Assembly (NCBI RefSeq): GCF_903946935.1
Contig: NZ_CAJAXH010000222.1
Coordinates: forward strand, 19,365-83,364
Direction: 5' to 3'
Origin: an uncultured Thiodictyon sp.
GTDB taxonomy: Bacteria; Pseudomonadota; Gammaproteobacteria; Chromatiales; Chromatiaceae
DNA length: 64,000 nucleotides
Shown: positions 1 to 64,000 of the stretch, piece by piece
Numbering within the stretch: the first letter of the stretch is position 1
How the letters are laid out: the number at the start of each line of letters is the position of its first letter
Made by a program: the position numbers and the translations under genes
The notes under the pieces: model-generated
What the model was told of the DNA's origin: nothing
What the model saw: only the letters and a program-made list of their open reading frames with translations
Databases searched by the model: none

Positions 1-325
1 GGACCAGGTTCACCGCCTTAAAGGCGAACGGATCGGCCGAGATCAGTGCATTGCCCGCCAGGGTCGCCATCGCCAGCGGGCGGCCCACGCCCCCGGCGCC
101 GATGAACAGGTGCTCCTGCCAGTGCGCCCCCAGCTCGGCCAGACCGCCCGTGTGGATCGCCAGGATGGCGTCCTGGAGCTTGCTGTCATCGAGCAGCCAG
201 GGCCCCGAGAGGGCGGGCCAGAAGGCCAACAGGCCCAGCAACCATAGGGCGGCCAGCGCCGGCAGTGGGCGCGCCGCCCAGGCGGTCGGCGCCGTGTCGG
301 CATGTTCAGCAGGGGTTAGGGACAT
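1..325 (-). CDS. Membrane GT-C/TPR-type glycosyltransferase-like protein, N-terminal part (cut by window edge)
   Basis: The frame is open from ATG at 325 to the window edge and gives about 108 residues; the ORF track lists only a shadow frame here. A hydrophobic segment (residues about 17-36, LPALAALWLLGLLAFWPAL) is followed by a GPWLLDDSKL motif. This closely parallels GPFFFDDQGHL in the intact protein at 13238-15229, the position of the acidic pair in the first outer loop of GT-C fold transferases. It is therefore probably a paralogue of that pilin-linked membrane transferase. The substrate is unknown. It is transcribed away from the acyl/glycan operon that starts at 519, so the gap at 326-518 is a divergent promoter region. 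Confidence 0.6.
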   Translation of the reverse strand, partial: MSLTPAEHADTAPTAWAARPLPALAALWLLGLLAFWPALSGPWLLDDSKLQDAILAIHTGGLAELGAHWQEHLFIGAGGVGRPLAMATLAGNALISADPFAFKAVNLV

Positions 326-386
326 CGGCGGTTCCAGCGGCGGGAGGGATCGGACGCGTGCATCCTAGCCTGAAATCTCGCAAACT

Positions 387-424
387 GTCCTGGCTTCGTC
401 GCGGCTGAAGCCGCTCCCACAGGA
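387..424. repeat. Short palindromic (REP-like) intergenic repeat
   Basis: The core GCGGCTGAAGCCGC is a near-perfect palindrome, flanked by short complementary arms (TCCT and AGGA). It lies in the divergent gap between the first two genes. Elements of this type are common between genes in high-GC gammaproteobacteria. The rest of the gap (326-518) shows no gene and no clear promoter boxes. Confidence 0.5.
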
Positions 425-518
425 TCCCGGGCTAACTTTTGCGGTAAGGGTTCGATGGTGAGTGCCGTTTTGATGGCACAATGTCGCCCTGAGCTCCTGA
501 ACCGATCCCCTCCACCCG

Positions 519-1706
519 ATGGGCATGTTAACCCTCACAGACGTCGAGTTATCCCAAGACATCGGTTGTCTCGACCGTGCGTGGGCGGCGGATGCCACCT
601 TTGCCTTAGTCCCGGCGCGCAGTTCGGTGCCCCGAGAGTGGGTCATGGATGCCTTGAGGCGTCTGCCCGAGCCTTGGCGGCAAGGACATTTCGCCCTGCT
701 CACCTCGGGCAGTACCGGGCAGCCGAAATTGATCGTCGGTTTGCGGCAGCGGGCAGAGGCGCTCGCGCGGTTGTTGGATCAGGTGCAATCGGGGGCAGCA
801 GCAGCGGCGACCGTGGTCGCACTGCCTTTGACCTACTGCTATGCCTTTGTCAACCAGTGGCTATGGTCCAGGGTCCTGGGTCGGAGGCTGATCCTGACCC
901 AGGGCTTCGGCGAGCCTGAGTCATTGCGCGTGGTCCTCGCGCAGGCGCGGGACACGATGCTCTGTCTGGTGGGTGCGCAGGTTCCGCTGTTGCGCCGCGG
1001 TATGCCGGACGCCGTGTTTCCGGGGGTGGTGCGGTTGCATTTCGCGGGCGGGGCCTTTCCGCAGGAGCACCTCGATTTTCTGTCTGACCGGTTCCCGAAC
1101 GCACTGATCTTCAACAATTACGGCTGCGCGGAGGCGATGCCTCGCCTGACTCTGCGAGGTGCCGCGGCGTCTGAGCAGGGCGCCAACATCGGCTGGCCCT
1201 TGCCGGGCATCGCATTGACCGCGGGCGCCGATGGCCGGCTCCTGTTTCGCAGTCCCTTCGCGGCCGTCGGGGTCGTGGATGCGGCGGGTATTCACGCGTT
1301 CAGTCCGGACGAATGGGTTGAAAGCGGCGACTTGGCCGTGCCGACGGCGGACGGGAGTTGGGTGCTCAGCGGGCGGTCCAACGAGGTCTTCAAGCGCTAT
1401 GGGGAGAAGGTTTCGCTTGCCCAGTTGATCGGCAGCGTGCGCCTGGTCTGGGTTGGTGAGGCGGCCTTCTACCGTGAAACGGATCGCCAGGGGGAGCAGG
1501 GGGCCGTCTTGGTGCTCGCTCCGTCGCCCTCGGCGGATGAACTGCGACGCGTGCTGAGCGCCTTGCGTGCCGAGTATCCCCGGCCCCATTGGCCCTTGCG
1601 GATCGAGGGGGCCGACGTCTTGCCGAGACTGCCGAGCGGCAAGATCGACAATTTGCGCCTGGCGGCTCTGGAGCGCCGGGCCATCGTCTGGAAACAGAGG
1701 ATCTAG
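519..1706 (+). CDS. ANL-superfamily AMP-dependent ligase (acyl-CoA/acyl-ACP synthetase-like)
   Basis: The protein has 395 residues. ANL enzymes adenylate a carboxylic acid with ATP and pass the acyl group to a thiol. Visible motifs are the phosphate-binding loop LTSGSTGQPK (about residue 61), the A5-type NNYGCAEAMPR, the ribose-binding ESGDLAV, and a C-terminal LPSGKID with the conserved lysine. It is shorter than the usual 500-550 residues because the N-terminal subdomain is reduced, as in ligases that load a partner carrier protein. The ACP gene starts at the base after its stop, so the ACP is the likely acceptor. ATG at 519 or 525 is possible; neither has a strong ribosome-binding site. 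The acid substrate is unknown. Confidence 0.8.
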   Translation: MGMLTLTDVELSQDIGCLDRAWAADATFALVPARSSVPREWVMDALRRLPEPWRQGHFALLTSGSTGQPKLIVGLRQRAEALARLLDQVQSGAAAAATVVALPLTYCYAFVNQWLWSRVLGRRLILTQGFGEPESLRVVLAQARDTMLCLVGAQVPLLRRGMPDAVFPGVVRLHFAGGAFPQEHLDFLSDRFPNALIFNNYGCAEAMPRLTLRGAAASEQGANIGWPLPGIALTAGADGRLLFRSPFAAVGVVDAAGIHAFSPDEWVESGDLAVPTADGSWVLSGRSNEVFKRYGEKVSLAQLIGSVRLVWVGEAAFYRETDRQGEQGAVLVLAPSPSADELRRVLSALRAEYPRPHWPLRIEGADVLPRLPSGKIDNLRLAALERRAIVWKQRI

Positions 1707-1952
1707 ATGACCAATTACGACAAGTTGCGTGAACTGATACAAGACATCCTGCTCCTGGAACCCGGTGAGTATTCACTGGGTTTGGGGCGTGGCGATGTGC
1801 CAACCTGGGACTCACTCGCGGTGGTTTCAATTGCCGTCGGATTGGATGAGACCTTTGGCCAGCACCCGAGCCCGGATGAGGCCACTGGGCTTAAGAGCGT
1901 CGCCGATATCGTGGCCTTTCTTGAGTCGCGCGGGCTGTCTTTCAGTGACTGA
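1707..1952 (+). CDS. Acyl carrier protein
   Basis: This is an 81-residue acidic protein with the size and helical pattern of an ACP. The serine in VPTWDSLAVVSI matches the 4'-phosphopantetheine site (D-S-L) that carries acyl groups as thioesters. ATG follows directly on the ligase stop (TAGATG), and its own TGA overlaps the next gene's GTG, so translation is probably coupled. It is not the fatty-acid-synthase ACP, which normally reads DSLD. A dedicated carrier for the acyl group handled by the ligase, LuxE-like and LuxC-like proteins is the simplest reading. Confidence 0.85.
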   Translation: MTNYDKLRELIQDILLLEPGEYSLGLGRGDVPTWDSLAVVSIAVGLDETFGQHPSPDEATGLKSVADIVAFLESRGLSFSD

Positions 1953-2904
1953 AGCAGACAGCCGCACTGCGGCGGCCCGGCGTCCCTTGTGTTGGTCCCC
2001 GCGGGAACTGGCCGATGCGGACCTGGGTGCGGTGGTTGTTGTGGGTTCGCCGCCGCGGGCCCCGCGCATCGCCGGGTCGCTGCGCTGTCCCTGGGTGGCC
2101 GATCTCAACCAGCTACCCCAGGACCTGGATACGCTGGTCGTGGTCGGCGGCGGTCGGCGTATCGATCAGGCCAAGTGGTGGCGCGTGCAGCATCGCCCGG
2201 GGCTGCGTCTGGTGGCCATTGCCACGATCTGGGGCAGCGGGGCGGAGAACTCCCCGATCGCGGTCCTCGACCATGACGGGGTGAAGGAGATCCACCTGGG
2301 TGAGCAGTACCTGCCGGACGTGCGCTGCACCTTTCCCGAGTTTGCGCAAGAGATTCCGCTGTCGCTGGCGCGATCCGGTTGCGGCGATGTCTGGACCCAT
2401 GCACTCGAGGGCTTTCTCTCCCCCCTCGCCGATCGCCCGCTGCGGGAGGAACTCGCCGCGCTGATCGGCGACCTGCTGGGCCTACCGATCGGCCGCGATC
2501 CCCGTTGGTTCGAATACTCGGCGTTGGCGTGCGCCGCCCAGGCCCGTTCCAGCGTGGGTCTGGTTCACGGCATCGCCCATCAATTGGAGGCCCCGTTGCG
2601 GGCCAACCAGGCGGACGGGAACTGGGGGCACGCCGCCTTGTGTTCACTCTTTATTTACCCGGTCATGTGCTTCAACCGGCAGGGTTCCGACCGGTTCGCG
2701 ACCTTGGCCGCCGCGTTCGGTCTCGATGCCGACGGGCTCCTGGCGCACCTGTCGACACTCTTCGACCCCGTCGGTTATGACCGCGCACTGCCCGAACTGC
2801 GGCGGCATTGGGCTGAGACCCTGCGCGACCCCAGCACCAGGCTCAACAGTGTACTGGTGCGCCCGGGCGCACTCGACTATTTCGATCGCCGAGTCTTTGC
2901 GTGA
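1945..2904 (+). CDS. Iron-containing alcohol dehydrogenase family protein
   Basis: The protein has 319 residues from GTG at 1945; the longer ORF in the track runs into the ACP gene and is rejected. It shows the family's cofactor loop GGGRRIDQAK, the metal-site DVWTHALEGF (Asp and His four apart) and SVGLVHGIAHQLEAP with further His ligands. These enzymes interconvert aldehydes and alcohols with NAD(P)H. The protein is shorter than the usual 380 residues, with a trimmed N-terminus. Start and stop overlap both neighbours by a few bases. Next to a LuxC-like reductase, it could reduce a fatty aldehyde to an alcohol, or reduce another carbonyl in the glycan precursor. Confidence 0.78.
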   Translation: MTEADSRTAAARRPLCWSPRELADADLGAVVVVGSPPRAPRIAGSLRCPWVADLNQLPQDLDTLVVVGGGRRIDQAKWWRVQHRPGLRLVAIATIWGSGAENSPIAVLDHDGVKEIHLGEQYLPDVRCTFPEFAQEIPLSLARSGCGDVWTHALEGFLSPLADRPLREELAALIGDLLGLPIGRDPRWFEYSALACAAQARSSVGLVHGIAHQLEAPLRANQADGNWGHAALCSLFIYPVMCFNRQGSDRFATLAAAFGLDADGLLAHLSTLFDPVGYDRALPELRRHWAETLRDPSTRLNSVLVRPGALDYFDRRVFA

Positions 2905-3947
2905 GTGCCTTGCTGGAGTGCGCACCCTATGGTCCGAGAGACGAGTCGGCGCTGCTGTCCGAGCTCTCCCAGCTCTCCCACCATCATCTGGAGGGTTGCC
3001 CGGAGTATCGCCGGGTCTGGCCTGGCTGGGTTGGGGCTCGGCGCCTCGCTGAACTGCCCTGGCTGCATGTCGGATTATTCAAGTACCTGAATCTGAAAAC
3101 TACGTTTCCAGGCGTACAGTTCGAACGTACCCTCAACTCATCCTCCACGACCGGCAACCGGCCCAGTCAGATCGCCCTGGACCAGACCAGCTCGGCGCTC
3201 CAGGCGCGCAGCACCGGGGCTATCCTGCGCGACTTCATCGGGGGCGGACAGCGCCCCTTGCTGGTGCTGGATAGTGCTGCCTCGTTGCGGATGCGCGGGG
3301 CGGTGTCGGCACGGATTGCCGCTGCTTTGAGTCTCAAGCCAATGGCCTCCGAGATCCATTTTCTGCTCACCGATTCGACCGATCCGGCCACGCTGCGTTG
3401 GGACTTGCTGGGCGATTTGCTGGATCGCCACGATGACCTGCTGGTCTATGGCTTCACCTGGATGCTCTGGCTGGCCTGGGGCGCCGCGAGCATTCCGGAG
3501 GCCGTCAGTGCGCGGCTGAATGGCAAGCGCATCACCTTCGTTCACAGTGGCGGCTGGAAGCGTCTCGACGCACTGCGGGTGGATCGCGCCGCCTTCGATG
3601 GCGCACTGCTGCGTGGGCTTGGTCCCGGTTCCGCCGTCATTGACTATTACGGGCTGGTCGAGCAGGTGGGGGTGATCTACCCGCTGTGCGCCCATGGCTT
3701 CCGGCATGTCCCGGTCTGGGCAGGCGTGCTGGTGCGTGACCCCTTCAATTTGCGTCCGCTGCTGGAGGCGCCGGGCCAACTCCAGTTGCTCAACACCCTG
3801 GCCCGCGGCGTGCCCTGTCACAGTGTGCTTACCGAGGACCTGGGTATCATCCGTGCCGGGGACTGCCCGTGCGGGCGTAGCGGCCCCCGTTTCGAGCTCC
3901 TGGGGCGGGTGCCAAAGGCCGAATTACGGGGGTGTGCCAATGCGTGA
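2901..3947 (+). CDS. LuxE-like acyl-protein synthetase/ligase
   Basis: The protein has 348 residues and starts at GTG 2901, inside the stop region of the previous gene. The motif SSSTTGNRPSQIALD (about residue 75) matches the adenylate-forming SSGTTG loop of LuxE. The C-terminal CPCGRSGPRFELLGR and final GC..A fit the LuxE/PaaK C-terminal domain, where a cysteine near the end can accept the acyl group. In luciferase systems LuxE activates a fatty acid with ATP and hands it to the reductase LuxC. A LuxC-like gene follows immediately and overlaps, but no luciferase is present, so the pair serves another purpose here. Confidence 0.8.
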   Translation: MSALLECAPYGPRDESALLSELSQLSHHHLEGCPEYRRVWPGWVGARRLAELPWLHVGLFKYLNLKTTFPGVQFERTLNSSSTTGNRPSQIALDQTSSALQARSTGAILRDFIGGGQRPLLVLDSAASLRMRGAVSARIAAALSLKPMASEIHFLLTDSTDPATLRWDLLGDLLDRHDDLLVYGFTWMLWLAWGAASIPEAVSARLNGKRITFVHSGGWKRLDALRVDRAAFDGALLRGLGPGSAVIDYYGLVEQVGVIYPLCAHGFRHVPVWAGVLVRDPFNLRPLLEAPGQLQLLNTLARGVPCHSVLTEDLGIIRAGDCPCGRSGPRFELLGRVPKAELRGCANA

Positions 3948-5139
3948 CGTGCCGCTTGGTCTGTATGCCTATCGCGGTCCAAGCGGGGTGAGCGCGGTCG
4001 CACTGGCCCTGGACCCGGAGCAGACCGTCGGCGCTTGGTCGGGTCTGCGTGGCCACATGATCCGCGAGCGGGCGGATGCCTTCACTCGTGACGAGTGGGC
4101 TTTCCTGATCGCCTTCCTGGACCCGGTCAACTTGCGTTGGCCGTTCCTCAGCACCTTCGGCGACCCGCTGGGTCCGGTGGCCGGGCGCGTGACTGCCCTG
4201 CTGCGCCCGCGCGGTGCCATCGCCCTGTGGCTTCCGAACAATGTCTCGCTGCTCGGCCCGCTCCTGGTGGTGTTGGTCTCGCTGGTGGGATCGCCGCTGC
4301 GCATCAAGGCCGGGTCGCGTAGCGACGATCTGACCACCGCCTTCCTGGAGTATGCCCGCCCCCGCTTGGCTGGGGTGCCGCTCGGCGACTATCTGGCGAG
4401 CGTCGCCTGCGCGGCATTCGATCGCGGCGACCCCCGTAACCGGCGTCTGGCCGAGGATGCCCAGGTCCGTCTGGTTTTCGGCGGGGATGCGGCCGCGCGG
4501 TCGATCGATGAGCTTCCGCACCCACTGGAGAGTAGCGGATTCGCCTTCACCGACCGGCGTTCCGAGGCCTGGCTGGAACCGTCGCGGGTGGATGATGACC
4601 TGCTGTTGAGCCTATTACGGGTCTTTGGTATCTATGGCCAGACCGGGTGTACCTCGCCCCGACGGGTCGTGCTGCTCGGCGGGACTCCGGCGGATGCCAG
4701 TCAATTGTGCAACCGCCTGACGGCCCTGTGGCCCCGGGCCCACCCCAGGCCGCCACCGGTACACATCGCCAGCGGCAACCAGATGGCCCGCCAGTGGGCC
4801 GCTGCCCTGGGTTGGGAGGCCGTGGTGGCGGGTGGGCAGGGGGCGGTATTCGCGGTCGGCGATCTGGACCTGGAACCCTGTCCAGCCCCCATGCTGCTGA
4901 TGGTGGTTGCCGCCACCCTGGCCCAGGCGGAGGCGGCGCTGCCCGCGAATATCCAGACCATCGGGCACGCCTTGACCGATGCAGCGCACCCGCGGTGGCT
5001 GGAGTTGCTTGCCCACACCCGCGTGCGCCGATTCGTTCCGGTCGCCCGGATGCACCACTTCGGACCAGTCTGGGATGGTTGGGCCTTCTGGCGACAATTG
5101 TTCGACGAGGTCGTTTTGGACCCGGGGGTGACGCCATGA
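3940..5139 (+). CDS. LuxC-like acyl-CoA/acyl-protein reductase
   Basis: The protein has 399 residues from ATG 3940, overlapping the LuxE-like stop by 8 bases; the ORF track extends it falsely to 3694. The family reduces a thioester-bound acyl group to an aldehyde with NADPH. The motif YGQTGCTSPRRVVLLGG carries the expected nucleophilic cysteine (about residue 237) in the GQxCTSP context of LuxC. The N-terminal half has weaker similarity to the LuxC N-domain. It is probably cytoplasmic. The tight overlap with the LuxE-like gene suggests a two-protein fatty-acid reductase complex. Confidence 0.78.
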   Translation: MRDVPLGLYAYRGPSGVSAVALALDPEQTVGAWSGLRGHMIRERADAFTRDEWAFLIAFLDPVNLRWPFLSTFGDPLGPVAGRVTALLRPRGAIALWLPNNVSLLGPLLVVLVSLVGSPLRIKAGSRSDDLTTAFLEYARPRLAGVPLGDYLASVACAAFDRGDPRNRRLAEDAQVRLVFGGDAAARSIDELPHPLESSGFAFTDRRSEAWLEPSRVDDDLLLSLLRVFGIYGQTGCTSPRRVVLLGGTPADASQLCNRLTALWPRAHPRPPPVHIASGNQMARQWAAALGWEAVVAGGQGAVFAVGDLDLEPCPAPMLLMVVAATLAQAEAALPANIQTIGHALTDAAHPRWLELLAHTRVRRFVPVARMHHFGPVWDGWAFWRQLFDEVVLDPGVTP

Positions 5140-5927
5140 GAGACTTCTGTGCGGCGAAATATCGACGGCTGTGCGTCGCACTGGTGGACGCGGGATACCA
5201 GAGCCTGACGCTGGCGGATTATTTCCAGTCCGGCGGGTTGCCGCTGGAGGCGCGACGGGTCATTCTGCGGCACGACATCGACCGCTTCCCCGGCATGGCG
5301 ATCCCGCTGGCACGGATCGAGCGGGAACTGGGACTGCGGGCCACTTACCATGTCCGTGTCCCGGCGACCTTTAATCCTGCGGTGATCCGGACGCTGGCCG
5401 AGTTGGGGCATGAGGTCGGCTTCCATTACGAGAACCTCTCCAAGTCCCGCGGGGAACTGGTGCGCGCCCGGCAGGGCTTCGCCGATGACCTCGCCCAACT
5501 GCGCACCCTCTGTGAGGTCAAGACGGTCTCCATGCACGGCAGCCCGGCCAGCCGCATCGACAACCGTGACCTGTGGCGCTCCCGTTCCGGGATAGACGAT
5601 GGTCTATTGGGTGAGGCCTACCTGGATATGGATTATCGCACGGTTCTTTACTATAGCGACACCGGGCGGACCTGGCAGGAGGGACGATTCAATATACGCG
5701 ACCATATCCCGGATGGACAGTCGCGGATCACGGGTGCGCCGGTGGTGCGGACGACCGATGATCTGATCGACCTGATCGCCCGGGAAGGACGTAACCTCTA
5801 TCTGGTTGCCCACCCGGAACGTTGGCCAGTCAGCCCGGGCGGCTGGGCCCTGGCTGGGCTCAAAGATCTCGCATTCAATTGGGCCAAAGTGCTGATCCGC
5901 AAAAGCTATGCGATCCGTACCCGTTGA
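5136..5927 (+). CDS. Polysaccharide deacetylase (NodB-like) family protein
   Basis: The protein has 263 residues from ATG 5136, overlapping the upstream TGA; the longer ORF from 4647 is a shadow in the LuxC-like gene. LRHDIDRFPG gives the metal-binding Asp pair. ATYHVR and HEVGFHYENLSKSRG match the second part of the NodB fold, and a later VSMHGSP supplies another His. There is no signal peptide, so it probably acts in the cytoplasm on a sugar intermediate, removing an N-acetyl group to expose an amine. That amine could be the site acylated by the LuxE/ACP system or by the next gene, which is inference. Confidence 0.72.
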   Translation: MRDFCAAKYRRLCVALVDAGYQSLTLADYFQSGGLPLEARRVILRHDIDRFPGMAIPLARIERELGLRATYHVRVPATFNPAVIRTLAELGHEVGFHYENLSKSRGELVRARQGFADDLAQLRTLCEVKTVSMHGSPASRIDNRDLWRSRSGIDDGLLGEAYLDMDYRTVLYYSDTGRTWQEGRFNIRDHIPDGQSRITGAPVVRTTDDLIDLIAREGRNLYLVAHPERWPVSPGGWALAGLKDLAFNWAKVLIRKSYAIRTR

Positions 5928-5942
5928 TATAGGAGTGGCATA

Positions 5943-6524
5943 ATGCCCGCAACTTCGTCTTGGTTCTCGCGCCGGCTCTTGGCCTTGGCGCAACGTCTGA
6001 ACGGCTCGGCCGTATTCGAGTCGCAGACCCTGGGTGCGATGCTCTGGGGTATCTGGAGCCGGATACTCCAATGGGTGGCCATGAGCTTCCTGCCGATCCC
6101 CTCCGGCGTTCGGGTCGCCCTTCAGCGGGCCCGCGGGGTGCGTATCGGCAAGAATGTCTTCCTCGGGCCCGGGTGCTGGATCGACAACGCCCGTCCTGAC
6201 CTGGTGGAGATCGAGGACGACTGCTCGCTCGCCGGGCGGGTGACGGTGCTCACCCATGCCTCCCCCCCGGCGCCCCTGCGCGAGATCCTCGGTCCGGACT
6301 CAAGGTCATTCAAGAAGGTGACGATCAAGCGGGGCGCCTGGGTGACGGTCAATTGCACGATCCTGCCGGGCGTGACGATCGGTGAGAATGCCATCATTGC
6401 CGCCGGATCGGTGGTCAATCATGACATCCCCGCGAATGTGGTGGCAGCCGGCGTGCCGGCGCGCCTCGGCGGGCGGCATGAGCCGGTAGTCCGCCCCACG
6501 CAGCACTCGACGGGAGACCGATGA
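5943..6524 (+). CDS. Left-handed beta-helix (hexapeptide) acyltransferase
   Basis: The protein has 193 residues. Imperfect hexapeptide repeats begin at about residue 68 (VRIGKNVFLGPGCWID) and end with VTIGENAIIAAGSVVNHDI and VVAAGVPAR, the classic NodL/maltose-acetyltransferase ending. These trimeric enzymes move acetyl or other acyl groups from CoA or ACP to sugar hydroxyls or amines. An amphipathic N-terminus (about 45 residues) may touch the membrane. ATG at 5943 lies 15 bases after the deacetylase stop. Deacetylation followed by new acylation of the same sugar is a plausible pair of steps. Confidence 0.78.
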   Translation: MPATSSWFSRRLLALAQRLNGSAVFESQTLGAMLWGIWSRILQWVAMSFLPIPSGVRVALQRARGVRIGKNVFLGPGCWIDNARPDLVEIEDDCSLAGRVTVLTHASPPAPLREILGPDSRSFKKVTIKRGAWVTVNCTILPGVTIGENAIIAAGSVVNHDIPANVVAAGVPARLGGRHEPVVRPTQHSTGDR

Positions 6525-6576
6525 ACAGCCTTGGATCGGGCCTTAGCTGCTGCCGTTCGACACTCTGCTGCTGGTC

Positions 6577-7872
6577 GTGGCTCGGCTGGAATCTATGCTC
6601 GGGTCCGTCGTTCGGACGGACTCGATTGCGCCTTCGTTCAATACCGGGGATTCGCTAGTGCGTCAAATCGACCAACAGGGGCCCGGTGCGCTACGGCCGC
6701 TGCGCGTGGTGGTGGTGACGACCGGGTTTCCCCCTTTGAGCGGCATTTTTGTCGGCCAGATGGTCGCCCACCTTCCACCCAACATCCGCGTGCAGATCGT
6801 CACCCCCTGTGCTCAGGAGGATGTCCAGTGGCAGGCCGGGGATCGAGTGCTGGTGCGCTGCTTCCGTTATGGGCCGCGCCGCTGGCAGACTCTGGCCTAT
6901 CAACCCGGCGGGCTGCCCGAGGCGCTCAGGCGTAGCGGGGGGCTGCCGATCGTGCTCGTTCTCTTTCTACCGGCATTTTTCGTGGCCGTGCTGCGGGCGG
7001 CTCGACAGGCGGATCTGATCCACGCCAACTGGTCGGCCCCCGGGGTGATCGCGGGGCTTGCCGGGAGCCTGACTGGGACGCCGGTGGTGACTACCCTGCG
7101 TGGAACAGATGTGAGGCTTGCCGAGGGCAGCCGCCTCTGGCGTTTCTTGCTCAAGACCTGTCTACTCCTGAATCAGCGCTTGGTCACCGTCGGCGAAGCG
7201 CTGCGTGACCAGGTGGCTGGTATCCTGCGGGTCGCACCCGGGCGGATCGCTGTGATACCCAACGGGGTCGCTCCGGCCTTCTTCGCGGTTCCCTCGATCG
7301 CCCCGGGCCAGTGCTTGCGACTGATCTGCATCGGCGTGCTGATTCCGGGTAAGGGTGTCGCCAGTATCTTGGCCGCGTTTGCCCAACTGGAACCGGCTCT
7401 GGGGGTCGAGCTGACCCTGGTGGGAGACGGACCCGAGCGCCCCCGACTGGAGGCCCTGGGCGCCGCTCCGTCGCTGGCTGGGCGTGTGCATTTTGTCGGC
7501 ACGTTGGCGCCGGCGGAGATTCCCGGTGTGCTGGCGCGCCACGATGTACTGGTGTTTGCCAGCCGCTCCGAGGGGCGGCCGAACGTGGTCGTGGAGGCGA
7601 TGGCGGCCGGCCGGGCGGTGGTGGCCTCCGCCATCCCCGGGGTCTTGGAACTCGTTCGTGACGGGGAAAACGGCCTGCTATTTGAACCGGATGAGCCTGC
7701 TGCTCTGGCTGCCCAGTTACGCCGCCTGATCAACGAGCCTGGGCTCGTGGAACGATTGGGCGAGGCCGGGCGAGCCGGGGTGCAGGGATTGACCTGGGAG
7801 CGCACCGGGATGAACTACGCCAATCTCTACCGGGAGGTTTTGGCCGCGCGGCGGCGCCCATGTGCGGGCTGA
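6577..7872 (+). CDS. GT4-family glycosyltransferase
   Basis: The protein has 431 residues in this frame. The conserved part begins at RVVVVTTGFPPLSGIFV and has the two-Rossmann GT-B layout. The C-terminal domain contains LICIGVLIPGKGV, the nucleotide-sugar contact region with ASRSEGRPNVVVEAMAAG, and then PGVLELV, all typical of GT4 retaining transferases. The GTG at 6577 is one of several possible starts (ATG 6595, GTG 6658); the first 20-30 residues are not conserved in appearance. Its end overlaps asnB by 13 bases. It probably adds a sugar to the lipid-linked glycan. Donor and acceptor are unknown. Confidence 0.82.
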   Translation: MARLESMLGSVVRTDSIAPSFNTGDSLVRQIDQQGPGALRPLRVVVVTTGFPPLSGIFVGQMVAHLPPNIRVQIVTPCAQEDVQWQAGDRVLVRCFRYGPRRWQTLAYQPGGLPEALRRSGGLPIVLVLFLPAFFVAVLRAARQADLIHANWSAPGVIAGLAGSLTGTPVVTTLRGTDVRLAEGSRLWRFLLKTCLLLNQRLVTVGEALRDQVAGILRVAPGRIAVIPNGVAPAFFAVPSIAPGQCLRLICIGVLIPGKGVASILAAFAQLEPALGVELTLVGDGPERPRLEALGAAPSLAGRVHFVGTLAPAEIPGVLARHDVLVFASRSEGRPNVVVEAMAAGRAVVASAIPGVLELVRDGENGLLFEPDEPAALAAQLRRLINEPGLVERLGEAGRAGVQGLTWERTGMNYANLYREVLAARRRPCAG

Positions 7873-9710
7873 TCTTCGGCTACGATCCGTCGCGTGCGCA
7901 ACCGGCCCTGGTCGCGGCGGCTGGGCGGGCGCTGCGTGCCCTTGCCCACCGCGGCCCGGATGCCGAGGGGCTGGTCTGCGCCCCCGGGCTCGTGATCGGG
8001 CACCGGCGCCTGTCGATCATCGACCTTGCCGCCAGTGCCCAGCCGATGGAAGACGCGCTCCGACGCTATGTCCTGGCGTACAACGGCGAGGTCTATAACT
8101 ATCGCGCACTGCGCGAGCGGCTCGCCGGCCGCTGGACCCTGCGCACCCAGGGCGACACCGAGGTTCTGCTGGCTGGGTTGGTCCTCGAAGGTACGGCCTT
8201 TCTGGACCATGCCGAGGGGATGTGGGCCTTGAGCCTGTGGGACCGCGCGGCCCATACCCTGCTGCTGGCCCGCGACCGAATGGGCAAGAAGCCGCTGTAT
8301 TATTGGACCGACCACGGGCGCTTCTGTGCGGCATCCGAGTTGCCTGCGCTCCTCGCCCTATTGCCGGTGCGCCCCCCTGAGGACCTGGATAGTACGGCCG
8401 ATTATCTGCGTTATGGCTATTACCTGCCCGGCACCACGGCCTACCAGGGGGTGCGGGAGGTGCTTCCCGGTCATTGGTTGAGCTGGTCGCCGGCTGCGGG
8501 TTGCGCGACTGGGGCATATTGGCAATTGCGGGTGGGTGGCTTCCGCGGCAACCGGGCGCAAGCGCATGAGCGTTTGCGTGAGACACTGGCCGCGGCGGTC
8601 CAGCGACGGCTGGTGGCGGATGTGGAGGTTGGGGCCTTTCTTTCCGGCGGTGTGGACTCCTCGCTGATGGTCGCATTGGCCGCCCAGGTCTCCGGCAGTC
8701 CGCCCAAGACCTTCACCATCGGCTTCACTGAGGCCGCCTTTGATGAACGCATTTATGCCCGTGAGGTCGCCCATCGGTTGGGTACCGATCATTATGAGGA
8801 GGTGCTGGGTGTTTACGAGCCGCAAGCGCTAGAGCACCTGGTCTTGCAGCACGTTGGCCAGCCATTCGCCGATTCGTCATTGCTGCCGACGGCCTTGGTC
8901 TCCAATCTGGCCGCTCGCCATGTCAAGGTGGCCTTGTCCGGCGACGGTGGAGATGAGCTGTTTGGCGGTTATCAGCGCTATCTGGGGCCTGCGTTATTGC
9001 GCTGGTATACCCGCCTGCCGCGGCCCTTACGGGCGGGTGCCGAACGGGCGATCCGCGCCCTGCCTGAGCCGATGGCTCACCATAGTCGCAGCCTATTGAA
9101 AAAGGCACACCTGTTTGTCGATCTCGTCGGCCGTGCGGTGGCGGAGACGCCCTATGTGGCACCCTTGATCTATCGTCCGGATGAGTTGGCGGCCCTGGCC
9201 CCGGACCTGGCCGGACGCGGACACCCGCCACCCGGCATCCCGGCCGTCTGTGATGCGGATGACGTGTGGCGGATGATGGTGTCGGACGCCATCATCTATC
9301 TGCCCCAGGATATCCTGCTCAAGGTCGACCGTGCCTCAATGGCCGCGTCGTTGGAGGCACGCGCCCCTTTTCTGGATCGGGAGGTGGTTGAACTGGCCTT
9401 CTCCCTGCCGAGGCGGTGGCATCTCGCCGGTCTCGGCGGCAAGCAAATGCTGGCGGAGTCATTTAAGCCGCTGCTCCCGCCGGCGATCTGGGCGCGGCGC
9501 AAACAGGGGTTCGCGGTGCCGGTGCATCGGTGGTTCGCGGGCGCGTTGGGAGATGCACTGGAGGCACGACTTGCCGATCCCGCACTACCGTTCGTGCCAG
9601 CGGTCGTAAGCGACCTGCTCGCTGCCCATCGCAGCGGGCGGCGCGACTATGGGCATCGCCTGTGGCAGATCTATATCTACTGCCTGTGGCGGCAGGGGCG
9701 GAGTGAGTAG
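7860..9710 (+). CDS. asnB: Glutamine-hydrolysing asparagine synthetase family protein (AsnB)
   Basis: The protein has 616 residues. It begins MCGLIFGY, so Cys2 is the glutaminase nucleophile. The class II glutaminase half includes HRRLSIIDL and YNGEVYNY. The synthetase half has the ATP PP-loop SGGVDSS and the LSGDGGDELFGGY segment. The enzyme uses glutamine nitrogen to amidate a carboxylate. AsnB paralogues are frequent in polysaccharide loci, where they can amidate uronic acids, so the true substrate may not be aspartate. The ATG overlaps the GT4 gene, placing it last in the nine-gene operon. Confidence 0.85.
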   Translation: MCGLIFGYDPSRAQPALVAAAGRALRALAHRGPDAEGLVCAPGLVIGHRRLSIIDLAASAQPMEDALRRYVLAYNGEVYNYRALRERLAGRWTLRTQGDTEVLLAGLVLEGTAFLDHAEGMWALSLWDRAAHTLLLARDRMGKKPLYYWTDHGRFCAASELPALLALLPVRPPEDLDSTADYLRYGYYLPGTTAYQGVREVLPGHWLSWSPAAGCATGAYWQLRVGGFRGNRAQAHERLRETLAAAVQRRLVADVEVGAFLSGGVDSSLMVALAAQVSGSPPKTFTIGFTEAAFDERIYAREVAHRLGTDHYEEVLGVYEPQALEHLVLQHVGQPFADSSLLPTALVSNLAARHVKVALSGDGGDELFGGYQRYLGPALLRWYTRLPRPLRAGAERAIRALPEPMAHHSRSLLKKAHLFVDLVGRAVAETPYVAPLIYRPDELAALAPDLAGRGHPPPGIPAVCDADDVWRMMVSDAIIYLPQDILLKVDRASMAASLEARAPFLDREVVELAFSLPRRWHLAGLGGKQMLAESFKPLLPPAIWARRKQGFAVPVHRWFAGALGDALEARLADPALPFVPAVVSDLLAAHRSGRRDYGHRLWQIYIYCLWRQGRSE

Positions 9711-9742
9711 GGGGTCGGAAGCGGCGCCCTGGGGTGCCGAGT

Positions 9743-10315
9743 TCAGTTTCGTGCGACTACAAAGATCTGCTGGCGAAGCAGGAGCGGACGCACCCACCAA
9801 GGATAGTGCGGCTTGTTGCCGCGGTAGTAGCGGATGGTTTCTACCCGAAAGCCGTGGCGCTCCAGTAATTGGCGTAGCGTAAAGGCATCGTGCCACAGGA
9901 CATGGGTGGCGTTGGGGCGGAATAGGACCGTAGGCCATTTGGCATTTGGGGTGGTCAAGATCAATCTGCCCCCTGGCATCAGATGTCGGCGGATGTTGTC
10001 AAGGAATAGTCCCTGGTTACTCACATGCTCGATCACATCGCCAGCCGTCACCACATCGAAGGTCGCCCCCAAGTCCAGGGTCTCCATGTTGCCGTAAGTG
10101 ATCCGCGGATCATTCTTGTGGCGCAATCCATCCGCTGTGACCTTGAGGATTTCGCGCGCGGTCTGCTCGGCATCTGGCAGATCGACCCCCGTCAGGCTGG
10201 CGCTATGCTCATTGAGTACGTTCCACAGGCAATAGACCGAGGACTGCCCGAGGCTTCCGATATCCAGGACACGTTGGCCCGAGATCAGGGGTACGATTAA
10301 ATCTTCTCGTTGCAT
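9743..10315 (-). CDS. Class I SAM-dependent methyltransferase
   Basis: The protein has 190 residues from ATG 10315, which has AAGG upstream; the track's start at 10399 adds residues lying in the upstream gene. Motif I is VLDIGSLGQSS, acidic loop 2 is LTGVDLP, and post-motif regions are FDVVTAGDVIEHV and LMPGGRLILTTPN. The fold is that of small-molecule methyltransferases such as those acting on sugars or lipid head groups. It overlaps the flippase-like gene by 19 bases and is the last gene of a three-gene minus-strand operon, convergent with asnB. Confidence 0.8.
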   Translation of the reverse strand: MQREDLIVPLISGQRVLDIGSLGQSSVYCLWNVLNEHSASLTGVDLPDAEQTAREILKVTADGLRHKNDPRITYGNMETLDLGATFDVVTAGDVIEHVSNQGLFLDNIRRHLMPGGRLILTTPNAKWPTVLFRPNATHVLWHDAFTLRQLLERHGFRVETIRYYRGNKPHYPWWVRPLLLRQQIFVVARN

Positions 10316-11259
10316 TGATTGCCCTTGCTGGGTTGTGGTTGATCGGTGTCTCCCGAGCGGGTGCAGGTCAGCCACCGCCAGACGCGGAAGATGAGCCAAA
10401 CGCAGAGGTCGGCGACGATGGTCAAGGCCCGGAATGCGAACATTGACGTAACGAGGCCTGAGGCCAGAGTGCCGGTGAGCAGATAGCTGGATGTCACCTC
10501 AAAGACACCAATCCCCTGCGGGGCGAAGAAGGCGAGAAATCCGGCGAGCCAGGAGATCAAATAGATTCCGATGGCTCGCGCCCAATCAATCCCTGGAACC
10601 ATCTGTGCGGCGAACAAGGCAAACGCACTACCGTACAGCACCCAGACTAAGGAGAAGCTGCCCACGGAAGCAAGGTAGGTAGCGCCAGACATTGAGGTTA
10701 CGTCTTTACCAAGCATTCCTGTCAGGCGCGGACCGACGATAAGCCCCACTGCTCCGATCAGAGCGACCAACCCGAAAACTGGGGCGGTTCCATTGCCGCT
10801 CATCCAGAGCAGCACGGCGCCTCCGATCACGGCCGCCAGACAGACGGAAATGCCCATCTCCAGCAGCACTAAGCGCAGGATCGTTGCTTTTGGTAGTCCT
10901 TTGGCGGAAAAATCTAATGCCCGCGTCACTGTCTGCCAGATACCGCCGGGCAGGTATCGGGCGGGCAGGCGATTGATGTGGATCGATAACACTAGCCCCA
11001 GTCCTGGTTTGTGGTCAAGTGAGCGCAAGAGTAAATGGCTGGAGAGGCCGATGCAGAGATGGCCTAGCGCAACCAATAAGAAGATCACCCCAACCAGTCC
11101 GGGCGCGACTTCCGAGAGGTTCGCAACGAGGCGCTCGTGGTCGCGCCAGAACAGATAGGCCAGGAAGGCCAGGGCCAGCGGGGTATAGATCATGCGTGAC
11201 TGGCGCATCAGCCCCCGGAATCGCGTCCGCCATCGAGCATGCAAGGGCGTCGCCGTCAT
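10297..11259 (-). CDS. Flippase-like integral membrane protein (LPG-synthase TM-domain family)
   Basis: The protein has 320 residues with seven to eight hydrophobic segments. The motif NRLPARYLPGGIWQTVTRA near residue 95 is the conserved NxxxxRxxPG..W core of the lysylphosphatidylglycerol-synthase transmembrane/AglD-type family. APQGIGVFEV near residue 255 is the second family signature (P.G.G..E). Members sit in glycan loci and are thought to help move or modify lipid-linked sugars; the biochemical role is mostly unproven. It lies one base after the GT2 gene, so the two are co-transcribed. Confidence 0.72.
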   Translation of the reverse strand: MTATPLHARWRTRFRGLMRQSRMIYTPLALAFLAYLFWRDHERLVANLSEVAPGLVGVIFLLVALGHLCIGLSSHLLLRSLDHKPGLGLVLSIHINRLPARYLPGGIWQTVTRALDFSAKGLPKATILRLVLLEMGISVCLAAVIGGAVLLWMSGNGTAPVFGLVALIGAVGLIVGPRLTGMLGKDVTSMSGATYLASVGSFSLVWVLYGSAFALFAAQMVPGIDWARAIGIYLISWLAGFLAFFAPQGIGVFEVTSSYLLTGTLASGLVTSMFAFRALTIVADLCVWLIFRVWRWLTCTRSGDTDQPQPSKGNQCNEKI

Positions 11260-11260
11260 G

Positions 11261-12214
11261 TCATTTCAGGTGCTTGTTCTGTTCCTGGTCGAACAGCATC
11301 GCAAACAGCAAAAATTGCAACCCCATCAGGGTCAATAGGGTGGCAAACATCGCGCTGGTGCCGGCGATTGGACCAAAGAATAGCCGAAGACCCAACAGAT
11401 AGATGCCGAATACGAAGCCTGGCGGAAAGAGGGTCAGGCCGAAGGCGTAGAAGAATACGAGTGGGTGAAAATCCTGGATGACGTACTTATGCAGCAATCG
11501 GTAAAAGAAGAGCCGAAAGATAAGCCAGGAGAGTTGGGGGATCATGCGCAGCGGGCGGATACCGGACTTCTCGCCGATGCCGTAGACTGGGCGAATGGGT
11601 ACGTCGGTCACGCGCATATCGGCGATATTGAGTCGTACCAACAAATCATTGGGCTGCCCGTAACGCTTATACATGAGGTCCCAGTTGATCGCCTCCAGGC
11701 CGTGCAGGCTGATGGCGGTATAGCCCGATTGGGAGTCGGCAATGTGCCAGTAGCCGGAGGCGATCTTGGTCAGCAGCGAGAGCATGGCATTGCCGAGATA
11801 GCGCACGCGTGGAATCATGTTCCATGCCTCACCACTAAACAGTCGGTTGCCTTTGGCGTAGTCGTAGTGGCCGGAGAGTACCGGTTCCACGATAGCCGGA
11901 AAGTCGGTTGGGTCCATTTGCCCGTCGCCGGCCATGACCACGGTCACGTCCATGCGCTCTGCGAGTGCCGCCTTGTAACCGCTGGCAATGGCCCCACCGA
12001 CCCCCTGGTTGACCGGATGTACCAGCAATTCGATACGCGGATCGCACGGTTGGTAGGCACGGACGACGGCGGCCGTATCGTCCGGGCTGGCATCGTCGAT
12101 AACATAGACCCGGTCCACCTCCGCGGGCATGGTCTGGAGTACCCGTAGGATCTGGGTCGACTCGTTGTAGCAGGGGACGACGACTGCAATACGTTGGTCA
12201 TTGATCATGGTCAT
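11261..12214 (-). CDS. GT2-family glycosyltransferase (polyprenyl-phosphate sugar transferase type)
   Basis: The protein has 317 residues. The start is ATG at 12214 (or 12208); the track's longer start runs into an intergenic repeat. IAVVVPCYNE is the GT2 entry motif, VIDDASPDDT holds the first acidic pair, and VVMAGDGQMDP carries the DxD-like metal site. After the catalytic domain come two to three membrane segments (from about residue 230). This architecture is that of DPM1/GtrB-like enzymes that charge undecaprenyl phosphate with one sugar. It is first in the operon with the flippase-like and methyltransferase genes. Confidence 0.8.
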   Translation of the reverse strand: MTMINDQRIAVVVPCYNESTQILRVLQTMPAEVDRVYVIDDASPDDTAAVVRAYQPCDPRIELLVHPVNQGVGGAIASGYKAALAERMDVTVVMAGDGQMDPTDFPAIVEPVLSGHYDYAKGNRLFSGEAWNMIPRVRYLGNAMLSLLTKIASGYWHIADSQSGYTAISLHGLEAINWDLMYKRYGQPNDLLVRLNIADMRVTDVPIRPVYGIGEKSGIRPLRMIPQLSWLIFRLFFYRLLHKYVIQDFHPLVFFYAFGLTLFPPGFVFGIYLLGLRLFFGPIAGTSAMFATLLTLMGLQFLLFAMLFDQEQNKHLK

Positions 12215-12245
12215 TAGCGTTGAAACTCGGCGGTCGTTTGCGAGG

Positions 12246-12292
12246 TTGCCATCCCTGGCCTGGATTCCGGGGTCCCGGCCGGAATGACGGCC
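12246..12292. repeat. Dispersed intergenic repeat, copy 1
   Basis: The sequence contains CTGGATTCCGG followed shortly by CCCGGCCGGAATG, an imperfect palindrome. Closely related copies occur at 16257-16301 and 42862-42905. All three lie outside intact genes. Confidence 0.55.
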
Positions 12293-12316
12293 TTCGCCCC
12301 GGCGCTCCAAACTGGA

Positions 12317-12379
12317 GGTCGAGGCTTTAGCCAGAGCCGGTCCGCTGACATGTGAGTTTAGCCGGCTAAAGCCTCGACC
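12317..12379. repeat. Inverted repeat with 16-bp arms
   Basis: The arms GGTCGAGGCTTTAGCC and GGCTAAAGCCTCGACC are exact reverse complements, separated by about 31 bases. A half-copy (CCTAAAGCCTCGACC) is seen near 19402. It could fold in RNA, but lacks a T-run on either side. Confidence 0.6.
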
Positions 12380-12421
12380 CCCTGTCTCCTCGGGGTCGGA
12401 ACGACGATCAAGATCGTCAGC

Positions 12422-12555
12422 AGCATCCCGGTAAGCGGCGAAACTCTGTGCCGTGTTTGCGCAGTCCCAGGCGGGCTGCCTGCATGAAGGCGCTACGACT
12501 CACTTGCACCAGTCGTAAACCGGTGCCGCAGAAGAGCTCGAATTCATTCGAAGCG
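12422..12555 (-). pseudogene. Remnant of a PIN-domain toxin
   Basis: One frame with no stop across about 130 bases encodes GLRLVQVSRSAFMQAARL. This resembles the helix before the last acidic site of VapC PIN domains (RLVPVSRxxFxxAAxLR). It follows the decayed antitoxin below in the expected toxin position. The rest of the domain is gone. The call rests on a short match. Confidence 0.35.
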
Positions 12556-12803
12556 TCAATAGCGATCCTCCTGCCGCATGGTCTCGACGACCGGTCGGGT
12601 CATGGGCATCCGGGCGCGCAGTTCCCGGACGCGTCCTAAGAACTGAAGCTTATCGAAGACCTGTGTGGGCACCAGCCGGATCTCTCGGGTGCTCGTTACC
12701 TCCGCATCCAATTCATCCCCTCCTTTAGACCCGCCGCTCGCACGCACTCGATCGGCAGCCGGATGGCCAGACTTTTGCCCCACTTGGCTAACTGTAATTT
12801 TAT
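12556..12803 (-). pseudogene. Broken MazE/AbrB-type antitoxin
   Basis: Joined across two frames, the protein reads KLQLAKWGKSLAIRLP (the SpoVT/AbrB swapped-hairpin DNA-binding motif), then CVRAAGLKEG, then DELDAEVTSTREIRLVPTQ. A single missing G in a GAGGGG run (about 12718-12722) splits the frame. The codon expected to be ATG before KLQLAKWG is ATA. Two independent lesions make it a real pseudogene rather than a sequencing slip. It was probably an antitoxin for the PIN remnant that follows. Confidence 0.65.
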
Positions 12804-12898
12804 CGCAGACTCCGGTGTAGATTGATTATGTGCCAGGTAGTTGAAGCACGCAAGCGGCCAATGGGTGCGAGTAAAGCTGATGTGGTTGCGGAGGCGGC

Positions 12899-13014
12899 GT
12901 AGGTTGGATAAGCGCAGCGCATTTGCCAACGCCGCCGATGTCTTGGCTGGTGGATGCGGCGCGTTACGCCGTCCTCGACCCGCGGCGTTGTGCCGCGCGC
13001 CTTATCCACCCTAC
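12899..13014. repeat. Long imperfect palindromic intergenic repeat
   Basis: It begins GTAGGTTGGATAAGCGCAGC and ends GCGCCTTATCCACCCTAC, so the outer 15-20 bases are complementary. This matches a very common gammaproteobacterial intergenic repeat type (GGTTGGATAA...TTATCCACCC). No protein is supported. The 12804-13145 stretch otherwise holds nothing recognised. Confidence 0.6.
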
Positions 13015-13145
13015 GCGGGCGATTTTGCTGATCACACCACTCGTGATCGAATCGGCGGCCAACGGTATGTCCGTGCGAGGGGCGTGCTACCGATAGAGCC
13101 GCGGTGCCGTTTCATGGACCATCATTGTTCGCCTTCAAGTTACCC

Positions 13146-13198
13146 GTCGCGGCCTGGGGGCCACTCCTAAGGGGTAGGAGCGGCCCCCAGGCCGCGAC
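13146..13198. repeat. Strong hairpin downstream of the pilin glycosyltransferase
   Basis: GTCGCGGCCTGGGGGCC pairs with its reverse complement around a short centre containing ACTCCTAAGGGGTAGGAG. It lies about 40 bases past the stop of the gene at 13238-15229. It may help end that transcript, but there is no clear T-run, so REP-type repeat is the safer label. Confidence 0.55.
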
Positions 13199-13237
13199 AA
13201 ATGACATCAATCCCAGTCAATCTTGATGAAGCGCCTC

Positions 13238-15229
13238 TCAGTGTACCTGAGGCGTTTGCGGCTGGTCCTGTCGATCGGCCGATGCCTTTGTCTGGGCGGC
13301 AGCTGCCCGTTGCTTGAGAAAATCCTCCCGAAAGGCGGCCACTCTTTGATCCCGCCTCAGCCATTCATACAGGCCAGCCGGCGGGGTCTTGGCGGCGATC
13401 TCGATATAGTGAGCAGCGTCGTCCCAGAGTCCCGCGGTCATCAGGAAATAGGCCTGATCGAGTGCAATCGTGAAGGATGGGGATGCGGCATAGGCGCGGT
13501 CGAGAGCGCGGATGGTGCCATCCAGGTCGCCCTGGTGTCGGCGATAGTCTGCGAGTAGCGTTTCCAACTGCCGATGGGTTCGGCGGTTGGCGATGAATTT
13601 TGGGTTTGACAGATAGAGCTCGAAGACCCGTTGCATGTCCTGCGGTGCGACTCGGCAACGCCCTTTTCGACTCTTTTCCATCATCCATTCGATCGTTGCG
13701 ACACTGGCAAAGTCCGCTGGGGCCGTCGGTACCACGCGTTCGATCTCCTCCATGCTGGCGCCGAGTCTTGGTAGGCGTGTGTCAGCGCAGTGTTCGATGG
13801 CAAAGCGGTAGAGCGGGAGATGGGCGTTGGTGGGGTCAGCCGCGGTGGCCCGATCGAATTGGGCGCGTAGCCGCCCCCCATCCCCTTGGTTGGCCCAATA
13901 GTTGAGCGCGCCCCCCTGGGCCCGCTGGGAGGCGGGATGCTCCGCTGACCAGAGGATGGCGATCGACGCTTCATTGCCCCAGACGCCGGCTGAACTCCAG
14001 GTGATGGTGCCAACCAGCGCGATCATGCCGATGAGGCCAGCGCCAATCAGGCGTCGATAAGCTACGGGGATCGACAGCGCGCCATAGCACAGGACGAAGA
14101 TGGGGCCGAGCATGGGCAGGTAATTGCGATGTTCGAAATAGAGCTCGAGCGGCAGGACCGTCCCTTCGAGCAAGTGTCCAAGAAAGAACCAGAGGACCGC
14201 CAGTGCGAACAATGGCCAGGCGCGCCGTTGCCGGATCGCCAGTGCCAGCAGCAGCGCAATCGTTCCCAGCGCAGCGAGCGTCTGGGGCGGGTCGAATAGT
14301 CCATGGGAGACCGTGAAGTCGTCCCGGTAGGGGGTGGACTCGCTGAGTGAGGGTAGTAAGATGACCCTCAGGTACTGCATCAGGACCCGGCCCTCGGTCA
14401 TCAGCCGCTCGGACAGGGTGAATACGCGCGCATCATAGGCGTCGGCCATGATACCGAAGACCAGCGCGAGATAGATCCCCAATAAGGCCAGGGGCAGGAC
14501 TAGGAAGAGGACGGACCAGGCGCGCCACCAGGCGGGGCGCGGCGGTCGGTCTGCGCCGAGTACGGTGAGCTCCAGGACCGTGACATAGGCCAGGGTCATG
14601 AACGCCGTCTCTTTACTCAGGATGCCGAGTACGATACAGGACCCGAAGACGGGCGCGAGCCAGAATAGGGCTATCCAGGGGCGTTGGGGTGCAATGCGCC
14701 GGCCGTGCAGATAGGCGATGAGCGCCAGCAGCGAGAAGGTGCCGCCGAGCAGGGTCATCCGCTGGATCACCATCATGACCGGCGACAGATTGATGGGGTG
14801 CAGTAGCCAGAGTGCGGTCCCTGCCAATGCCACCCAGTCCGCATGGGGCGGGGCGGGGCTGACGGGGCGGATCAGGCGGGTGAGTCCGCGCAGGAAGACG
14901 AATACCAGGACGCCATTGAATAAATGGATGAGTAGATTGGTACGCTTGAATCCTGCGGGTGGGCTGGGCCAGCCGGTGTCGTCCAGCAGGAGCGATAGAA
15001 AAGACAGCGAACGACCGGAGCCTCCTTCGTCCGGCAGGATCAGCCGGATCACGTCCTCTTGGGTCTGAATGCCGTGACCCGAGCCGGCGAGTTTAGGCAG
15101 GTGGCCTTGGTCGTCGAAGAAGAATGGGCCGGACAAACCAGGCGCAAAGGCAAACCAGCCGATCGCGAGCAGCAGCGCTAACGAGCACGCGACCAATAAC
15201 GGCGTGCGCACTGACTTGTCCATTGCCAT
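13238..15229 (-). CDS. GT-C-type membrane glycosyltransferase with TPR tail, probably pilin-glycosylating
   Basis: The protein has 663 residues. An N-terminal membrane anchor is followed by GPFFFDDQGHL, the acidic pair in the first outer loop of GT-C enzymes (TMTC/PMT-like). About ten further hydrophobic segments run to residue 420. The C-terminal 230 residues are soluble and helical with TPR-like repeats (SPSFTIALDQAYFLMTAGLW). It lies directly downstream of pilA and in the same direction, which is where TfpO/TfpW-type pilin glycosyltransferases are found. A decayed second copy accompanies the second pilA. The donor is probably a lipid-linked sugar. The specific acceptor is inferred from context. 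Confidence 0.62.
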   Translation of the reverse strand: MAMDKSVRTPLLVACSLALLLAIGWFAFAPGLSGPFFFDDQGHLPKLAGSGHGIQTQEDVIRLILPDEGGSGRSLSFLSLLLDDTGWPSPPAGFKRTNLLIHLFNGVLVFVFLRGLTRLIRPVSPAPPHADWVALAGTALWLLHPINLSPVMMVIQRMTLLGGTFSLLALIAYLHGRRIAPQRPWIALFWLAPVFGSCIVLGILSKETAFMTLAYVTVLELTVLGADRPPRPAWWRAWSVLFLVLPLALLGIYLALVFGIMADAYDARVFTLSERLMTEGRVLMQYLRVILLPSLSESTPYRDDFTVSHGLFDPPQTLAALGTIALLLALAIRQRRAWPLFALAVLWFFLGHLLEGTVLPLELYFEHRNYLPMLGPIFVLCYGALSIPVAYRRLIGAGLIGMIALVGTITWSSAGVWGNEASIAILWSAEHPASQRAQGGALNYWANQGDGGRLRAQFDRATAADPTNAHLPLYRFAIEHCADTRLPRLGASMEEIERVVPTAPADFASVATIEWMMEKSRKGRCRVAPQDMQRVFELYLSNPKFIANRRTHRQLETLLADYRRHQGDLDGTIRALDRAYAASPSFTIALDQAYFLMTAGLWDDAAHYIEIAAKTPPAGLYEWLRRDQRVAAFREDFLKQRAAAAQTKASADRQDQPQTPQVH

Positions 15230-15293
15230 CGGGTTCCCCTGTCTGGGTCCGGCCGCGGTCGCAGCGGACGACGGCGATTGAGTCTCGAAAACG

Positions 15294-15322
15294 AAAAAAC
15301 CCCAAGGCTAACCCTGGGGTTT
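15294..15322 (-). terminator. Intrinsic terminator after pilA copy 1
   Basis: On the minus strand AAACCCCAGGGTTAGCCTTGGGGTTTTTT forms a stem ending in a six-T run, about 30 bases past the pilA stop. Readthrough would be needed to express the downstream glycosyltransferase from the pilA promoter. The same structure follows the second pilA. Confidence 0.8.
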
Positions 15323-15351
15323 GATTCAGCACTTAAGCTAGCGGCTGAACT

Positions 15352-15771
15352 TTAACGGCAGTTGGACGGCCGAAGCTTCTTGCCGAGGCTACCGCCAGTG
15401 CAGGACCACTGTACGCCAGCAGCGCTGGTCGTGGCCCTGAAGACCAGTGTGTTGCTTGCAGAAGGCACGCCGGCGGCGACCTTATAGGTGATGGTGAGCA
15501 GGTGTGGCGTGACGGCGATGCCCGAGACATATCTGGTGTTGGGGGACGAATAGCCGAGGGCGGCGTTATTCGCCGGGAATGTCAGGTTGTTAAGCGCGAA
15601 TTCTGCAAGCGACATCTGGGGCGAGGCGACCAGACTGATACCCTCTGCCACTTTACTGCGGGTGGTAAAGTCCTGATAGGACGGAATGGCGATGGCCGCC
15701 AGTATGCCGATGATCGCGACGACGATCATGAGTTCGATCAAGGTGAAGCCTTGTTGGATCTTTTTGTTCAT
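15352..15771 (-). CDS. pilA: Type IV pilin PilA, copy 1
   Basis: The protein has 139 residues from ATG 15771; the longer ORF in the track includes the promoter region. [15 protein letters not shown] is the class III leader with the G|F prepilin-peptidase site and the essential Glu5. The following hydrophobic helix is [19 protein letters not shown]. The C-terminus has a Cys pair (WSCTGG and PSNCR) that would close the D-loop. It is the major-pilin type, exported by the type IV pilus machinery. A -24/-12 promoter and a terminator frame it as a single transcription unit. It is about 85-90 percent identical by eye to copy 2. Confidence 0.93.
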
Positions 15772-15869
15772 GATGAACCTCTGAAATTTGGGTGATGGAT
15801 GCGGCTGGGCCGGGAGGCCGTCGCGGCCGATGTGCAGCCGCGTCCTGAGTGTCTCCCGCTCGTAAGATA

Positions 15870-15885
15870 AGCAGGATTCGGGCCA
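15870..15885 (-). promoter_or_regulatory. Sigma-54 (-24/-12) promoter of pilA copy 1
   Basis: The minus strand reads TGGCCCGAATCCTGCT, matching TGGCACG-N4-TTGCW with GG and GC exactly 12 bases apart. It lies 99 bases upstream of the start codon. An identical 16-mer sits at the same distance before pilA copy 2. Sigma-54 with the activator PilR is the known mode of pilA control. Confidence 0.8.
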
Positions 15886-16028
15886 CCGGGCCATTTTCGC
15901 ACGGGGCGATAGCCCGATATTCGGTTAACCGCTTGTCAGTAGGCACCTGATCGCGACGTTGACCGGGTTGCGCGGTTGGGGGCTAGCCTGGGGGCGAGCC
16001 TGAGCCGGGGGCGATTGAGGGAAGATAG

Positions 16029-16043
16029 TGACAGAAATTGTCA
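16029..16043. promoter_or_regulatory. Candidate activator-binding palindrome upstream of pilA copy 1
   Basis: TGACAGAAATTGTCA has perfect TGACA/TGTCA half sites. It is about 150 bases upstream of the sigma-54 promoter, the usual range for an enhancer-binding protein such as PilR. The equivalent palindrome precedes pilA copy 2. The protein that binds it is inferred, not shown. Confidence 0.5.
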
Positions 16044-16256
16044 GTAAATGACGCGATTAGTGATGCCCGATGGGTCGGTATCGGGTGTCTCCGGGGCGGG
16101 TTTGCCGAGCCATCCGATCGATCAAGCGCACCGCATCGCCCCAGCGTTCTGCGGTCATCAGGAAATAGGTCAGATCGGTTGGTGGGGTTGGTCGGGGCGA
16201 ACTTGATCGCCGTTCCTGCCAGTCCGCTATATTCTGTGAGTCCGCGGCCGCCGAGA

Positions 16257-16301
16257 GGTTGCCGCTCCTGGCCTGGATTCCGGCGTCCCGGCCGGAATGG
16301 C
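16257..16301. repeat. Dispersed intergenic repeat, copy 2
   Basis: It has the same CTGGATTCCGG and CCCGGCCGGAATGG core as at 12246-12292, here inside the decayed glycosyltransferase copy and therefore a later insertion into it. Confidence 0.55.
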
Positions 16302-16378
16302 GATCAGGGCGCTGCGGCGGCCTGACCGAATTGGGTGCGCAACCGGCTCACATCCCCTTGGTTGGCCCAATCGTTGAT

Positions 16379-17436
16379 GGCTCTTCCTGCGTTTCAGACG
16401 GCTCTGGTCAGCAAGGCCGAGAGCATGGGCTGGAGCAGCCCCCGGCCGCGCCGGCGGACGTTGTGTGTGAACTGAAAGAACCCCAGGTAGAGCGGCAATT
16501 TCTCCTGGGAGATCCCGCGATGGGGACGCAGCCAAGAGCGCAACAGTGACCAGAAGCCCTCCATGGTGTTGACATGGACCTCGTGGAAGCCGTCGCCGTC
16601 CTCATCACGGGCGTACTCGCCCAGACTGTGGCAGACCGTCTTATGACCATAACCCCACTCCGGCAGTCGGGCATAGATGTCGTACTCGTCGGTGTAGACC
16701 TGGGTGCCCGGGGCAATGACCGCCAAAATCAACGGACGAATGGTCTTTTGTTGAACATTTTCAAGCATCCGAATCACCACCTGTCCGCCGCGCTCGATCA
16801 TGCCAAAGATCGGTGGCTTCTCTTTTTCCAGCGTCCCGCGACCGGGCGCCCCCTTCAGCCGACGGCAGCGCCCCTTGCGCCCTTTTTTTTCACAGCATCA
16901 GGATGACCTTTGTGACCGGCTACCACGTAGACCTCGTCACACTCGACCTCGCCCGACAACATCGGTGTCGGCTGGCTGGCGACGATCCCCGCGCGCAGTT
17001 GCTCGGTCATCCGCTGCACGTCATCCTCGTTCAGACCCAACTCGTGGGCAATCTGAAGGTTGGAGAGGTTCAAGCCCATCAGGTACAGACAGCCGATCCA
17101 GGCCATCAACGACTGATGCCGACCGGCGAAGATCGTCCCAGTCAAGTCGTCGAAGTGGCGCCCACAGCCCCCGCAACGATACTTGCGACGCGCTGGCTGG
17201 GTGGAGTCTCGCCCTTGTTTGCTCACCTGCGACGACTGGCAGTGCGGACACGTCACCCCTTCGGGCCAGTGCAAGCGACGCAGGACGTCGTAACACTTGA
17301 CGTCGTCCAGCAGCGTTGTAAGGGGGATCATCAGCATAACTCCGAAACCTGCAAACCTTCCTGGCGGCTGGCGATCATAAGCCTCTTTTCAGGATATTAC
17401 AAAAACTTAGCAGCCGTCTGAAACGCAGGAAGAGCC
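16379..17436 (-). mobile_element. Complete IS1595-family insertion sequence
   Basis: The element is 1058 bp. Its ends are perfect 25-bp inverted repeats (16379-16403 and 17412-17436, starting GGCTCTTCCTGCG). Both ends are flanked by TCGTTGAT (16371-16378 and 17437-17444), an 8-bp target duplication as expected for IS1595. It carries an ISXO2-like transposase in two overlapping frames. The intact ends and exact target duplication point to recent insertion. It landed in an already duplicated glycosyltransferase gene. Confidence 0.93.
16394..17337 (-). CDS. ISXO2-like (IS1595) transposase, interrupted by a -1 frame change
   Basis: The first part (17337-16855) has an N-terminal zinc ribbon (CPHC...CGGCGRHFDD) and the first catalytic acid in ECDEVYVVAGHKG. 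The second part (16801-16394) has VYTDEYDIYARL and HVNTMEGFWSLLRSWL, the rest of the DDE-type catalytic core. The frames join at an A8 run (T8 on the plus strand at 16883-16890) just after GHPDAV. A one-base backward slip there restores KKKGRKGRCRRLKG, which is the family's usual basic linker. The stop lies inside the left terminal repeat. This could be programmed frameshifting or a simple inactivating indel. Confidence 0.85.
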
Positions 17437-17796
17437 TCGTTGATGGCACCCTACTTGGGCGTGCTGGGAGGGCGGGACGCTCCGCGGACCAGGGGATGGC
17501 GATCAACGCTTCATTGTCCCAGGTACCGGCCGAACTCCAGGTGACGGAGTCAACCAGCGCGATCCTCCGCTGGATAATCATCATGACCGGTGTCGGGTTG
17601 AGCAGGTGCGGCAGCCGGAGTGCGGTCCCTGCCAATGCTATCCAGTCTGCATGGGGCGGGGTTGGTGGGGTGGAGCGGACGGGCGAGTCCATGCAGGAAA
17701 GCGAATGTACGCGCTGACTTGTCGATTGCTATCGGGCTCCCCGGTCTGGGTTCGGCCGCGGTTGCAGCGGACGACGGCGATTGGGCCTCGAAAACG

Positions 17797-17824
17797 AAAA
17801 GCCCCAGGGCGATCCCTGGGGTTT
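17797..17824 (-). terminator. Intrinsic terminator after pilA copy 2
   Basis: On the minus strand AAACCCCAGGGATCGCCCTGGGGCTTTT forms a strong stem followed by T residues, about 30 bases past the second pilA stop. It is equivalent to the terminator of copy 1. Confidence 0.78.
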
Positions 17825-17853
17825 GATACAGCACATAAGCGATCTCCTGAGTA

Positions 17854-18273
17854 TTAACGGCAGTTGGACGGCCGAAGTTTCTTGCCGAGGGTGCCGCCGG
17901 TGCAGGACCACGATACGCCGCCTTGGTTGGTGGTCGCCCGGAAGACGAGGGTGTTGCTTGCGCTAGGCACGCCGGCGGCGACCCTATAGGTGATGGTGAG
18001 CAGGTGTGGCGTGACGACGATTTGCGAGACATACCTGGTGGCCGGGGATGAATAGCCGACGGCGGCGTTGTCGGCTGGGAATGTCAGGTTGTTAAGTGCG
18101 AATTCTGCAACCGACAGCTGAGGCGAGGCGACCAGGCTGATACCCTCTGCCACTTTACTGCGGGTGGTGAAGTCTTGATACGACGGGATGGCGATGGCCG
18201 CCAGGATACCGATGATCGCGACGACGATCATTAGTTCGATCAAGGTAAAGCCTTGTTGGATCTGTTTATTCAT
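17854..18273 (-). CDS. pilA: Type IV pilin PilA, copy 2
   Basis: The protein has 139 residues from ATG 18273, the same length as copy 1. The leader is [15 protein letters not shown], with the cleavage site and Glu5 intact. The C-terminal cysteines (WSCTGG and PSNCR) are also kept. Differences from copy 1 cluster in the exposed C-terminal half (for example TNQGGVSW against TSAAGVQW). Promoter and terminator are intact, so it is probably expressed. With its glycosyltransferase partner destroyed, it must rely on the copy 1 enzyme if it is glycosylated. Confidence 0.92.
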
Positions 18274-18371
18274 GGTGAAGCTCTGAAGTTTGGGTGATGA
18301 TGCGGCTGGGCCGGGAGGCCGTCGCGGCCGTTGGGCGGCCGCGTCCTGAGTTGTCTCCCGCTCGGAAACAA

Positions 18372-18387
18372 AGCAGGATTCGGGCCA
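18372..18387 (-). promoter_or_regulatory. Sigma-54 (-24/-12) promoter of pilA copy 2
   Basis: The minus strand TGGCCCGAATCCTGCT is identical to the copy 1 promoter and is also 99 bases from the start codon. It is conserved while the surrounding sequence has diverged, which supports function. Confidence 0.8.
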
Positions 18388-18519
18388 CTGCAAATTTTTT
18401 ACACCTAGCGGCGCCCCCGGTTTGTCTAAATCGGTTGTTGCTACGGACCTGATTTCGGTGTCGGCCGAGTTGGTTGGCAAGGGGTTGAGCATGAACCTCA
18501 TTCAATCGGGGGACGATAG

Positions 18520-18534
18520 TGACAAAAATTGTCA
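18520..18534. promoter_or_regulatory. Candidate activator-binding palindrome upstream of pilA copy 2
   Basis: TGACAAAAATTGTCA keeps both half sites of the palindrome before copy 1 and continues into the same GTAAATGACGCGAT flank, about 150 bases above the sigma-54 promoter. Confidence 0.5.
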
Positions 18535-18663
18535 GTAAATGACGCGATCAGTGCGGTCCCGCGTCCAGTGGGTGGGCGTCTCGGGGGGCGCTCGGGGCTG
18601 GTTTGCCGACCCATCCGATCGACGGAGCGGTGAGCGGCGTTAGGGAGGCGGTGAGTCGGATTC

Positions 18664-19275
18664 CTAATCGTCTTTGCGCAGTTCCTTCGTGTCTGAGGTT
18701 TCAAGCAGGGCCAGGGCGCCATCGCCCAGTCGGTAGTGTTCGCCGGTATGGGGACAGACGCACTCGCCGTCGCCTGTGAGCGGCAGCACCAAGCGTTCGC
18801 CAAAGCGACTCATCCAGCCCACTTGGCGGGCCGGGACGCCGAGCATGAGGGCGAAGGGAGGGCAGTCGCGATTGACGAGGGCGCCGGCGCCGATGAAGGC
18901 GTGGGCACCGATCTCGATACCGCAGACGATGGTGCAGTTGGCGCCCAGGGTGGCGCCGCGGCGCACCAGCGTATTGCGGTAGTCGTCCTTGCGGCTGATG
19001 GCCGAGCGTGGGTTGTAGACGTTGGTGAAGACCATGCTCGGTCCGCAGAAGACATCGTCTTCCAGGGTGACGTTGTCATAGACCGAGACGTTGTTTTGGA
19101 TCTTGACGCGGTCACCGATGCGTACCCGGTTGCCGACATAGACGCCCTGGCCCAGGCTGCACCCGCGTCCGATACGCGCCCCGGCACAGATGTGGGTCCA
19201 GTGCCAGATACGGGTGTCGGCGCCGATCTGGGCGCCCTCATCGGCGATGGCGGTGGGGTGGATGCTGTAATCCAT
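18664..19275 (-). CDS. wbpD: WbpD/WlbB-type N-acetyltransferase (UDP-2-acetamido-3-amino-uronate)
   Basis: The protein has 203 residues from ATG 19275 ([18 protein letters not shown]). It is a left-handed beta-helix with clear hexapeptide repeats ([20 protein letters not shown]). The segments [27 protein letters not shown] and [20 protein letters not shown] are typical of WbpD/WlbB, which acetylates the 3-amino group in UDP-ManNAc3NAcA synthesis using acetyl-CoA. The C-terminal 35 residues contain [10 protein letters not shown], also seen in this family. The wbpB-like gene lies upstream in the same direction; wbpA, wbpE and wbpI are not in the window. Confidence 0.82.
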
Positions 19276-19339
19276 GATGAATGGCTCCGGGGTTGGTGGG
19301 TAGGGCTTGATCATCGGTCCAGCCTCAGAGCGCGATTTT

Positions 19340-19372
19340 CCGTTCATCCTTCGACACGCTCAGGACGAACGG
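19340..19372. repeat. Palindromic repeat (TTCGACACGCTCAGGACGAA type)
   Basis: CCGTTCATCCTTCGACACGC followed by TCAGGACGAACGG forms an imperfect hairpin of a type widespread between proteobacterial genes. It lies in the 200-base gap between the wbpD- and wbpB-like genes. Confidence 0.6.
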
Positions 19373-19474
19373 AAACTCGGTAACGTCTTTTCCGGAAATC
19401 ACCTAAAGCCTCGACCTCCTGTCTACTGGTGGCCGCAACGATGATCAAGGGTGTTCAGACGATCGTCTGAAGTG

Positions 19475-20530
19475 TTAATACTCAAGCGGCAGCGACACCT
19501 TGTGCCCATCGCGGGCGGAGAGGTAGGCGGCGATCAGGAGTTCTAAAGAGCGCAGGCCTTCACGGCCGTCGGTCTCGGCACTGGCCGCGCCGCGCAGCGT
19601 CTGAATAACGTTTTCGTAATAGGGGAGATGGCCGTGGCCATAGACCGAGGTGGTCTGGTAATTGGCTGCCTCCACCTGCGCATCGTCCGGGTCGGGTTGT
19701 GCGAAGGCCCAGTGGTCGAAACGGTTCACGGCAACCCCGGACAGGCGCACCGTGCCGGTCTCGCCGAGGATGGTGATGGAGCCCTCCAGGTTGCGCGGAT
19801 AGGTGAGCATGGTGACGCTCATGGTGCCCAGGGCGCCGGAGCGCCATTCCAGGTTCATGACGGCGGTGTCTTCCACCTCGATACGCCGCGCCAGGGTGGC
19901 GGTCATGGCCTGGACGCTCTGCACCGGTCCGAGCAGCCAGTCCAGCAGATCGACATAGTGGCTCGCCTGGTTCATCAATGCGCCGCCGTCGAATTCCCAG
20001 GTGCCGCGCCAGGGGGCGCTGTCATAGTAGTCCTGGGGGCGGCTCCAAAAGACGTTGACCTGGATCATATAGATGCGCCCGAAGCGGCCCTTGCGCACGG
20101 TCCTTTTGAGTAGTTGCAGGGTCGGGTTGTGGCGGTTTTGCTTGACCACGAAGAGGCGCACGTTAGCGGCATCGCATTCCTCCACCATGCGCTTGCCGTC
20201 GCGCCAATGGGTAGCCATTGGTTTCTCGGTCATCACATGGCGGCCGGCTTGGGCGCAGAGGATGGTTTGGGTGGCGTGTTGGCCGCTGGGGGTGCAGATG
20301 GCCACCAGGTCCGCGTCGCAGCCCTCCAGGAGCGCCTTGAGATCAGTGAATCCCGGCGCGCCGGTGGTCGCCATGGCCTGTTGCAGGGCGGCGGGGTCCT
20401 CGTCACAAACGGCGGCGACCGCGATGTGCTCGGCATGGTGTGCGGCGGCCTCGAGGTGGCGTTGGGCGATGCGCCCACAGCCCACGACGGCAAGCTTGAT
20501 GCGACGGTTGGCGGGGATGATGGGTAGCAT
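19475..20530 (-). CDS. wbpB: Gfo/Idh/MocA oxidoreductase, WbpB/WlbA-like
   Basis: The protein has 351 residues. The Rossmann entry is KLAVVGCGRIAQRHLEA, and the family EKP motif is present as HVMTEKPMATH. The later FDGGALMNQASHYVDLLDWLLG carries the catalytic-domain His. WbpB/WlbA oxidises C3 of UDP-GlcNAc uronic acid with NAD. Together with the adjacent wbpD-like gene it points to a 2,3-diacetamido uronic acid sugar. The assignment to this pathway rests on the neighbour; the Gfo/Idh/MocA family itself is certain. Confidence 0.8.
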   Translation of the reverse strand: MLPIIPANRRIKLAVVGCGRIAQRHLEAAAHHAEHIAVAAVCDEDPAALQQAMATTGAPGFTDLKALLEGCDADLVAICTPSGQHATQTILCAQAGRHVMTEKPMATHWRDGKRMVEECDAANVRLFVVKQNRHNPTLQLLKRTVRKGRFGRIYMIQVNVFWSRPQDYYDSAPWRGTWEFDGGALMNQASHYVDLLDWLLGPVQSVQAMTATLARRIEVEDTAVMNLEWRSGALGTMSVTMLTYPRNLEGSITILGETGTVRLSGVAVNRFDHWAFAQPDPDDAQVEAANYQTTSVYGHGHLPYYENVIQTLRGAASAETDGREGLRSLELLIAAYLSARDGHKVSLPLEY

Positions 20531-20648
20531 GACTGGCTCCGGTCGGTGCAGTGAAGGGGCAGGCTAAGTTCGATCTTGCAGCAGGGCGGTGAGGCGCGCG
20601 CTGCATCAGGTCTCTCTCAAGGGCGACCAAAATGACGATCGAAACCGT

Positions 20649-21089
20649 CTAGTGAGCGCTGGTGGGTCTGGTCTGTGTCCAGGGATTGACGAGCTTCAGG
20701 CTGCTCAGAAAATCGAAGTCGGAGACGTTGCGAGTCGCCAATTGGAAGCCGTGACGCAAGGCCACGGCGGCAATCTGGGCGTCTTCGACCGACATTGGTC
20801 GCCCTAAGCGTCGGGACTCGGTGAGGATGGCCCCGTACCCTGTTGCGCAATGGCAGTCGAACGCCAGGCAACGTTGCTCGAAGTCCCGTAGCACGATCTG
20901 CGCGGCGGCCGTCAGTGCGCTCTTGCGCCGACCCTTGGGCAGTAGACCGATCCCGACTTCAATCTCTGCCCGTGTGACGGCGGATATGAATAAATGGGCG
21001 GCGGCCTGGCGGTCGAGCCAGGCAATCACGTTCAGTTCGGGCTCCCGCTTCATCCATTCGGAGATGACGTTGGTGTCGAGCAGGATCAT
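20649..21089 (-). CDS. PIN-domain toxin (FitB/VapC type)
   Basis: The protein has 146 residues from ATG 21089. MILLDTNVISEWMK gives the first acidic residue of the PIN active site, SAVTRAEIEVGIGLLP the second, and SVEDAQIAAVALRHG the third. ATRNVSDFDFL closes the domain in FitB style. PIN toxins are magnesium-dependent RNases. The start overlaps the antitoxin stop by 4 bases, so the two are translated together. Confidence 0.88.
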   Translation of the reverse strand: MILLDTNVISEWMKREPELNVIAWLDRQAAAHLFISAVTRAEIEVGIGLLPKGRRKSALTAAAQIVLRDFEQRCLAFDCHCATGYGAILTESRRLGRPMSVEDAQIAAVALRHGFQLATRNVSDFDFLSSLKLVNPWTQTRPTSAH

Positions 21090-21343
21090 GGCTCGTCGTC
21101 TGCGAATGTGGGGGCCGCGCGGGGCTGGGTGCGGGCCGTGGGCGGTAGCTCGGCGCCTCCCGAGACTTCCAGCATGCGCTGATGCAGGCGGGTCCCCAGA
21201 GAGGTCCCGGCGGCGGGCGATACCAGCGCTTCGCGCAGGATTCGCCGCGCCTCTTCCTCCATCGAGCAACCGTGTTGCGCGGCGGCGATCCGCAGTCGGC
21301 TCTTGAGTGAGTCATCGATATTTCGGATGGTGATCATGGCCAT
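21086..21343 (-). CDS. FitA-like ribbon-helix-helix antitoxin
   Basis: The protein has 85 residues. ITIRNIDDSLKSRLRIAAAQHGCSMEEEARRIL matches the FitA/Arc-type ribbon-helix-helix DNA-binding domain. The C-terminal part (about 45 residues) would wrap the toxin. The pair probably represses its own promoter. ATG at 21343 or 21337 is possible. The gap at 21344-21513 downstream of the lipoprotein gene holds only short TGCCGT repeats. Confidence 0.85.
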   Translation of the reverse strand: MAMITIRNIDDSLKSRLRIAAAQHGCSMEEEARRILREALVSPAAGTSLGTRLHQRMLEVSGGAELPPTARTQPRAAPTFADDEP

Positions 21344-21513
21344 GGGTGTGCCCCTAAAAATGACTGCATTGATTGCATTTTAGGCAATGCCAGCGCCCTG
21401 GGCAAGGCGCGTACCCGGCGAGTGTGGTCGGGCAGCGGTTGGACATGCAGGTCGGGCACGGATGCCGTTGCCGTTGCCGTTCTGTGCCGTGGCGGCAAGC
21501 CGCTCCCGCGGGC

Positions 21514-22299
21514 TTATGGCCGCGCGCTCGCCTTGAACTGCCGCTGGTGGGTCTGGAGGTCTCGCACGGCCTCGCCGATCAGGCGGGCGCTGAGCCGGGT
21601 GAAGGCCGCGACCATGGCGTCAGGGGTGGCGCCATCCACCAACTCCTCGCCGCTGTAGTCCCGGCTGGCGAGTGTGCGCCGGTTGTCCGCCTGCACCAGG
21701 GTCAGGTGCAGGGTGGCGACGACCCGCGGGGGTTGGTCGGTGGGGCGGTGCTCGAAGCGCTGTAACTCGCCGCTCAACAGATAGTCCGAGCCGGCCCGCT
21801 CCGCCGCGACCACGACGAATTGGAACACCTGCGCCGCGCGCAGTGCGCTCACCAGGGCCTTGGCGAGCGATTGGGTGGGCGGCTCTTCCCAGAGCAGGGC
21901 CTCGTAGCGTTGGGTGGCCAGCGGTTCTTCGCGGGTGCGAAAGACGATCCGGTTGCCGCCGAGGAAGTTGCGCCCGGCCAGGTCGTTGACCAGCAGGGCG
22001 GCCGCGGCTGGGGGGCCGGCCGGGCCGACCTGCGGCACCGGCTCCAGGCGGTAGAAGCGGTCGGGCGGCAGCGCTGGGGCAGACCCGCAGGCGGTGAGCA
22101 TCAGGGCGATGAGTGCGAGCAGAGCGGCGGGTTCGGGTCGCTGCTTGCGGCCGGGCGGGGCATTCGCCCGGTTTGGAACCTCTGGCGGCGGCCTTTGAGC
22201 GGGTGAGCGATCGCCTGGCGGGGCGAGGGAAAATGTTCGGGACGGGGTGGATACCCCGTCCCGCTCGGGAGAGCGCCCGCCACGGGTCATTTGAACCAC
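21514..22299 (-). CDS. ABC-type transport auxiliary lipoprotein (PqiC/LetC-like)
   Basis: The open frame has 261 residues. A lipobox LMLTACGSAPALPPDRFYRL at about residue 70 is followed by the domain typical of outer-membrane lipoproteins that partner MCE transporters (SLAKALVSALRAAQVFQFVV, YLLSGELQRFEH). The 57 residues before the signal helix look artificial. The DNA there contains two copies of a hairpin repeat (22151-22180 and 22228-22264) and no good start codon lies closer. The gene overlaps the MCE gene's end by 13 bases. Repeat insertion seems to have pushed the start upstream. Confidence 0.72.
   Translation of the reverse strand: MVQMTRGGRSPERDGVSTPSRTFSLAPPGDRSPAQRPPPEVPNRANAPPGRKQRPEPAALLALIALMLTACGSAPALPPDRFYRLEPVPQVGPAGPPAAAALLVNDLAGRNFLGGNRIVFRTREEPLATQRYEALLWEEPPTQSLAKALVSALRAAQVFQFVVVAAERAGSDYLLSGELQRFEHRPTDQPPRVVATLHLTLVQADNRRTLASRDYSGEELVDGATPDAMVAAFTRLSARLIGEAVRDLQTHQRQFKASARP
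22151..22180 (+). repeat. Hairpin repeat family H, copy A
   Basis: CGGGCGGGGCATTCGCCCGG followed by TTTGGAACC matches the pattern of copies at 22228-22264 (reverse), 27537-27575 and 38604-38634 (reverse). It lies inside the 5' part of the lipoprotein frame. Confidence 0.55.
22228..22264 (-). repeat. Hairpin repeat family H, copy B
   Basis: GGGACGGGGTGGATACCCCG then TCCC is a 10-bp-arm hairpin. The reverse complement continues GAACATTTTCC, like the GGAATGTTTTTTCC of copy C. It lies just past the MCE gene's stop. Confidence 0.6.
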
Positions 22300-23369
22300 G
22301 GTGACTGCTCCTGGGCCTTGCGGCCTTTGATGATGACCGCCGGGTCTTTGCGCAGGTCGCGGGAGAGGGCGGAGAGGTTGCGGGTGGCGTCATCGAGATT
22401 GACGAGGATCGGCGACAGGGCGGCGGTGACCTCTTGTAACAGGTGTTGGGTGTCGTCCAGGGAGCGTTGCAGGGCCGGTTTGTTGTCGCGGACCAGTACG
22501 CGCAACTCGCGCGCCAAGTCGCCGTATTGGCGGGCCGCGCCCTTGATCTCATCGGTGCCGCTGCCGATCTTTGCCGAGTCCTCAGCCAGGGTCTTGGACA
22601 GGGTCTGCACCGAGTTTAGGATGGCGGTCACCTTCTGGGGATCGATCGAGGACTCCAGGTTGGCGGTCAATTTTTGTAGGCTCTCGAAGGCCCCGGCCAG
22701 CCGGTCGCGGTTGCCGGCCTGGTCGCTGCCGGTGCCGAGCAGCGCCTGGATCGTTTCGATCTGCGTCTTGATGCTTGCCAGGGCCGGGGCGATGGTCTGC
22801 TTGACGACGTCGTCTATCGATTCGGTCAATCCAGTGAGCTTGGCCAGCAGGTCCGGTTCACGCCCGACGGCCGCGATCTGCGTCCCATGGGCGAGCAGGG
22901 TCGGGGCGGCGCCTGGGTGGATCCTGATCGCGTCGCCTTGGAGCAGGCCGGCCGCGCCGAGTTGGGCCACGCTATCGGTCGGTACCGGCCAACGGTTCTT
23001 GATGCGCAGGGTGGCGCGGAAGCAGGGCAGGGCGGGTGAGCGCGCCGCGGCGCTCGGCGGACAGCGGTTCGTCTCCGCGTCGCGCCCTGGAAAGAGCGGT
23101 GTCACGCGCTCGACGAGGCCGATCACATAACCCTCCTGGATCACCTGGATGCCCTCGGTGAGTCCTGCGGCCTCCAGGAAATAGGCTTGCAGCCGATAGG
23201 CCCCGCCGAACAGCCCGGGCATGACGATGGCCAGGGCGGCGATGGCGACGGCGCCCATGGCCAGCACAAAGAGCCCTGAGTAGAGCAGGTCGCGGCGGCG
23301 CCGATGCGCCTCCCGCTTACCCGGGGCGCCGATCTCGGGGGGTGAATAGAGTCGTTCCAAGCCGCTCAT
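22287..23369 (-). CDS. MlaD/MCE-domain substrate-binding protein of a lipid ABC transporter
   Basis: The protein has 360 residues. One N-terminal membrane helix (about 28-54) is followed by an MCE domain (YRLQAYFLEAAGLTEGIQVIQEGYVIGLVERV). A long helical C-terminus (from about 175) with regular spacing could form the tunnel or coiled-coil needle seen in larger MCE proteins. An insertion with two cysteines (NRCPPSAAARSPALPC) sits inside the MCE domain and may form a disulfide. Its transporter partners are probably the ATPase and permease 4-6 kb away on the same strand. Confidence 0.82.
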   Translation of the reverse strand: MSGLERLYSPPEIGAPGKREAHRRRRDLLYSGLFVLAMGAVAIAALAIVMPGLFGGAYRLQAYFLEAAGLTEGIQVIQEGYVIGLVERVTPLFPGRDAETNRCPPSAAARSPALPCFRATLRIKNRWPVPTDSVAQLGAAGLLQGDAIRIHPGAAPTLLAHGTQIAAVGREPDLLAKLTGLTESIDDVVKQTIAPALASIKTQIETIQALLGTGSDQAGNRDRLAGAFESLQKLTANLESSIDPQKVTAILNSVQTLSKTLAEDSAKIGSGTDEIKGAARQYGDLARELRVLVRDNKPALQRSLDDTQHLLQEVTAALSPILVNLDDATRNLSALSRDLRKDPAVIIKGRKAQEQSPWFK

Positions 23370-23385
23370 GGGGGCGCGTTACCGT

Positions 23386-23411
23386 GAAAGTCGCGCCGGG
23401 AGCGCGGTCCA
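23386..23411. repeat. Shared 25-bp element upstream of both Mla gene pieces, copy 1
   Basis: AAAGTCGCGCCGGGAGCGCG then GTCCAA lies just before the MCE gene; the same string, with one change, lies at 29169-29194 before the permease gene. The rest of 23370-23577 is a divergent promoter region with no clear boxes. Confidence 0.5.
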
Positions 23412-23577
23412 ACGAGAGTGTAAAGCAGAACCGGCACTGTTTCACCGCGCGGCGCGCCCTGGACAGCCGGCGTGTCCCGCACCATGCTGCGTCCATCCCG
23501 GGACACCGAGCCCCGGGGTGGGGCGCAGTCCGGCCCTCTCGGCATCCTGTTCGATCCCTTGCGCGGAGACTTGAGTC

Positions 23578-25557
23578 ATGAGCAAGCCACACCCCTCACT
23601 GGACAGCCTGGGTAAGGTCGTCACGGCGCGCGATGCGGTGCGCCTGATCAAGCGCGGCGACACCCTGGCGACTGGCGGATTCGTCGGGATCGGCTTCGCC
23701 GAGGGTCTGGCTATCGCCTTGGAGGAGCGCTTTAAGGAGACTGGCGAGCCGCGCGATCTCACCCTGATGTATGCCGCCGGCCAGGGCGACGGTGGTGAGC
23801 GGGGCCTGAACCATCTGGCCCACGAGGGGCTGATCAGGCGCATCGTCGGCGGTCACTGGGGCTTGGCCCCCAAGCTCGGCCGCTTGGCGACGACCAATCG
23901 GATCGAGGCCTACAACCTGCCCCAGGGGGTGATCTCACACTGGTTTCGCGAGGTGGCGGCCAAGCGTCCGGGGGTCCTCTCCCGGATCGGGCTCGGGACC
24001 TTCGTCGACCCGCGCCACGGCGGCGGCAAGCTCAATGCGCGCACCACCGAGGAGATCGTGGAGCTGGTGACCCTGCGCGGAGAGGACTATCTGTTCTACC
24101 CCAGTCGTCGGTTGGATGTGGCCTTCCTGCGCGGGACCACCGGGGACCCGGACGGCAATATCACTATGGAGCGGGAGGCCCTGTTCCTGGAGGCCCTGGC
24201 CATCGCCACCGCGGCACACAATTGCGGGGGACTGGTGATCGTGCAGGTGGAGCGCCTCGCCGAGCGTGGCACCCTGCCGGCCAAGTCGGTGAAGATCCCT
24301 GGGGTGCTGGTGGACTGCGTGGTGGTGGCGCAGGCGCCGGAGCATCATTGGCAGACCTTCGCGACCCCCTATGACGCCGGCTTTGCGAGCGAGGTCCGGG
24401 TGCCGATGCGCTCGATCGCCCCCATGCCGCTGTGCCCGCGTAAGCTCATCGCGCGGCGCGCCGCCTGTGAACTGCGGCCCAACAGCGTGGTGAATCTGGG
24501 GATCGGGATGCCGGAGGGGGTGGCCAACGTGGCCCACGAGGAGCACATCCTGGAGCTCCTGACGCTGACGACCGAGCCCGGGACCATCGGCGGTCTGCCG
24601 GCCGGTGGGCTCAACTTCGGCGCCGCCCGCAACACCCAGGCGATCATCGACCAGCCGGCCCAGTTCGACTTCTACGACGGTGGGGGCCTGGACCTGGCGT
24701 GTCTCGGCATGGCCCAGGTCGACCGCGAGGGTAACGTCAACGTCAGCAAGTTCGGTGCCAAGCTGGCTGGGGCCGGTGGCTTCATCAATATCAGCCAGAG
24801 CGCCAAAACGCTGGTCTTCGTCGGCACCTTCACCGCCGGTCAGTCCCGGATCGCGGTGGTGGACGGCCGCCTGGAGATCCACCAGGACGGGGCCGCGGCC
24901 AAGTTTGTGGAGCAGGTGGAACAGCGCACCTACAGCGGCCCATTGGCCGCCGCCAAGGGCCAGCCGGTGTTCTATGTGACTGAGCGCTGTGTGTTTCGGC
25001 TGCGCCCCGAGGGGCTGGAGTTGATCGAGATCGCCCCCGGGGTGGATCTCGCGCGCGACATCCTCGCGCGCATGGACTTCCGGCCGATCATGGAGGCCCC
25101 GCCGCGGCTGATGGACGCGCGCATCTTCCGGCATCCGGCGATGGGGCTGCGCGCGCAACTGCTGGACATCCCCTTGAACGAGCGCCTGACCTACGACCCG
25201 CAAGTCAACCGCTTCTTCGTCAACTTCGAGCGTCTCGCCATCGCGACCGCGGAGGACATCGCGGCCGTGCATGCGAGTGTCTGCGCCAAGCTCGGGTCCG
25301 TGGGCGGCAAGGTCGACGTGATCCTCAACGATGATCACTTAAGCATCCGCCCGGACCTGGAGGAGGCCTACAGCACGATGGTGCGGGAGCTGGCTGGGCG
25401 CTATTACGCCGGGGTCACCCGCTATACCGCGCGCACCTTTGCGCGCGTGAAACTGGGAAGGACATTGGCCGAGCGGCCCGTGGTCCCGCCGATCTACGCG
25501 AGTGAGGAAGCGGCGCAGCGGTCGTCGGGCGCCGATCAATCCTTTGTATTGAAATAA
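23578..25557 (+). CDS. Acyl-CoA:carboxylate CoA-transferase (fused alpha-beta, YdiF/PCT type) with C-terminal extension
   Basis: The protein has 659 residues. Two CoA-transferase I domains are fused: the alpha half ([20 protein letters not shown], then [19 protein letters not shown]) and the beta half ([16 protein letters not shown], then [18 protein letters not shown]). The last glutamate-containing segment is the likely site of the CoA-glutamyl intermediate. The C-terminus adds about 130 residues not found in short PCT enzymes. It probably moves CoA between acetate or other short acids and acyl-CoAs. Phasin and thiolase neighbours suggest feeding of polyhydroxyalkanoate or acetate metabolism. 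Confidence 0.83.
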
Positions 25558-25562
25558 ATGAA

Positions 25563-25590
25563 ACCAGGCGGGTGGGTGTACCCGCCTGGT
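25563..25590. terminator. Bidirectional terminator between CoA-transferase and phasin
   Basis: ACCAGGCGGG and CCCGCCTGGT form a perfect 10-bp stem with an eight-base loop in the 40-base gap between two converging genes. T-runs are weak on both sides, so it is a hairpin terminator of modest type. Confidence 0.7.
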
Positions 25591-25597
25591 GTGACGA

Positions 25598-26026
25598 TCA
25601 GGTCTTGGTGACCTTTTTCATCATATCTTGCAGTTCGGCGAGGCCTTCGTTCATCCGCGCCTGGATGATTTCCAGCGAGTCGGTGTTGGACTTGGTCATG
25701 ACATCGGCCAGTTCCTTTACGTTAGTGAAGGCCTTCTCGAACGCCTGCTTGGCCAGTTCTGCCTGTTTTTCAGTGAGTTCCTTGGCGTCCTTGACCGCGG
25801 ACAGCTCGGAGGTTGCCAGACGCATCTGCTCGAGTGCGTCCCTGACGATCTCGGTCTGGTGCTTGATCAGCGCCTGTGCGCCCTCGGCGGCCGCCTGGGT
25901 GGCCGCGGTCACGGCCTCCACGTTCTTGCGGTAGGTGGCGGTCATCGCCTCCATGTCGACGCCGGGCACCTGCATCTGCTTGAACAGGGCCTCGAAATCG
26001 GTGAAGGGGTTCTTGATCTCGCTCAT
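25598..26026 (-). CDS. phaP: Phasin family protein (PHA granule-associated)
   Basis: The protein has 142 residues from ATG 26026, preceded by AGGAGA; the track's longer start is unsupported. NPFTDFEALFKQMQVPGVDMEAMTATYRKNVEAVTAA is the phasin N-terminal signature. The remainder is a nearly continuous amphipathic helix rich in Ala, Glu and Lys (ALEQMRLATSELSAVKDA), as expected for a coat protein on polyhydroxyalkanoate granules. It is divergent from the thiolase gene, with a shared 280-base control region. No PHA synthase is in the window. Confidence 0.88.
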   Translation of the reverse strand: MSEIKNPFTDFEALFKQMQVPGVDMEAMTATYRKNVEAVTAATQAAAEGAQALIKHQTEIVRDALEQMRLATSELSAVKDAKELTEKQAELAKQAFEKAFTNVKELADVMTKSNTDSLEIIQARMNEGLAELQDMMKKVTKT

Positions 26027-26305
26027 CGTAAAGTTCTCCTCATGATCGCTTGGCGCGCCGCGTACAATAGCGGCAATTGCCCACTTTAGGTGAGGGGCGG
26101 GATCAGGGTCAAATCGGAATCGAGCCGCGGCCGCACACCGACCCGCCGGGAACCCGCCCGGGGTCGCGGGAAGCGGTGGCGCTTGGCGGCTGCGTGCGTA
26201 GGCTTTACGATCCTCTCCCCAGAAAACGACCGCCGTCCCCGTGCCCCGGGGCGGCCTGACAAATACCACAACTTTCAGAATTATTCACCCGAGGAGATTC
26301 ACTAC

Positions 26306-27490
26306 GTGAGCAGAGATGTTGTCGTTCTAAGTGCGGTTCGCTCCCCCATCGGCGCCTTCGGCGGTGGCCTGGCCGAGTTCGATTCCAGCGAACTGGCCGG
26401 CCTCGTGATGAAGGAGGCGGTGGCGCGCTCCGGGGTCGATCCGGCGCTGATCAACTATGTGACCGTCGGCACTACCATCCCGACCGATTCGCGCTATGCC
26501 TATGTCTCGCGCGTGGCGTCCATCCAGGCCGGGCTGCCGATGGAGTCGGTCGCCATGCAGGTGTCGCGGCTGTGCGCCTCCGGCCTGCAGGGCATCGTGA
26601 CCACCGCCCAGAACATCATGCTGGGCGATGCCGACTACGGCATCGGCGGCGGCGTCGAGGTCATGTCCAAGGGTGCCTACCTGCTGCCGGCCCTGCGTTC
26701 GGGCGCGCGCATGGGTGACACCACGGCGATCGACGCCATGGTTTCCATCCTGACCGACCCCTTCGGCGTCGGCCACATGGGTATCACCGCCGAGAACCTG
26801 GCCGTTAAGTACGGTTTCTCGCGCGAGGAGCAGGACGCCTGCGCCGTCGAGTCGCAGCGCCGCGCCGCGGCGGCCATCGCCGAAGGTCGCTTCAAGTCGC
26901 AGATCCTGCCGATCGTCAAAAAGACCCGTAAGGGCGAGGTGGTGTTCGATACCGACGAGCATCCGCGCCCAGGGACCACCATGGAAACCCTGGCCAAAAT
27001 GCGGCCGGCCTTCAAGAAGGACGGGACCGTCACCGCCGGTAATGCCTCCGGCATCAACGACGGCGCCGCCTTCTTCGTGTTGGCCGCCGCCGATGTTGCC
27101 GCCCAGGCCGGCCACACGCCGATGGCCCGTCTGGTCTCCTATGCCGTTGCCGGTGTGCCCAACGAGGTCATGGGCGAGGGTCCGATCCCGGCCACCCGTA
27201 TGGCGTTGAAGAAGGCCGGCCTCAGCCTCGACCAGATGGATGTCATCGAGTCCAACGAGGCCTTCGCCTCCCAGGCGTTGACGGTCGCCAAGGTCCTGGA
27301 GCTCGACCCGGTCAAGACCAATCCGAACGGCGGTGCCATCGCCCTGGGCCATCCGATCGGTTGCACCGGCGCCTTCATCGCCACCAAGGCCCTGTACGAG
27401 CTGCAACGTGTCGGCGGCAAGTATTGCCTGGTGACCATGTGCATCGGTGGCGGTCAGGGTATCGCGGCCATCTTCGAGCGCCTGGGCTGA
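26306..27490 (+). CDS. phaA: Acetyl-CoA acetyltransferase (beta-ketothiolase)
   Basis: The protein has 394 residues from GTG 26306 with GAGGAG upstream; the track's start at 26090 adds an unlikely Arg-rich leader. The nucleophile lies in SRLCASGLQ (about residue 88). The acid/base residues are in ALGHPIGCTGA (His) and CIGGGQG (Cys). The enzyme joins two acetyl-CoA into acetoacetyl-CoA, the first step of polyhydroxybutyrate synthesis. The phasin next door supports that role; a degradative role is also possible. The 279-base gap to the phasin gene holds no obvious consensus promoter. Confidence 0.9.
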   Translation: MSRDVVVLSAVRSPIGAFGGGLAEFDSSELAGLVMKEAVARSGVDPALINYVTVGTTIPTDSRYAYVSRVASIQAGLPMESVAMQVSRLCASGLQGIVTTAQNIMLGDADYGIGGGVEVMSKGAYLLPALRSGARMGDTTAIDAMVSILTDPFGVGHMGITAENLAVKYGFSREEQDACAVESQRRAAAAIAEGRFKSQILPIVKKTRKGEVVFDTDEHPRPGTTMETLAKMRPAFKKDGTVTAGNASGINDGAAFFVLAAADVAAQAGHTPMARLVSYAVAGVPNEVMGEGPIPATRMALKKAGLSLDQMDVIESNEAFASQALTVAKVLELDPVKTNPNGGAIALGHPIGCTGAFIATKALYELQRVGGKYCLVTMCIGGGQGIAAIFERLG

Positions 27491-27510
27491 TCTCACGCGC
27501 TGCCGCGGCG

Positions 27511-27534
27511 GTCGGGCCCCGGCCCGACTGTTTC
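27511..27534 (+). terminator. Probable intrinsic terminator after phaA
   Basis: GTCGGGCC and GGCCCGAC form an 8-bp GC-rich stem with a CCGG centre, followed by TGTTTCC, 20 bases past the phaA stop. Confidence 0.65.
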
Positions 27535-27536
27535 CT

Positions 27537-27575
27537 GCGGGACGGGGGCATTCGCCCCGTCCGGAATGTTTTTTC
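27537..27575 (+). repeat. Hairpin repeat family H, copy C
   Basis: GGACGGGGGCATTCGCCCCG then TCC, followed by GGAATGTTTTTTCC, forms a stem with a six-T run. This is the most complete member of the family and could also terminate transcription from phaA. Confidence 0.6.
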
Positions 27576-27593
27576 CGCGACTGGCGCACCGCC

Positions 27594-28331
27594 CTACGGC
27601 CGCCCAGTGAGCACATAGCGCAGATCGAGCCGTTGCGGCAGCGCCGCATCGAGTGCCTTTGGTGGGCCGTGGAAGATCAGCCGCCCGCGCTCCAGCACCC
27701 CCACCTGATCGCAGCCGTCGCCCAGGGCATCGGCCCGGTTGTCGGTGGCGATCAGGGTCAATGGGCGATTGACTCGCTGCGCCCGCAGGACCGCCAGGGT
27801 GTCGAAGATGGCGGCCGGGTCCAGCCCGTCGCTCAACCCGTCCCAGACCAGCAGGTCCGGCCGATGGATCAGTGCCCGGGCCAGCTCCACCTGGCGCCGC
27901 TGCCCCAGTGAGAGCGAGCGCGGCAGTAGATTCTCCAGCCCGTCGAGGCGCAGCGAGGCGATTACCAGCCGCGCGGCCCGCGCCATCTGTGGCCGCCCGC
28001 CGAGCCGACCGCGCAGCGGCAGGACCAGATTTTCGATCACGCTGCGGTCCTCCAGCAGCGAGCCACCTTGCAACACCACCCCGAGGCGTCGCCGCAGGGT
28101 CGCCAGGGCGCGGCTGTCCAGGGACTGCAAGTCCTGGCCAAGGATACGGACGCCTCCCGCGGACGGCGTGTCGAGTCCCAGGATGAGCCGGGTGAGGAGG
28201 CTCTTACCCGCCCCATTACGGCCGACGAGCAGTAGCCAGGCCCCTTCCGGTACCCGCAGGTCGATCCCCGCCAGGGCGCAGCGTTGCCCGACGTGCTGGA
28301 AGACCCCGGTCAGTTCCAAGGCCGCGGTCAT
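27594..28331 (-). CDS. MlaF-like ABC transporter ATPase with non-canonical catalytic residues
   Basis: The protein has 245 residues from ATG 28331. Walker A is VGRNGAGKS, the Q-loop is VVLQGGSLLEDRSV, and the signature is LSLGQRRQVELARAL. Walker B reads LLVWDGLSDGLDP, so the usual catalytic Glu is Gly. The H-loop reads LIATDNRADA, with Asp where the switch His is expected. Both changes were confirmed in the DNA. The protein should bind ATP, but its hydrolysis would be slow or atypical. It begins two bases after the permease gene ends. Confidence 0.8.
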   Translation of the reverse strand: MTAALELTGVFQHVGQRCALAGIDLRVPEGAWLLLVGRNGAGKSLLTRLILGLDTPSAGGVRILGQDLQSLDSRALATLRRRLGVVLQGGSLLEDRSVIENLVLPLRGRLGGRPQMARAARLVIASLRLDGLENLLPRSLSLGQRRQVELARALIHRPDLLVWDGLSDGLDPAAIFDTLAVLRAQRVNRPLTLIATDNRADALGDGCDQVGVLERGRLIFHGPPKALDAALPQRLDLRYVLTGRP

Positions 28332-28333
28332 GC

Positions 28334-29146
28334 TCAGGGCCGGGTCAGCAGGATGACGACCAGGTCCGCGACCAGGATGGCGGCGACCGCCCCCACCATG
28401 GTGCGGGTGGCCGCCGCGCCGATACCCTGCGGGTCGCGCCCGGCGGCAGTGCCGTTGACGGTGGCGATGAGCGCGATCAGCAGCGCGAAGAGCATGGGCT
28501 TGCCGATTGCCTCCAGCAGGTCCACGGGTGTGATGACGCTGGTGAATGCATCCAGGAACAGGGCCGGCGGTACCGCCGCCACCATCGACAGCCACAGGAA
28601 GGCGGCGAGGAAGGTCATGAGGCTGGCCCAGATCGCAAAGGCGAAGCTCATGATCAGCATGGCGAGCAGGGTCGGCCCCAAGGTGTATTCGATGGGATCG
28701 ATGCCCATGGCCAGGAGCCCATCGACCTCGCCGCTGACCGACAGGGTGGCCTGACGCACCGCCAGATTCACCCCGGCACGGCCGGCGACCAGGATGCCGA
28801 CCAGGATCGGGACCAGCTCCATGACGACCGCGTAGGTGGTGGACAGGAGCACCAACTGGGGCACGTCGAAGCGCCGCAGGAGCGAGCCGGTCTGGTGCCC
28901 CAGGATGGCGCCCACCGCGAGTGCGACCAGGGTCATCGCGGGCAGGATGGATAGCCCCGACTGGCGCAGTGCGGCGGCGAAGGCCGGCACGTCGAGCCGC
29001 GCCCGCCCGGCCAGGATGCGCAGATACAGGCCCAGGCAGTTGACCAGGACGATGGCCGCCAGCCCCAGGCCCGCGACCCAGCCCGCGGGCCCGGTGAAGG
29101 GTGGCGACGGTTGCGCGGCGGCGGGGAGCGGATGGGGTTGGTTCAT
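28334..29146 (-). CDS. MlaE-like ABC transporter permease
   Basis: The protein has 270 residues with five to six membrane segments. The conserved core is LVPILVGILVAGRAGVNLA, followed by GEVDGLLAMGIDPIEYTLGP, the MlaE/Ttg2B signature that meets the ATPase. ELVPIL and RAG are typical. It forms the inner-membrane channel of a lipid transporter with the ATPase and MCE protein. An N-terminal stretch rich in Pro and Ala (about 20 residues) precedes the first helix. Confidence 0.85.
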   Translation of the reverse strand: MNQPHPLPAAAQPSPPFTGPAGWVAGLGLAAIVLVNCLGLYLRILAGRARLDVPAFAAALRQSGLSILPAMTLVALAVGAILGHQTGSLLRRFDVPQLVLLSTTYAVVMELVPILVGILVAGRAGVNLAVRQATLSVSGEVDGLLAMGIDPIEYTLGPTLLAMLIMSFAFAIWASLMTFLAAFLWLSMVAAVPPALFLDAFTSVITPVDLLEAIGKPMLFALLIALIATVNGTAAGRDPQGIGAAATRTMVGAVAAILVADLVVILLTRP

Positions 29147-29168
29147 GGCCGTACCAGTTTATCGCCTT

Positions 29169-29194
29169 TCAAGCGAAAGTCGCGCCGGGAGCGC
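29169..29194. repeat. Shared 25-bp element upstream of both Mla gene pieces, copy 2
   Basis: AAAGTCGCGCCGGGAGCGCG then CTCCAA; it contains the palindrome GGAGCGCGCTCC. It differs at one position from the copy at 23386. The remaining gap to 29391 holds a C/G-rich tract with no other feature. Confidence 0.5.
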
Positions 29195-29391
29195 GCTCCA
29201 ATTCCCCCTCCCCCCTTGTGGGGGAGGGCGGGGTGGGGGAACGGCCAAGGCGTCCGCTGCAACCGCGCGGGTCGCCCTGGGCGGTTGCGCAAGAGAAGAG
29301 TAAGGCGAGCGGTTGAATATCGGTTAACATCCGCTCGCCTGCCGTCGGCGCAGGAGGGTTTTTCCTCTTTTAAGTATTTGGGCATGAAATA

Positions 29392-29955
29392 ATGGCAGAA
29401 CAAAAACTCGGCAATCCGGCCGTGGTCGGTCTCGCCGGCTTCGGTCTCACCACCTTGGTGCTGCAATTCCATAACGTGGGCTGGATGCCCAGTATTGGGC
29501 CGGTGGTGTGGCTCGGGCTCATCTTCGGCGGTATGGCACAACTCGCCGCCGGCCTGCAGGAGCAGAAGACCGGCAATAACTTCGGTTATTGTGCCTTCAC
29601 CTCGTACGGCGCCTTCTGGATCGCGCTGGCGCTCATGCTGATCGCCAATAAGTACGATCTCTACAAGGCGAGCACGGAGGATGTGGGCTGGTTCCTGGTC
29701 GCCTGGACCCTCTTCACGGCGATCCTGTGGGTCGGTTCATTGCGCATCCATGGTGCCATGGCAATGACCTTTACCTTGCTGTTGGCCGGCTTTATCCTGT
29801 TAGACTTGGCGCACTTCGGCTATCCGCAAATGACGGTCGTGGCCGGCTATACCCTGATTGCCTGTGCCCTGAGCGCCTGGTATATGATGGCCCGCATCAT
29901 CCTGAACGAGGTCTACGGGCGCGAACTCCTGCCCGCTGGCAAGCCCTGGGTGTGA
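29392..29955 (+). CDS. satP: SatP/YaaH (GPR1/FUN34) family acetate transporter
   Basis: The protein has 187 residues with six predicted membrane helices. It opens LGNPAVVGLAGFGLTTLVLQFHNVG, containing the NPA[VP]xGLxGF signature of the acetate uptake family. GGMAQLAAGLQEQKTGNNFGYCAFTSYGAFW is the second conserved block. The channel takes up acetate or succinate. It precedes a periplasmic cache protein, and CoA-transferase and thiolase genes are close by. Confidence 0.9.
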   Translation: MAEQKLGNPAVVGLAGFGLTTLVLQFHNVGWMPSIGPVVWLGLIFGGMAQLAAGLQEQKTGNNFGYCAFTSYGAFWIALALMLIANKYDLYKASTEDVGWFLVAWTLFTAILWVGSLRIHGAMAMTFTLLLAGFILLDLAHFGYPQMTVVAGYTLIACALSAWYMMARIILNEVYGRELLPAGKPWV

Positions 29956-30008
29956 GCCCGGCGCCCCTCGGCTTAATCCTGAACGATTCGATTCAAGAGG
30001 ACTCGACA

Positions 30009-30566
30009 ATGGGAAAAACGCAGTGTGCCCTGGCCGGCCTGGTCCTGACGCTGGGCGGCCTCCCCGCCCTGACCTGGGCCGCGGACCCCGCCGCGTCTGC
30101 CTCCGCCCAGGAGGTGGTCGCCAAGGTGCGGGAGGCCGTCCAATACCTCAACGCTAAGGGCTTGGCCGGTTTCTCCGATTTCAACAACAACAAGGACGCC
30201 CGCTGGGTGTGGAAAGACAGCTATGTGTTCGTCTATAGCTGCCGCGACGATGTGATGATCGCCCACCCGTTGCGCCCCGATCTGGTGGGTAAGCCCATCC
30301 TGCAGATGCGCGATGACAAGGACCACGCACTGTTTCAGGATATGTGCAAGGCGGCCGCCAATCCGAACGGTGGCTGGGTCGAGTATTGGTGGCCGAAGCC
30401 GGGTGAGGCCAAGGCCTCGCGCAAGATCTCCTATGTCCACAGCGCCCCGGTCTCGTTCAAGTCGGACATCCAGGTCGGCGCCGGGATCTATGACGATCAG
30501 CTGACCCCGGCGGATCTGAGCAGGATCGTCGAGGACTCCGCCAAGCCGCAGAAGGCGGTGCCCTGA
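30009..30566 (+). CDS. Secreted single-cache-domain protein
   Basis: The protein has 185 residues from ATG 30009 (GAGGACT upstream); the track's start at 29727 is inside satP. The signal peptide is about 23 residues (MGKTQCALAGLVLTLGGLPA, cut near TWA|AD). The domain shows the sCache pattern: helix VVAKVREAVQYLNAKG, then YVFVYSCRDDVMIAHPLRPDLVG, then GWVEYWWPKPG and KISYVHSAP. Stand-alone cache proteins are thought to bind small ligands in the periplasm. Its position 53 bases after the acetate carrier suggests a carboxylate ligand. Confidence 0.75.
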   Translation: MGKTQCALAGLVLTLGGLPALTWAADPAASASAQEVVAKVREAVQYLNAKGLAGFSDFNNNKDARWVWKDSYVFVYSCRDDVMIAHPLRPDLVGKPILQMRDDKDHALFQDMCKAAANPNGGWVEYWWPKPGEAKASRKISYVHSAPVSFKSDIQVGAGIYDDQLTPADLSRIVEDSAKPQKAVP

Positions 30567-30579
30567 CATTGCCTCTCGT

Positions 30580-30601
30580 GACACCGCTCCTGCGGTGTCA
30601 C
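30580..30601 (+). terminator. Hairpin after the cache gene
   Basis: TGACACCG and CGGTGTCA form a perfect 8-bp stem with a six-base loop, 13 bases past the stop. There is no T-run, so termination is likely but not certain. The rest of the gap to 30806 holds nothing recognised. Confidence 0.55.
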
Positions 30602-30806
30602 GCATCTGTTGGGCGCTATGCGCCCCGCGGCCGTCGACCGGGATTACGATCAAGGCCAGCCGGAACGATCATCCAACGCGCCTCGCCGTCAGGTCGCGGT
30701 CGCCGCGACCATTGCTTCTATCTGGGCCATACGCCGGGGGCGCTACGCAGCCGGGCATGGGGACTGCCTGGTCGGTCCCCGCTGGCTTAGGGGTGGTGCA
30801 TTTGCT

Positions 30807-31016
30807 TCAAACCGCAGTCACATTGACGGCGCTCGGGCCTTTGGGATCATTCTTGATTTCGAATTCCACATGCTGCCCCTCGGCCAGCGTCTTAAAGCCA
30901 CTGCCGGCAATCGCCGAGAAGTGGACGAAAACGTCCTTGGAACCATCTTCCGGCGCAATGAAACCAAAGCCTTTCGCTTCGTTGAAGAACTTGACCTGAC
31001 CACGCATTTTAGCCAT
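30807..31016 (-). CDS. Cold-shock-domain protein (CspA family)
   Basis: The protein has 69 residues. It contains the RNA-binding motifs [11 protein letters not shown] (RNP1) and DVFVHFSAI (RNP2) of the five-stranded cold-shock fold. Start is ATG 31016 (or 31007, MRGQVKFF). Such proteins unwind RNA and are often induced by cold or growth phase. It stands alone. Confidence 0.92.
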
Positions 31017-31145
31017 CTTTGCGACCTCTGAGGGGAGAACAGATTAGAAAACCCAACCGGGTGCGGCATAGTATCTGGGCATCCGGCCGTGTCGTCAAGA
31101 ACTCGCCTTGGCGGCCGCTGCTTGTTAACCTAGAAAGAGCCGTTC

Positions 31146-31274
31146 TCACGCCAAGGCGCCAAGCTCGCCAAGGTTTTCAAAATGTTATTGGCGTTCGGCG
31201 ACTCACCCGCAGGGTGATGCAGATGCTGCGCACATCTCTTTGTTTCTTCTTGGCGTCTTGGCGCCTTGGCGTGA
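31146..31274. repeat. MITE-like repeat, copy 1
   Basis: This 129-bp element has perfect 18-bp inverted ends (TCACGCCAAGGCGCCAAG and CTTGGCGCCTTGGCGTGA). Flanks begin AGAAAGAGC on the left and GAGCA(A/T)...GATTTAGG on the right. A second copy (44189-44318) shares both ends, the flanks, and a short internal hairpin around ACCCGCAGGGTGA. No protein is encoded. The remaining bases of 31017-31471 show nothing else. Confidence 0.75.
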
Positions 31275-31471
31275 GCATCTGCCGGATTTAGGGTTAACGG
31301 TAGGGGCGCAGACGTCTGGCGTCAGACCCCAGTGTGTCGCCGCGCTTTCCGAGCGCGGTGGTCCTCAGGTGTCGTTGTGATGGCTGATCCGGTGTGGGCG
31401 CACGGGGCCTAGAAGCGATTGCGGACGCGATGTCACGGGTGCCGACGCTCTGTCGGCGATCGGGACAACAA

Positions 31472-32374
31472 TCAAGGCCGCGCCGACGGCGCTGCGGTCG
31501 GGGCGGCACCGGGGTAGTCCCCCACCATGACCTGGTGAATGGTCCTCACCGCGGTGCCGCGCGCCGCGCGTCCTTTCAGCCAGAACAGGAAGCGCACCAG
31601 GGTGTCCTGTTTCACTGAATAAAGGTCGCAGTCGTCACAGACCTTATGAAAGACCAGCGTTACCCAACCGCCGTGGGCCTCGGCCGTCGTCACATGGCGT
31701 TGCAAGGTGGCCAGACTGTCGGTCGCGATCACGCTGTCGTTGCTGTACAGGAAATAGGGGTCCGATGGGGGCAGAGCCTCTGCCGGTGGACAGGTCGAGC
31801 AGTCCCCTGAAGCGCCCACGCTGCGCGCGCTCTCATATTTCCCGAGCGGTCGATGTAATGGGCCATAGGTGCCGGGACAGCCGCCAGCGACAATGTCGCG
31901 GGTGGCGGGACCGGTGGAGGCGAACGGGTAGGCGAATGAATACACTGCCTCGCCATACCACTGGCGCAGCGTCTTTAGATCATCGCAAATGGCGCGGCGC
32001 TGGGCCGTCTCGCTCAGGGTGGCCAGATCGACGTGGTCGATGGTGTGCCCGCCGATGTCGTAGCCGCGGTAAAACAGGGTATCGAGTTCCTGCTTGGTCA
32101 GAAAATCATTGTTGTCCGGTGACCCGGACGGCCGTATCGCGTTGGAGTTGATGTAGAAGGTGGCCTTGAGTCCGGTGTCGAGCAGCGGCGCGATGGCGGC
32201 CGACTGCATGAGACCGTCATCGAAGGTCAAGGATACGATTGTCGGGTGGCCGGTCGCCGCGAGCGTCAGTGGCGCAGTCAAGGTCAGCAGCAGGCTGTTA
32301 ATGACAAAAAACGCCCGGCGCAGTCTCCGATACCCGGCGGCGCGTCGCGATGAAGTCGAGGGTCTTATCATCAT
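31472..32374 (-). CDS. Secreted polysaccharide deacetylase (NodB domain)
   Basis: The protein has 300 residues. A basic N-terminus and hydrophobic stretch (about 22-40) form a signal peptide or anchor. The NodB motifs are SLTFDDGLMQS (metal Asp), DIGGHTIDHVDL (the two metal His) and SFAYPF. A cysteine-containing loop (GDCSTCPP and VCDDCDLYS) is unusual and may form disulfides outside the cytoplasm. It probably removes acetyl groups from an exported polysaccharide or peptidoglycan. It stands alone, not in a glycan operon. Confidence 0.8.
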   Translation of the reverse strand: MMIRPSTSSRRAAGYRRLRRAFFVINSLLLTLTAPLTLAATGHPTIVSLTFDDGLMQSAAIAPLLDTGLKATFYINSNAIRPSGSPDNNDFLTKQELDTLFYRGYDIGGHTIDHVDLATLSETAQRRAICDDLKTLRQWYGEAVYSFAYPFASTGPATRDIVAGGCPGTYGPLHRPLGKYESARSVGASGDCSTCPPAEALPPSDPYFLYSNDSVIATDSLATLQRHVTTAEAHGGWVTLVFHKVCDDCDLYSVKQDTLVRFLFWLKGRAARGTAVRTIHQVMVGDYPGAAPTAAPSARP

Positions 32375-32433
32375 TGGTCCTAGTGGGCGTCATTATCAGC
32401 AATTTTGCCGCCTGCCGACGGTGCCCTGGCCTC

Positions 32434-34158
32434 TCAGTATTCAAATCCCCACTCCACCTGTTCGGCGAGCGGGTCCAGTATCACCTGTTTGGCCGTCTGC
32501 GCCGGTGTGGGGGCGGTGCCCAGGCAGATCCCGATCTCGGCGCGGGTGGTGAACCAGCGCTCCAACTCGCCCGCCCCCGGCAGCGCAATACGTCGCTCGG
32601 CCTGGGTCAGGAGCCCGAGCAGATCGCGACGCGAGGCCTCATCCGGCTGTGCCGCCAGTGTTTCGGCGAGCGGCCGCGGGCAGAGTAGAAAGAGCCCGGC
32701 CCCGGCCCGCTCCAGTGCGATGCGGGCGACCAGGCGCGCGGCCGGATCGGCCAGGGTGCCGGCGATGATCAGTGAGCGGTCGGGGTAGCGTGCGACCAGT
32801 CGCTCGCAGACCTGCGTGGCGAGCCGCTGCAGGCGCGCGTCGGCGGGACAGTCCGCGACTGGCGGCGGCAGACCCAGGATCAGCATCCGCACCACCCCGA
32901 GCCCCGAGCGGGCGAGCAGGTTGGGCACGCCACGCACGGCGAAACGGTCCAGGTCCTTCATCGGCTCGCTCAACTCCGGATAGGGGATCAGTTGGGGGTG
33001 GTGTCGGCGGGCGTTGTCGCGCACCGGGGCATAACTCCAGCCGTCCAGATGACGATCCGCGGCCCAGCGCAGGTGCTCGATCACCGCCAGGCGCTCGGCC
33101 TCCAAGGGGGCGAAGGTGAATGAATCCACCCGCTCTTCCTGGATCGCCCGGCAGTCCATCGCCGCGAGCTTGGCCCACAGGTGGTCCGCCTGGTGCCGAT
33201 TGGCGTCGCGATAGGAGGCGGATAGGCGCGACCAGGGGCGCCCGGCCGGCTCGCGTTCCGGGTCGCGGCCTTGGGCGGCGATACTGTCGGTGTAGCTTTC
33301 GTGGATGGTCCTGGCCAGTTCATCGCCCAGGCCATCGAACAGCACCGCCGGCCGGCAGGCCTCGTCCAGATAGGAAAAGGGGAAGGTCTGGCCATCCCAG
33401 TCGGCCAGGGTGCCGGACGGGACCGCGTCCCCCACCTCCAGCAGGATCGGTGGCGAGACACCCTGCTGCGCGGCCAGGCGTTGCCGGATCTGCGCCACCA
33501 CGCTGGCCGCGGCGACCGGCAGGTCCGGGCACACCAGGACCAGGGTGACGGGCGGTGCCTGGGACAGGTCGGGCAGGTCTGGCCCGACCCACCGGAGCTC
33601 GGCCACCTCGCCCGCGTGGGGGTAGGCCAGTGTGAAGCCGGCCTCGACCTGCGCCGCGCCGCCCGCGATGGTGACCCGGGGCCGCCACTCGCCATAGGGA
33701 ATCAGGCGCAGGGCCTGCGCCAACAGTGCGCGCGCCGGAGGGGCGAAGCCGACGAGTAGCAGGTGGGGGACCTGGCCGAAGACCGGGTCCAGACCGCAGT
33801 GCAGCGGCCAGCGTCGCAGCAGCACCCGCGCCGCCCGATCTTCGAGTGCAAAGGTCTCCAGGGCGATGGGGCCGCCCGGGTCCAGGTCCGGCAGGGGCGG
33901 TGGCGGGTCCGCTCGGTGCATCAGGATCAGGCGCAGCGGCGCGACCCGGGTGCCGCTCAATTGAGCGAGCAGCCTGGCGAGCAGTTCAGCCGGCTGCGGG
34001 GGATCGGCCAGGACCAGGGTCCGGCAGGTCCGCAGGTCGCCGAGTCCCTCGACTGGCTGTACCCGCACGCGTCGGCCCAGTGGGGTCAGGCCGGCAACGA
34101 TCCGCCGCACCAGGGGTTCGGCCCCGGCGACCCAGATCGGCGGCTTACCGAACAGCAC
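32434..34158 (-). CDS. RyR-domain protein with Rossmann-like N-terminal half
   Basis: The protein has 574 residues from GTG 34158. Residues about 365-430 match the ryanodine-receptor RyR repeat: EHLRWAADRHLDGWSYAPVR, then RHHPQLIPYPELSEPMKDLD. In bacteria the repeat occurs in proteins linked to K+ or nucleotide sensing; its ligand is not known. The first 330 residues contain two alternating hydrophobic strand/helix regions (VPHLLLVGFAPPARALLAQAL) resembling TrkA-N/RCK Rossmann folds but with degenerate glycine loops. The last 130 residues look like a SLOG/LOG-type fold (SLIIAGTLADPAARLVARIALE). It is last in the operon after OsmC, with a gap of 3 bases. Confidence 0.6.
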   Translation of the reverse strand: MLFGKPPIWVAGAEPLVRRIVAGLTPLGRRVRVQPVEGLGDLRTCRTLVLADPPQPAELLARLLAQLSGTRVAPLRLILMHRADPPPPLPDLDPGGPIALETFALEDRAARVLLRRWPLHCGLDPVFGQVPHLLLVGFAPPARALLAQALRLIPYGEWRPRVTIAGGAAQVEAGFTLAYPHAGEVAELRWVGPDLPDLSQAPPVTLVLVCPDLPVAAASVVAQIRQRLAAQQGVSPPILLEVGDAVPSGTLADWDGQTFPFSYLDEACRPAVLFDGLGDELARTIHESYTDSIAAQGRDPEREPAGRPWSRLSASYRDANRHQADHLWAKLAAMDCRAIQEERVDSFTFAPLEAERLAVIEHLRWAADRHLDGWSYAPVRDNARRHHPQLIPYPELSEPMKDLDRFAVRGVPNLLARSGLGVVRMLILGLPPPVADCPADARLQRLATQVCERLVARYPDRSLIIAGTLADPAARLVARIALERAGAGLFLLCPRPLAETLAAQPDEASRRDLLGLLTQAERRIALPGAGELERWFTTRAEIGICLGTAPTPAQTAKQVILDPLAEQVEWGFEY

Positions 34159-34161
34159 GGG

Positions 34162-34623
34162 TTATGCTGACCGATGCAGGACCTCGCCGGACTGGTCCTC
34201 AATGGTGACTAGCATCGGGATGCCCTGGCGGATGCTCGCGGAGACCACGCAGAAGTCCTCGAACAGGTCCTTGCAGCGCGCAAAGCGCGGGGCCTCTTTG
34301 ACCACGTCGGCGACGATCAAGCGGACCTCGATCCGGGTGACGCGTAGGCGCTTTTTGTCATTGCGCGCCACGCTGCAGGTGGCCTCCGCCCGCAGACAGT
34401 GGGCCGGGGGCTCCTCCTTGAAGACGCAGAACAACAGGCTGGCCGCAAGGCAGTTGGCCGCCGCCGCCGCGAGCATCCGCGAGGCGTTGGGCCCGGCCTG
34501 TTCGCCCAAGGGCGGGCCCTCATCCATGAGCAGGTCGGGAACCCGCTTCCAGTCGAACTTGGCAGTGATCTGGAAGCCTTCCTGCTGCTCCAGTTGGATA
34601 GTAAAGCGGCCGTCTTCGGACAT
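34162..34623 (-). CDS. OsmC/Ohr family protein
   Basis: The protein has 153 residues from ATG 34623, which has GGGGAGG just upstream; the longer ORF is rejected. ASRMLAAAAANCLAASLLFCVFKE is the OsmC core helix. The two redox Cys positions are partly kept: Cys in the AANCLA helix, and FCVVSASIRQGI near the end. The family reduces organic hydroperoxides or carries out related thiol chemistry. Its operon partners (PfpI, gamma-glutamylcyclotransferase) also relate to stress and glutathione. Confidence 0.78.
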   Translation of the reverse strand: MSEDGRFTIQLEQQEGFQITAKFDWKRVPDLLMDEGPPLGEQAGPNASRMLAAAAANCLAASLLFCVFKEEPPAHCLRAEATCSVARNDKKRLRVTRIEVRLIVADVVKEAPRFARCKDLFEDFCVVSASIRQGIPMLVTIEDQSGEVLHRSA

Positions 34624-34654
34624 GCGAACCTCCCCCTCGTGCGGACGAATCATT

Positions 34655-35086
34655 TCACCACGTCGGCGCTCGACGCGGACGGTTCTTGGGATCGCGGGTA
34701 TGGCGCACCCCGGCGGCGCGGCAGGAATCCGGGTCCGCGACCAAGGCGCGCCAGTCGCCGCCCGGCAGCCGCGCCCGGTCCCCCCGCTGCCCGCGGTAGA
34801 GATAGACCCAGGCGCGGCCATAGGGGGTCGGCAACTGCCGGCGGGTGTAGAGCTTGGGGTATTCCTCCAGCCGATCCAGCCGCCTGAGGCCGCCCGTGTT
34901 GAGCGCAAAGACCTCGCCGACGAGCGCCGTCATGCCGGTCTGCACCGCTCCGGGGTAGGCGCCCAGCAGCACCAGGCTGAAGCAGGGAGCGGTCCGGTGG
35001 TCTCCCAGAAACTGCGCCCCGGCCAGCAGGTGGTGGTTGACCTCACCGCGCAGGAGGGTGCCATAGACGAACACCTGGTGTTGCAT
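34655..35086 (-). CDS. Gamma-glutamylcyclotransferase (AIG2/GGACT-like) family protein
   Basis: The protein has 143 residues. VFVYGTLLRGEVNHHLL is the conserved YGTL substrate loop, ALVGEVFAL and LDRLEEYP follow, and the catalytic Glu lies in DRLEEY. These enzymes release 5-oxoproline from gamma-glutamyl compounds. The C-terminal 30 residues are Arg-rich and lack family similarity. It lies 9 bases downstream of the PfpI gene. Confidence 0.82.
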   Translation of the reverse strand: MQHQVFVYGTLLRGEVNHHLLAGAQFLGDHRTAPCFSLVLLGAYPGAVQTGMTALVGEVFALNTGGLRRLDRLEEYPKLYTRRQLPTPYGRAWVYLYRGQRGDRARLPGGDWRALVADPDSCRAAGVRHTRDPKNRPRRAPTW

Positions 35087-35095
35087 CGACGCCGG

Positions 35096-35683
35096 TCACG
35101 CCTCGATGCGGCTGCCGAGCACATGAAGGAACTGGCGCATCCAGTCCGGGTGCGCGGGCCAGGCCGGGGCGGTGACCAGGTTGCCGTCGGTGTAGGCGTT
35201 GGATGCGTCCTCGTTGACCTCGCACCAGTGTGCGCCGGCGCGCTCCACCTCCGGGCGCACGGCCGGGTAGGCGGTGGCGTGCCGGCCGTCCAACACCCCG
35301 GCGGCGGCCAGGATCTGCTGGCCGTGACAGATCGAGGCGATGGGCTTGGCGCCGGCGGCAAACTGCTGCACGATCTCGAGCACCCGCGGGTTGAGCCGCA
35401 GGTACTCGGGGGCGCGCCCGCCCGGGATGACCAGTGCGTCGTACGCGGCCGGATCAACCAGGGCGAAGTCGGTGTTGATGGCGAACAGGTGCCCGGGCTT
35501 CTCGCTGTAGGTCTGGTCGCCCTCGAAGTCGTGGATGGCGGTGCGCACGCAGTCCCCGGGGACCTTGTCCGGACAGACCGTGTGGACGGTGTGTCCGACC
35601 ATCTGCAACATCTGCAACGGGACCATCGCCTCATAGTCTTCGACGAAGTCGCCGACCAGCATCAGGATTGTTTTTGCTGCCAT
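35096..35683 (-). CDS. DJ-1/PfpI family protein
   Basis: The protein has 195 residues. [13 protein letters not shown] begins the flavodoxin-like fold, [12 protein letters not shown] forms the oxyanion loop, and [12 protein letters not shown] has the nucleophile-elbow Cys followed by His. The Glu of the triad lies in GDFVEDYE. Members act as deglycases, glyoxalases or chaperones; the exact activity cannot be read here. It is first in a four-gene stress-type operon. Confidence 0.85.
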
Positions 35684-35864
35684 GGGGTGGACCTACCGGT
35701 GATGATGTCAGTGAGGTGGCAAACTATAGCACCGGCGGTGCGAAGAGTTGGGGTCACGCATTCAGAGCCGATGCGATTGTGCGGGTATACTGGGCGCAAC
35801 CGCACGCCTGGCGGCCCAGCCCGGGCCGCAGCGCGCATCCCTGCCCATCGTCCAGAGCACAGTG

Positions 35865-37115
35865 ATGTCCAGTTCCGATAGTTTTGAAGACCTCTTGAAG
35901 CAGTTCAACCAGGGCCAGCCGGCGAAGCAGGCCGAGCCCAAGGTGGGCGAGAAGGTGCGCGGCACCGTCGTGGCCATCGGCGAGGACTGTGCATTCATCG
36001 ACTTAGGCGGCAAGACCGAGGGGCGGATGGACTTGGCGGCCCTGCGCACACCCGAGGGTGAGCTCAAGGTCGCCGTGGGCGACGCAATCGAGGCGGCGGT
36101 GACCGGCAAGGACGCGGACGCCGGTTTTCTCCTGCTCGGCAGCCAGCACGGCCACAAATACCACGGTATGGAGGAGGTACGCCAGGCCTACCACCAGGGC
36201 CTGCCGGTGCAGGGTCAGGTGACCGCGGCCGTGAAGGGCGGGGTGGAGGTCCTGATTGCGGGGACACGCGGCTTTTGCCCGGGCTCCCAGATCGATATTC
36301 GCTTTGTCGAGGACCTGTCCGAGTTCGTGGGTCAACGGCTCGACTTCCGTATCACCAAGATCGAGGGCGGTCGCCGGCCCAATCTGGTGGTCTCGCGCCG
36401 CGCCATCCTCGAGGAGGAACAACGCCAGCGCGCCGCCGAGACCCGTGCTCAGCTCAAAGAGGGTGCGACACTTCCGGGAATCGTCACCAGCATCAAGGAT
36501 TACGGTGCCTTCGTTGACATCGGCGGGATCGAGGGCATGATCCATATCAGCGAGCTCGCCTTCGGCCACATCAAGCACCCGAGCGAACTCCTGACCCAGG
36601 GCCAGGCGGTGGAGGTGGCGATCTTGCGCATCGAACCGTCCAAGGACGGCAAGGGGCGCGACAAGATTGCGCTGTCCATCCGCGCACTGTCGCGCGACCC
36701 CTGGGCGGACGCCGTGGAGAGCTTCCCGGCCGGCACGCGGGTCACCGGCACCGTCAGCCGCCTCCAGCCCTTCGGCGCCTTCGTGGAGTTGGCCCCCGGG
36801 GTGGATGGGCTGGCGCATATCAGCGAACTGGCCGCCGGGCGGCGGATCAACCACCCGAGCGAGGTGCTGAACATCGGTGACAGCGTGGAGGCGACGGTGC
36901 TGGGTGTCGACATGGAGCGGCGCCGGATCAGCCTGACCCTGGATGCCTCCAAACAGCCCTCCGACATCCCGGATGTGAGCAACTACGCCGCGCCCAAGCC
37001 GGGCGCCAAGAAGGGGCCCGGCACCGGCGCGGCCAAGCCCGCCGACGCGGCGCCCGAGCCGACCATGGGCAGCTTCGGTGCCTTGTTGCAGGAGAGCATG
37101 AATAAGCGGCGGTGA
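35865..37115 (+). CDS. S1-repeat RNA-binding protein (ribosomal protein S1-like)
   Basis: The protein has 416 residues from ATG 35865; the track's N-terminus is promoter sequence. Four S1 (OB-fold) repeats can be seen, starting at about residues 26 (VGEKVRGTVVAIGEDCAFIDLG), 108, 193 (GIVTSIKDYGAFVDIGGIEG) and 280 (GTVSRLQPFGAFVELAPGVDG). The tail is Ala/Pro/Lys-rich. True S1 has six repeats and about 560 residues, so this is a shorter paralogue. It probably binds mRNA during translation or turnover. The DUF29 gene overlaps its stop. Confidence 0.82.
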   Translation: MSSSDSFEDLLKQFNQGQPAKQAEPKVGEKVRGTVVAIGEDCAFIDLGGKTEGRMDLAALRTPEGELKVAVGDAIEAAVTGKDADAGFLLLGSQHGHKYHGMEEVRQAYHQGLPVQGQVTAAVKGGVEVLIAGTRGFCPGSQIDIRFVEDLSEFVGQRLDFRITKIEGGRRPNLVVSRRAILEEEQRQRAAETRAQLKEGATLPGIVTSIKDYGAFVDIGGIEGMIHISELAFGHIKHPSELLTQGQAVEVAILRIEPSKDGKGRDKIALSIRALSRDPWADAVESFPAGTRVTGTVSRLQPFGAFVELAPGVDGLAHISELAAGRRINHPSEVLNIGDSVEATVLGVDMERRRISLTLDASKQPSDIPDVSNYAAPKPGAKKGPGTGAAKPADAAPEPTMGSFGALLQESMNKRR

Positions 37116-37117
37116 GC

Positions 37118-37555
37118 ATGCAGCAGTCACTCTACGACCAGGACCTCTACGGCTGGGCCACGCAGACCGCCCGGCTGGTGCGCGAGCGGCGGTTTTCCGA
37201 GATCGACGCCGTCAATCTTGCCGAGGAATTGGAGTCCATGGGCAAGACTGAACTGCGTAGCCTGGAGAGTCGGCTGGTGGTGCTCCTGGAGCACCTGCTC
37301 AAGTGGCAGCACCAGCCGGAACAGCGCTCCAAGAGCTGGCGGCGCACCCTGATCGAGCAACGCAAACGGATCGGCCGGCTCCTGGACGACAGCCCCAGCC
37401 TGCGGCCCAAGCTGCCCGAACTCTTGGCGGATGCCTACGACAGTGCGCTGCGCTGGGCGGCGGATGAGACCGGCATGGATGAAAGTGACTTCCCGCCGAC
37501 CTGCGGCTATTCGATTCAGCAATTGCTTGATGCGGATTATTATCCAGACACTTAA
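37118..37555 (+). CDS. DUF29 family protein
   Basis: The protein has 145 residues (ATG 37118; a GTG at 37112 is also possible). LYDQDLYGWATQTARLVRERRFSEIDAVNLAEELESMGK is the DUF29 signature, followed by LLVHLLKWQ-type helices (LLEHLLKWQHQPEQRSKSW). The family is all-helical, abundant in cyanobacteria and purple bacteria, and has no known function. Confidence 0.85.
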   Translation: MQQSLYDQDLYGWATQTARLVRERRFSEIDAVNLAEELESMGKTELRSLESRLVVLLEHLLKWQHQPEQRSKSWRRTLIEQRKRIGRLLDDSPSLRPKLPELLADAYDSALRWAADETGMDESDFPPTCGYSIQQLLDADYYPDT

Positions 37556-37561
37556 GATCGA

Positions 37562-38146
37562 TTGCTGATTGTGACCCAGATCCCTCTCCTGCTCACCCTG
37601 CTGCGCGCGGGGCTGGCGCCGGTTATCGTCCTGCTGGCGCTCTTTGCTCCGGTACCGGTCGCCTTCGCCGCCTGTCTGGCCGTCGCCGCGGTGTCAGATT
37701 ATTTCGACGGGGCCATTGCCCGGCGCCTGGACATCGTCACGCCGGGCTTGCGGCGACTCGATTCACTGGTGGACTTGCTGTTCCATCTGGCTGCACTGTT
37801 TGCGCTCTGGTGGCTGTACCCGCAGGTGATCATCCGGCATGCGGGACTCATCGCGGTGCTGGTCGGGCTGGGGGTTGCTCGGTATGGCTTCGCCTATGCC
37901 AAATTCGGCCGCGAGGCGAGCTATCACCTGTGGTCGTCGAAGGTGTGGGGATTCGCGCTGTTCCTTGCGTTCTATTCGCTGCTGGTCTTGCAGTCCGACG
38001 GGGTCTGGATCACGCTGGTGCTCTCGCTCGGTATCCTGGCGGGCTTGGAAGATCTGGCCGTCTCGCTGGTATTGCGGGAGTCACGCATCGATGTGCCGAC
38101 GGTTTTTCACGCTTGGCGCTTACGGAGTTGCGCCGGCGCCGGGTGA
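37562..38146 (+). CDS. CDP-alcohol phosphatidyltransferase family protein
   Basis: The protein has 194 residues (TTG 37562, or GTG 37571). The active-site motif reads SDYFDGAIARRLDIVTPGLRRLDSLVD, keeping all four metal/base Asp and the Arg; the usual Gly eight residues after AR is Leu. Six membrane helices are predicted. The enzyme would swap CMP on a CDP-alcohol for another alcohol in phospholipid synthesis. Substrates are unknown, and it is distinct from PgsA and PssA by eye. Confidence 0.8.
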   Translation: MLIVTQIPLLLTLLRAGLAPVIVLLALFAPVPVAFAACLAVAAVSDYFDGAIARRLDIVTPGLRRLDSLVDLLFHLAALFALWWLYPQVIIRHAGLIAVLVGLGVARYGFAYAKFGREASYHLWSSKVWGFALFLAFYSLLVLQSDGVWITLVLSLGILAGLEDLAVSLVLRESRIDVPTVFHAWRLRSCAGAG

Positions 38147-38159
38147 GCGGAGGACAGAG

Positions 38160-38453
38160 ATGATTGTTCGTGTTTTTCGCGTCACGGTGCCGCGTGCGCT
38201 GCATCTGGAATTCGAGGGCAAATTCCTGTCGGTCTCCATTCCGGCCGTCAGGTCTCAGCCTGGTCTGGTGTCGGTCACGGTTGGCCGCCCGACCCGTTGG
38301 GCGCCCGATGAATACGCCATGATTTCGACCTGGGAGGACGCGCGTGCCGTGGCAGCGTTTGCCGGTGCCGAGTGGCGCCGGGCCGTCATACCGGAAGGGA
38401 TGGAGCGCTATGTGGCGGACTGCTCAGTCCATCATTACGAGGTCTTTGGATAG
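38160..38453 (+). CDS. ABM-domain (antibiotic biosynthesis monooxygenase-like) protein
   Basis: The protein has 97 residues from ATG 38160 with GGAGGA upstream. MIVRVFRVTVPRALHLEFEG begins the dimeric alpha-beta barrel, PGLVSVTVGRP and YAMISTWEDARAVAAFAG are typical of the second half. The family includes quinone- and haem-modifying enzymes and many of unknown role. It lies 13 bases after the CDP-alcohol transferase gene. Confidence 0.75.
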   Translation: MIVRVFRVTVPRALHLEFEGKFLSVSIPAVRSQPGLVSVTVGRPTRWAPDEYAMISTWEDARAVAAFAGAEWRRAVIPEGMERYVADCSVHHYEVFG

Positions 38454-38464
38454 GCTCGCTCTTC

Positions 38465-38565
38465 ACCCGCCGCCGCGCTCTCGGCCGGTGCCGCCGGCCA
38501 GGTGATGCACAGCCCTTCAATGGTCGCGACCGCGGTTTCACCGATCAGCGCCCCCAACATTTTGG
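38465..38565 (-). pseudogene. Uma2-type nuclease C-terminal fragment, copy 1
   Basis: The minus strand encodes ALIGETAVATIEGLCITWPA, nearly the same as ALIAETAVATIDGLCIIWPV at the end of the longer fragment at 39513-39760. It is about 85-90 percent identical in DNA and in the same orientation. Only the C-terminal tail of the Uma2 (DUF820) fold remains. Confidence 0.65.
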
Positions 38566-38603
38566 GCCTAGCGCCAGCGAACCACGGGAGTCGCAGGGCG
38601 GCG

Positions 38604-38634
38604 AAACAGTTCCGGACGGGGCAAATGCCCCAGC
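38604..38634 (-). repeat. Hairpin repeat family H, copy D
   Basis: The reverse complement reads CTGGGGCATTTGCCCCGTCC and then GGAACTGTTT, matching copy C at 27537-27575. It lies just past the stop of the PIN-like toxin gene. Confidence 0.55.
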
Positions 38635-38640
38635 GTTGAC

Positions 38641-39117
38641 TCACTTCTCCCCCGCAATGTCGATTACTGTCGCGATCAGATCGCTGGACAGATAAAGCTC
38701 GGAAGCGGATAGCTGCCGGACATAAGGCTTGACAGCGTCGATCAATCCCGCCTGTTTCGCAGCCAACAATACGCCCAATGATCCAATGATCTCAATGCCG
38801 TTGATTCTCGCGACTCGCCGCCCACGCCGGTCATCGATCAGTAGCCGGTCCGCGGCCAACTGTCGATACAGAATCATCGCTTGCGTTTCGCCCAGATCCG
38901 AAACACCGTCCAGCAGAATCGGGTAAGACGGGTCGATCATTTTGACGCGGCCCTGGAGATACTCCTTTAACTGCCTGGCTTGCGGCTTATCGCCGATCAC
39001 GGCTTCGAGATAAACCGCCTCGGGGACGACGACCGCACCGAACAGACGGTCTAAGAGATGCAGCCCATGGCATGTCGCTAAGGCGATTAAGGCAGAGCAA
39101 TCCGCGACCAGGATCAT
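38641..39117 (-). CDS. DUF3368/PIN-like toxin
   Basis: The protein has 158 residues. ILVADCSALIALATCHGLHLLDRLFG gives the PIN-type first Asp, VYLEAV the acid at strand 2, and LLIDDRRGRRVARINGIEIIGSLGVLLAAK is the DUF3368 signature, with an acidic DD. It is expected to be an RNase toxin. The start overlaps the UPF0175 gene by 4 bases. Confidence 0.85.
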   Translation of the reverse strand: MILVADCSALIALATCHGLHLLDRLFGAVVVPEAVYLEAVIGDKPQARQLKEYLQGRVKMIDPSYPILLDGVSDLGETQAMILYRQLAADRLLIDDRRGRRVARINGIEIIGSLGVLLAAKQAGLIDAVKPYVRQLSASELYLSSDLIATVIDIAGEK

Positions 39118-39368
39118 TGGGTTCGTCCGATTGACTGCATTTCCTGGATGAGCTCATCACGGGAGATGTCAATAACGGGAATCCGCTGTGCCTTGCAGAC
39201 GGCAATGAACTCATAGATATTCATTCCCGCCAGTTCTGCGGCCTTGGCAAGCGTGACCCGAGTATCCTTGAACAAGGCCAGCGCGTAGGTCATCCGCATT
39301 TCCCGCGCGACGACATCCTGTGTCAACATCCCGACAAAATCATTGGGAAGATCGACAGCCACTTGCAT
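39114..39368 (-). CDS. UPF0175 family antitoxin
   Basis: The protein has 84 residues. The segment MTYALALFKDTRVTLAKAAELAGMNIYEFIAVCK contains the UPF0175 helix-turn-helix (ALxLYxxGxISLxxAAELAGMSxxEF). UPF0175 and DUF3368 genes are known partners. The antitoxin comes first, as usual. The gap 39369-39512 contains no gene. Confidence 0.85.
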   Translation of the reverse strand: MQVAVDLPNDFVGMLTQDVVAREMRMTYALALFKDTRVTLAKAAELAGMNIYEFIAVCKAQRIPVIDISRDELIQEMQSIGRTQ

Positions 39369-39512
39369 GATTTGACCTCGCTTGTGGTTATATAAAAAAA
39401 TCGCCGGTACCGGGCGTTGCGGCGGGCGCCGACGCCTGGGCCAGGCGGGTAATCTTGGGCCAGATCTGTACCCGACCGTTATCCGCCATGGCCTCGTTCG
39501 CGCGCTTCCTGA

Positions 39513-39760
39513 CTAACCCGCCCCCGCGCTCTCGGCCGGCGCCACCGGCCAAATGATGCACAGCCCATCAATGGTCGCAACCGCGGTTTCAGCGATCAGC
39601 GCCTGCACCTCGGGGCGACCGTAGGCCCCGTCCACGAGCCGATAGACCATCAGCGTCCGGTCGGTGGGGTGGACCAGCCAATATTCCCGCACGCCGGCCC
39701 GCTCGTAGGCATCGCGCTTCTCGCGATGGTCCCCGGCGGCGGTGCGCGGGGACAGTACCT
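39513..39760 (-). pseudogene. Truncated Uma2 family endonuclease, copy 2
   Basis: The open frame reads VLSPRTAAGDHREKRDAYER, then GVREYWLVHPTDRTLMVYRL, and ends ALIAETAVATIDGLC...SAGAG. This is the C-terminal half of the Uma2/DUF820 restriction-endonuclease-like fold, including EYWLVHP. The N-terminal half with the first catalytic residues is missing; the homology breaks at about 39757, beside a 9-bp tandem repeat. It is therefore not functional. Confidence 0.75.
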
Positions 39761-39769
39761 GTGGTCTGT

Positions 39770-39798
39770 CCCTGATTGCCCTGATTGCCCTGATTGCC
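39770..39798. repeat. Short tandem repeat, 9-bp unit
   Basis: CCCTGATTG is repeated three times and followed by a partial unit. It lies exactly between the Uma2 breakpoint and the AT-rich block, so it may mark a recombination junction. Confidence 0.7.
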
Positions 39799-39806
39799 CT
39801 CAGTCA

Positions 39807-39865
39807 GGCACCAAGCGGAAAACGTGCTTCGCTTGGTCCCTTATTGCCGGATGCCTATGTTAGCT
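39807..39865 (-). other. Hairpin with attC-like core after the GTPase gene
   Basis: On the minus strand AGCTAAC follows the TGA stop directly, resembling an attC R'' core (one mismatch to RYYYAAC). About 18 bases on, GGGACCAAGCG pairs with CGCTTGGTGCC (one mismatch). No matching GTTRRRY core follows, so it is a truncated attC or simply a terminator-like hairpin. Confidence 0.35.
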
Positions 39866-41692
39866 TCATCTTTCGGTAAGGACTCTTCCCCAAGCAGACG
39901 CAATATGACGAAGCAAAGCATTGTGAATGGCGATTGACTCCGCTGAGCTTGTCCAAGACTGCCAGTGCGCAACGACTCGATTCTTATATCCAGGCCCTTG
40001 ACCCCATTCCGCTTCCATTGCCCGCCATATAGAGAAAAACGTCTTTACCTGCTCGACCCAGTGCTGCTTCGCCAGATCTCCCACGAAAGTGGAGAAAGCG
40101 CTCAACTGGGCAACGAAATCACATTCTAACGAGTCGACCTGATTCGTGAATTCGGGATATTTTCCTTTCAAGAGCGACAAGCCATCCTTGATGTACTGGG
40201 CTTCTCCTTGGCAAAACGAAACAGCATAGGTACGCGCAAGCTGGTTGATTGCCTCATACACATCAAGATTTACAAAAGAGCCTTGCCGATCTATGCTAGC
40301 GGCTAGCCTCCTGTGGTGTGTTCCCGAGAATACTTTGCCTATGTACTCGCCGAACGGTTTCCAATCCGGCGCATGAGCGTCGGCCCTTGTCCGCCAGTCA
40401 GCGACGAGTGTGTCTACGTCGCGTTTGAATGCTGAGACCTTGTCCCCCTCAGCCGATAGAAGTTCTTGCGATGCGGACACAAGCCTCGTCAGGTCGTTAA
40501 GCTTGCTATTGATGTAGGCAGATCTTCTCTCTTCCAGTACTCGCCAAATCTCCGATCCATGATCTATGCGGCTGTCAAATGTAATGACGTTTGGGGAAAT
40601 CCTGTAGTCATGGGAAATTTTGGTTGCAACCTGATCCTCCCGAATGCTGCGGCCAATGCCTTTTCTGTCGTGGATATCGGTTATATCCTCGTCGATATCT
40701 GCAACTTTATCCGACTCATCTTTATCCAAGATCAAAAGCGTTGCGTCACGCGCAATGCGGTTTCCAAGCCCGAGGCTTATGGCGAGGTCGAAAAAAGATC
40801 TACAGTCGGCGTCCGGCGCGTCGACAAAGGTCGAGCAAACTATAGGAAATATTCCCTCTGTATCAAGGATAGAGCGAATGTCCTCCCTGTGTATGTACGA
40901 GTCGATCCCTCTTGTATCAATTATCGACCAAGTTTGATCGCCTCGCTTTAAGGGAAAAGGACCACAAATCGTTATGAGCGACGGAATAGATACTTTGCTG
41001 TTCTTACCGTCGTTTATGCGAGCAAATGTCTCCTTGAGCCAGTCTTTCCACGCTTCCGCTTCTTCGGGGCTTGGCCACAACTCGGTTTTTGTTCTGCTCT
41101 CCAGCGCAAGGCAGGCATACATCAATTCGTCGACTTCCTCGACGGAACTGCAGTTCCTCGAAAATTCTAATGCCTTATCTGTGGAGCGCCACCTGCCATC
41201 CTCCTTCCTCTTTTCGATCGTGAGGCCAAGCATATTTCTGATGCAGCGAGTGAGTTCTTCACTTAAGAGGTTTCCGCCCTCATCTTCGTCAGAGACGTGC
41301 TTGTTTGCCTTTGCCCAGATAAACTCGGCAAAGTGTCTTACCACTCGCCGAACCTCATCACTGGATAGAGGATCAATCTTTATAGAATACTTCGTGGCAT
41401 ATTCAATCCTAACCTCACAAACGGTGACGCGACCCGCGCCTGTCTTGAGGAGATCAACAACCTCTTTATTATTAGATAGAGATTGAAGATCTACCGCCCT
41501 GCATATAGCAGAGGTCTTTCCCGCGCCGATCTTTCCTACAAACGCCGCGCGATAGTTAGTCTGATCCATATCAGCGCGAATCTTTATAATCGCAGTCTTG
41601 TTTTCGGTGAGTTGTGCCGAAACCTCCGCATTGACACTTGAGACAAGGTACTCTTCGATCTCAGCCAACAACTGATCTGCTTGCTCTTTCAT
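39866..41692 (-). CDS. Dynamin-like P-loop GTPase-type protein of unknown function
   Basis: The protein has 608 residues. FVGKIGAGKTS (53-61) is the P-loop. GAGRVTVCEV (85-94) is placed like the switch I threonine of dynamin-type proteins, WSIIDTRGID (256-264) is a DxxG switch II, and LLILDKDESDK (319-329) may stand in for the N/TKxD guanine motif. The N- and C-terminal parts are helical. Base composition differs from the neighbours: bases 40561-40620 have 25 G/C of 60, against roughly two thirds nearby, and codon use follows. There is no membrane helix. Large P-loop proteins of this build are often anti-phage or membrane-remodelling factors, but no family is recognised. It starts 34 bases after an attC-like site. 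Confidence 0.6.
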   Translation of the reverse strand: MKEQADQLLAEIEEYLVSSVNAEVSAQLTENKTAIIKIRADMDQTNYRAAFVGKIGAGKTSAICRAVDLQSLSNNKEVVDLLKTGAGRVTVCEVRIEYATKYSIKIDPLSSDEVRRVVRHFAEFIWAKANKHVSDEDEGGNLLSEELTRCIRNMLGLTIEKRKEDGRWRSTDKALEFSRNCSSVEEVDELMYACLALESRTKTELWPSPEEAEAWKDWLKETFARINDGKNSKVSIPSLITICGPFPLKRGDQTWSIIDTRGIDSYIHREDIRSILDTEGIFPIVCSTFVDAPDADCRSFFDLAISLGLGNRIARDATLLILDKDESDKVADIDEDITDIHDRKGIGRSIREDQVATKISHDYRISPNVITFDSRIDHGSEIWRVLEERRSAYINSKLNDLTRLVSASQELLSAEGDKVSAFKRDVDTLVADWRTRADAHAPDWKPFGEYIGKVFSGTHHRRLAASIDRQGSFVNLDVYEAINQLARTYAVSFCQGEAQYIKDGLSLLKGKYPEFTNQVDSLECDFVAQLSAFSTFVGDLAKQHWVEQVKTFFSIWRAMEAEWGQGPGYKNRVVAHWQSWTSSAESIAIHNALLRHIASAWGRVLTER

Positions 41693-41725
41693 TTTTTGTG
41701 CGGACCCTTCAGGCGAATATTAGGA

Positions 41726-41815
41726 GACTAACGTTTTCCACAGCCGACGCCATACGGCGGCCGGAACGGTTGCGGATGCCGCAGTATGGCGTCGGCGCTG
41801 ATACAATGGTTAGCC
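41726..41815 (-). other. attC-like integron recombination site
   Basis: On the minus strand this 90-base palindrome runs GGCTAAC - 12 nt - GCCGACGCCATAC - 28-nt centre - GTATGGCGTCGGC - 10 nt - GTTAGTC. The 13-bp arms are perfect. The outer cores each match the attC consensus (RYYYAAC and GTTRRRY) with one mismatch. The arm begins GCCGACGCC, as in the aadA attC. The TAA stop of the upstream gene (41810-41812) is inside GGCTAAC, which is usual for cassette genes. Size is in the attC range (about 57-141). No integrase or second full site is visible. Confidence 0.55.
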
Positions 41816-42505
41816 ATAATCATGTCCGCTGTCCGATAATATGCGGCTGGCGAAACCTGTGTATGCCCAGCGGACACAATGCTTCGTGCTTGATTTATGG
41901 ATCAAAAAGGCAAAGGGCAGAGAAATCTTTGCGTTCTGATCGTACTCGAAAATAATTTGCCAACCATCCAAGTCCATATCCTCCCATCCGTCAGGCATGC
42001 GGGCTGGTAGGGCCTTTCCGAGCATGCTCAATGAAATGGTTTGCCCTTCTGGTATTGCTTTATCTCTAATGGGAAAGCGAGCATCCGTGATGCCCTCAAT
42101 CACATGCTTCGCAGCGTCGTCGTCCATTCCCAATAGATCTTGCTCCTGGAAGGGGAGCGCGTTCGCTATCAACATGCCTGTTTTTGTGTAAAGAGGGCCT
42201 TGGTTCTCGTCAAATAAAGCGTTAGATTTGGCTTTGAGCCAAAGCCGTTTAAGCGTGTGTGAGCCGTTGTTGGCGGTGATTGTTAGGTTGATCTGGAAAA
42301 AATAATCGCCCGAGTCGATGCGCTTGACAGCCGCTTTGTCAACGTTGATTGCAAGATCGCTTCTTATGAGAGCCAGGCTGTCGTTTTCTTTCGGTAATTT
42401 CCTTTTCGAAAGTTGCGATTTCACAAAATAGACAAATACGGTGATAACGGTTATCCCAGCTCCACTGAAGAGCCACTCCTTGTTGTCCGCGATCCAGGTC
42501 ATCAT
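41810..42505 (-). CDS. Membrane-anchored protein of unknown function
   Basis: The protein has 231 residues. One membrane segment near the start (LFSGAGITVITVFVYFV, about 13-29) is followed by a basic stretch (KSQLSKRKLPKE) and a soluble, probably beta-rich domain of about 190 residues (FFQINLTITANNGSHTLKRLWLKAKS; WQIIFEYDQNAKISLPF). No family is recognised. Codon use and lower GC match the GTPase-type gene downstream and not the flanks. Its stop codon lies in the attC-like site. The two genes may act together at the membrane, which is inference from position only. Confidence 0.6.
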   Translation of the reverse strand: MMTWIADNKEWLFSGAGITVITVFVYFVKSQLSKRKLPKENDSLALIRSDLAINVDKAAVKRIDSGDYFFQINLTITANNGSHTLKRLWLKAKSNALFDENQGPLYTKTGMLIANALPFQEQDLLGMDDDAAKHVIEGITDARFPIRDKAIPEGQTISLSMLGKALPARMPDGWEDMDLDGWQIIFEYDQNAKISLPFAFLIHKSSTKHCVRWAYTGFASRILSDSGHDYG

Positions 42506-42861
42506 TTTGTAGAGGTCAAGCTTGGCGTTCGATAGCTAATGTGGCGCCTAAAGCGGCGCGGGGGTAAAGGGACTAAGGTCAATTATTTTTACGACGCTCC
42601 GGACCAGTCGCCCTGGCCATACCCGCCTCGGGTACAGTTGCAGGTGAAAATAAACCTCGCTCGACCACCTGTCAAGCCACGCAGAGAAAATCCGTTCATT
42701 CCGGGGTATGTTAAGAAACTTAACGAACCAGGCGGTAGGCTCTCCTTTAACCGCTGGATGGCGATCCGGACCGGGCAGTCCATCGTCGCCCATTCCGACC
42801 AGCGGCCTCGGTCATGGTTCCGGCCACCCCGCTGTATTCTGCGCCTCCGTGCTGACTGAGA

Positions 42862-42905
42862 GATTGCCGTCCCTGGTCTGGATTTCGGTATCCCGGCCGG
42901 AATGA
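42862..42905. repeat. Dispersed intergenic repeat, copy 3
   Basis: It has the CTGGATTTCGG and CCCGGCCGGAATGAAGG core of the copies at 12246 and 16257. It marks the return to high-GC host sequence beside the AT-rich block. The rest of 42506-42960 holds no supported gene. Confidence 0.5.
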
Positions 42906-42966
42906 AGGCGCAGCGCTGGCAGGAACGACGGCCTTGATCATCATCCCGGGCACCTGCCTCCGCCAA

Positions 42967-43034
42967 TGTAGGTCGCCCTTTAGGGTGACCAGCCTTCCGT
43001 GCTGTCGGGTGGTCGCCCTGAAGGGCGACCTACA
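42967..43034. repeat. Inverted repeat with nested hairpins
   Basis: TGTAGGTCGCCCTTTAGGGT opens and AGGGCGACCTACA closes a long palindrome; each arm also folds on itself (GCCCTTTAGGG and GCCCTGAAGGGC). It looks like a REP pair. Confidence 0.6.
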
Positions 43035-43090
43035 TCCACCCGTGGCCGGGTCATGATCAAGGCCGGAACGACGATCAAGGCCGCCAGCGG

Positions 43091-43432
43091 CTATGCCGCT
43101 TTCAGCATGAACTCGACATGGACCACGTCATAGGGAAACAGCAAGGCCCCGTCGGCGGTCTTGTCGATGACGCCACTCTGCACCAGCACCTGTGCGTCGG
43201 TGTGAACGCCCTTCACGTCACGCCCAACCCGCCGCGCCAGCTCGCGCACCCCGAGCGGACCGGCCCCGGTCAGCGCCTTGAGGATTACCCAGCGGTTGGC
43301 CGTCAAGGTGGACCACAGGTCCTCGTGACTGGGGAAGGTGATGAAACAGCCCTGAGGCTCACCCCGGAAAGCGGCCTTCATGCGCTGCATGGTGGTCTCG
43401 GTATCGGCAACTTCGATCGTGACAGTGGTCAT
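43091..43432 (-). CDS. Winged-helix DNA-binding protein (antitoxin-like, HVO_A0114 type)
   Basis: The protein has 113 residues from ATG 43432. RWVILKALTGAGPLGVRELARRVGRDVKGVHTDAQVLVQSGVI is a MarR-like winged helix. Small proteins of this kind are often antitoxins paired with an upstream DUF6516 toxin. The 50 bases before the start encode FRFADDFWADVAQL and a stop, which resembles such a toxin's C-terminus, so the partner may be lost. The gap 43433-43608 shows nothing else. Confidence 0.65.
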   Translation of the reverse strand: MTTVTIEVADTETTMQRMKAAFRGEPQGCFITFPSHEDLWSTLTANRWVILKALTGAGPLGVRELARRVGRDVKGVHTDAQVLVQSGVIDKTADGALLFPYDVVHVEFMLKAA

Positions 43433-43608
43433 GGATGCCTCACAGTTGGGCAACATCGGCCCAAAAATCATCAGCGAAACGAAACCGGAGCGACGACGAC
43501 GCACACCCCCCGCGAGAGTGGGCGAGGCTCTCGCGAGGACCCAACGGCGCTTCGCGCCGTCGCCGACAGGCTGTCGGCGCTCCCAGGCGCGGCGGGGTGT
43601 GGAACGAT

Positions 43609-44160
43609 CTAATCGTCTTGCTGGTGGGACGGATCGGCGACCGGTACAGCATCCGGCGCAATGGCTGCTAATAACCCCCGCAGCAGTTCCAATGGCGCCG
43701 GCGGGCAGCCCGGAATCTTCACATCCACCGGAATGACGTTCTCCACAGCCCCGCGGCTGGCATAGGAGACGCCGAATTCGCCGCCGTCGCAGGCGCAGGT
43801 GCCGGCGGCGATCACGAGTTTCGGCACCGGGGTCGCCTGCCAGGTGCGGCGCAAGGCCGTTTCCATGTGGCGGGAGACGGGGCCGGTCACGAGCAGTGCA
43901 TCGGCGTGGCGCGGGGAGGCGACGAAGTGCAGGCCGAAGCGCTCCAGGTCGTAATAGGGGTTGTTGAGCGCGTGGATCTCCAATTCGCAGCCGTTGCAGG
44001 ATCCCGCATCGACCTGGCGGATGGCGAGGCTGCGCCCAAGCCGGGCATGGACGTGGCGCCGCAGTTCGATACCGAGCCGTTCCAGCTCTGGGTCATCGAT
44101 GGCGGGTGGCGCCTCGGTGATGACGCCGGTTTTCAGTGATTGCTGGAGGATACGAAACAT
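43609..44160 (-). CDS. hyfI: HyfI/NuoB-like small subunit of a hydrogenase-4-related complex
   Basis: The protein has 183 residues from ATG 44160. SCNGCELEIHALNNPYYDLERFG, GTCACDGG and PGCPPAPLELLRGLL supply the four Cys of the single [4Fe-4S] cluster next to the active site (N2 in complex I). Sequence and size match HyfI/HycG. It would pass electrons to or from the large subunit. The MITE-like repeat separates it from hyfG, yet the strand and order match an operon. Confidence 0.85.
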   Translation of the reverse strand: MFRILQQSLKTGVITEAPPAIDDPELERLGIELRRHVHARLGRSLAIRQVDAGSCNGCELEIHALNNPYYDLERFGLHFVASPRHADALLVTGPVSRHMETALRRTWQATPVPKLVIAAGTCACDGGEFGVSYASRGAVENVIPVDVKIPGCPPAPLELLRGLLAAIAPDAVPVADPSHQQDD

Positions 44161-44188
44161 GGTGCCTTGATCCCAGAAAGAGCAGTTG

Positions 44189-44318
44189 TCACGCCAAGGC
44201 GCCAAGCCCGCCAAGCCTTTTCAATGCGCTATCGGCGTCCCCCGTTTCACCTGCCGGGTGACGCTGACCGCTTGGCCAGCCTATTGCTTTTCTTGGCGTG
44301 CTTGGCGCCTTGGCGTGA
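44189..44318. repeat. MITE-like repeat, copy 2, between hyfG and hyfI
   Basis: This 130-bp element has the same 18-bp terminal inverted repeats as the copy at 31146-31274, the same AGAAAGAGC left flank, and a related internal ACCTGCCGGGTGA hairpin. It fills the gap between two genes that are normally adjacent, so it inserted into the hyf operon. Confidence 0.75.
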
Positions 44319-44336
44319 GCAATCGCGGATTGAGGT

Positions 44337-45977
44337 CTAGAGGTCCTCGCCCGAATAGGACCCATTGACCGATTTGTTGCACACCGGGAAGTCCGGGACG
44401 ATGTTCCCTAAAATCAACTGCTCCAGGGCCGGCCAGGTGAACCAACTCGGGTCGCGCGGGAAAAAGCGCGTGATGCGTCCGTCGGCACCGAAGCGCACGA
44501 AGGTCATGATCTCCCCGCGCCAACCGTCGACCAGCCCGAGGCCAACGGCCCCGGGCGGCGCCGGGGGCAGCGGCGCGGTGGTCTCGCCCGCGGGCAGGGT
44601 CATGAGCAAGCGGTCCATCATGACCAGGCTTTCCTGAATCTCGCTCATGCGCACCCGCACCCGGGCGGCGACATCGCCCTCGCGCTCCTGTGGCACCACC
44701 ACCTCCAGCCGGTCATAGGGCGGGTAGGGGCAGTCGCGGCGCACATCGAAGGGCAGGCCGCTGGCCTTGCCGACCGGGCCGGTGCAGCCGAGCGCCCGCA
44801 CCTGCGCGGTGCTCAGGCGCCCGGTGCTGATCAGGCGATCATTGAGCGACGGGTGATCGTCGATGACGTCGAACAGCGGTATGGCCGCCCGCCGCAGCGC
44901 GGTGTGATCGGCGAGCAGCAGCGCCGGCGCCTCTGCTGTCAGGTCCCAGGCCACGCCGCCGGGGCAGATGGCGTCCATCATCAGCCGGTGTCCGAAGAGT
45001 GCGCGGCTGCGCCGTTGCCACAGTTCGCGCAGGCGGGCGCACTGCATGTGGGCGAAGCCAAAGCCCACGTCGTTACAGATCGCACCGATATCGCCCAGGT
45101 GATTGGCGACGCGCTCACGCTCGGCCATCAGTGCGCGCAGCCAGTCGGCGCGCGGCGGGACGGCGCCGCCGGTGGCGCGCTCCATGGCCTGACAGGCGGC
45201 CCAGGTGTGGGCGACCGTGGAGTCGCCGCAGACCCGCGCGGCCAGCCGGGCGAGGGCGGCCGGGTCGCGACCCACTGCAATCTTCTCGATGCCTTTGTGG
45301 ACATAGCCCAGGCGCTCCTCCAGGCGCAACACGTCCTCGCCCATGGCCTGGAAGCGGAAGTGTCCGGGCTCGATGATGCCGGCGTGGACCGGGCCTACCG
45401 GGATCTCATAGACCCCGCTGCCCTGGACCTTGGGGAATGGGTAATCGGCGTCGGCGCCGACGTGGCGTACTGAGCGGCCGGCCGTCGGGAAGTCGGTGCG
45501 TAGCGGAAACTCGCCCTCTTCCCAAGCCTGGTGACGGGTCCAGCGGCGCGGATCCGGGTGGCCTTGAAAGGTCACCCCGGTCAGGTCGTGGCAGTGGCGT
45601 TCCAGGCGGGCGAGCCCCGGGAAATGGGGGGTCTGGGAGGGCAGGACTGGCTGGTCTAGCGGGACCGCGGTCTCCAGCACCACATAGCCACCCTGGTACT
45701 CCAGGCAGGCGTAGACGGCGATGCCCTGGGGGTCCGGCGTGGAGTCCGCGCCGGTGGCGACCCGGGTGACGATGCCGGCGCCCTCCGAGGGATCGGCCCA
45801 CATCCCCACATGGCGCAGCCCCATCCGCGCCGCGACCTTGGCCGCGTTGCCCCAGTCCTCCGGGTCCAGCACCAGTCGCTGGGCCGGTGCCAGCACGGCC
45901 TCGTCACCCGAATGGGCGAGCAGGTGCTCGGCCGCCAGCCGGGCCAGAAAATCCGGGAGCCAGTCGAGTCTGCTCAT
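44337..45977 (-). CDS. hyfG: HyfG/NuoCD-like large subunit lacking NiFe-site cysteines
   Basis: The protein has 546 residues from ATG 45977 (GGAG upstream; ATG 45992 also possible). An N-terminal NuoC-like part (YVVLETAVPLD to DPRRWTRHQ) is fused to the NuoD-like part (GPVHAGIIEPGHFRF; LGYVHKGIEK). In HycE-type hydrogenases the nickel ligands are RxCGxC and CYSC. Here the first reads RVCGDS (one of two Cys kept) and the last reads SYSG in NGSYSGEDL. The NiFe centre therefore cannot form as in hydrogenase. It should be a structural or quinone-like module in a proton-pumping complex with another substrate. Confidence 0.82.
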   Translation of the reverse strand: MSRLDWLPDFLARLAAEHLLAHSGDEAVLAPAQRLVLDPEDWGNAAKVAARMGLRHVGMWADPSEGAGIVTRVATGADSTPDPQGIAVYACLEYQGGYVVLETAVPLDQPVLPSQTPHFPGLARLERHCHDLTGVTFQGHPDPRRWTRHQAWEEGEFPLRTDFPTAGRSVRHVGADADYPFPKVQGSGVYEIPVGPVHAGIIEPGHFRFQAMGEDVLRLEERLGYVHKGIEKIAVGRDPAALARLAARVCGDSTVAHTWAACQAMERATGGAVPPRADWLRALMAERERVANHLGDIGAICNDVGFGFAHMQCARLRELWQRRSRALFGHRLMMDAICPGGVAWDLTAEAPALLLADHTALRRAAIPLFDVIDDHPSLNDRLISTGRLSTAQVRALGCTGPVGKASGLPFDVRRDCPYPPYDRLEVVVPQEREGDVAARVRVRMSEIQESLVMMDRLLMTLPAGETTAPLPPAPPGAVGLGLVDGWRGEIMTFVRFGADGRITRFFPRDPSWFTWPALEQLILGNIVPDFPVCNKSVNGSYSGEDL

Positions 45978-46022
45978 CGCTCCACGCCCCATTTGCAGTC
46001 AGGTGCGTTCATGTGCGGGCCC

Positions 46023-47531
46023 TCACAGCAGCCGGGTCCCGGTGATCAACCCGGTGGCCCGGTCCAGCCAATCGGCCAGGAAGACCGGAATCGCCAGCCC
46101 CAACCACAGCACCAGGATCAGGTGGATGGCGACCGGGACCATGTTGGCCTCGACCGGGCGCTGACCCTCCGGGGGAATGCCGTAGACCATGGGGTGCAGG
46201 TGCCGGAACAGACCCGCAAAGGCGACCGCCAGTCCCGAGAGCAGGGCCAGTGTGAACCAGGGTGCCGTCTTCATGGTGGCCGTGAGCAGCAGAAATTCGC
46301 TCATGAAGACACCAAAGGGCGGGAAACCGGCAATCGCCGCGACCCCGATCAGGAGCGACCAGCCGACTGCCGGCTGGGTGCGGATCAGGCCGCGGATCTG
46401 TGCGATCGCCTGGGTGCCCGCGATGTGGGCGGCGTGACCGACGGTGATGAAGATCGCAGACTTCGTGAGTGAATGCACCAGCATGTGCAGCAGTGCGCCG
46501 AAGGTGGCGAGCGGTCCGCCCAGGCCGAAACCGAAGGTCATGAGCCCCATGTGCTCGATGGACGAATAGCTGAACATGCGCTTGATGTCGCGTTGGCGGT
46601 GCAGAAAGAGCCCCGCCACCAGGAATGAGACGAGCCCAAAACCCATCAGCAGATAGCCCGCCAGGTGCGGCGAACCGCTGTGTACCAGCGACCCGTCCAC
46701 CAGCATCTTGAGCCGCACCACTGCATACAGCGCGACATTGAGCAAGAGCCCGGAGAGCACCGCGGACATCGGTGTCGGGCCCTCTGAGTGCGCATCCGGC
46801 AGCCATTGATGCATGGGCACCAGGCCGACCTTGGTGCCGTAGCCGACCAGCAGGAAGACAAAGGCGAGCCGCATCACCGCCGGTTCCAACCGCCCGGACT
46901 CGGCATACAGTGTGCTCCAATTGAGCCCGGCGGCGGGGTCAGTGATGACCTGTTGCGCGGCAAAATAGGTCAGCACGGTGCCGAACAGGGCGAGCGCGAT
47001 GCCGACACCGCACAGGATGAAATACTTCCAGGCCGCCTCGACCGCCTCCGGTGTGCGGTAGAGCGACACCAGCAGCACGGTCGCGAGCGTCGCTCCCTCC
47101 ACCGCCACCCACATGACACCCAGGTTGTCGGTGGTGAGTGCGACCAGCATGGTGAACATGAAGAGCTGGTACATGGAGTGATAGGTGCGCAGCCGCCGCG
47201 CGCCGATGCGCCCGGTGTCGAGTACATGGCGCATGTAAGGGCGCGAGAAGATGCTGGTGGTGAGTCCCACGAAGGCCGTGAGCACCACCAGATAGACATT
47301 GAATGCATCGACCCGGAAGGGCAGGCCGGCGATGCCCCCGGCGATGAAACCGGCCGCCCCGCCGGCCTGGTCGCCGACCAGTGCCAGCGACCAGGCGAGC
47401 CACAGCGCCGCCGCCAGCGAGACCGCCGAGACGCCCAGATTGAACCAGCCGGCGGGCGCCGCCGGTCGGATCAGGCCCAGCGCCAGGGCGCCTAAGAGCG
47501 GCGTCAGCAGGACGAGCGAGAGTGCGGTCAC
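46023..47531 (-). CDS. hyfF: HyfF-like proton-pumping antiporter subunit
   Basis: The protein has 502 residues from GTG 47531, overlapping the hyfE stop (GTGA); the track's 618-residue version is a false extension. It has about 14 membrane helices of the NuoL/M/N-Mrp fold. Pump residues are kept: Glu in WVAVEGATLAT, Lys in GTKVGLVPMHQWLPDAHSEG (the family signature), and Lys/Arg in RDIKRMFSYSSIEHMG. It is expected to move protons across the inner membrane. Confidence 0.85.
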   Translation of the reverse strand: MTALSLVLLTPLLGALALGLIRPAAPAGWFNLGVSAVSLAAALWLAWSLALVGDQAGGAAGFIAGGIAGLPFRVDAFNVYLVVLTAFVGLTTSIFSRPYMRHVLDTGRIGARRLRTYHSMYQLFMFTMLVALTTDNLGVMWVAVEGATLATVLLVSLYRTPEAVEAAWKYFILCGVGIALALFGTVLTYFAAQQVITDPAAGLNWSTLYAESGRLEPAVMRLAFVFLLVGYGTKVGLVPMHQWLPDAHSEGPTPMSAVLSGLLLNVALYAVVRLKMLVDGSLVHSGSPHLAGYLLMGFGLVSFLVAGLFLHRQRDIKRMFSYSSIEHMGLMTFGFGLGGPLATFGALLHMLVHSLTKSAIFITVGHAAHIAGTQAIAQIRGLIRTQPAVGWSLLIGVAAIAGFPPFGVFMSEFLLLTATMKTAPWFTLALLSGLAVAFAGLFRHLHPMVYGIPPEGQRPVEANMVPVAIHLILVLWLGLAIPVFLADWLDRATGLITGTRLL

Positions 47532-48226
47532 TGGCCCTCCGCCCCGGTCTCTCCGGGGGTCTCGCGCAGTCGATTGAGCCGGTCCACGTCGAGCGAGTCG
47601 ATGCTCTCGCGGATCTGCAGGAAAAAGACGCCGAACAGCACCATGGCCACCAGCACGTCGAAGGCGACCCCCAACTCCACCACCAGCGGCATGCCGCCGG
47701 TGGCCGAGACGGCGGCCAGGAAGAGCCCGTTCTCCATCGACATGAAGCCCAGCACCTGGGCCACCGCCTGGGTGCGGAAGACCATCATCAAGAGCCCGAT
47801 CAGCACCACCGCGAGGCTGACCGCAACGATGTTGCGGGTGAAGGTCAGCTCCGCCTGGATCATCGGCAGCACCAGCCAATAGCTGAAGATCACCAGGGCC
47901 ACCGCGGCCATGGTCACCAGCGTCGGGCTCTGCAATGACTCGGTGTGACGCTCCAGTTTCAGGCGGCGGGTGAGCCGGTGCAGCATCCAGGGGATCAGCA
48001 GGGCCTTGAGTGCCAGGGTGAGTGCCGCGGAGAAATATAGGTGCGGCATCTGCCCGGCCGCCGCGACCACCAAGGTGACCGCCGCCACCAAGCCACCCTG
48101 CCAGGCGAAGGCGTGGATCGCCGAGATCAGCCGCGTCTGGGCCAGCAGCACGAAGGAGAGAAACAGCACGATCGCCGCCAGCACCAGCACCAATTGCTGG
48201 AGTAGCGGCAGCAGGGTCAGGCTCAT
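47528..48226 (-). CDS. hyfE: HyfE-like membrane subunit (NuoK-related)
   Basis: The protein has 232 residues from ATG 48226, overlapping the hyfC stop by four bases. Seven hydrophobic segments are seen. VLGFMSMENGLFLAAVSATGG is the NuoK/HyfE motif with the conserved Glu. The C-terminus (FLQIRESIDSLDVDRLNRLRE) is a cytoplasmic helix as in E. coli HyfE. Confidence 0.85.
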   Translation of the reverse strand: MSLTLLPLLQQLVLVLAAIVLFLSFVLLAQTRLISAIHAFAWQGGLVAAVTLVVAAAGQMPHLYFSAALTLALKALLIPWMLHRLTRRLKLERHTESLQSPTLVTMAAVALVIFSYWLVLPMIQAELTFTRNIVAVSLAVVLIGLLMMVFRTQAVAQVLGFMSMENGLFLAAVSATGGMPLVVELGVAFDVLVAMVLFGVFFLQIRESIDSLDVDRLNRLRETPGETGAEGQ

Positions 48227-49188
48227 GCCCCCACCTCCAGGATCACATGGCTCAAGAGCCCCAGCAGCGACAGCAGCAGGGCCAGGTTGAGAAAGGCCGG
48301 GGCGCGGAACAACCGCATCTTCGCCAGCACCGTCTCGCCCACCGCCAGGCCCGCCCCCAGGGCCGCGAGCTTGGCGAGCACGACGGCCAGCCCGACCCCC
48401 AAGGCGGCGGCGCTCATCCCCCGTCCGATCCCCCAGGGCAGGAACACATTGGCGATCAGGGTCCCGTAGAGCAGGAGCTTGACCTGTGCCGCCCACTCCA
48501 TCAGGGCCAGGTGTCGGCCCGAGTATTCGAGCAGCATGGCCTCATGGATCATGGTCAGCTCCAGGTGGGTCGTGGGATTGTCCACCGGGATGCGCCCGGT
48601 CTCGGCGATGGCCACCAGCACCATGCCGCCCAGGGCGAACAGATAGGACGGGCGCAGGATGAAGCCCTCGGCCAGGTGATGGTCGATGACGCTCGACAGG
48701 TTGGTGGAGTGCGCCGTCATGGTCAGCGTGAAGACCGCCATCAGCATGGCCGGCTCGGCCAGTGCGCCGATCATCATCTCGCGCGAGGCCCCCATGCCGC
48801 CGAAGGCGGTGCCCACGTCCATGCCGGCCAGGGCCAGGAACACCCGAGCCAGGGCCAGCAGCCCGACCAGCACGATGATGTCGGCGATGGCCGCGGTGGG
48901 CAGGTCCACCACCAGCAGGGGGACGGTGGCCGCCGCCATCCAGGTGGCGGTGAAGACGATATAGGGTGCGGCGCGAAACAGTGGGGAGGCGGTATGGGCG
49001 ACCCGTGCCTCCTTGGCCAGCAGTTTGTAGAGGTCCCGATAGGCCTGGAGCACCGGCGCCCCGTGCCGATTTTGCAGGCGTGCCTTGACCTTGCGCACCC
49101 ACCCTACCAAGAGCGGTGCCAGTGCGATATACAGGAGCGACTGGAAGACCGCGAGGCCCCAGCCGGGCAGGGTCAGGTAATGATCCAT
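48223..49188 (-). CDS. hyfC: HyfC/NuoH-like membrane subunit
   Basis: The protein has 321 residues with eight hydrophobic segments. ETGRIPVDNPTTHLELTMIHEAM is the HyfC/HycD/NuoH signature, with acidic residues that lead from the soluble arm into the membrane. GAPVLQAYRDLYKLLAKE is a typical first loop. The ATG overlaps the hyfB end by 16 bases. Confidence 0.88.
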   Translation of the reverse strand: MDHYLTLPGWGLAVFQSLLYIALAPLLVGWVRKVKARLQNRHGAPVLQAYRDLYKLLAKEARVAHTASPLFRAAPYIVFTATWMAAATVPLLVVDLPTAAIADIIVLVGLLALARVFLALAGMDVGTAFGGMGASREMMIGALAEPAMLMAVFTLTMTAHSTNLSSVIDHHLAEGFILRPSYLFALGGMVLVAIAETGRIPVDNPTTHLELTMIHEAMLLEYSGRHLALMEWAAQVKLLLYGTLIANVFLPWGIGRGMSAAALGVGLAVVLAKLAALGAGLAVGETVLAKMRLFRAPAFLNLALLLSLLGLLSHVILEVGA

Positions 49189-51200
49189 AGGAGCCCCACC
49201 AGGGTCGCGAGCGTCCAGCCGAGATAGACCCGCACACTGCCCGATTGCAGCCGGACCACGCGTTTGGCCGCCGACTCCACCGCGTCGGCGATGGGCAGAT
49301 ACAGCCAGCCCCAGAAGCGGTCGCCGATTTTCAGCCGATGGCGGGCGGTGCCGTCCTCCTGCTGCGTCACCGATTCATCGATGGTGAACAGCAGGCCGAA
49401 GACCCGCCGGATCGGCTGGGCGAAGGAGGTGGCGGTGTACTGCATCCGTTGTGAGGGGGGTGCGAAGCCGCAGTCCCAGGCGTCGCCGCGGCGCACCCAG
49501 CGTACCGGTGCGCCGCGCGCCCACAGGTGGTTCAGCCCCCAGAAGGCGGTGAGCCCGATCCCGGCCAGCATCAGCACCACCAGCGGGCCGCTGTAGCTGG
49601 CGGTCTGGGCCGACACCGGGGTCAGCCACAGCCAGCCGTGGACCCCGGCCTGGGGCAGTCCGCCGCCCAGGACCTCGCGGGGCACCGCGTCGATCAGCTC
49701 GATGACCCAGGTCGGGAAGGCGCCGAGCAGCAGGCACAACAGGGCCAACCACCCCTGACCCGCCTGCATGCCCCAGGGCCCCGGGCGGGCGCGGCGCACA
49801 TGGCGCGAGCGTGCCTGGCCGAGGAAGGCGATGCCGTAGACCTTCACGAAGGTCGCCGCCACCAAGGCCCCGGTCAGCGCCAAAACCGCCGAGACGATGG
49901 GCACCAGGCTGCGCAGCACCCCGCTCTCCAATTGCCAGGACTGGAGCGCCGCCTGGAAGGTCAGCCACTCGGAGACGAAGCCGTTGAAGGGGGGCAGGGC
50001 GGAGATGGCAAGCACCCCGACCAGGAAGAAGAATCCGGTCCAGGGCATGCGGCGCAAGAGTCCGCCCATCTGGTCCAGGTCGTGCTCGTGGGTGCTGTGC
50101 AGGATGGCCCCGGCCCCCAGGAACAGGAGTCCCTTGAACACCGCATGGTTCAGGCAGTGATAGAGCGCCGCCACGAAGGCCAAGGCGCCCAAGGCGCGGA
50201 AGCCGGTGCTGAGAAACAGCAGGCTCAGGCCCAGCCCGATAAAGATGATCCCCAGGTTTTCGACCGATGAATAGGCGAGCAGGCGTTTCAGGTCGCTCTG
50301 CATCATGGCCGCCAGTACCCCGTACAGGGCCGAGACGCTGCCGATGGTGAGGACCGCGACGCCCCATTGCCAGGGAAATTCGCCGATCAGATCGAAGACG
50401 ACGCGGATAAAGCCATAGACCGCGACCTTCAGCATCACCCCGGACATCAGGGCCGAGATATGCGAGGGGGCCACCGGGTGGGCGGCCGGCAGCCAGGCAT
50501 GCAGTGGCACCAGGCCCGCTTTCATGCCGAAGCCGATGAAGGCCAGCGTAAAGGCGACCCCGGCCCAGACCGGCGGCAGTTGGGCGGCGCGCAGTTCGGT
50601 GAATGAGAAACCGGTGCCGAAGGCCGCCAGCACCCCATAGCCCAGCAGGATCATCAGCCCGCCCACATGGGCCATCAACAGATACAGGAAGGCGGCCCGC
50701 CGGTTGGCGCCGTGCTCGTGGTGGTAGGCGACCAGGAAATAGGACGAGAGCGACATCAGCTCCCAGGCGACCATAAACAGAAAGGCATCGTCCGCCAGCA
50801 CCACCATCAGCATGCCGGTGACGAAGAGCCCGCTGAACCCGCCTAAGGCCGTGAGCGAATCCGGCCCGTGCTCGAAGCTGCGGATATAGGCCGGGCCATA
50901 GAGCCCGACCGCGCAGGTCACGACCCCGATCAGCAGCAGAAAGAACCCGGCCAGCGCGTCGAGTCGGACATGCCAGGGCAGCCAGGGGAGCCCCAGCGGC
51001 AGCGTCGCCTGGATCGATCCGCCGAGCAGCAGGGCGGCGAGGCCCGCCGCCAGGGCCGCGAGCCCGGCCAGGCCGAGCAGTGGGGTCGCCACGAGGCGCA
51101 GTGTGGCGGGCACCCGCTTGGCCAGCAGCGACACCACCGCGGAGGTGAGGGCCAGTGCGACCGCAAGTCCGGCCAGGGCCAGGGCGGTCTGCATAGTCAT
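49173..51200 (-). CDS. hyfB: HyfB/NuoL-like proton-pumping antiporter subunit
   Basis: The protein has 675 residues, close to E. coli HyfB. It is an Mrp/NuoL-type fold with about 16 helices. Conserved charged sites are Glu in MVAWELMSLSSYFLVAYHHE, Lys in GMKAGLVPLHAWLPAAHP and Lys in DLKRLLAYSSVENLG. The C-terminal soluble loop (WARGAPVRWVRRGDAWDCGF) is typical for HyfB. It overlaps the regulator gene by four bases, so regulator and complex are one operon. Confidence 0.88.
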   Translation of the reverse strand: MTMQTALALAGLAVALALTSAVVSLLAKRVPATLRLVATPLLGLAGLAALAAGLAALLLGGSIQATLPLGLPWLPWHVRLDALAGFFLLLIGVVTCAVGLYGPAYIRSFEHGPDSLTALGGFSGLFVTGMLMVVLADDAFLFMVAWELMSLSSYFLVAYHHEHGANRRAAFLYLLMAHVGGLMILLGYGVLAAFGTGFSFTELRAAQLPPVWAGVAFTLAFIGFGMKAGLVPLHAWLPAAHPVAPSHISALMSGVMLKVAVYGFIRVVFDLIGEFPWQWGVAVLTIGSVSALYGVLAAMMQSDLKRLLAYSSVENLGIIFIGLGLSLLFLSTGFRALGALAFVAALYHCLNHAVFKGLLFLGAGAILHSTHEHDLDQMGGLLRRMPWTGFFFLVGVLAISALPPFNGFVSEWLTFQAALQSWQLESGVLRSLVPIVSAVLALTGALVAATFVKVYGIAFLGQARSRHVRRARPGPWGMQAGQGWLALLCLLLGAFPTWVIELIDAVPREVLGGGLPQAGVHGWLWLTPVSAQTASYSGPLVVLMLAGIGLTAFWGLNHLWARGAPVRWVRRGDAWDCGFAPPSQRMQYTATSFAQPIRRVFGLLFTIDESVTQQEDGTARHRLKIGDRFWGWLYLPIADAVESAAKRVVRLQSGSVRVYLGWTLATLVGLLWIIT

Positions 51201-51514
51201 GGTGCCGACTCCGTAAGCGGCGCTTCGATCGATTCTGAGATCGGTTCAAGGATCGTTGGTGCGGCGGCCGGTGCCCTCAATCGCACACCGCGCCCGCCAC
51301 TGCCGCTGGCCGCGCCCTCGGCGATGAATTCGACCCCGGCGCGCTCCAGTGCATCGACCAGCTTGACCAGCGAGTCCACGTTGCCGCGCACGTTGCCCTC
51401 GCTCGCCTCCATGCGCTGGATGGTCGGCAGCGACAGCCCCGCCGTCTGCGCGAGACGGCGTTGGTCGAGACCCAGCAGGGCCCGGGCGGCTCGGAGTTGG
51501 GTGGCGGTGAGCAT
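51197..51514 (-). CDS. XRE-type helix-turn-helix regulator heading the hyf-like operon
   Basis: The protein has 105 residues. ATQLRAARALLGLDQRRLAQTAGLSLPTIQRMEASEGNVRG is a clear XRE/Cro helix-turn-helix, followed by a short helix and VEFI. The tail is Pro/Ser-rich and disordered. Its stop overlaps the hyfB ATG. It probably regulates this operon. The gap 51515-51630 is the likely promoter region. Confidence 0.85.
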   Translation of the reverse strand: MLTATQLRAARALLGLDQRRLAQTAGLSLPTIQRMEASEGNVRGNVDSLVKLVDALERAGVEFIAEGAASGSGGRGVRLRAPAAAPTILEPISESIEAPLTESAP

Positions 51515-51630
51515 GTGTAAGACATCGGTTGTGATGCGTGGGGCCTTAGATTAGCCGCTTTTGGCTTGACCGAGCAAGGGCCACCGTCGGCTTGTGACCC
51601 TGGCGCCGCGCCCGGCCGGCCTTGCCTGGA

Positions 51631-52326
51631 CTACCGCAGCACCTTCTCGAAGTGCTGGTAATCCTTCATATTTGTCCAGTCTCCGCCCCAGGTCCATCCC
51701 AGCTCATTAAAGAGTTTGACCAAGGGTGAGTTCTTAACGAAGGTGCCCGGTGCCGCGGGGTTGTAGTTGGCTCCCTTGGGTGAGCGATGGCGCCCGTTGA
51801 CATAGGGGTTCTGTACCGGGTTGATATCGATTGCCTGGCCAAAGGCATGATTGGACCACTCGTTCTTGCCTTTGATTTTTCGATAGTTGAATCCCGATGT
51901 GTTATTGGCTGCCATGCTCCTGGTATCGTCCCAGCCGAATTTGGAGATCGGGACCGCCGCGGCGATGGGAAAACCGATCTCTGCCATCTTACGGAAAACG
52001 ACCTTGATATCGTTCGCCAGGCGGGCGTCGATCATTAACTGTCCACGATGGACCTTGCCGTCAAACGCCAGGTAATCGACGTCAACCAGCGCTTGCCGGT
52101 TGACGACCGCGGGCGGAAAGCCACGCGCGATGGCCAGCTGCCGCTCGGATGCAAGCGAGCGCCCGCTGTCGATGATGGGGCGATCGGCCGTGCCGCGATT
52201 GGCGGAGTGCGCGTCAGGTCGGGCTGGGGTTTCCGCCAACGCCTGGCCGTGAATACCGCCGAGGAGCATCAGCAGGATGGCCCAAGCCGCAATGTTTGGG
52301 GTGTTCGCGGTGCTTGCTCCGGTCAT
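51631..52326 (-). CDS. M15-family peptidase (D-Ala-D-Ala carboxypeptidase-like), exported
   Basis: The protein has 231 residues with a signal peptide (about 1-31, AWAILLMLLGGIHGQALA). NNTSGFNYRKIKG, SNHAFGQAIDINPVQNP and DYQHFE are the VanY/M15C signatures, giving the zinc ligands His, Asp and His. It probably trims peptidoglycan stem peptides in the periplasm. A small SH3-domain protein gene lies just upstream on the same strand, also linked to the cell wall. Confidence 0.82.
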   Translation of the reverse strand: MTGASTANTPNIAAWAILLMLLGGIHGQALAETPARPDAHSANRGTADRPIIDSGRSLASERQLAIARGFPPAVVNRQALVDVDYLAFDGKVHRGQLMIDARLANDIKVVFRKMAEIGFPIAAAVPISKFGWDDTRSMAANNTSGFNYRKIKGKNEWSNHAFGQAIDINPVQNPYVNGRHRSPKGANYNPAAPGTFVKNSPLVKLFNELGWTWGGDWTNMKDYQHFEKVLR

Positions 52327-52342
52327 GCGCGCGGCCTAACGC

Positions 52343-52657
52343 TTACTTGCAGGAGCTGCGGATATAGTTGCCGGAGACCCAGCCCTGCCCCTGGCTGTCG
52401 GTGTCGACCTTAAGCCAACTGCCGCGGCGGGCCAGGATGGTGACACGGTCGCCCCGGAACAACTCGCCCAACTGGGTCGCCGCGGGCTTTGGTCCGGCCC
52501 GCAGCGCCAGGAACCCAGAGCCGGTGGCCGGATTGTAACGATCCGAGATGCCGACCACCCGCCCGAAGCAAGCCCCGTAGGATCCATCGCCGGCCAGACT
52601 CGGCGCCGCCGGCAGCATCGACAACGCGAACAGTAATATACTCACTTTAACTTTCAT
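52343..52657 (-). CDS. Secreted SH3-domain protein
   Basis: The protein has 104 residues from ATG 52657 (AGAGG upstream). A signal peptide (MKVKVSILLFALSMLPAAPSLA) is followed by a bacterial SH3 fold: GFLALRAGPKPAATQLGELFRGDRVTILARRGSWLKV...GWVSGNYI. Cys at GACFG and SSCK probably pair. Such proteins often bind cell-wall peptides. It ends 17 bases before the M15 peptidase gene and may be co-transcribed with it. Confidence 0.78.
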   Translation of the reverse strand: MKVKVSILLFALSMLPAAPSLAGDGSYGACFGRVVGISDRYNPATGSGFLALRAGPKPAATQLGELFRGDRVTILARRGSWLKVDTDSQGQGWVSGNYIRSSCK

Positions 52658-52806
52658 AATGGCCTCTTTAAGCTGGCGGTGTTGATTGTCCGCCATGATG
52701 CCTCACTGGATCACATGAGGCCGAAAGGGCGGAACCGCTGTCGCGTTCCGTCACTTATAGGCGGGTTACGCGGCTATAGTAAGTGCTGGGGAATGATTGC
52801 CGAGAG

Positions 52807-53431
52807 TCAGAGAAAGTAATCAGGATCAGCGGTGCTCCACTCGCGAGTCTCATCTCTGGACTTCAACCTAATCCCGCAGTTGCTTGTGTTGTTCAAGGGA
52901 TCGTCGGAGTTGCCGCGGCTGAAGTACGCGACAGCAAACTTTCGTAGGGAATGATGAGAATCGGTGGCAGGTGCTCCGCTCCAGATCACTGCCACTCATA
53001 GCCTGGCACCGCGCCCGCAGCCTTTAGAGCGAGGTGATGGTATGTCAGCACCCGGGGACGCCGGTCGCTGCAGCGCACCTTTGCTACACTCAGGGGACGC
53101 TCGATGGGGCACGCACCGGGCTCCGATGGGCTGCCGGTGGCCGGCCAGCGGGTTAGCAAAGCAGAAGTATAGACGATTTGCCGAGGGGCGCACGCGCCGC
53201 CCGTGGGCGGGCCAGTGCGCAGCGGTAGCCTTCGTCAGCCTCTGATCGCGGGCTATCCCAGTGATTGTCCTTGTTGCCAAAATCATCGAAGCCGGAATTT
53301 TTGCTGCGCATATTGGGTTGCAATGGTGCCGTCCAGACGGCGAGCAGATCATATCCATTGGGGGCATACCTCTTTGCGTATGGTGGTTCCACGCTTGACC
53401 AGTTATAGTGAGCGGTGGCACGGCGCGCCAA
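52807..53431 (-). pseudogene. Decayed SUMF1/formylglycine-generating-enzyme-like gene
   Basis: Two separate minus frames keep scraps of the fold in the right order. The first (from 53431) has KRYAPNGYDLLAVW, like the YAPNGYGLYDMAGNVW segment. The second (to 52807) has SLRKFAVAYFSRGNSDDPLN and NCGIRL, like the C-terminal AYR..N.P..R...GFRL. Frames change between them. The call rests on short matches. The remaining gap 52658-52806 and 53432-53584 shows nothing recognisable. Confidence 0.35.
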
Positions 53432-53584
53432 GTTAGGGCGGTCTTGTGCCTGCGCCGGTGGTCTGCGACGCTATCTCATCCTTATCCAAATCCTGAGCCA
53501 ACATCCATGTATATTCTTGGTTTGTTGGTTACCAAAAAGGGCGTAAAGCGCAACTCCGTCAAGAACCGGCATCCATCCATTAAT

Positions 53585-53884
53585 TCAACACGGATCACTC
53601 GTTTCTGCGTTGCCGGTGTGTCGTTCAGCGATAGTGACAAAATATCTTGATAGCGGCAAGAATGACCGTAAGTTGGATTTATATAATTCTCTATTGCTAT
53701 CGAAGATATCGTAAAGTCTCTTATGCGGATTGCAGTTATCCCATCTTCGTCTCGATTTAATTGGGTAGTCTAATACGGCAACGGTTTCTGGGGCAGCTTT
53801 CTGCGCGACATCCTTAAGCAGTTCGACAAGTTTCGGATGTTTTCGTATTTGTCGAAAAATAAGTGTCTTCAGATCTATTTTCAT
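53585..53884 (-). CDS. AT-rich short ORF of unknown function, probably a truncated gene
   Basis: The product has 99 residues: MKIDLKTLIFRQIRKHPKLVELLKDVAQKAAPETVAVLDYPIKSRRRWDN and onward. The first 80 residues look like a genuine folded N-terminus (regular helices, then NRELYKSNLRSFLPLSRYFVTI). The end (HTGNAETSDPC) looks like readthrough after a frameshift or deletion. DYPIKSRRRWDNCNPHKRLYDIF recalls the N-terminus of some methyltransferase-like glycan genes, but this is not firm. GC is clearly lower than the neighbours, suggesting transfer. Confidence 0.4.
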   Translation of the reverse strand: MKIDLKTLIFRQIRKHPKLVELLKDVAQKAAPETVAVLDYPIKSRRRWDNCNPHKRLYDIFDSNRELYKSNLRSFLPLSRYFVTIAERHTGNAETSDPC

Positions 53885-53909
53885 AGTACATTTCCATTCG
53901 TGCTGTTGG

Positions 53910-54395
53910 TTACAAATACCGATCCACCGCCCGCCGGCTATAGGGGTCCAGATGCCGGGTGTCAGGGACCAGGTAGCGGACGCCCTGCGAGTCCTGGATC
54001 AAGGCGCTGTGCGGTCCCAGCCGACGGACGTCGTCCTCGGTCTTGAGGACGAAGCGGGTGTGTCCGCGGTCGGTGTCGACCTCCCATTCGGCGGGCTCCA
54101 GATAGCTGGAAACCAGGATGACCCGCCGGATCTGGGGGACGAACTCCCGCCGTGCAAGTTCGTCCTCCAGGATATCCCGCAGCGCGCCCGGTAGGCTGTG
54201 CAGGTCCTCGATGCAGCGCAGTTCACGCCCCTGGGCATCGCCGAGGATCACCCAGTGCGTGGGGTCGGTGATGGGGTAGGCGCGCACCGGCACTGCGTCC
54301 ACGCATTCGTGGCCGGTCGCGTCACGGTAGACCAGCCGCCCGAAGGGGTCGATCCACAGTTGGAAGTCCGGGTCTGGCGGGGTCGTTGCGTTCAT
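53910..54395 (-). CDS. DUF1854 family protein (partner of ABC exporter)
   Basis: The protein has 161 residues from ATG 54395; a TTG at 54416 overlaps the ABC stop. GRLVYRDATGHECVDAVPVRAYPITDP is the DUF1854 signature, followed by ELARREFVPQIRRVILVSSYLEPAEWEVDTDRG and the final HLDPYSRRAVDRYL. DUF1854 genes usually follow this type of ABC gene near cyanophycin metabolism loci. The function is unknown. Confidence 0.8.
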   Translation of the reverse strand: MNATTPPDPDFQLWIDPFGRLVYRDATGHECVDAVPVRAYPITDPTHWVILGDAQGRELRCIEDLHSLPGALRDILEDELARREFVPQIRRVILVSSYLEPAEWEVDTDRGHTRFVLKTEDDVRRLGPHSALIQDSQGVRYLVPDTRHLDPYSRRAVDRYL

Positions 54396-54412
54396 GCTGG
54401 TGGCTCCGGGAC

Positions 54413-56704
54413 TCAAAGCGACAAATGCTGCTTTGCCTGTTCCAATTGCGCATGGTAGAGCCGCGCATAGGCACCCTTTTGCTCCAGCAGGGCCTTGTGG
54501 GTCCCTACCTCGATGATGCGCCCGCGGTCCAGGACCACTAACCGGTCGGCGCGGCGCAGGGTGCTCAGGCGGTGGGCAATGGCGATGGTGGTGCGGCCCT
54601 GGGTCAGGTGATCGATGGCGCTTTGGATCTCGCGCTCGGTCTCGGTGTCGACCGAGGATGTCGCCTCGTCCAGGATCAGGATCTGGGGGTCGGTGAGTAG
54701 CGCCCGGGCGATGCTGATGCGCTGGCGCTCGCCGCCGGAGAGCGATTGGCCGCGCTCCCCGACCAGTGAGTCGTAGCCGTCGGGCAGGCGCAGGATGAAT
54801 TCATGCGCGCTGGCGGCGCGGGCGGCGGCCATGATCTCGGCACGGCTGGCGCTCGGGCGGCCGTAGGCGATGTTCTCGGCAATGGTGCCGAAGAACAGGA
54901 AGGGCTCCTGCAAGACGATGCCGATGTTGCGCCGGTAGGCCTCCACCGGGAAGGCGCGGATGTCGACCCCATCCACCAGGATCTGCCCCTCGGCCACGTC
55001 GAAGAAGCGGCAGAGCAGGTTCACCAGAGTGGTCTTGCCGGCACCCGTGTGGCCGACCAGGCCGATCATCTCACCGGGTCGAATGCGCAGGTTGATGTCG
55101 TGCAGGACGCGCCGCGGTCCATATTGGAAGGAGGCGCTGCGCAACTCGATGGCCCCCGTCACCCGGCCCGGTGCCACCGGGTGGAGCGGCTCCGGGACAC
55201 TGGGGACGCGGTCGAGGATCTCGAAGACCCGGTGGGTGGAGGCGGCCGCCCGCTGGATGGCACCGACCAGGCGGCTCAGGGTCTCCAGCCGGGCATAGAA
55301 GCGTCCGATGTAGGCGACAAAGGCGGTCAGTACGCCCACGGTCACATTGTCTTGGCCCACCTGCCAGACCCCGAAGGCCCACACCACCAGGAGCCCCAAC
55401 TCGGTGAGAAAGGTCACGGTCGGGCCGAAGAATGACCACAGGGTATTGACCCGCATGTTGGCGAGTACGACGTTCTCGTTGGTCTGGTTGAAGCGCTCGA
55501 TCTCGCGCCGCTCCTGGGTGAAGGCCTTCACCACGCGGATGCCGGGGATGGTGTCCGCCAGCACGCTGATCATGTCCGCCCAGGCGCGGCTGCCGCGCTC
55601 GAAGCCGTGGCGCAAGCGTTGCCGCACCCGGTGGATCAGCCAGGCAATGAGCGGGAAGGGGGCGAGCGTGACCAGAGCCAGACTGGGGTCGATGGACACC
55701 AGCAGGACCGAGACCATCAGGATGGTCAGGACGTCATTGAGCAGATCGAGCAGGCTCACGGAGAGGAAGTAACAGAGCCGCTCGGTGTCGGTGCCGATCC
55801 GCGACATCAGGTCGCCGGTACGCTTGCCGCCGAAAAACTCCAGCGACAGTGCCTGGAGGTGTGTATAGGTCTCGCTGCGCAGGTCGGCGCTGATACGCTC
55901 GCTCACCACCGACATCACATAGGTGCGACCCCACCCCAGCAGCCAAGCGAGCACCGCCGCGCCGCCCAGCCCGGACAGATAGAGCGCGGCCAGCCGGTAG
56001 TCGAGCGGGGCGCCCGTGGCCTGGTGGGGGATCAGCACCTTGTCCAACAAGGGCATGGTGAGATAGGGCGGGACCAGGCTGGCGGCGGTGCAGGCCAGCA
56101 TCAGGCCGAAACCCAGCGCGATGAGTCCGGCGCGGGGCCGGGCGAAGCGGGTGAGCCGCCACAGCGAGCGGCCCGGCGGCGGCAAGGGCGGGGCGGCGCA
56201 AAAGGTGCAGCCGCCCTGGCCGGGGGGGAGTACCGCCCCGCAGGTGGGACAGACGGTGCCCTGGCCTTCGCCCGTCTCCAGGCTCAGGCCCCGCTCCCGG
56301 GCGATGGCGGACTGGCAGGCCGCGGCGAACTGTTGGGCCGCCGCGGTGCGGGCGCCGGTGTAGTGCCAGGTGGCGATCAGGCCAGTGGCGCCCAGTGCCC
56401 GCAGCCGGCCGGCGGCGCCCCGGTGGCCGGCCAGTATCCGCTCCAGGTCGCTGAGCGGCCAGGAGGTCCAGGCCCCGGCGGCAGGACCGTCCGCGGCGTC
56501 ACGCCCGATGAGTCGGCGCTCGGTCAGGCACAACTGTCCGGTCCCGTAGTGCAGTCGCCGATCGAGATCCGGCTCGAACCAGGCGAGCGGTGTTTCTCCA
56601 GTCTCAAGCTGGGCCTGAAGCTCGGCGGACCAGGGTGGCGCCAGGTCGTCCCGGGGGACTTCGGGGTGGGGCTTGGGCTCGACGGGGGACGTTGATATGG
56701 CCAC
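54413..56704 (-). CDS. ABC exporter (fused TMD-NBD) with PH-like and zinc-ribbon N-terminus
   Basis: The protein has 763 residues. Residues 20-150 form a PH-like domain (LCLTERRLIGRDA), then a zinc ribbon (CPTCGAVLPPGQGGCTFC, 152-169), six membrane helices (about 190-500), and an ATPase with Walker A VGHTGAGKT, signature LSGGERQRIS, Walker B ILILDEATSS and H-loop AIAHRL. All catalytic residues are intact. It belongs to the type IV (MsbA-like) exporters. With DUF1854 it matches the cyanophycin-associated ABC type, though no cyanophycin synthetase is in the window. The transported substrate is unknown. Confidence 0.85.
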   Translation of the reverse strand: MAISTSPVEPKPHPEVPRDDLAPPWSAELQAQLETGETPLAWFEPDLDRRLHYGTGQLCLTERRLIGRDAADGPAAGAWTSWPLSDLERILAGHRGAAGRLRALGATGLIATWHYTGARTAAAQQFAAACQSAIARERGLSLETGEGQGTVCPTCGAVLPPGQGGCTFCAAPPLPPPGRSLWRLTRFARPRAGLIALGFGLMLACTAASLVPPYLTMPLLDKVLIPHQATGAPLDYRLAALYLSGLGGAAVLAWLLGWGRTYVMSVVSERISADLRSETYTHLQALSLEFFGGKRTGDLMSRIGTDTERLCYFLSVSLLDLLNDVLTILMVSVLLVSIDPSLALVTLAPFPLIAWLIHRVRQRLRHGFERGSRAWADMISVLADTIPGIRVVKAFTQERREIERFNQTNENVVLANMRVNTLWSFFGPTVTFLTELGLLVVWAFGVWQVGQDNVTVGVLTAFVAYIGRFYARLETLSRLVGAIQRAAASTHRVFEILDRVPSVPEPLHPVAPGRVTGAIELRSASFQYGPRRVLHDINLRIRPGEMIGLVGHTGAGKTTLVNLLCRFFDVAEGQILVDGVDIRAFPVEAYRRNIGIVLQEPFLFFGTIAENIAYGRPSASRAEIMAAARAASAHEFILRLPDGYDSLVGERGQSLSGGERQRISIARALLTDPQILILDEATSSVDTETEREIQSAIDHLTQGRTTIAIAHRLSTLRRADRLVVLDRGRIIEVGTHKALLEQKGAYARLYHAQLEQAKQHLSL

Positions 56705-56810
56705 GGGACTCTAGGATTGACGCGCGCTGCTGGTTGTCCGACGGACCGCCGGTTGGCGTCAATGGTCGCACTTGTGCCCGGGCTTGGCCAGGACTGGCCT
56801 CACACTCCCT

Positions 56811-57692
56811 TCACTGCCGGGTGAGTACCCGCTCCAAGGCTGCGCGTGCGCGGTTGCTCGGAATCGCGAAACCGATGCCGACGTTGCTGCCGGTGGGACC
56901 GATCAGGGCAGTGTTGATGCCGACGATCTCACCGGCCAGGTTGATCAGCGGGCCGCCGGAGTTGCCGGGGTTGATGGAGGCGTCGGTCTGCACCAGCTCA
57001 CCCAAGTCGCTGTCGCCGACCTCGCTGCGGCCCACGGCACTGACGATCCCGGAGGTGACCGTCTGTCCCAGACCGAAGGGGTTGCCGATGGCGATGACGA
57101 AGTCCCCGACCTCCAGCGCCCGGGAATCGCTGAAGGGCAGGGGGCTGATGGCGGTCGTTCTGGGGATCTGGAGCACGGCCAAATCGGTGCCCTCATCCGC
57201 GCCGAGCAGGCGGGCGGGGTAGCTGCGCCGGTCTTTGAGGGTGACGTTGATTGCGGTTGCCCCTTCCAGCAGGTGCTGGTTGGTGAGCACATAGCCGCGC
57301 TCGGCGTCCACGATGACGCCTGAACCCACGCTCTGGCGCCGCTCGGTGTCCCCTTCCTTGGGTACCTCGAGGCCGAAGTGCTTCATCAAACGGCGGAACT
57401 CGCGGTCTTTCAGGAGCGGGTTCTGTTCGACCCGCAGCACCGCGTCCACCGCCACGTTCACGACGGCGGGCGTCACCCGGCGCATCAACGGGGCCAACGA
57501 CGGATAGCCGGTACTGGCCTTGTAGAGTGGCAGGGGGCCGCCCAATACGCCCGTGTCCGGGCGTAGCTCCGGCGGCCAGCGGCAGGCCGCAAGCGTCAGG
57601 CAGGCGGCGGCCAGCAGGGTACACCTGACCCACGGCAGGTGTGGCGCCCAGCGGGGTGCCTGGCAGGGTGCCGGCTGGCCGGAAGCGGGCAC
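56811..57692 (-). CDS. S1C trypsin-like serine protease without PDZ domain, lipoprotein-type signal
   Basis: The protein has 293 residues. The triad is His in VLTNQHLLEG, Asp in DEGTDLAVLQI and Ser in NPGNSGGPLINL, as in DegS/DegP. The chain ends at RAALERVLTRQ, right after the protease domain, so the PDZ domain of DegS is absent. The N-terminus CTLLAAACLTLAACRWPP contains a lipobox-like LAAC. It is periplasmic and membrane-tethered. It starts 6 bases after the dacB-like stop, so the two may share a transcript. Confidence 0.8.
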   Translation of the reverse strand: MPASGQPAPCQAPRWAPHLPWVRCTLLAAACLTLAACRWPPELRPDTGVLGGPLPLYKASTGYPSLAPLMRRVTPAVVNVAVDAVLRVEQNPLLKDREFRRLMKHFGLEVPKEGDTERRQSVGSGVIVDAERGYVLTNQHLLEGATAINVTLKDRRSYPARLLGADEGTDLAVLQIPRTTAISPLPFSDSRALEVGDFVIAIGNPFGLGQTVTSGIVSAVGRSEVGDSDLGELVQTDASINPGNSGGPLINLAGEIVGINTALIGPTGSNVGIGFAIPSNRARAALERVLTRQ

Positions 57693-57698
57693 GAGCCG

Positions 57699-58910
57699 TC
57701 AGCGGACCAGGTCGGCGGCGACCCGGCGTCGCAGCCCGGCGTCCACCGGCTGATTGATCATCAGTGCGAAGGGCTCCCAGGCGGTACCGCGCCGCACATA
57801 ACCGGCGTAGCAACTCACGCCGGTGAGGGTGCCGGTCTTGGCGCGGATGTTGGGGTTCCCCGCCTGGGTCGGCATCAGGTCGCGGTTGGGGGCGAAGGCC
57901 TGCATCACCTCCACGAGTTGCCGGGCGGAGAGGCGGTTGCCGCGCGACAGCCCGGCGCCGTCCTCGATCTTGAAATCGGTCCAGTGAAACTTTTTGCGGG
58001 CGAACTCGGTCATGGCCCGCTGGGCGGCGGCGACGCTCACGTGCCCCTTGCCCTGGGGGTCCGCCATCCGCAGAAACAGCGAATTAGCGACAAAGTTATT
58101 GGAGTACTTCAGCGTCGGCACCAGCATGTCCGCCAGCGTGCGGCTGTTCTTGTGCCGATACACGAGCTTGGCCGAGCTGGGGGTGGTACCGAGGTGCTGG
58201 CCGCCGCTTACCTGGATGCCGTTGGCGGCGAGCTTGGCGGCTAACAGCTCGCCGAAATAACCGACGGCGATGGGGCGCTGCTTCAGATTCACCCGCTGGG
58301 TGCCCGCGCCGCCGCGCTGACCGAAGCGCCGGGCGGTGTCGGTGAGTGGGGTCTGGGGCTCGGCGCTGGTCACCCCGGCGCCGGTGCGTACCACGTTGAC
58401 GGTATTGAAGTTCGCGGCCAGGGCCGTGACCGGGGCGTCATAGGGGTTGTCGGTGGCGGACCGCCCGGCAATCTCCACGTCCCGGTCGAAATAGCTGTCG
58501 TCGAGCCCGATCCCGGCAACCCGGGTCACGCCCGCGCCCTTGAGACCCTGGCACACCCGGTCAAGTTCTTCTGAGACCAGATAGGGGTCGGCGCGACCCT
58601 TCACCCACAGGGTGCCCTGGCCGTCCTGATAGAACTCGGTCTCAAAGTGGTAGTCGCGTCCCCAGGTCGCGATGGCCGCGAGTGCGGTCAGGACCTTCAT
58701 GGTCGAGGCCGGCGCGAGCGGTAGGTCCGGATTGTGCGAGAGCACCGCCCGCCCGCCCTCCTCGAGGAGCAGACCGGCCTTGCTGAACCCCTGGACCTGG
58801 GTCAGCGCATCGGCCAGTGCGGGCATATTGCAGGGTAACAGGAGCAGGGCGAGGGCTCCGCCGAGCCAGAGACGGGTCATCTGCGGCCGGGCGCTGGGGG
58901 CTTTGGTCAT
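57699..58910 (-). CDS. dacB: D-Ala-D-Ala carboxypeptidase/endopeptidase, PBP4 (DacB) family
   Basis: The protein has 403 residues with a signal peptide (about 1-33). The penicillin-binding motifs are SxxK in APASTMKVLTAL, SxN in KYSNNFVAN and KTG in RAKTGTLTGVS. It is shorter than E. coli DacB (477) because the inserted domain is reduced (one lobe, VKGRADPYLVSEELDRV). It trims or cleaves peptidoglycan peptides in the periplasm. Confidence 0.88.
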   Translation of the reverse strand: MTKAPSARPQMTRLWLGGALALLLLPCNMPALADALTQVQGFSKAGLLLEEGGRAVLSHNPDLPLAPASTMKVLTALAAIATWGRDYHFETEFYQDGQGTLWVKGRADPYLVSEELDRVCQGLKGAGVTRVAGIGLDDSYFDRDVEIAGRSATDNPYDAPVTALAANFNTVNVVRTGAGVTSAEPQTPLTDTARRFGQRGGAGTQRVNLKQRPIAVGYFGELLAAKLAANGIQVSGGQHLGTTPSSAKLVYRHKNSRTLADMLVPTLKYSNNFVANSLFLRMADPQGKGHVSVAAAQRAMTEFARKKFHWTDFKIEDGAGLSRGNRLSARQLVEVMQAFAPNRDLMPTQAGNPNIRAKTGTLTGVSCYAGYVRRGTAWEPFALMINQPVDAGLRRRVAADLVR

Positions 58911-59153
58911 GGCGTAGTGGTGAGGCTCGGTAGATGTGGAGGGGCCCTCCGCGGGCTAGCCTGTTAGGATATCCCAGAATTGGCCGGGCCGGGGTGGTTC
59001 AGGGCGGCCCGGTCATGGCAAATCCGTATCCGGTCGTACCCGGACGACCGCCGCGGCTGGGATTCCTTGGGCAGTCCCCCCATATTGGGCTGATGAGTTA
59101 CATTTCCAGACCAGTCACCAGCGTCGGTCAGCCATGGGCACGGAGTTAGGATC

Positions 59154-61085
59154 ATGAGGCTGCGCACCGAATCCCGGCTTGTCGCCTTGGTGTCCGCACT
59201 GGTCTTTCTGGCCCTGCTCGGGCTCTTTCTGCTGGCCTACCACGGCACGGCGCAGACCCAGCGCGACCTGGCACTGAGCGAGTCATTAGGGTTTCAGATC
59301 ACCCAGGTGCGCACCGCGCTCTTCGGCTACCTGCTGCATCCGTGGGGCGTCCAGCGCGATCAGGTCGATTTGCAATTCAAGGTCTTGCGCGACCTGTTGC
59401 AGCGGGAGTCGCCGACCATCGACGCGGTGATCCGCGACGACGAGGCGGGCCGCGCTGCCTGGGAGACGGTGCGCCGCCTGGTGGGTGAGGCGCAGGCACT
59501 GTTCGCCGAGTTGAGCGCCCCCCGCATGGGCCCGCCACTGGCGGCGCGCGACGCGCGCATCGCCGACCTGATCGTGGCCGACAGCCATGCGCTGATCCTC
59601 TCACTGAGCCGGATCCGCGACCGCGCCAACGAGCGCTTCCTGCGCGCGAGGACCTGGGAGAACCTGACCCTGGCCGCGCTGCTGGCGGGCCTCGCCGGGC
59701 TCGGTCTCACGCTCTTTTGGGTGATCGAGCGGGTCATTCTGGCGCCGGTGCAACAGTTGCGCACGGCCGCGGTGCGGGTCGCCGACGGCGAACTGGGGCT
59801 GCGTCTGAACAGCCCGCGTCAGGACGAACTGGGTGAACTGGCGGCGGCCTTCGACCGCATGCTCGATCAACTCCAGGAGACCACGGTGTCGCGTGCCCGG
59901 TTGCGGGTCGAGATCGGCGAGCGCCGCCGCGCCGCGGCCGCCCTGAAGGCCAGCGAGGCGGCCCTGAAAGACGCCCAGCGCCTGGCCGGCCTGGGTAACT
60001 GGAGCTGGGATATCGAGACCGATGTGCATACCTGGTCGGATGAGGTGTTTCGTCTCTACGGACGCGATCTGAGCCTGCCGCCGGCCGTGTACCCGGAGGT
60101 CCAGCAGTATTTCACGCCGACCAGTTGGGCGTGCCTCGCGGCCGCCGTGGAACGCGCACGGACGGCCGGTATCCCCTATGAGTGTGAGGCCGAGCTGGTC
60201 CGGCCCGACGGGCGCCCTGGCTGGATCGTGGCCCGTGGCGAGGTCACCTGCGACGCCGCCGGCCGGGTCGTGAGACTGAGCGGGACCGTCCAGGAGATCA
60301 CCGCCTCCAAGCTGGCCGAACAGGAAATCCAGGCCCTCAACGCCGATCTGGAGGTGCGGGTCCAGCAGCGCACCGCCGAGTTGCAGTCGGCCAACCGTGA
60401 GTTGGAGTCGTTCGCCTATGCGGTCTCACACGACCTGCGTGCCCCGTTGCGCGCACTCAACGGGTTCAGCCAGGCCCTGGTGGAGGACTATGGCCCGCGT
60501 CTGGATGGCGAGGCGTTGGTCTTTCTCGACCAGATCCAGGGCGCGAGCCACCGCATGGGCGAGCTGATCGATGGCATACTGACACTCTCGCGTAGCACCC
60601 GCGGCGAATTGCGCCGGGAGCCGTTGGACCTCGGAGCGTTGGCGCGCCGTTTGCTTAGGATGGAGCGGGCGGCGCAGCCGCAGCGAGCGGTGGTCTGGGA
60701 GGTGGCGTCCGGACTGGAGGTCTGGGGCGACCCGGCGATGTTGGAGGTCGCCATGGTCAATCTGATCGATAATGCCTGGAAATATTCCGCCAAGACCCCC
60801 GCCGCAACCATCCGGGTCTATGCCGTAGAACGGGGCGGGACGCGCTGGTTCTGCGTCGCCGACAACGGGGCCGGTTTCGATATGGCCTATGCCGAGCGGC
60901 TGTTCCAGCCCTTTCAACGGCTGCACCGCCAGGACGAGTTCCCCGGGATCGGGATCGGGCTCGCCACGGTGCAACGTATTATCAGCCGCCACGGCGGCAC
61001 GATTGAGGCCGAAGGCGTACCTGGCGGCGGTGCGACCTTTCGCTTTACTTTACCCGCGACCGGCGGTCGCCAGGAGTCTGTATGA
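59154..61085 (+). CDS. Membrane sensor histidine kinase (HAMP-PAS-HisKA-HATPase)
   Basis: The protein has 643 residues. Two membrane helices (about 8-28 and 170-192) bracket a helical periplasmic sensor. A HAMP domain (VIERVILAPVQQLRTAAVRVADGELG) comes next, then a coiled coil, a PAS fold with PAC (about 280-390; WSWDIETDVHTWSDEVFRLYG), HisKA with SHDLRAPLRALNGF and HATPase with NLIDNAWKYS, DNGAGFDM and GIGIGLATV. The build resembles Cph1-type kinases that signal to Rcp1-like single-domain regulators, and such a gene overlaps its stop by 4 bases. The signal is unknown. Confidence 0.9.
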   Translation: MRLRTESRLVALVSALVFLALLGLFLLAYHGTAQTQRDLALSESLGFQITQVRTALFGYLLHPWGVQRDQVDLQFKVLRDLLQRESPTIDAVIRDDEAGRAAWETVRRLVGEAQALFAELSAPRMGPPLAARDARIADLIVADSHALILSLSRIRDRANERFLRARTWENLTLAALLAGLAGLGLTLFWVIERVILAPVQQLRTAAVRVADGELGLRLNSPRQDELGELAAAFDRMLDQLQETTVSRARLRVEIGERRRAAAALKASEAALKDAQRLAGLGNWSWDIETDVHTWSDEVFRLYGRDLSLPPAVYPEVQQYFTPTSWACLAAAVERARTAGIPYECEAELVRPDGRPGWIVARGEVTCDAAGRVVRLSGTVQEITASKLAEQEIQALNADLEVRVQQRTAELQSANRELESFAYAVSHDLRAPLRALNGFSQALVEDYGPRLDGEALVFLDQIQGASHRMGELIDGILTLSRSTRGELRREPLDLGALARRLLRMERAAQPQRAVVWEVASGLEVWGDPAMLEVAMVNLIDNAWKYSAKTPAATIRVYAVERGGTRWFCVADNGAGFDMAYAERLFQPFQRLHRQDEFPGIGIGLATVQRIISRHGGTIEAEGVPGGGATFRFTLPATGGRQESV

Positions 61086-61513
61086 GAGGCCGCGCTGTTC
61101 TTATCGTCGAAGACAATCCCCAGGACGAGATGCTGATGCTGCGCGCCCTGCAAAAATCGAATTTAGCCAATCGGATCGAGGTGGTGCGCGACGGCCAACA
61201 GGCCCTTGATTATCTCTTTGCCGAGGGCGAGTTCGCCGGCCGCACCGGGGGGCTGCCGGCCGTGGTCCTGCTCGACATCGGGCTGCCGCGGCTCTCTGGC
61301 CTGCAGGTGCTCGAGCGCCTGCGCGCCGACCCGCGCACCCACCTGCTGCCGGTGGTGATCCTCACCTCCTCCGACGAGGAGCAGGACCGGTTCACCAGTT
61401 ATGAGCACGGGGCCAACAGCTTTGTGCGCAAGCCCCTGGAGTTTGCCGAACTGGCCGAGACCGTAGTGCGCCTGGGGATCTACTGGCTGCTGGTCAACGA
61501 GCCGCCCGTATGA
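61082..61513 (+). CDS. Single-domain response regulator (Rcp1-like)
   Basis: The protein has 143 residues. It is a receiver domain with acidic pocket VEDNPQDE, phospho-Asp in VVLLDIGLPRLSG, Thr/Ser in VILTSSDEEQD and Lys in FVRKPLEF. The loop AEGEFAGRTGGLP between strands 2 and 3 is longer than in CheY and is typical of Rcp1. No output domain is present, so it probably relays phosphate or binds a partner protein. ATG overlaps the kinase stop. Confidence 0.9.
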   Translation: MRGRAVLIVEDNPQDEMLMLRALQKSNLANRIEVVRDGQQALDYLFAEGEFAGRTGGLPAVVLLDIGLPRLSGLQVLERLRADPRTHLLPVVILTSSDEEQDRFTSYEHGANSFVRKPLEFAELAETVVRLGIYWLLVNEPPV

Positions 61514-61538
61514 GCGTGAGACTCATCAGGCATTGAGG

Positions 61539-62948
61539 TTAGACCGCCTGCGCCAGCAGGCGGCCATCGGCGTCAGCGGCCTGCGACCCCACCAATAGGT
61601 CCCGCGTGAAGGCCGGCTCGTCGATGTGCGCCCCCAGGTGGCGGGCCAGGGTGCGCATATCGGTCTCGGCGTTGCCCAGACAACTGGTCCCGCCAGGTGA
61701 CGGGGCGAGGTTGAAGATGATCCCGTCGGCGTTGGTGAGCTTGGCCTCGCCGAGTCGCAACTCCCCGCTCGCCCGATCGATCAGCAGTGGCCTGATCCCG
61801 CCGAAACCCTCCGCGTAGCTGATGTCCGCGGCGGTGAGGGAGGGGACGATCTTGCGGATCTCCCGCATGTAGAGTCGGCGGCTGAGCCCGGGGACCTCGC
61901 TCAACAGATGGCGCAGGAGTTGTTGGCGCATATCCGCGACCCGCAGCAGGTCGCGCAAGGTGCCGACCACCCGCTGGTCCGACCGCAGTACCTGGAAAAA
62001 CTCCCGCGCGGTCTCCCGGTTGTGTGGTTCCAGCAAAGGCCGCAGCAGGGTCGTGGGCCCGAAGCGGGTCTTGCCGCGTGCCTTGATGTCGTGGTCGCCA
62101 TGCACCGCGGCGAAGGGCAGGCGCGGATTCTGGATCGTGTAGACCTTGCCGTTCAGTGCCTCGGGGGCGAAATAAAAGGACCCGGCCATCGGCAGGCAGG
62201 CGCAATCGAGCCCCAGACCCAGCGCCTGCGCCATCATGAGCGAGTGTCCGCCCGCGCACACCGCCACTGAACGGGCTTGCAAGAGGCCGCGGTTGGTCTC
62301 CAGCACATAATCCGGGCCGTCGCGCTGGATGCGCCCCACCGTGGTGGAGAAGAGCTGGGTGACCTGCTTGTCGGTGCTGCGGTCCAGTCGTACGCAGGCG
62401 TGCGAGAAGGACTCGGCGAGCGCCGCAAAATCCACCGCGCTGACGTCGTCCGGGGTGCCGGTAGCCACGATCTCCTCGCGCCGCCAGGTCCCGTCGATCA
62501 GGGCCACGTTGGGCTCCAGGTCGGCGATGGCGCGGCGATCCAGGAGTTGCATCCGTGGGTACAGGTCCTTGAAGGCGTCATAGCGCCGACGGATCAAGGC
62601 GCATTCCTCGGGGCCGACCCCGAGCACCATCTTGGGCATCGCAAAGAGGATGCGGTCGCGCTCCCGCGCGGGCAGGGCGCCGGCATAGTTGACCACCATC
62701 GCGGCCATGCGCCGTACCGCCCGCGCCTTCTCCAGGCTGTAGTTGGTCTCGATGTCGCCGCAGTGCAGCGTCTGGCTGTTGTGGTGGGCGTGCGAGTTGA
62801 CCTGTGCCACGCCGTCGCATTTTTCCAAGAGACCGATGCGTTTCAGGTCAGTGAAGCGGGCAAGCGTGTAGAGCAGGGCCAGGCCGGTCACGCCGGCGCC
62901 CACGATCAGGCAGTCGTACTTGGTCGAAGCGGTCGTCGAAGGGGTCAT
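61539..62948 (-). CDS. Malate:quinone oxidoreductase (MQO) family FAD protein
   Basis: The protein has 469 residues from ATG 62948. YDCLIVGAGVTGLALLYTLARF is the FAD-binding dinucleotide fold; NSHAHHNSQTLHCGDIETNY and the C-terminal FNLAPSPGGTSCLGNAETDM match MQO (AxSPGASTCxxxx). MQO oxidises malate to oxaloacetate and passes electrons to quinone at the inner membrane face. It is slightly short (usual about 500), and the active-site residues cannot be checked fully by eye, so a related 2-hydroxyacid is possible. The gap 62949-63235 to the next gene shows no clear feature. Confidence 0.7.
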   Translation of the reverse strand: MTPSTTASTKYDCLIVGAGVTGLALLYTLARFTDLKRIGLLEKCDGVAQVNSHAHHNSQTLHCGDIETNYSLEKARAVRRMAAMVVNYAGALPARERDRILFAMPKMVLGVGPEECALIRRRYDAFKDLYPRMQLLDRRAIADLEPNVALIDGTWRREEIVATGTPDDVSAVDFAALAESFSHACVRLDRSTDKQVTQLFSTTVGRIQRDGPDYVLETNRGLLQARSVAVCAGGHSLMMAQALGLGLDCACLPMAGSFYFAPEALNGKVYTIQNPRLPFAAVHGDHDIKARGKTRFGPTTLLRPLLEPHNRETAREFFQVLRSDQRVVGTLRDLLRVADMRQQLLRHLLSEVPGLSRRLYMREIRKIVPSLTAADISYAEGFGGIRPLLIDRASGELRLGEAKLTNADGIIFNLAPSPGGTSCLGNAETDMRTLARHLGAHIDEPAFTRDLLVGSQAADADGRLLAQAV

Positions 62949-63235
62949 GGTCGCGGACTCCGGGGCGTACCGCAGGGTCGCCCATGAGCGAGGCGCCGCC
63001 GCGTTCGCGGCGTTTGTGCGGTGCAGCAATGTGGACACACTAGCCCAAGCGGAGTCGCGGGGAAATCAGGCGAAACAGATTTATTGCATTGGGTCTATAA
63101 ATGCTTTAGCAGAAAGACCATTCGTTGGTTGGTGGTGGGCTTGGACTCCCGGTGATCTTGTTGCCCGTTCTGCCCGTCCATGCGACACTCGCCCACATCT
63201 TTCGCCCGCCAACCAGTCCCTTACATCCTGCCCTC

Positions 63236-64000
63236 ATGTCTCGCCCCCCGCGCCCACGCCGTTTCCGCCGTGCCGCCCGCTCGCGGCGCACCCCGCATGA
63301 CGGCTCCTACAAGCAGATCTTCTCCCATCCCGAGATGGTCGAGGGCCTGCTGCGCGATTTTGTGGCGGAGGACTGGCTGGCCCTGATCGATTTCAGCACC
63401 CTGGAGCGACAGAACGGCAGCTATGTCACCGACGACCTACGTGAGCGCGAGGACGACATCATCTGGCGCGTGCGGGTGGCCGGGGATTGGCTGTATGTGT
63501 ATTTGCTGTTGGAGTTCCAGAGCCGGGTGGACCCCTGGATGGCGGTGCGGGTGATGGTCTACACCGGGCTCCTGTATCAGGACCTGATCAAGTGCGGGGC
63601 GGTGCCGGAGGGGGCGCTCCTGCCGCCGGTGTTTCCGCTGGTGCTTTACAACGGCACCGGGCGCTGGACGGCGGCGCGCGATATCGCCGACCTGATCACC
63701 CCGCTGCCCAACGCCCTGACGAGCTACCGCCCGCAGCACCGCTATCATCTGATCGACGAGGGCCGGATTGGGCCGGACACCCTGGAGCAGGCCGGCAGTG
63801 TGGCGGCCGAGCTGGTGCGGTTGGAGACCTTGGCGAAAGACGGTCCGGCGGCGCTGCGCCCGATCCTGCACCGGCTCACCGCCCGGTTGCAGGGTGCGCG
63901 CTACGACAGCCTGCGCCGGGCGCTGACCGTCTGGTTTGTGCGGGTCTTGCTCCGGCGTGTGATGCCGGGCGAGAATCTGCCGGAAATCCACGAACTGCAA
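63236..64000 (+). CDS. Rpn family recombination-promoting nuclease (transposase_31 type), 3' end cut by window
   Basis: The visible part has 255 residues from ATG 63236. HDGSYKQIFSHPEMVEGLLRDFV is the family's N-terminal signature. The PD-(D/E)XK site is spread over REREDDIIWRV and YVYLLLEFQSRVDPWM (Asp, then E-x-Q). PPVFPLVLYNG follows. These proteins cut DNA in vitro and are common in variable numbers in such genomes. The frame is open to the window edge. Confidence 0.85.
   Translation, partial: MSRPPRPRRFRRAARSRRTPHDGSYKQIFSHPEMVEGLLRDFVAEDWLALIDFSTLERQNGSYVTDDLREREDDIIWRVRVAGDWLYVYLLLEFQSRVDPWMAVRVMVYTGLLYQDLIKCGAVPEGALLPPVFPLVLYNGTGRWTAARDIADLITPLPNALTSYRPQHRYHLIDEGRIGPDTLEQAGSVAAELVRLETLAKDGPAALRPILHRLTARLQGARYDSLRRALTVWFVRVLLRRVMPGENLPEIHELQ

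What the first reader, a model, noticed from the sequence alone, without database searches (positions are those of the whole stretch)
39866..42505. Two-gene AT-rich module: dynamin-like P-loop protein plus membrane-anchored partner, a candidate defence system
Seen: both genes share strand and low GC (25 of 60 in a sample at 40561-40620), unlike the flanks. The large protein has P-loop, switch-like and DxxG motifs; the small one has one N-terminal membrane helix and a soluble domain. Neither matches a family I recognise. Established: dynamin-like and other large P-loop proteins occur in anti-phage and membrane-response systems, often with a small membrane partner, near toxin-antitoxin and nuclease genes as here. 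Inference: this could be an undescribed defence or membrane-surveillance pair.
Basis: partly seen in the sequence, partly recalled or inferred. Interest (0 to 1): 0.8.

Follow-up and report, generated by a model that had tools for sequence, protein, structure and literature searches.

The report
Dynamin-like protein of defence islands
A bacterium has acquired a gene for a dynamin-like switch protein from a previously unnamed family that sits among anti-phage defence genes in many bacteria, often carrying its own DNA-binding domain; the small membrane protein beside it here is probably a chance neighbour rather than a conserved partner.

Summary
The two AT-rich genes are real. The large protein (608 aa, 39866-41692 -) matches no Pfam or NCBIfam family. 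About 40 homologues (21-29% identity) occur in Proteobacteria, Cyanobacteria and a Chloroflexota MAG; most carry an N-terminal XRE-type helix-turn-helix, which this one lacks. Their neighbours include Septu, Hachiman, Gabija, Ssp and restriction-modification genes (132 PADLOC families matched by 75 neighbour proteins, against 1 by 68 control proteins). Some adjoin candidate effectors that differ between loci (PD-(D/E)XK nuclease, DUF4917, DUF262, DUF3800) or are fused to an AAA_21/AriA-like ATPase. I infer a dynamin-type NTPase switch used in anti-phage or anti-plasmid defence. The proposed PAIR is not supported: no relative of the small membrane protein adjoins any of 41 homologues, it is nearly an orphan, and an attC-like palindrome separates the two genes, as if they were separate integron cassettes. 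The pair lies in a variable insertion site that is almost empty in a congener. Function is untested. New variant of a known kind.

The parts
39866..41692 (-). Dynamin-like P-loop protein P0001 (608 aa): short N-terminal helices, G-domain (P-loop 53-60, switch-I Thr90, DTRG 259-262), long C-terminal helical stalk; no HTH
41810..42505 (-). P0002 (231 aa), one N-terminal membrane helix plus predicted cytoplasmic beta-rich domain; near-orphan; partner status not supported
41726..41815 (-). attC-like element between the genes: GGCTAAC (overlaps the P0002 stop codon) - hairpin with 19-nt arms - GTTAGTC
42647..42675 (-). Best sigma-70-like promoter match in the region (TTGACA-17-TATTTT), upstream of P0002; consensus match only
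39540..39740 (-). C-terminal remnant of a Uma2 (PD-(D/E)XK, putative restriction endonuclease) gene just downstream
   Evidence: Uma2 8.7e-12, profile positions 109-153 of 172
38641..39117 (-). DUF3368 protein (PIN-like toxin partner)
39114..39368 (-). UPF0175 protein (antitoxin-like)
38140..43663 (.). Extent of the variable insertion site between a CDP-alcohol phosphatidyltransferase-like gene (37562-38146) and a hydrogenase small-subunit-like gene (43609-44214); about 150 bp in congener G663

Best explanation
P0001 belongs to an unnamed family of bacterial dynamin-like NTPases used in defence against phages and other mobile DNA. Proposed working: the G-domain binds nucleotide (GTP most likely) and the helical stalk self-assembles; an invader-derived trigger changes its nucleotide or oligomer state. 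In relatives with an N-terminal XRE HTH the protein is tethered to DNA, where it may also repress its own promoter, and the switch then releases or recruits an effector encoded next door or fused (nuclease, DUF4917, AAA_21/AriA-like ATPase). P0001 lacks the HTH and any obvious membrane paddle, so here it probably acts as a free cytosolic switch or acts directly. P0002 is an unrelated passenger or at most a locally recruited membrane effector. Shown: gene structure, homology, dynamin fold of the model, defence neighbourhood of the family, variable partners. Inferred: nucleotide specificity, triggering, assembly, effector release, and defence itself.
For: Fold: every listed PDB match (top 50) is a dynamin-superfamily protein, best E 2.2e-9, Foldseek probability 1.00, from a model with pLDDT 88.7. 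Motifs G1, Thr90 and DTRG conserved in 17-23 relatives. Neighbour proteins of 19 homologues include PtuA/PtuB, HamA/HamB, GajB, SspD, type IIG RM and MzaA at 1e-70 or better; control genes give one family. Partners differ: HSDR_N_2 1 bp downstream, DUF4917 (PADLOC PDC-S21, 1.5e-124), DUF3800, DUF262, fused AAA_21 (HEC-01A/AriA-like). Foreign composition and absence from 7 congeners. The same chromosomal site holds other conflict-type genes in relatives.
Against: About half of the homologues have no close co-directional neighbour, so an effector partner is not obligatory. The G4 motif is not canonical (LPRGDEA in relatives, LDKDES here), so GTP specificity is uncertain. Full-length TM-scores to dynamins are low (0.2-0.35): the fold match is clear but the subfamily is not fixed. 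The control for defence enrichment comes from one genome. P0001 is a long lone branch whose placement is unsure, so properties of HTH-bearing relatives may not carry over to it. No experiment exists.
Confidence: 0.5

Rival explanations
1. The two genes form a true functional pair: P0002 is a membrane-anchored effector or recruiter for the dynamin-like P0001, so that an infection signal ends in membrane damage.
For: Same strand, 117 nt apart, same foreign composition, a promoter-like site upstream of P0002. One relative (Sphingomonas, L052) has an overlapping downstream gene with a strong N-terminal membrane helix, of unrelated sequence.
Against: No P0002 relative beside 41 homologues; other partners lie downstream, not upstream; an attC-like palindrome separates the genes; P0002 relatives elsewhere are not next to P0001 relatives.
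Confidence: 0.15
2. A classical membrane-remodelling bacterial dynamin (like BDLP, DynA, IniA, LeoA) that repairs or tethers membrane and has no special link to phage defence.
For: Fold matches; IniA is a drug-induced membrane-fission dynamin (PMC6715688, abstract); DynA as a membrane-stress dynamin is from my own knowledge.
Against: No hydrophobic paddle or membrane segment by hydropathy in P0001 (maximum 1.15 over 19 residues); relatives carry DNA-binding HTH domains, odd for a membrane machine; strong clustering with defence genes.
Confidence: 0.2
3. The HTH-dynamin family is mainly a plasmid-maintenance, DNA-segregation or transcription-regulating NTPase of mobile elements, found near defence genes only because both ride on the same islands and plasmids.
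For: Many members are on plasmids, with HTH domains; about half are solitary.
Against: Fusion to a defence-type AAA_21 ATPase and adjacency to nuclease or DUF4917 genes is not typical of maintenance genes; many members lie on long genomic contigs rather than known plasmids.
Confidence: 0.15

Closest known systems
Bacterial dynamin-like proteins (SynDLP, BDLP1, DLP1/2 pair, IniA)
   Same: Predicted G-domain plus long helical stalk; best structural matches
   Different: Only 9-12% identity; no evident membrane paddle in P0001; relatives carry an XRE HTH; non-canonical G4
Eleos / LeoABC (dynamin-like defence system in PADLOC)
   Same: Large dynamin-like protein linked to defence; weak PADLOC LeoA hit (12.9 bits, E 0.01)
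   Different: Eleos has LeoA plus split or fused LeoBC, all dynamins; here there is a single dynamin-like gene and no second one; hit far too weak for membership
DO-GTPase/GAP1 conflict systems (PMC7159879)
   Same: A GTPase core with exchangeable effector genes as the general logic
   Different: Those are GTPase dimers with a GAP1 protein; the paper does not mention dynamins and no GAP1 match was seen here
AAA_21 / OLD-type defence ATPases (PARIS AriA, HEC-01A, Septu PtuA)
   Same: Three relatives of P0001 are fused to such an ATPase (E 1e-24 to 3e-32)
   Different: P0001 itself has no such domain; the dynamin-like half is the new element
Integron gene cassettes
   Same: Gene stop codon inside a GGCTAAC box, then hairpin, then GTTAGTC box; arms resemble class 1 cassette attC sites
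   Different: Only one complete site; the genome's integron-type integrase lies on another contig without attC sites; unpaired positions not canonical

Membership tests
Dynamin superfamily | G-domain with P-loop GxxxxGK[S/T], switch-I Thr, DxxG | tested here: met
   Residues 53-60, 90, 259-262 invariant or nearly so in 23 homologues
Dynamin superfamily | G4 motif [N/T]KxD for guanine specificity | tested here: inconclusive
   Relatives have LPRGDEA, P0001 LDKDES at the equivalent place; specificity unknown
Dynamin superfamily | G-domain followed by an extended helical stalk, fold match to dynamins | tested here: met
   Model pLDDT 88.7, helices 380-607; all 50 listed PDB hits are dynamin-superfamily
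Dynamin superfamily | Membrane-binding paddle, PH domain or TM segment | tested here: inconclusive
   No hydrophobic 19-mer above 1.15 in P0001; amphipathic binding not excluded
Dynamin superfamily | Nucleotide-dependent self-assembly and stimulated GTP hydrolysis | not testable with these tools
   needs purified protein
Eleos (LeoA/LeoBC) | LeoA-family sequence | tested here: not met
   12.9 bits, E 0.01, best stretch only residues 3-63
Eleos (LeoA/LeoBC) | Adjacent LeoBC dynamin gene(s) | tested here: not met
   No second dynamin-like ORF in 37000-45500
P0001-P0002 pair as a system | Homologues co-occur next to each other | tested here: not met
   0 of 41 homologue loci
Integron gene cassette | attC with paired R''/R' boxes and hairpin at the 3' end of the gene | tested here: met
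   R boxes pair over all 7 positions counting G-T, energy density among the three strongest distinct sites in 836 kb
Integron gene cassette | Sequence of the arms like known attC sites | tested here: inconclusive
   Score 18.0; known sites 15.9-48.1 when left out, but background sites reach 25.8
Integron gene cassette | Array of two or more attC sites or a nearby intI | tested here: not met
   Single complete site; intI-like gene on contig C31 without attC

The most novel reading that the evidence does not exclude
A widespread, undescribed class of bacterial immunity in which a dynamin-type GTPase is tethered to DNA by a fused XRE domain and acts as sensor or switch for interchangeable effectors (nucleases, DUF4917, AAA_21-type ATPases); P0001 is a free, HTH-less branch of it. 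It would be a DNA-based rather than membrane-based use of the dynamin fold.
Probability: 0.3. Interest if true: 0.8.

Novelty: new variant of a known kind. Interest (0 to 1): 0.55.

Why it matters
Dynamin-like proteins are central to antiviral defence in animals (Mx proteins, GBPs) and are known as membrane machines in bacteria. A dynamin-like family that sits in defence islands, carries DNA-binding domains and adjoins different effector genes would link the two and offer a tractable test of whether the dynamin fold works as an immune switch away from membranes. None of the profile libraries searched here (Pfam, PADLOC, and NCBIfam for P0001) recognises its dynamin-like part, so profile-based defence finders would be expected to miss it.

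Tried and rejected
Single-protein scans of genome contigs and viral contigs with P0001, and of viral contigs with P0002, found nothing; family-level alignments were needed (57, 59, 60). A phylum search with the full alignment mostly returned ordinary HTH genes; only the three hits covering the P-loop region were used. Housekeeping GTPase (FtsY etc.): phmmer hits insignificant. Intrinsic terminator for the intergenic palindrome: not among the terminator-like sites, no T-tract. Dispersed repeat: the palindrome is unique in the genome. An attC scoring matrix alone does not single out the site. P0002 structure: single-sequence model pLDDT 43, not used for a fold search. Weak PADLOC hits LeoA and PDC-M43A (membrane helix only) rejected as membership.

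Full report
What is there. The window carries two minus-strand genes, P0002 (42505-41810, 231 aa) and downstream of it P0001 (41692-39866, 608 aa), separated by 117 nt. They are 48-49% GC in a 64.5% GC window, with low GC at third codon positions. Neither has a significant Pfam or NCBIfam match; PADLOC gives only weak, partial hits (LeoA E 0.01; PDC-M43A E 1e-4 over the membrane helix).

Where it sits. The pair lies between a CDP-alcohol phosphatidyltransferase-like gene and a hydrogenase small-subunit-like gene (named from sequence by eye). The same flanks in congener G663 are about 150 bp apart; in G660, G661 and G658 they enclose 3.9, 8.1 and 7.9 kb: a contractile tail sheath and tube in G660, and in G658/G661 a module with a MinD/ParA-like ATPase and an AAA_16-type ATPase. 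None of seven congeners has P0001. So this looks like a recent arrival in a variable insertion site. Downstream remain a broken Uma2 gene and a UPF0175/DUF3368 pair. One congener (G664) has a 6.84-Mb main contig, which suggests to me the genus Thiodictyon; that is from memory, not a tool result.

Family of P0001. tblastn on plasmids found 19 records, 17 covering at least 80% of the protein, at 22-29% identity; no phage record matches. Scans of genome and viral contigs with family alignments brought 23 more loci, one of them also in the plasmid set, the class search one and a phylum search three. Members come mainly from Alphaproteobacteria, plus Citrobacter, Janthinobacterium, a cyanobacterium and a Chloroflexota MAG. 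Most have an extra ~100-residue N-terminal XRE-type HTH (HTH_31 in 13 of 17); P0001, the two HSDR_N-linked members and the AAA_21-fused members lack it. In a tree, HTH-bearing members fall on one side of a branch (support 74/73, weak) and P0001 is a long lone branch.

Fold. AlphaFold2 with 23 sequences gave pLDDT 88.7 and pTM 0.69. Foldseek against the PDB lists only dynamin-superfamily proteins in its top 50: SynDLP (2.2e-9), the bacterial dynamin pair, MxB, BDLP, Drp1, IniA, mitofusins. The viral library gives dynamin-like proteins of giant viruses. TM-scores over full length are modest (0.2-0.35), as when domains are arranged differently. The P-loop, a switch Thr and DTRG are conserved; the G4 region is not canonical, so GTP is likely but not shown. 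No hydrophobic paddle is evident in P0001.

Defence context. In 10 of 12 annotated plasmid loci, restriction-modification, toxin-antitoxin, HipA, DUF262, phosphorothioation-associated, helicase/AAA or nuclease genes lie within about 6 kb (my count from the tables; the exceptions are L006 and L009). Among 75 neighbour proteins from 19 genome or viral loci, several match defence-system components at extreme E-values: PtuA/PtuB (Septu), HamA/HamB (Hachiman), GajB (Gabija), SspD, type IIG RM, MzaA, DpdB; 132 PADLOC families in all at E up to 1e-15. Sixty-eight genes from this genome outside the site gave one family, mad3. This control comes from one genome only.

Partners. Immediately downstream, co-directional genes differ: HSDR_N_2 PD-(D/E)XK-type in Pseudanabaena (1 bp gap) and in a gammaproteobacterium; DUF4917 (Pfam 5e-72, PADLOC PDC-S21 1.5e-124); DUF3800; DUF262 (HEC-05/NsnA/SspE-like); an unknown protein plus a metallo-beta-lactamase fold; a membrane-helix protein. 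Three members are fused C-terminally to an AAA_21 ATPase resembling HEC-01A and AriA and are followed by a conserved small gene. Many other members have no close co-directional neighbour, so partnering is optional. ORF calls at unannotated loci were mechanical and include some spurious small ORFs.

The pair. No P0002 relative is found in any of the 41 homologue loci. P0002 itself has few relatives: a Nostoc plasmid gene (26% identity) and one weak hit among 274 class genomes; a three-sequence profile found only two partial hits besides itself in 399 genomes. Neither relative examined adjoins a P0001 relative. Between the genes lies a hairpin with 19-nt arms flanked by GGCTAAC and GTTAGTC, the first overlapping the P0002 stop codon. 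It is unique in the genome, is among the three strongest distinct sites of its type in 836 kb, and its arms resemble class 1 integron attC sites by eye, though a weight-matrix score alone is not decisive. P0001 also ends in TGA-AG-CTAAC. The genome has an integron-type integrase gene (427 bits) on another contig, without attC-like sites nearby. I read the two genes as probably two cassettes or other independent acquisitions, not a co-evolved pair; I hold the cassette reading at about 0.5.

Mechanism. Best supported: a dynamin-type NTPase switch used in anti-MGE defence, often DNA-tethered through an XRE domain, with optional exchangeable effectors. Nucleotide use, trigger, oligomerisation and protection are inferred. 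Membership in Eleos is rejected; the resemblance in principle (a defence-linked dynamin) remains. The literature searches that could be run found no description of such a family, but most subscription papers and most preprints could not be searched.

Noticed in passing
window 41726-41815 (-); also 39850-39870 (-): Hairpin with R-box-like ends, resembling a lone integron attC site; P0001 also ends TGA-AG-CTAAC, like the left half of another.
   Followed up: yes
L045 159-1538 (G000 contig C31): A 459-aa tyrosine recombinase scoring 427 bits with the integron-integrase model, beside ATP synthase genes, with no attC-like sites around it.
   Followed up: partly
L070 145-3156, L071, L072: Dynamin-like domain fused to an AAA_21/HEC-01A-like ATPase, followed by a conserved small gene starting RIKLIVTGDMEK; a candidate two-gene defence system.
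   Followed up: partly
L107 271-8135, L108: Module with a MinD/ParA-like ATPase, an AAA_16-type ATPase and a possible ADP-ribosyltransferase-like protein (by eye; no Pfam match) at the same chromosomal site in two congeners.
   Followed up: partly
L106 1450-3888: Contractile tail sheath and tube genes at the same site in another congener (G660).
   Followed up: no
window 39540-39740 and about 38435-38580 (-): Two Uma2-like C-terminal remnants either side of a UPF0175/DUF3368 pair (the second recognised by eye only), a sign of repeated rearrangement.
   Followed up: partly
window 39770-39800: Three copies of a 13-nt direct repeat with a 9-bp period just downstream of P0001, near the junction with the broken Uma2 gene.
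   Followed up: no
window 42966-43035: 29-nt inverted repeat (GTAGGTCGCCC...), probably a dispersed palindromic element.
   Followed up: no

Follow-up and report, generated by a model that had tools for sequence, protein, structure and literature searches.

The segment at positions 42561–39848 (minus strand) of the window, as we call the whole 64,000-nucleotide stretch of DNA analysed here, from a Chromatiaceae-like bacterium, is very probably the remnant of a two-cassette integron array that lacks a neighbouring integrase, of the CALIN or single-attC kind. It keeps the cassette of P0002, then the cassette of P0001, the complete attC site of the first cassette and one attC half at each end. 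Integron integrases (IntIs) act at G^TT on attC, whose bottom strand is recombined in folded form, and so join promoterless cassettes head to tail. We infer the route of the segment into the locus as follows: the two cassettes would have been joined by IntI in an array carried by this bacterium or by a related one, and a chunk of that array would later have been stranded apart from the integrase, its two outer attC sites cut. The element is of a known kind and carries an undescribed cassette family.

Sequence and fold of the attC site

A palindrome of 90 bases (41726–41815) separates the genes of P0002 (231 aa; 41810–42505) and P0001 (608 aa; 39866–41692). Read on the minus strand, it consists of GGCTAAC (41815–41809, R''), 76 bases and GTTAGTC (41732–41726, R'), and it contains perfect 13-bp arms, GCCGACGCCATAC at 41796–41784 and GTATGGCGTCGGC at 41755–41743. 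The ends of attC sites are formed by an inverse core RYYYAAC and a core GTTRRRY, 57–141 bp apart (PMC3053210). Both outer elements of the window site deviate from these patterns by one mismatch each, with AAC and GTT intact and a spacing of 90 bp; the variants GGCTAAC and AGCTAAC also occur in real attC sites of relatives. The stop codon of P0002 (TAA, 41812–41810) lies within the first core at position +3 of R'', an offset that is shared by several cassettes of relatives. The palindrome, its arms, the cores with their single mismatches and the stop codon in the first core are thus all present as given in the preliminary description. The inner GCCGACGCC, which had been likened to that of the aadA attC, is also present, but it has no diagnostic value for attC on its own: it occurs on both arms of the window site because the stem is palindromic, whereas the aadA1 site has it on one side only.

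The attC has the same orientation as the two genes, on the minus strand, and therefore the folding 'bottom' strand is the plus strand of the window. The fold of the palindrome is 4.1 SD below that of shuffled sequences. In first-order random sequence, CTAAC/GTTAG cores paired around a hairpin of −17 kcal/mol or lower are expected 0.06 times per 64 kb, and the values for the actual hairpin in the window are −27 / −23.5. In 1.2 Mb of real DNA from this genome, such paired cores, around a hairpin of any strength, were found only at the window site and at the internally deleted attC of contig C136. In the constrained bottom-strand fold, six of the seven R positions pair, a spacer of 8 + 8 bases stays unpaired and a stem is formed; the L box is short and weak. 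The G beside the AAC of R' is present. Extrahelical bases, one of the features on which the earlier reading was to be judged, are found as two unpaired bases on the R''–L'' arm (41797–41798), but these are adjacent rather than separate. Set against the requirements published for attC sites (PMC2727003, PMC3053210), the features of the fold are right in kind. Excision by IntIs works best when six bases separate the extrahelical bases (PMC3053210); since the bulged bases of the window site are adjacent and not about six apart, the efficiency with which it would recombine is in doubt.

Covariance-model searches

For a model of the site, 32 sites beside integron integrases were gathered from relatives and from plasmid R46. 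The covariance model R1 was built from 15 of these 32, with the window site left out. It matches exactly the 90 bases at 41726–41815 on the minus strand with 19.5 bits, the top score of the window (next, 13.5 bits), at the attC-like site originally proposed; the same model gives 14.0 bits to a site that follows the oxa2 cassette in R46. Over 418 kb of the genome the four best matches are the attC of contig C216, the window site and the attC sites of contigs C136 and C154, in a set in which the stretches from C65, C154, C216 and C136 had been chosen through matches of another model, R2, so that only the remainder is unselected. A further 800 kb yielded no other match, and over the ∼1.2 Mb of the same genome in total R1 gave nothing but attC sites at 13.8 bits or above. 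The E value of the window site, 0.24 over 864 kb, is modest for large searches, and E values from this model are rough.

Other searches were less informative. The window site was absent from the output of an unfiltered cmsearch of 10 kb, in which the best match (7.1 bits) lay elsewhere; our guess is that the site was missed through the hit-length limit of the model, as its loop is 29 bases longer than that of the model. A search of the genome itself with R1 gave no match among the 150 of 2,027 candidates that were scored. The plain pattern RYYYAAC...GTTRRRY is uninformative at the scale of the genome (48 matches versus 128 in the reversed control).

Outer ends and cassette limits

The minus-strand sequence immediately before P0002, CCGCGCCGCTTTAGGCGCCACATTAGCT, is the right half (L'–R') of the attC type of the genus (42534–42561). 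It bounds the P0002 cassette on the upstream side, and the corresponding left half is absent. Its R' is ATTAGCT (42540–42534), with A where G is usual. A 14-mer within it, GCGCCGCTTTAGGC (42559–42546), has exactly three copies in the 6-Mb genome, namely in the attC sites at C154 and C216 and in the window. A right-half matrix trained on other genomes ranks this half fourth in the 418 kb, after three attC sites. What resembles another isolated right half of the genus type lies on contig C71 of the same genome (locus L087, 3069–3096; 23.7 bits compared with 24.4 bits for that of the window). At the other end, directly after the stop codon of P0001, is the left half (R''–L'') of a second attC, AGCTAACATAGGCATCCG (39848–39865, minus strand), again with the other half missing; within the 13 positions that follow a stop, a left-half matrix score at this level is expected about 0.0006 times. 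Both outer sites read as attC sites cut on their outer side, as expected for a piece broken from an array. The absence of the right half beyond P0001 and of the left half before P0002 counts against the remnant reading.

These sites delimit the cassettes on the minus strand. Cassette 1 (808 bp; 41732–42539) runs from TTAGCT to the G before TTAGTC, with core sites at both ends, and its gene, that of P0002, has an R' half upstream and its stop inside R'' of the complete attC. Cassette 2 (at least 1,873 bp; 39859–41731) starts with TTAGTC, so that R' of the complete attC, upstream of P0001, is its 5' limit, and its far end is truncated. The leader of cassette 2 resembles those of the relatives in Nitrincola A-D6 and Desulfoprunum. 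A cassette origin had been proposed for 39866–42505; the origin is borne out by the attC halves at both outer ends and by the cassette-borne relatives of P0001 elsewhere, but the limits of the cassettes are 42539–41732 and 41731 to about 39859, rather than those of the genes. The proposed gene pair also gives way to two separate cassettes, with no relative of P0002 near any relative of P0001.

The GC content of P0002 and P0001 is 48–49%, compared with 63–68% in the surroundings. Beyond P0001, the 3' part of a Uma2-like gene (39513–39760, minus strand) shows similarity to other copies that ends sharply at 39760; this position is the edge of the foreign segment, and the Uma2-like gene itself is truncated there. 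An empty-site comparison gave no clean before and after, as the place is occupied by other genes in congener G003. The syntenic stretch there (L127, 3620–5790, contig C413) carries contractile-tail sheath/tube-like genes instead of the cassettes, which marks a variable spot. Beside a Uma2 fragment is a toxin–antitoxin-like UPF0175/DUF3368 pair (38641–39368), in a stretch with a 90% identical counterpart at a different place in congener G004. On the other side of the segment, 44172–44336 belongs to a repeat family of ∼160 bp with dozens of copies in the genome and in congeners.

P0002 is an open frame with a hydrophobic N-terminal stretch and has no match in Pfam or NCBIfam. A weak PADLOC match to PDC-M43A (E = 1.2e-4) covers its N-terminal 42 residues only, no informative relatives were found and the single-sequence structure prediction is unreliable (pLDDT 43).

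Integron machinery of the genome and of congeners

The genome encodes an integron integrase on contig C31 (427 bits versus a cutoff of 265), in agreement with the suggestion that an intI be sought. The protein (L011, 159–1538) has 459 aa; its IntI domain is preceded by an N-terminal extension of ∼145 residues, and its gene adjoins the ATP synthase operon. No attC was found in the 20 kb read there. Four attC sites of the genus type lie on other contigs (C216, C65, C154 and C136), close to contig ends, and two of the four, including that of C136, are internally deleted. The search for more copies of the site, suggested at the same time, thus returned four other attC sites and none with the same palindrome. 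A genus attC model gave 8–62 matches in six of seven congeners and none in one. In the genus-type arrays of two of these (G003 and G007; L052 and L057), the geometry of the stop codon in the core is the same as in the window and the right half of the attC is the same as at the upstream boundary of the window segment, whereas the complete attC of the window is of another sequence type. As attC sequence follows taxon (PMC8352920), this suggests that the complete site came with a foreign cassette.

Alternative explanations of the site

The palindrome could be an intrinsic terminator, or another RNA hairpin within one operon, that looks like an attC by chance, and its strong stem and the position of P0002 and P0001 on one strand with a gap of 117 bases would agree with this. 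However, neither strand has a T-run after the stem and Rfam has no match for the palindrome, and the terminator was rejected on these grounds. Chance also fails to explain jointly the paired cores, the stop geometry, the model match, the two outer attC halves and the cassette-borne relatives, which makes an explanation of this kind very improbable. Equally hard to credit is a palindrome of the repeat type, such as a REP or the end of a MITE, with a fortuitous resemblance to attC: there are repeat families in the surroundings, but the whole site and its arms are single-copy in the 6-Mb genome, and a REP-type repeat was rejected because the palindrome has no second copy there. Since independent lines agree (the model, the two halves, the geometry of the stop codon, the integrase in the genome and the cassette-borne relatives), the assignment of the 90-base site as an attC is supported, as far as sequence comparison allows.

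A true attC could still belong to an array in use, if the segment bordered an active integron and the draft assembly had placed the integrase of that integron on a different contig. The intact integrase and the attC sites near contig ends fit such an arrangement; against it, the segment lies inside an 83-kb contig and not at its end, both outer attC sites are truncated and the sequence type of the complete attC differs from that of the genus. We consider an array in use unlikely, if less so than the chance resemblances above. The segment had been described as lying outside a visible integron, and this holds: it is internal to its contig, on which no integron integrase was found and hence no complete integron in the sense of attI and integrase beside the array. 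The preferred reading remains that of a remnant. Remnants of the CALIN or single-attC class have attC sites without a neighbouring integrase, as in the window, and a single-attC CALIN can be genuine, while the default threshold for a CALIN is two attC sites (IntegronFinder 2.0; PMC9024848). With one complete attC and two halves the window falls below this default, and for this reason we speak of a remnant of the CALIN kind and not of a CALIN by default.

Relatives of P0001 and their carriage in cassettes

P0001 is a P-loop protein with a predicted dynamin-like fold and no HTH domain. A scan of genome contigs with its sequence alone gave no relatives, and there was no match in phage records; a profile search from an alignment found 44 relatives. 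The closest intact relative, from Desulfoprunum benzoelyticum, shares 67% identity although it comes from another phylum. Its gene ends in GGC TAA C, at which an attC of 33.1 bits begins with the stop codon inside. In Nitrincola A-D6 the copy (68%) carries a frameshift, and the same attC site is present there in decayed form. A second branch, only 25–26% identical to P0001, is found in a 2,003-bp cassette that runs exactly from G^TT to G^TT. This cassette is 100% identical between N. alkalisediminis and N. tibetensis, 99.9% identical in Alishewanella aestuarii and 94% identical in Marinobacterium lacunae; its flanks, compared over 200 bases in each direction, are unrelated among the carriers. 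These comparisons are direct evidence, at the level of sequence, that relatives of P0001 move as cassettes, with recent transfer of the 2,003-bp cassette among three species of two genera. Of the cassette mobility that had been expected for the window segment, the part that concerns the P0001 family is therefore seen in relatives, while in the window both outer attC sites are truncated. In the cassettes from Desulfoprunum, Nitrincola, Alishewanella and Marinobacterium (L173, L176, L177, L179 and L181), the HTH-less P-loop protein is encoded alone, with the attC at or just after the stop codon and, unlike in the window, no relative of P0002 alongside.

In the tree, eight HTH-less forms, including P0001, fall together on one side of a branch (support 100/98). 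One further short call (L196) groups with the HTH-bearing forms and may have a mis-set start. The 29 remaining loci, nearly all of them long HTH-bearing forms, have no attC match above 12.7 bits. The association of the short form with cassettes appears strong but is not absolute, because an attC occurs near one long form, from Methylococcales (L194), and none was found at three of the short forms (L175, L178 and L180).

Predicted fold and possible function of P0001

The AlphaFold2 model of P0001 has a pLDDT of 89.9. The top Foldseek matches among solved structures are all bacterial dynamin-like proteins (probability 1.00, E about 1e-7), while identity to BDLP, SynDLP and IniA is 10–12% and the TM-score over the whole chain is below 0.4. 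By this comparison of folds the model agrees with the dynamin superfamily, whose members have a large GTPase domain and a helical stalk. The Walker A (G1) and DTxG motifs are conserved, as is a threonine in switch I (G2); the G4 position has LDK or LPR and no clear N/TKxD. P0001 is thus a predicted dynamin-superfamily-like GTPase, of a family with no name in Pfam or NCBIfam.

The family of this putative GTPase spreads in the form of a cassette, and the likeliest job of P0001 is defence. A defence role is plausible, at a probability near to or slightly under even, and finds its support in the neighbourhoods of relatives. Outside integrons, short relatives are located after hsdR–hsdM–hsdS in Pseudoalteromonas, and in Kistimonas one is beside an Mrr-type nuclease gene. 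In Vibrio metoecus (L178, 1754–12196) a relative is placed between hsdM/hsdS and genes for TniQ, Cas8/5f and Cas7f (I-F), an arrangement like that of a CRISPR-associated Tn7-like transposon. The dynamin-like protein DynA of Bacillus subtilis is reported to protect populations from phage (PMC8844932); P0001 is likened to such proteins by its predicted fold and its conserved motifs. The contrary view, that P0001 serves as a dynamin-like protein in house-keeping or stress and has no part in defence, agrees with the weak PADLOC matches of P0001 and with HTH-bearing relatives on plasmids that have no evident defence context, and it is at odds with the restriction, Cas and nuclease genes next to the short relatives; we give it an even chance. 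Somewhat short of even, in our estimate, is the broader proposal that a branch of these GTPases without the N-terminal, DNA-binding HTH domain seen in its relatives turned into a cassette gene and has spread over proteobacterial orders and into Desulfobacterota as a stand-alone antiphage module.

Through the remnant, integron mobility is linked to a protein family that has no name in Pfam or NCBIfam. It also presents a single-attC remnant that is recognizable as real by its truncated outer attC sites and that default filters would discard. If P0001 is antiviral, dynamin-type defence would be added to the cassette repertoire of integrons.
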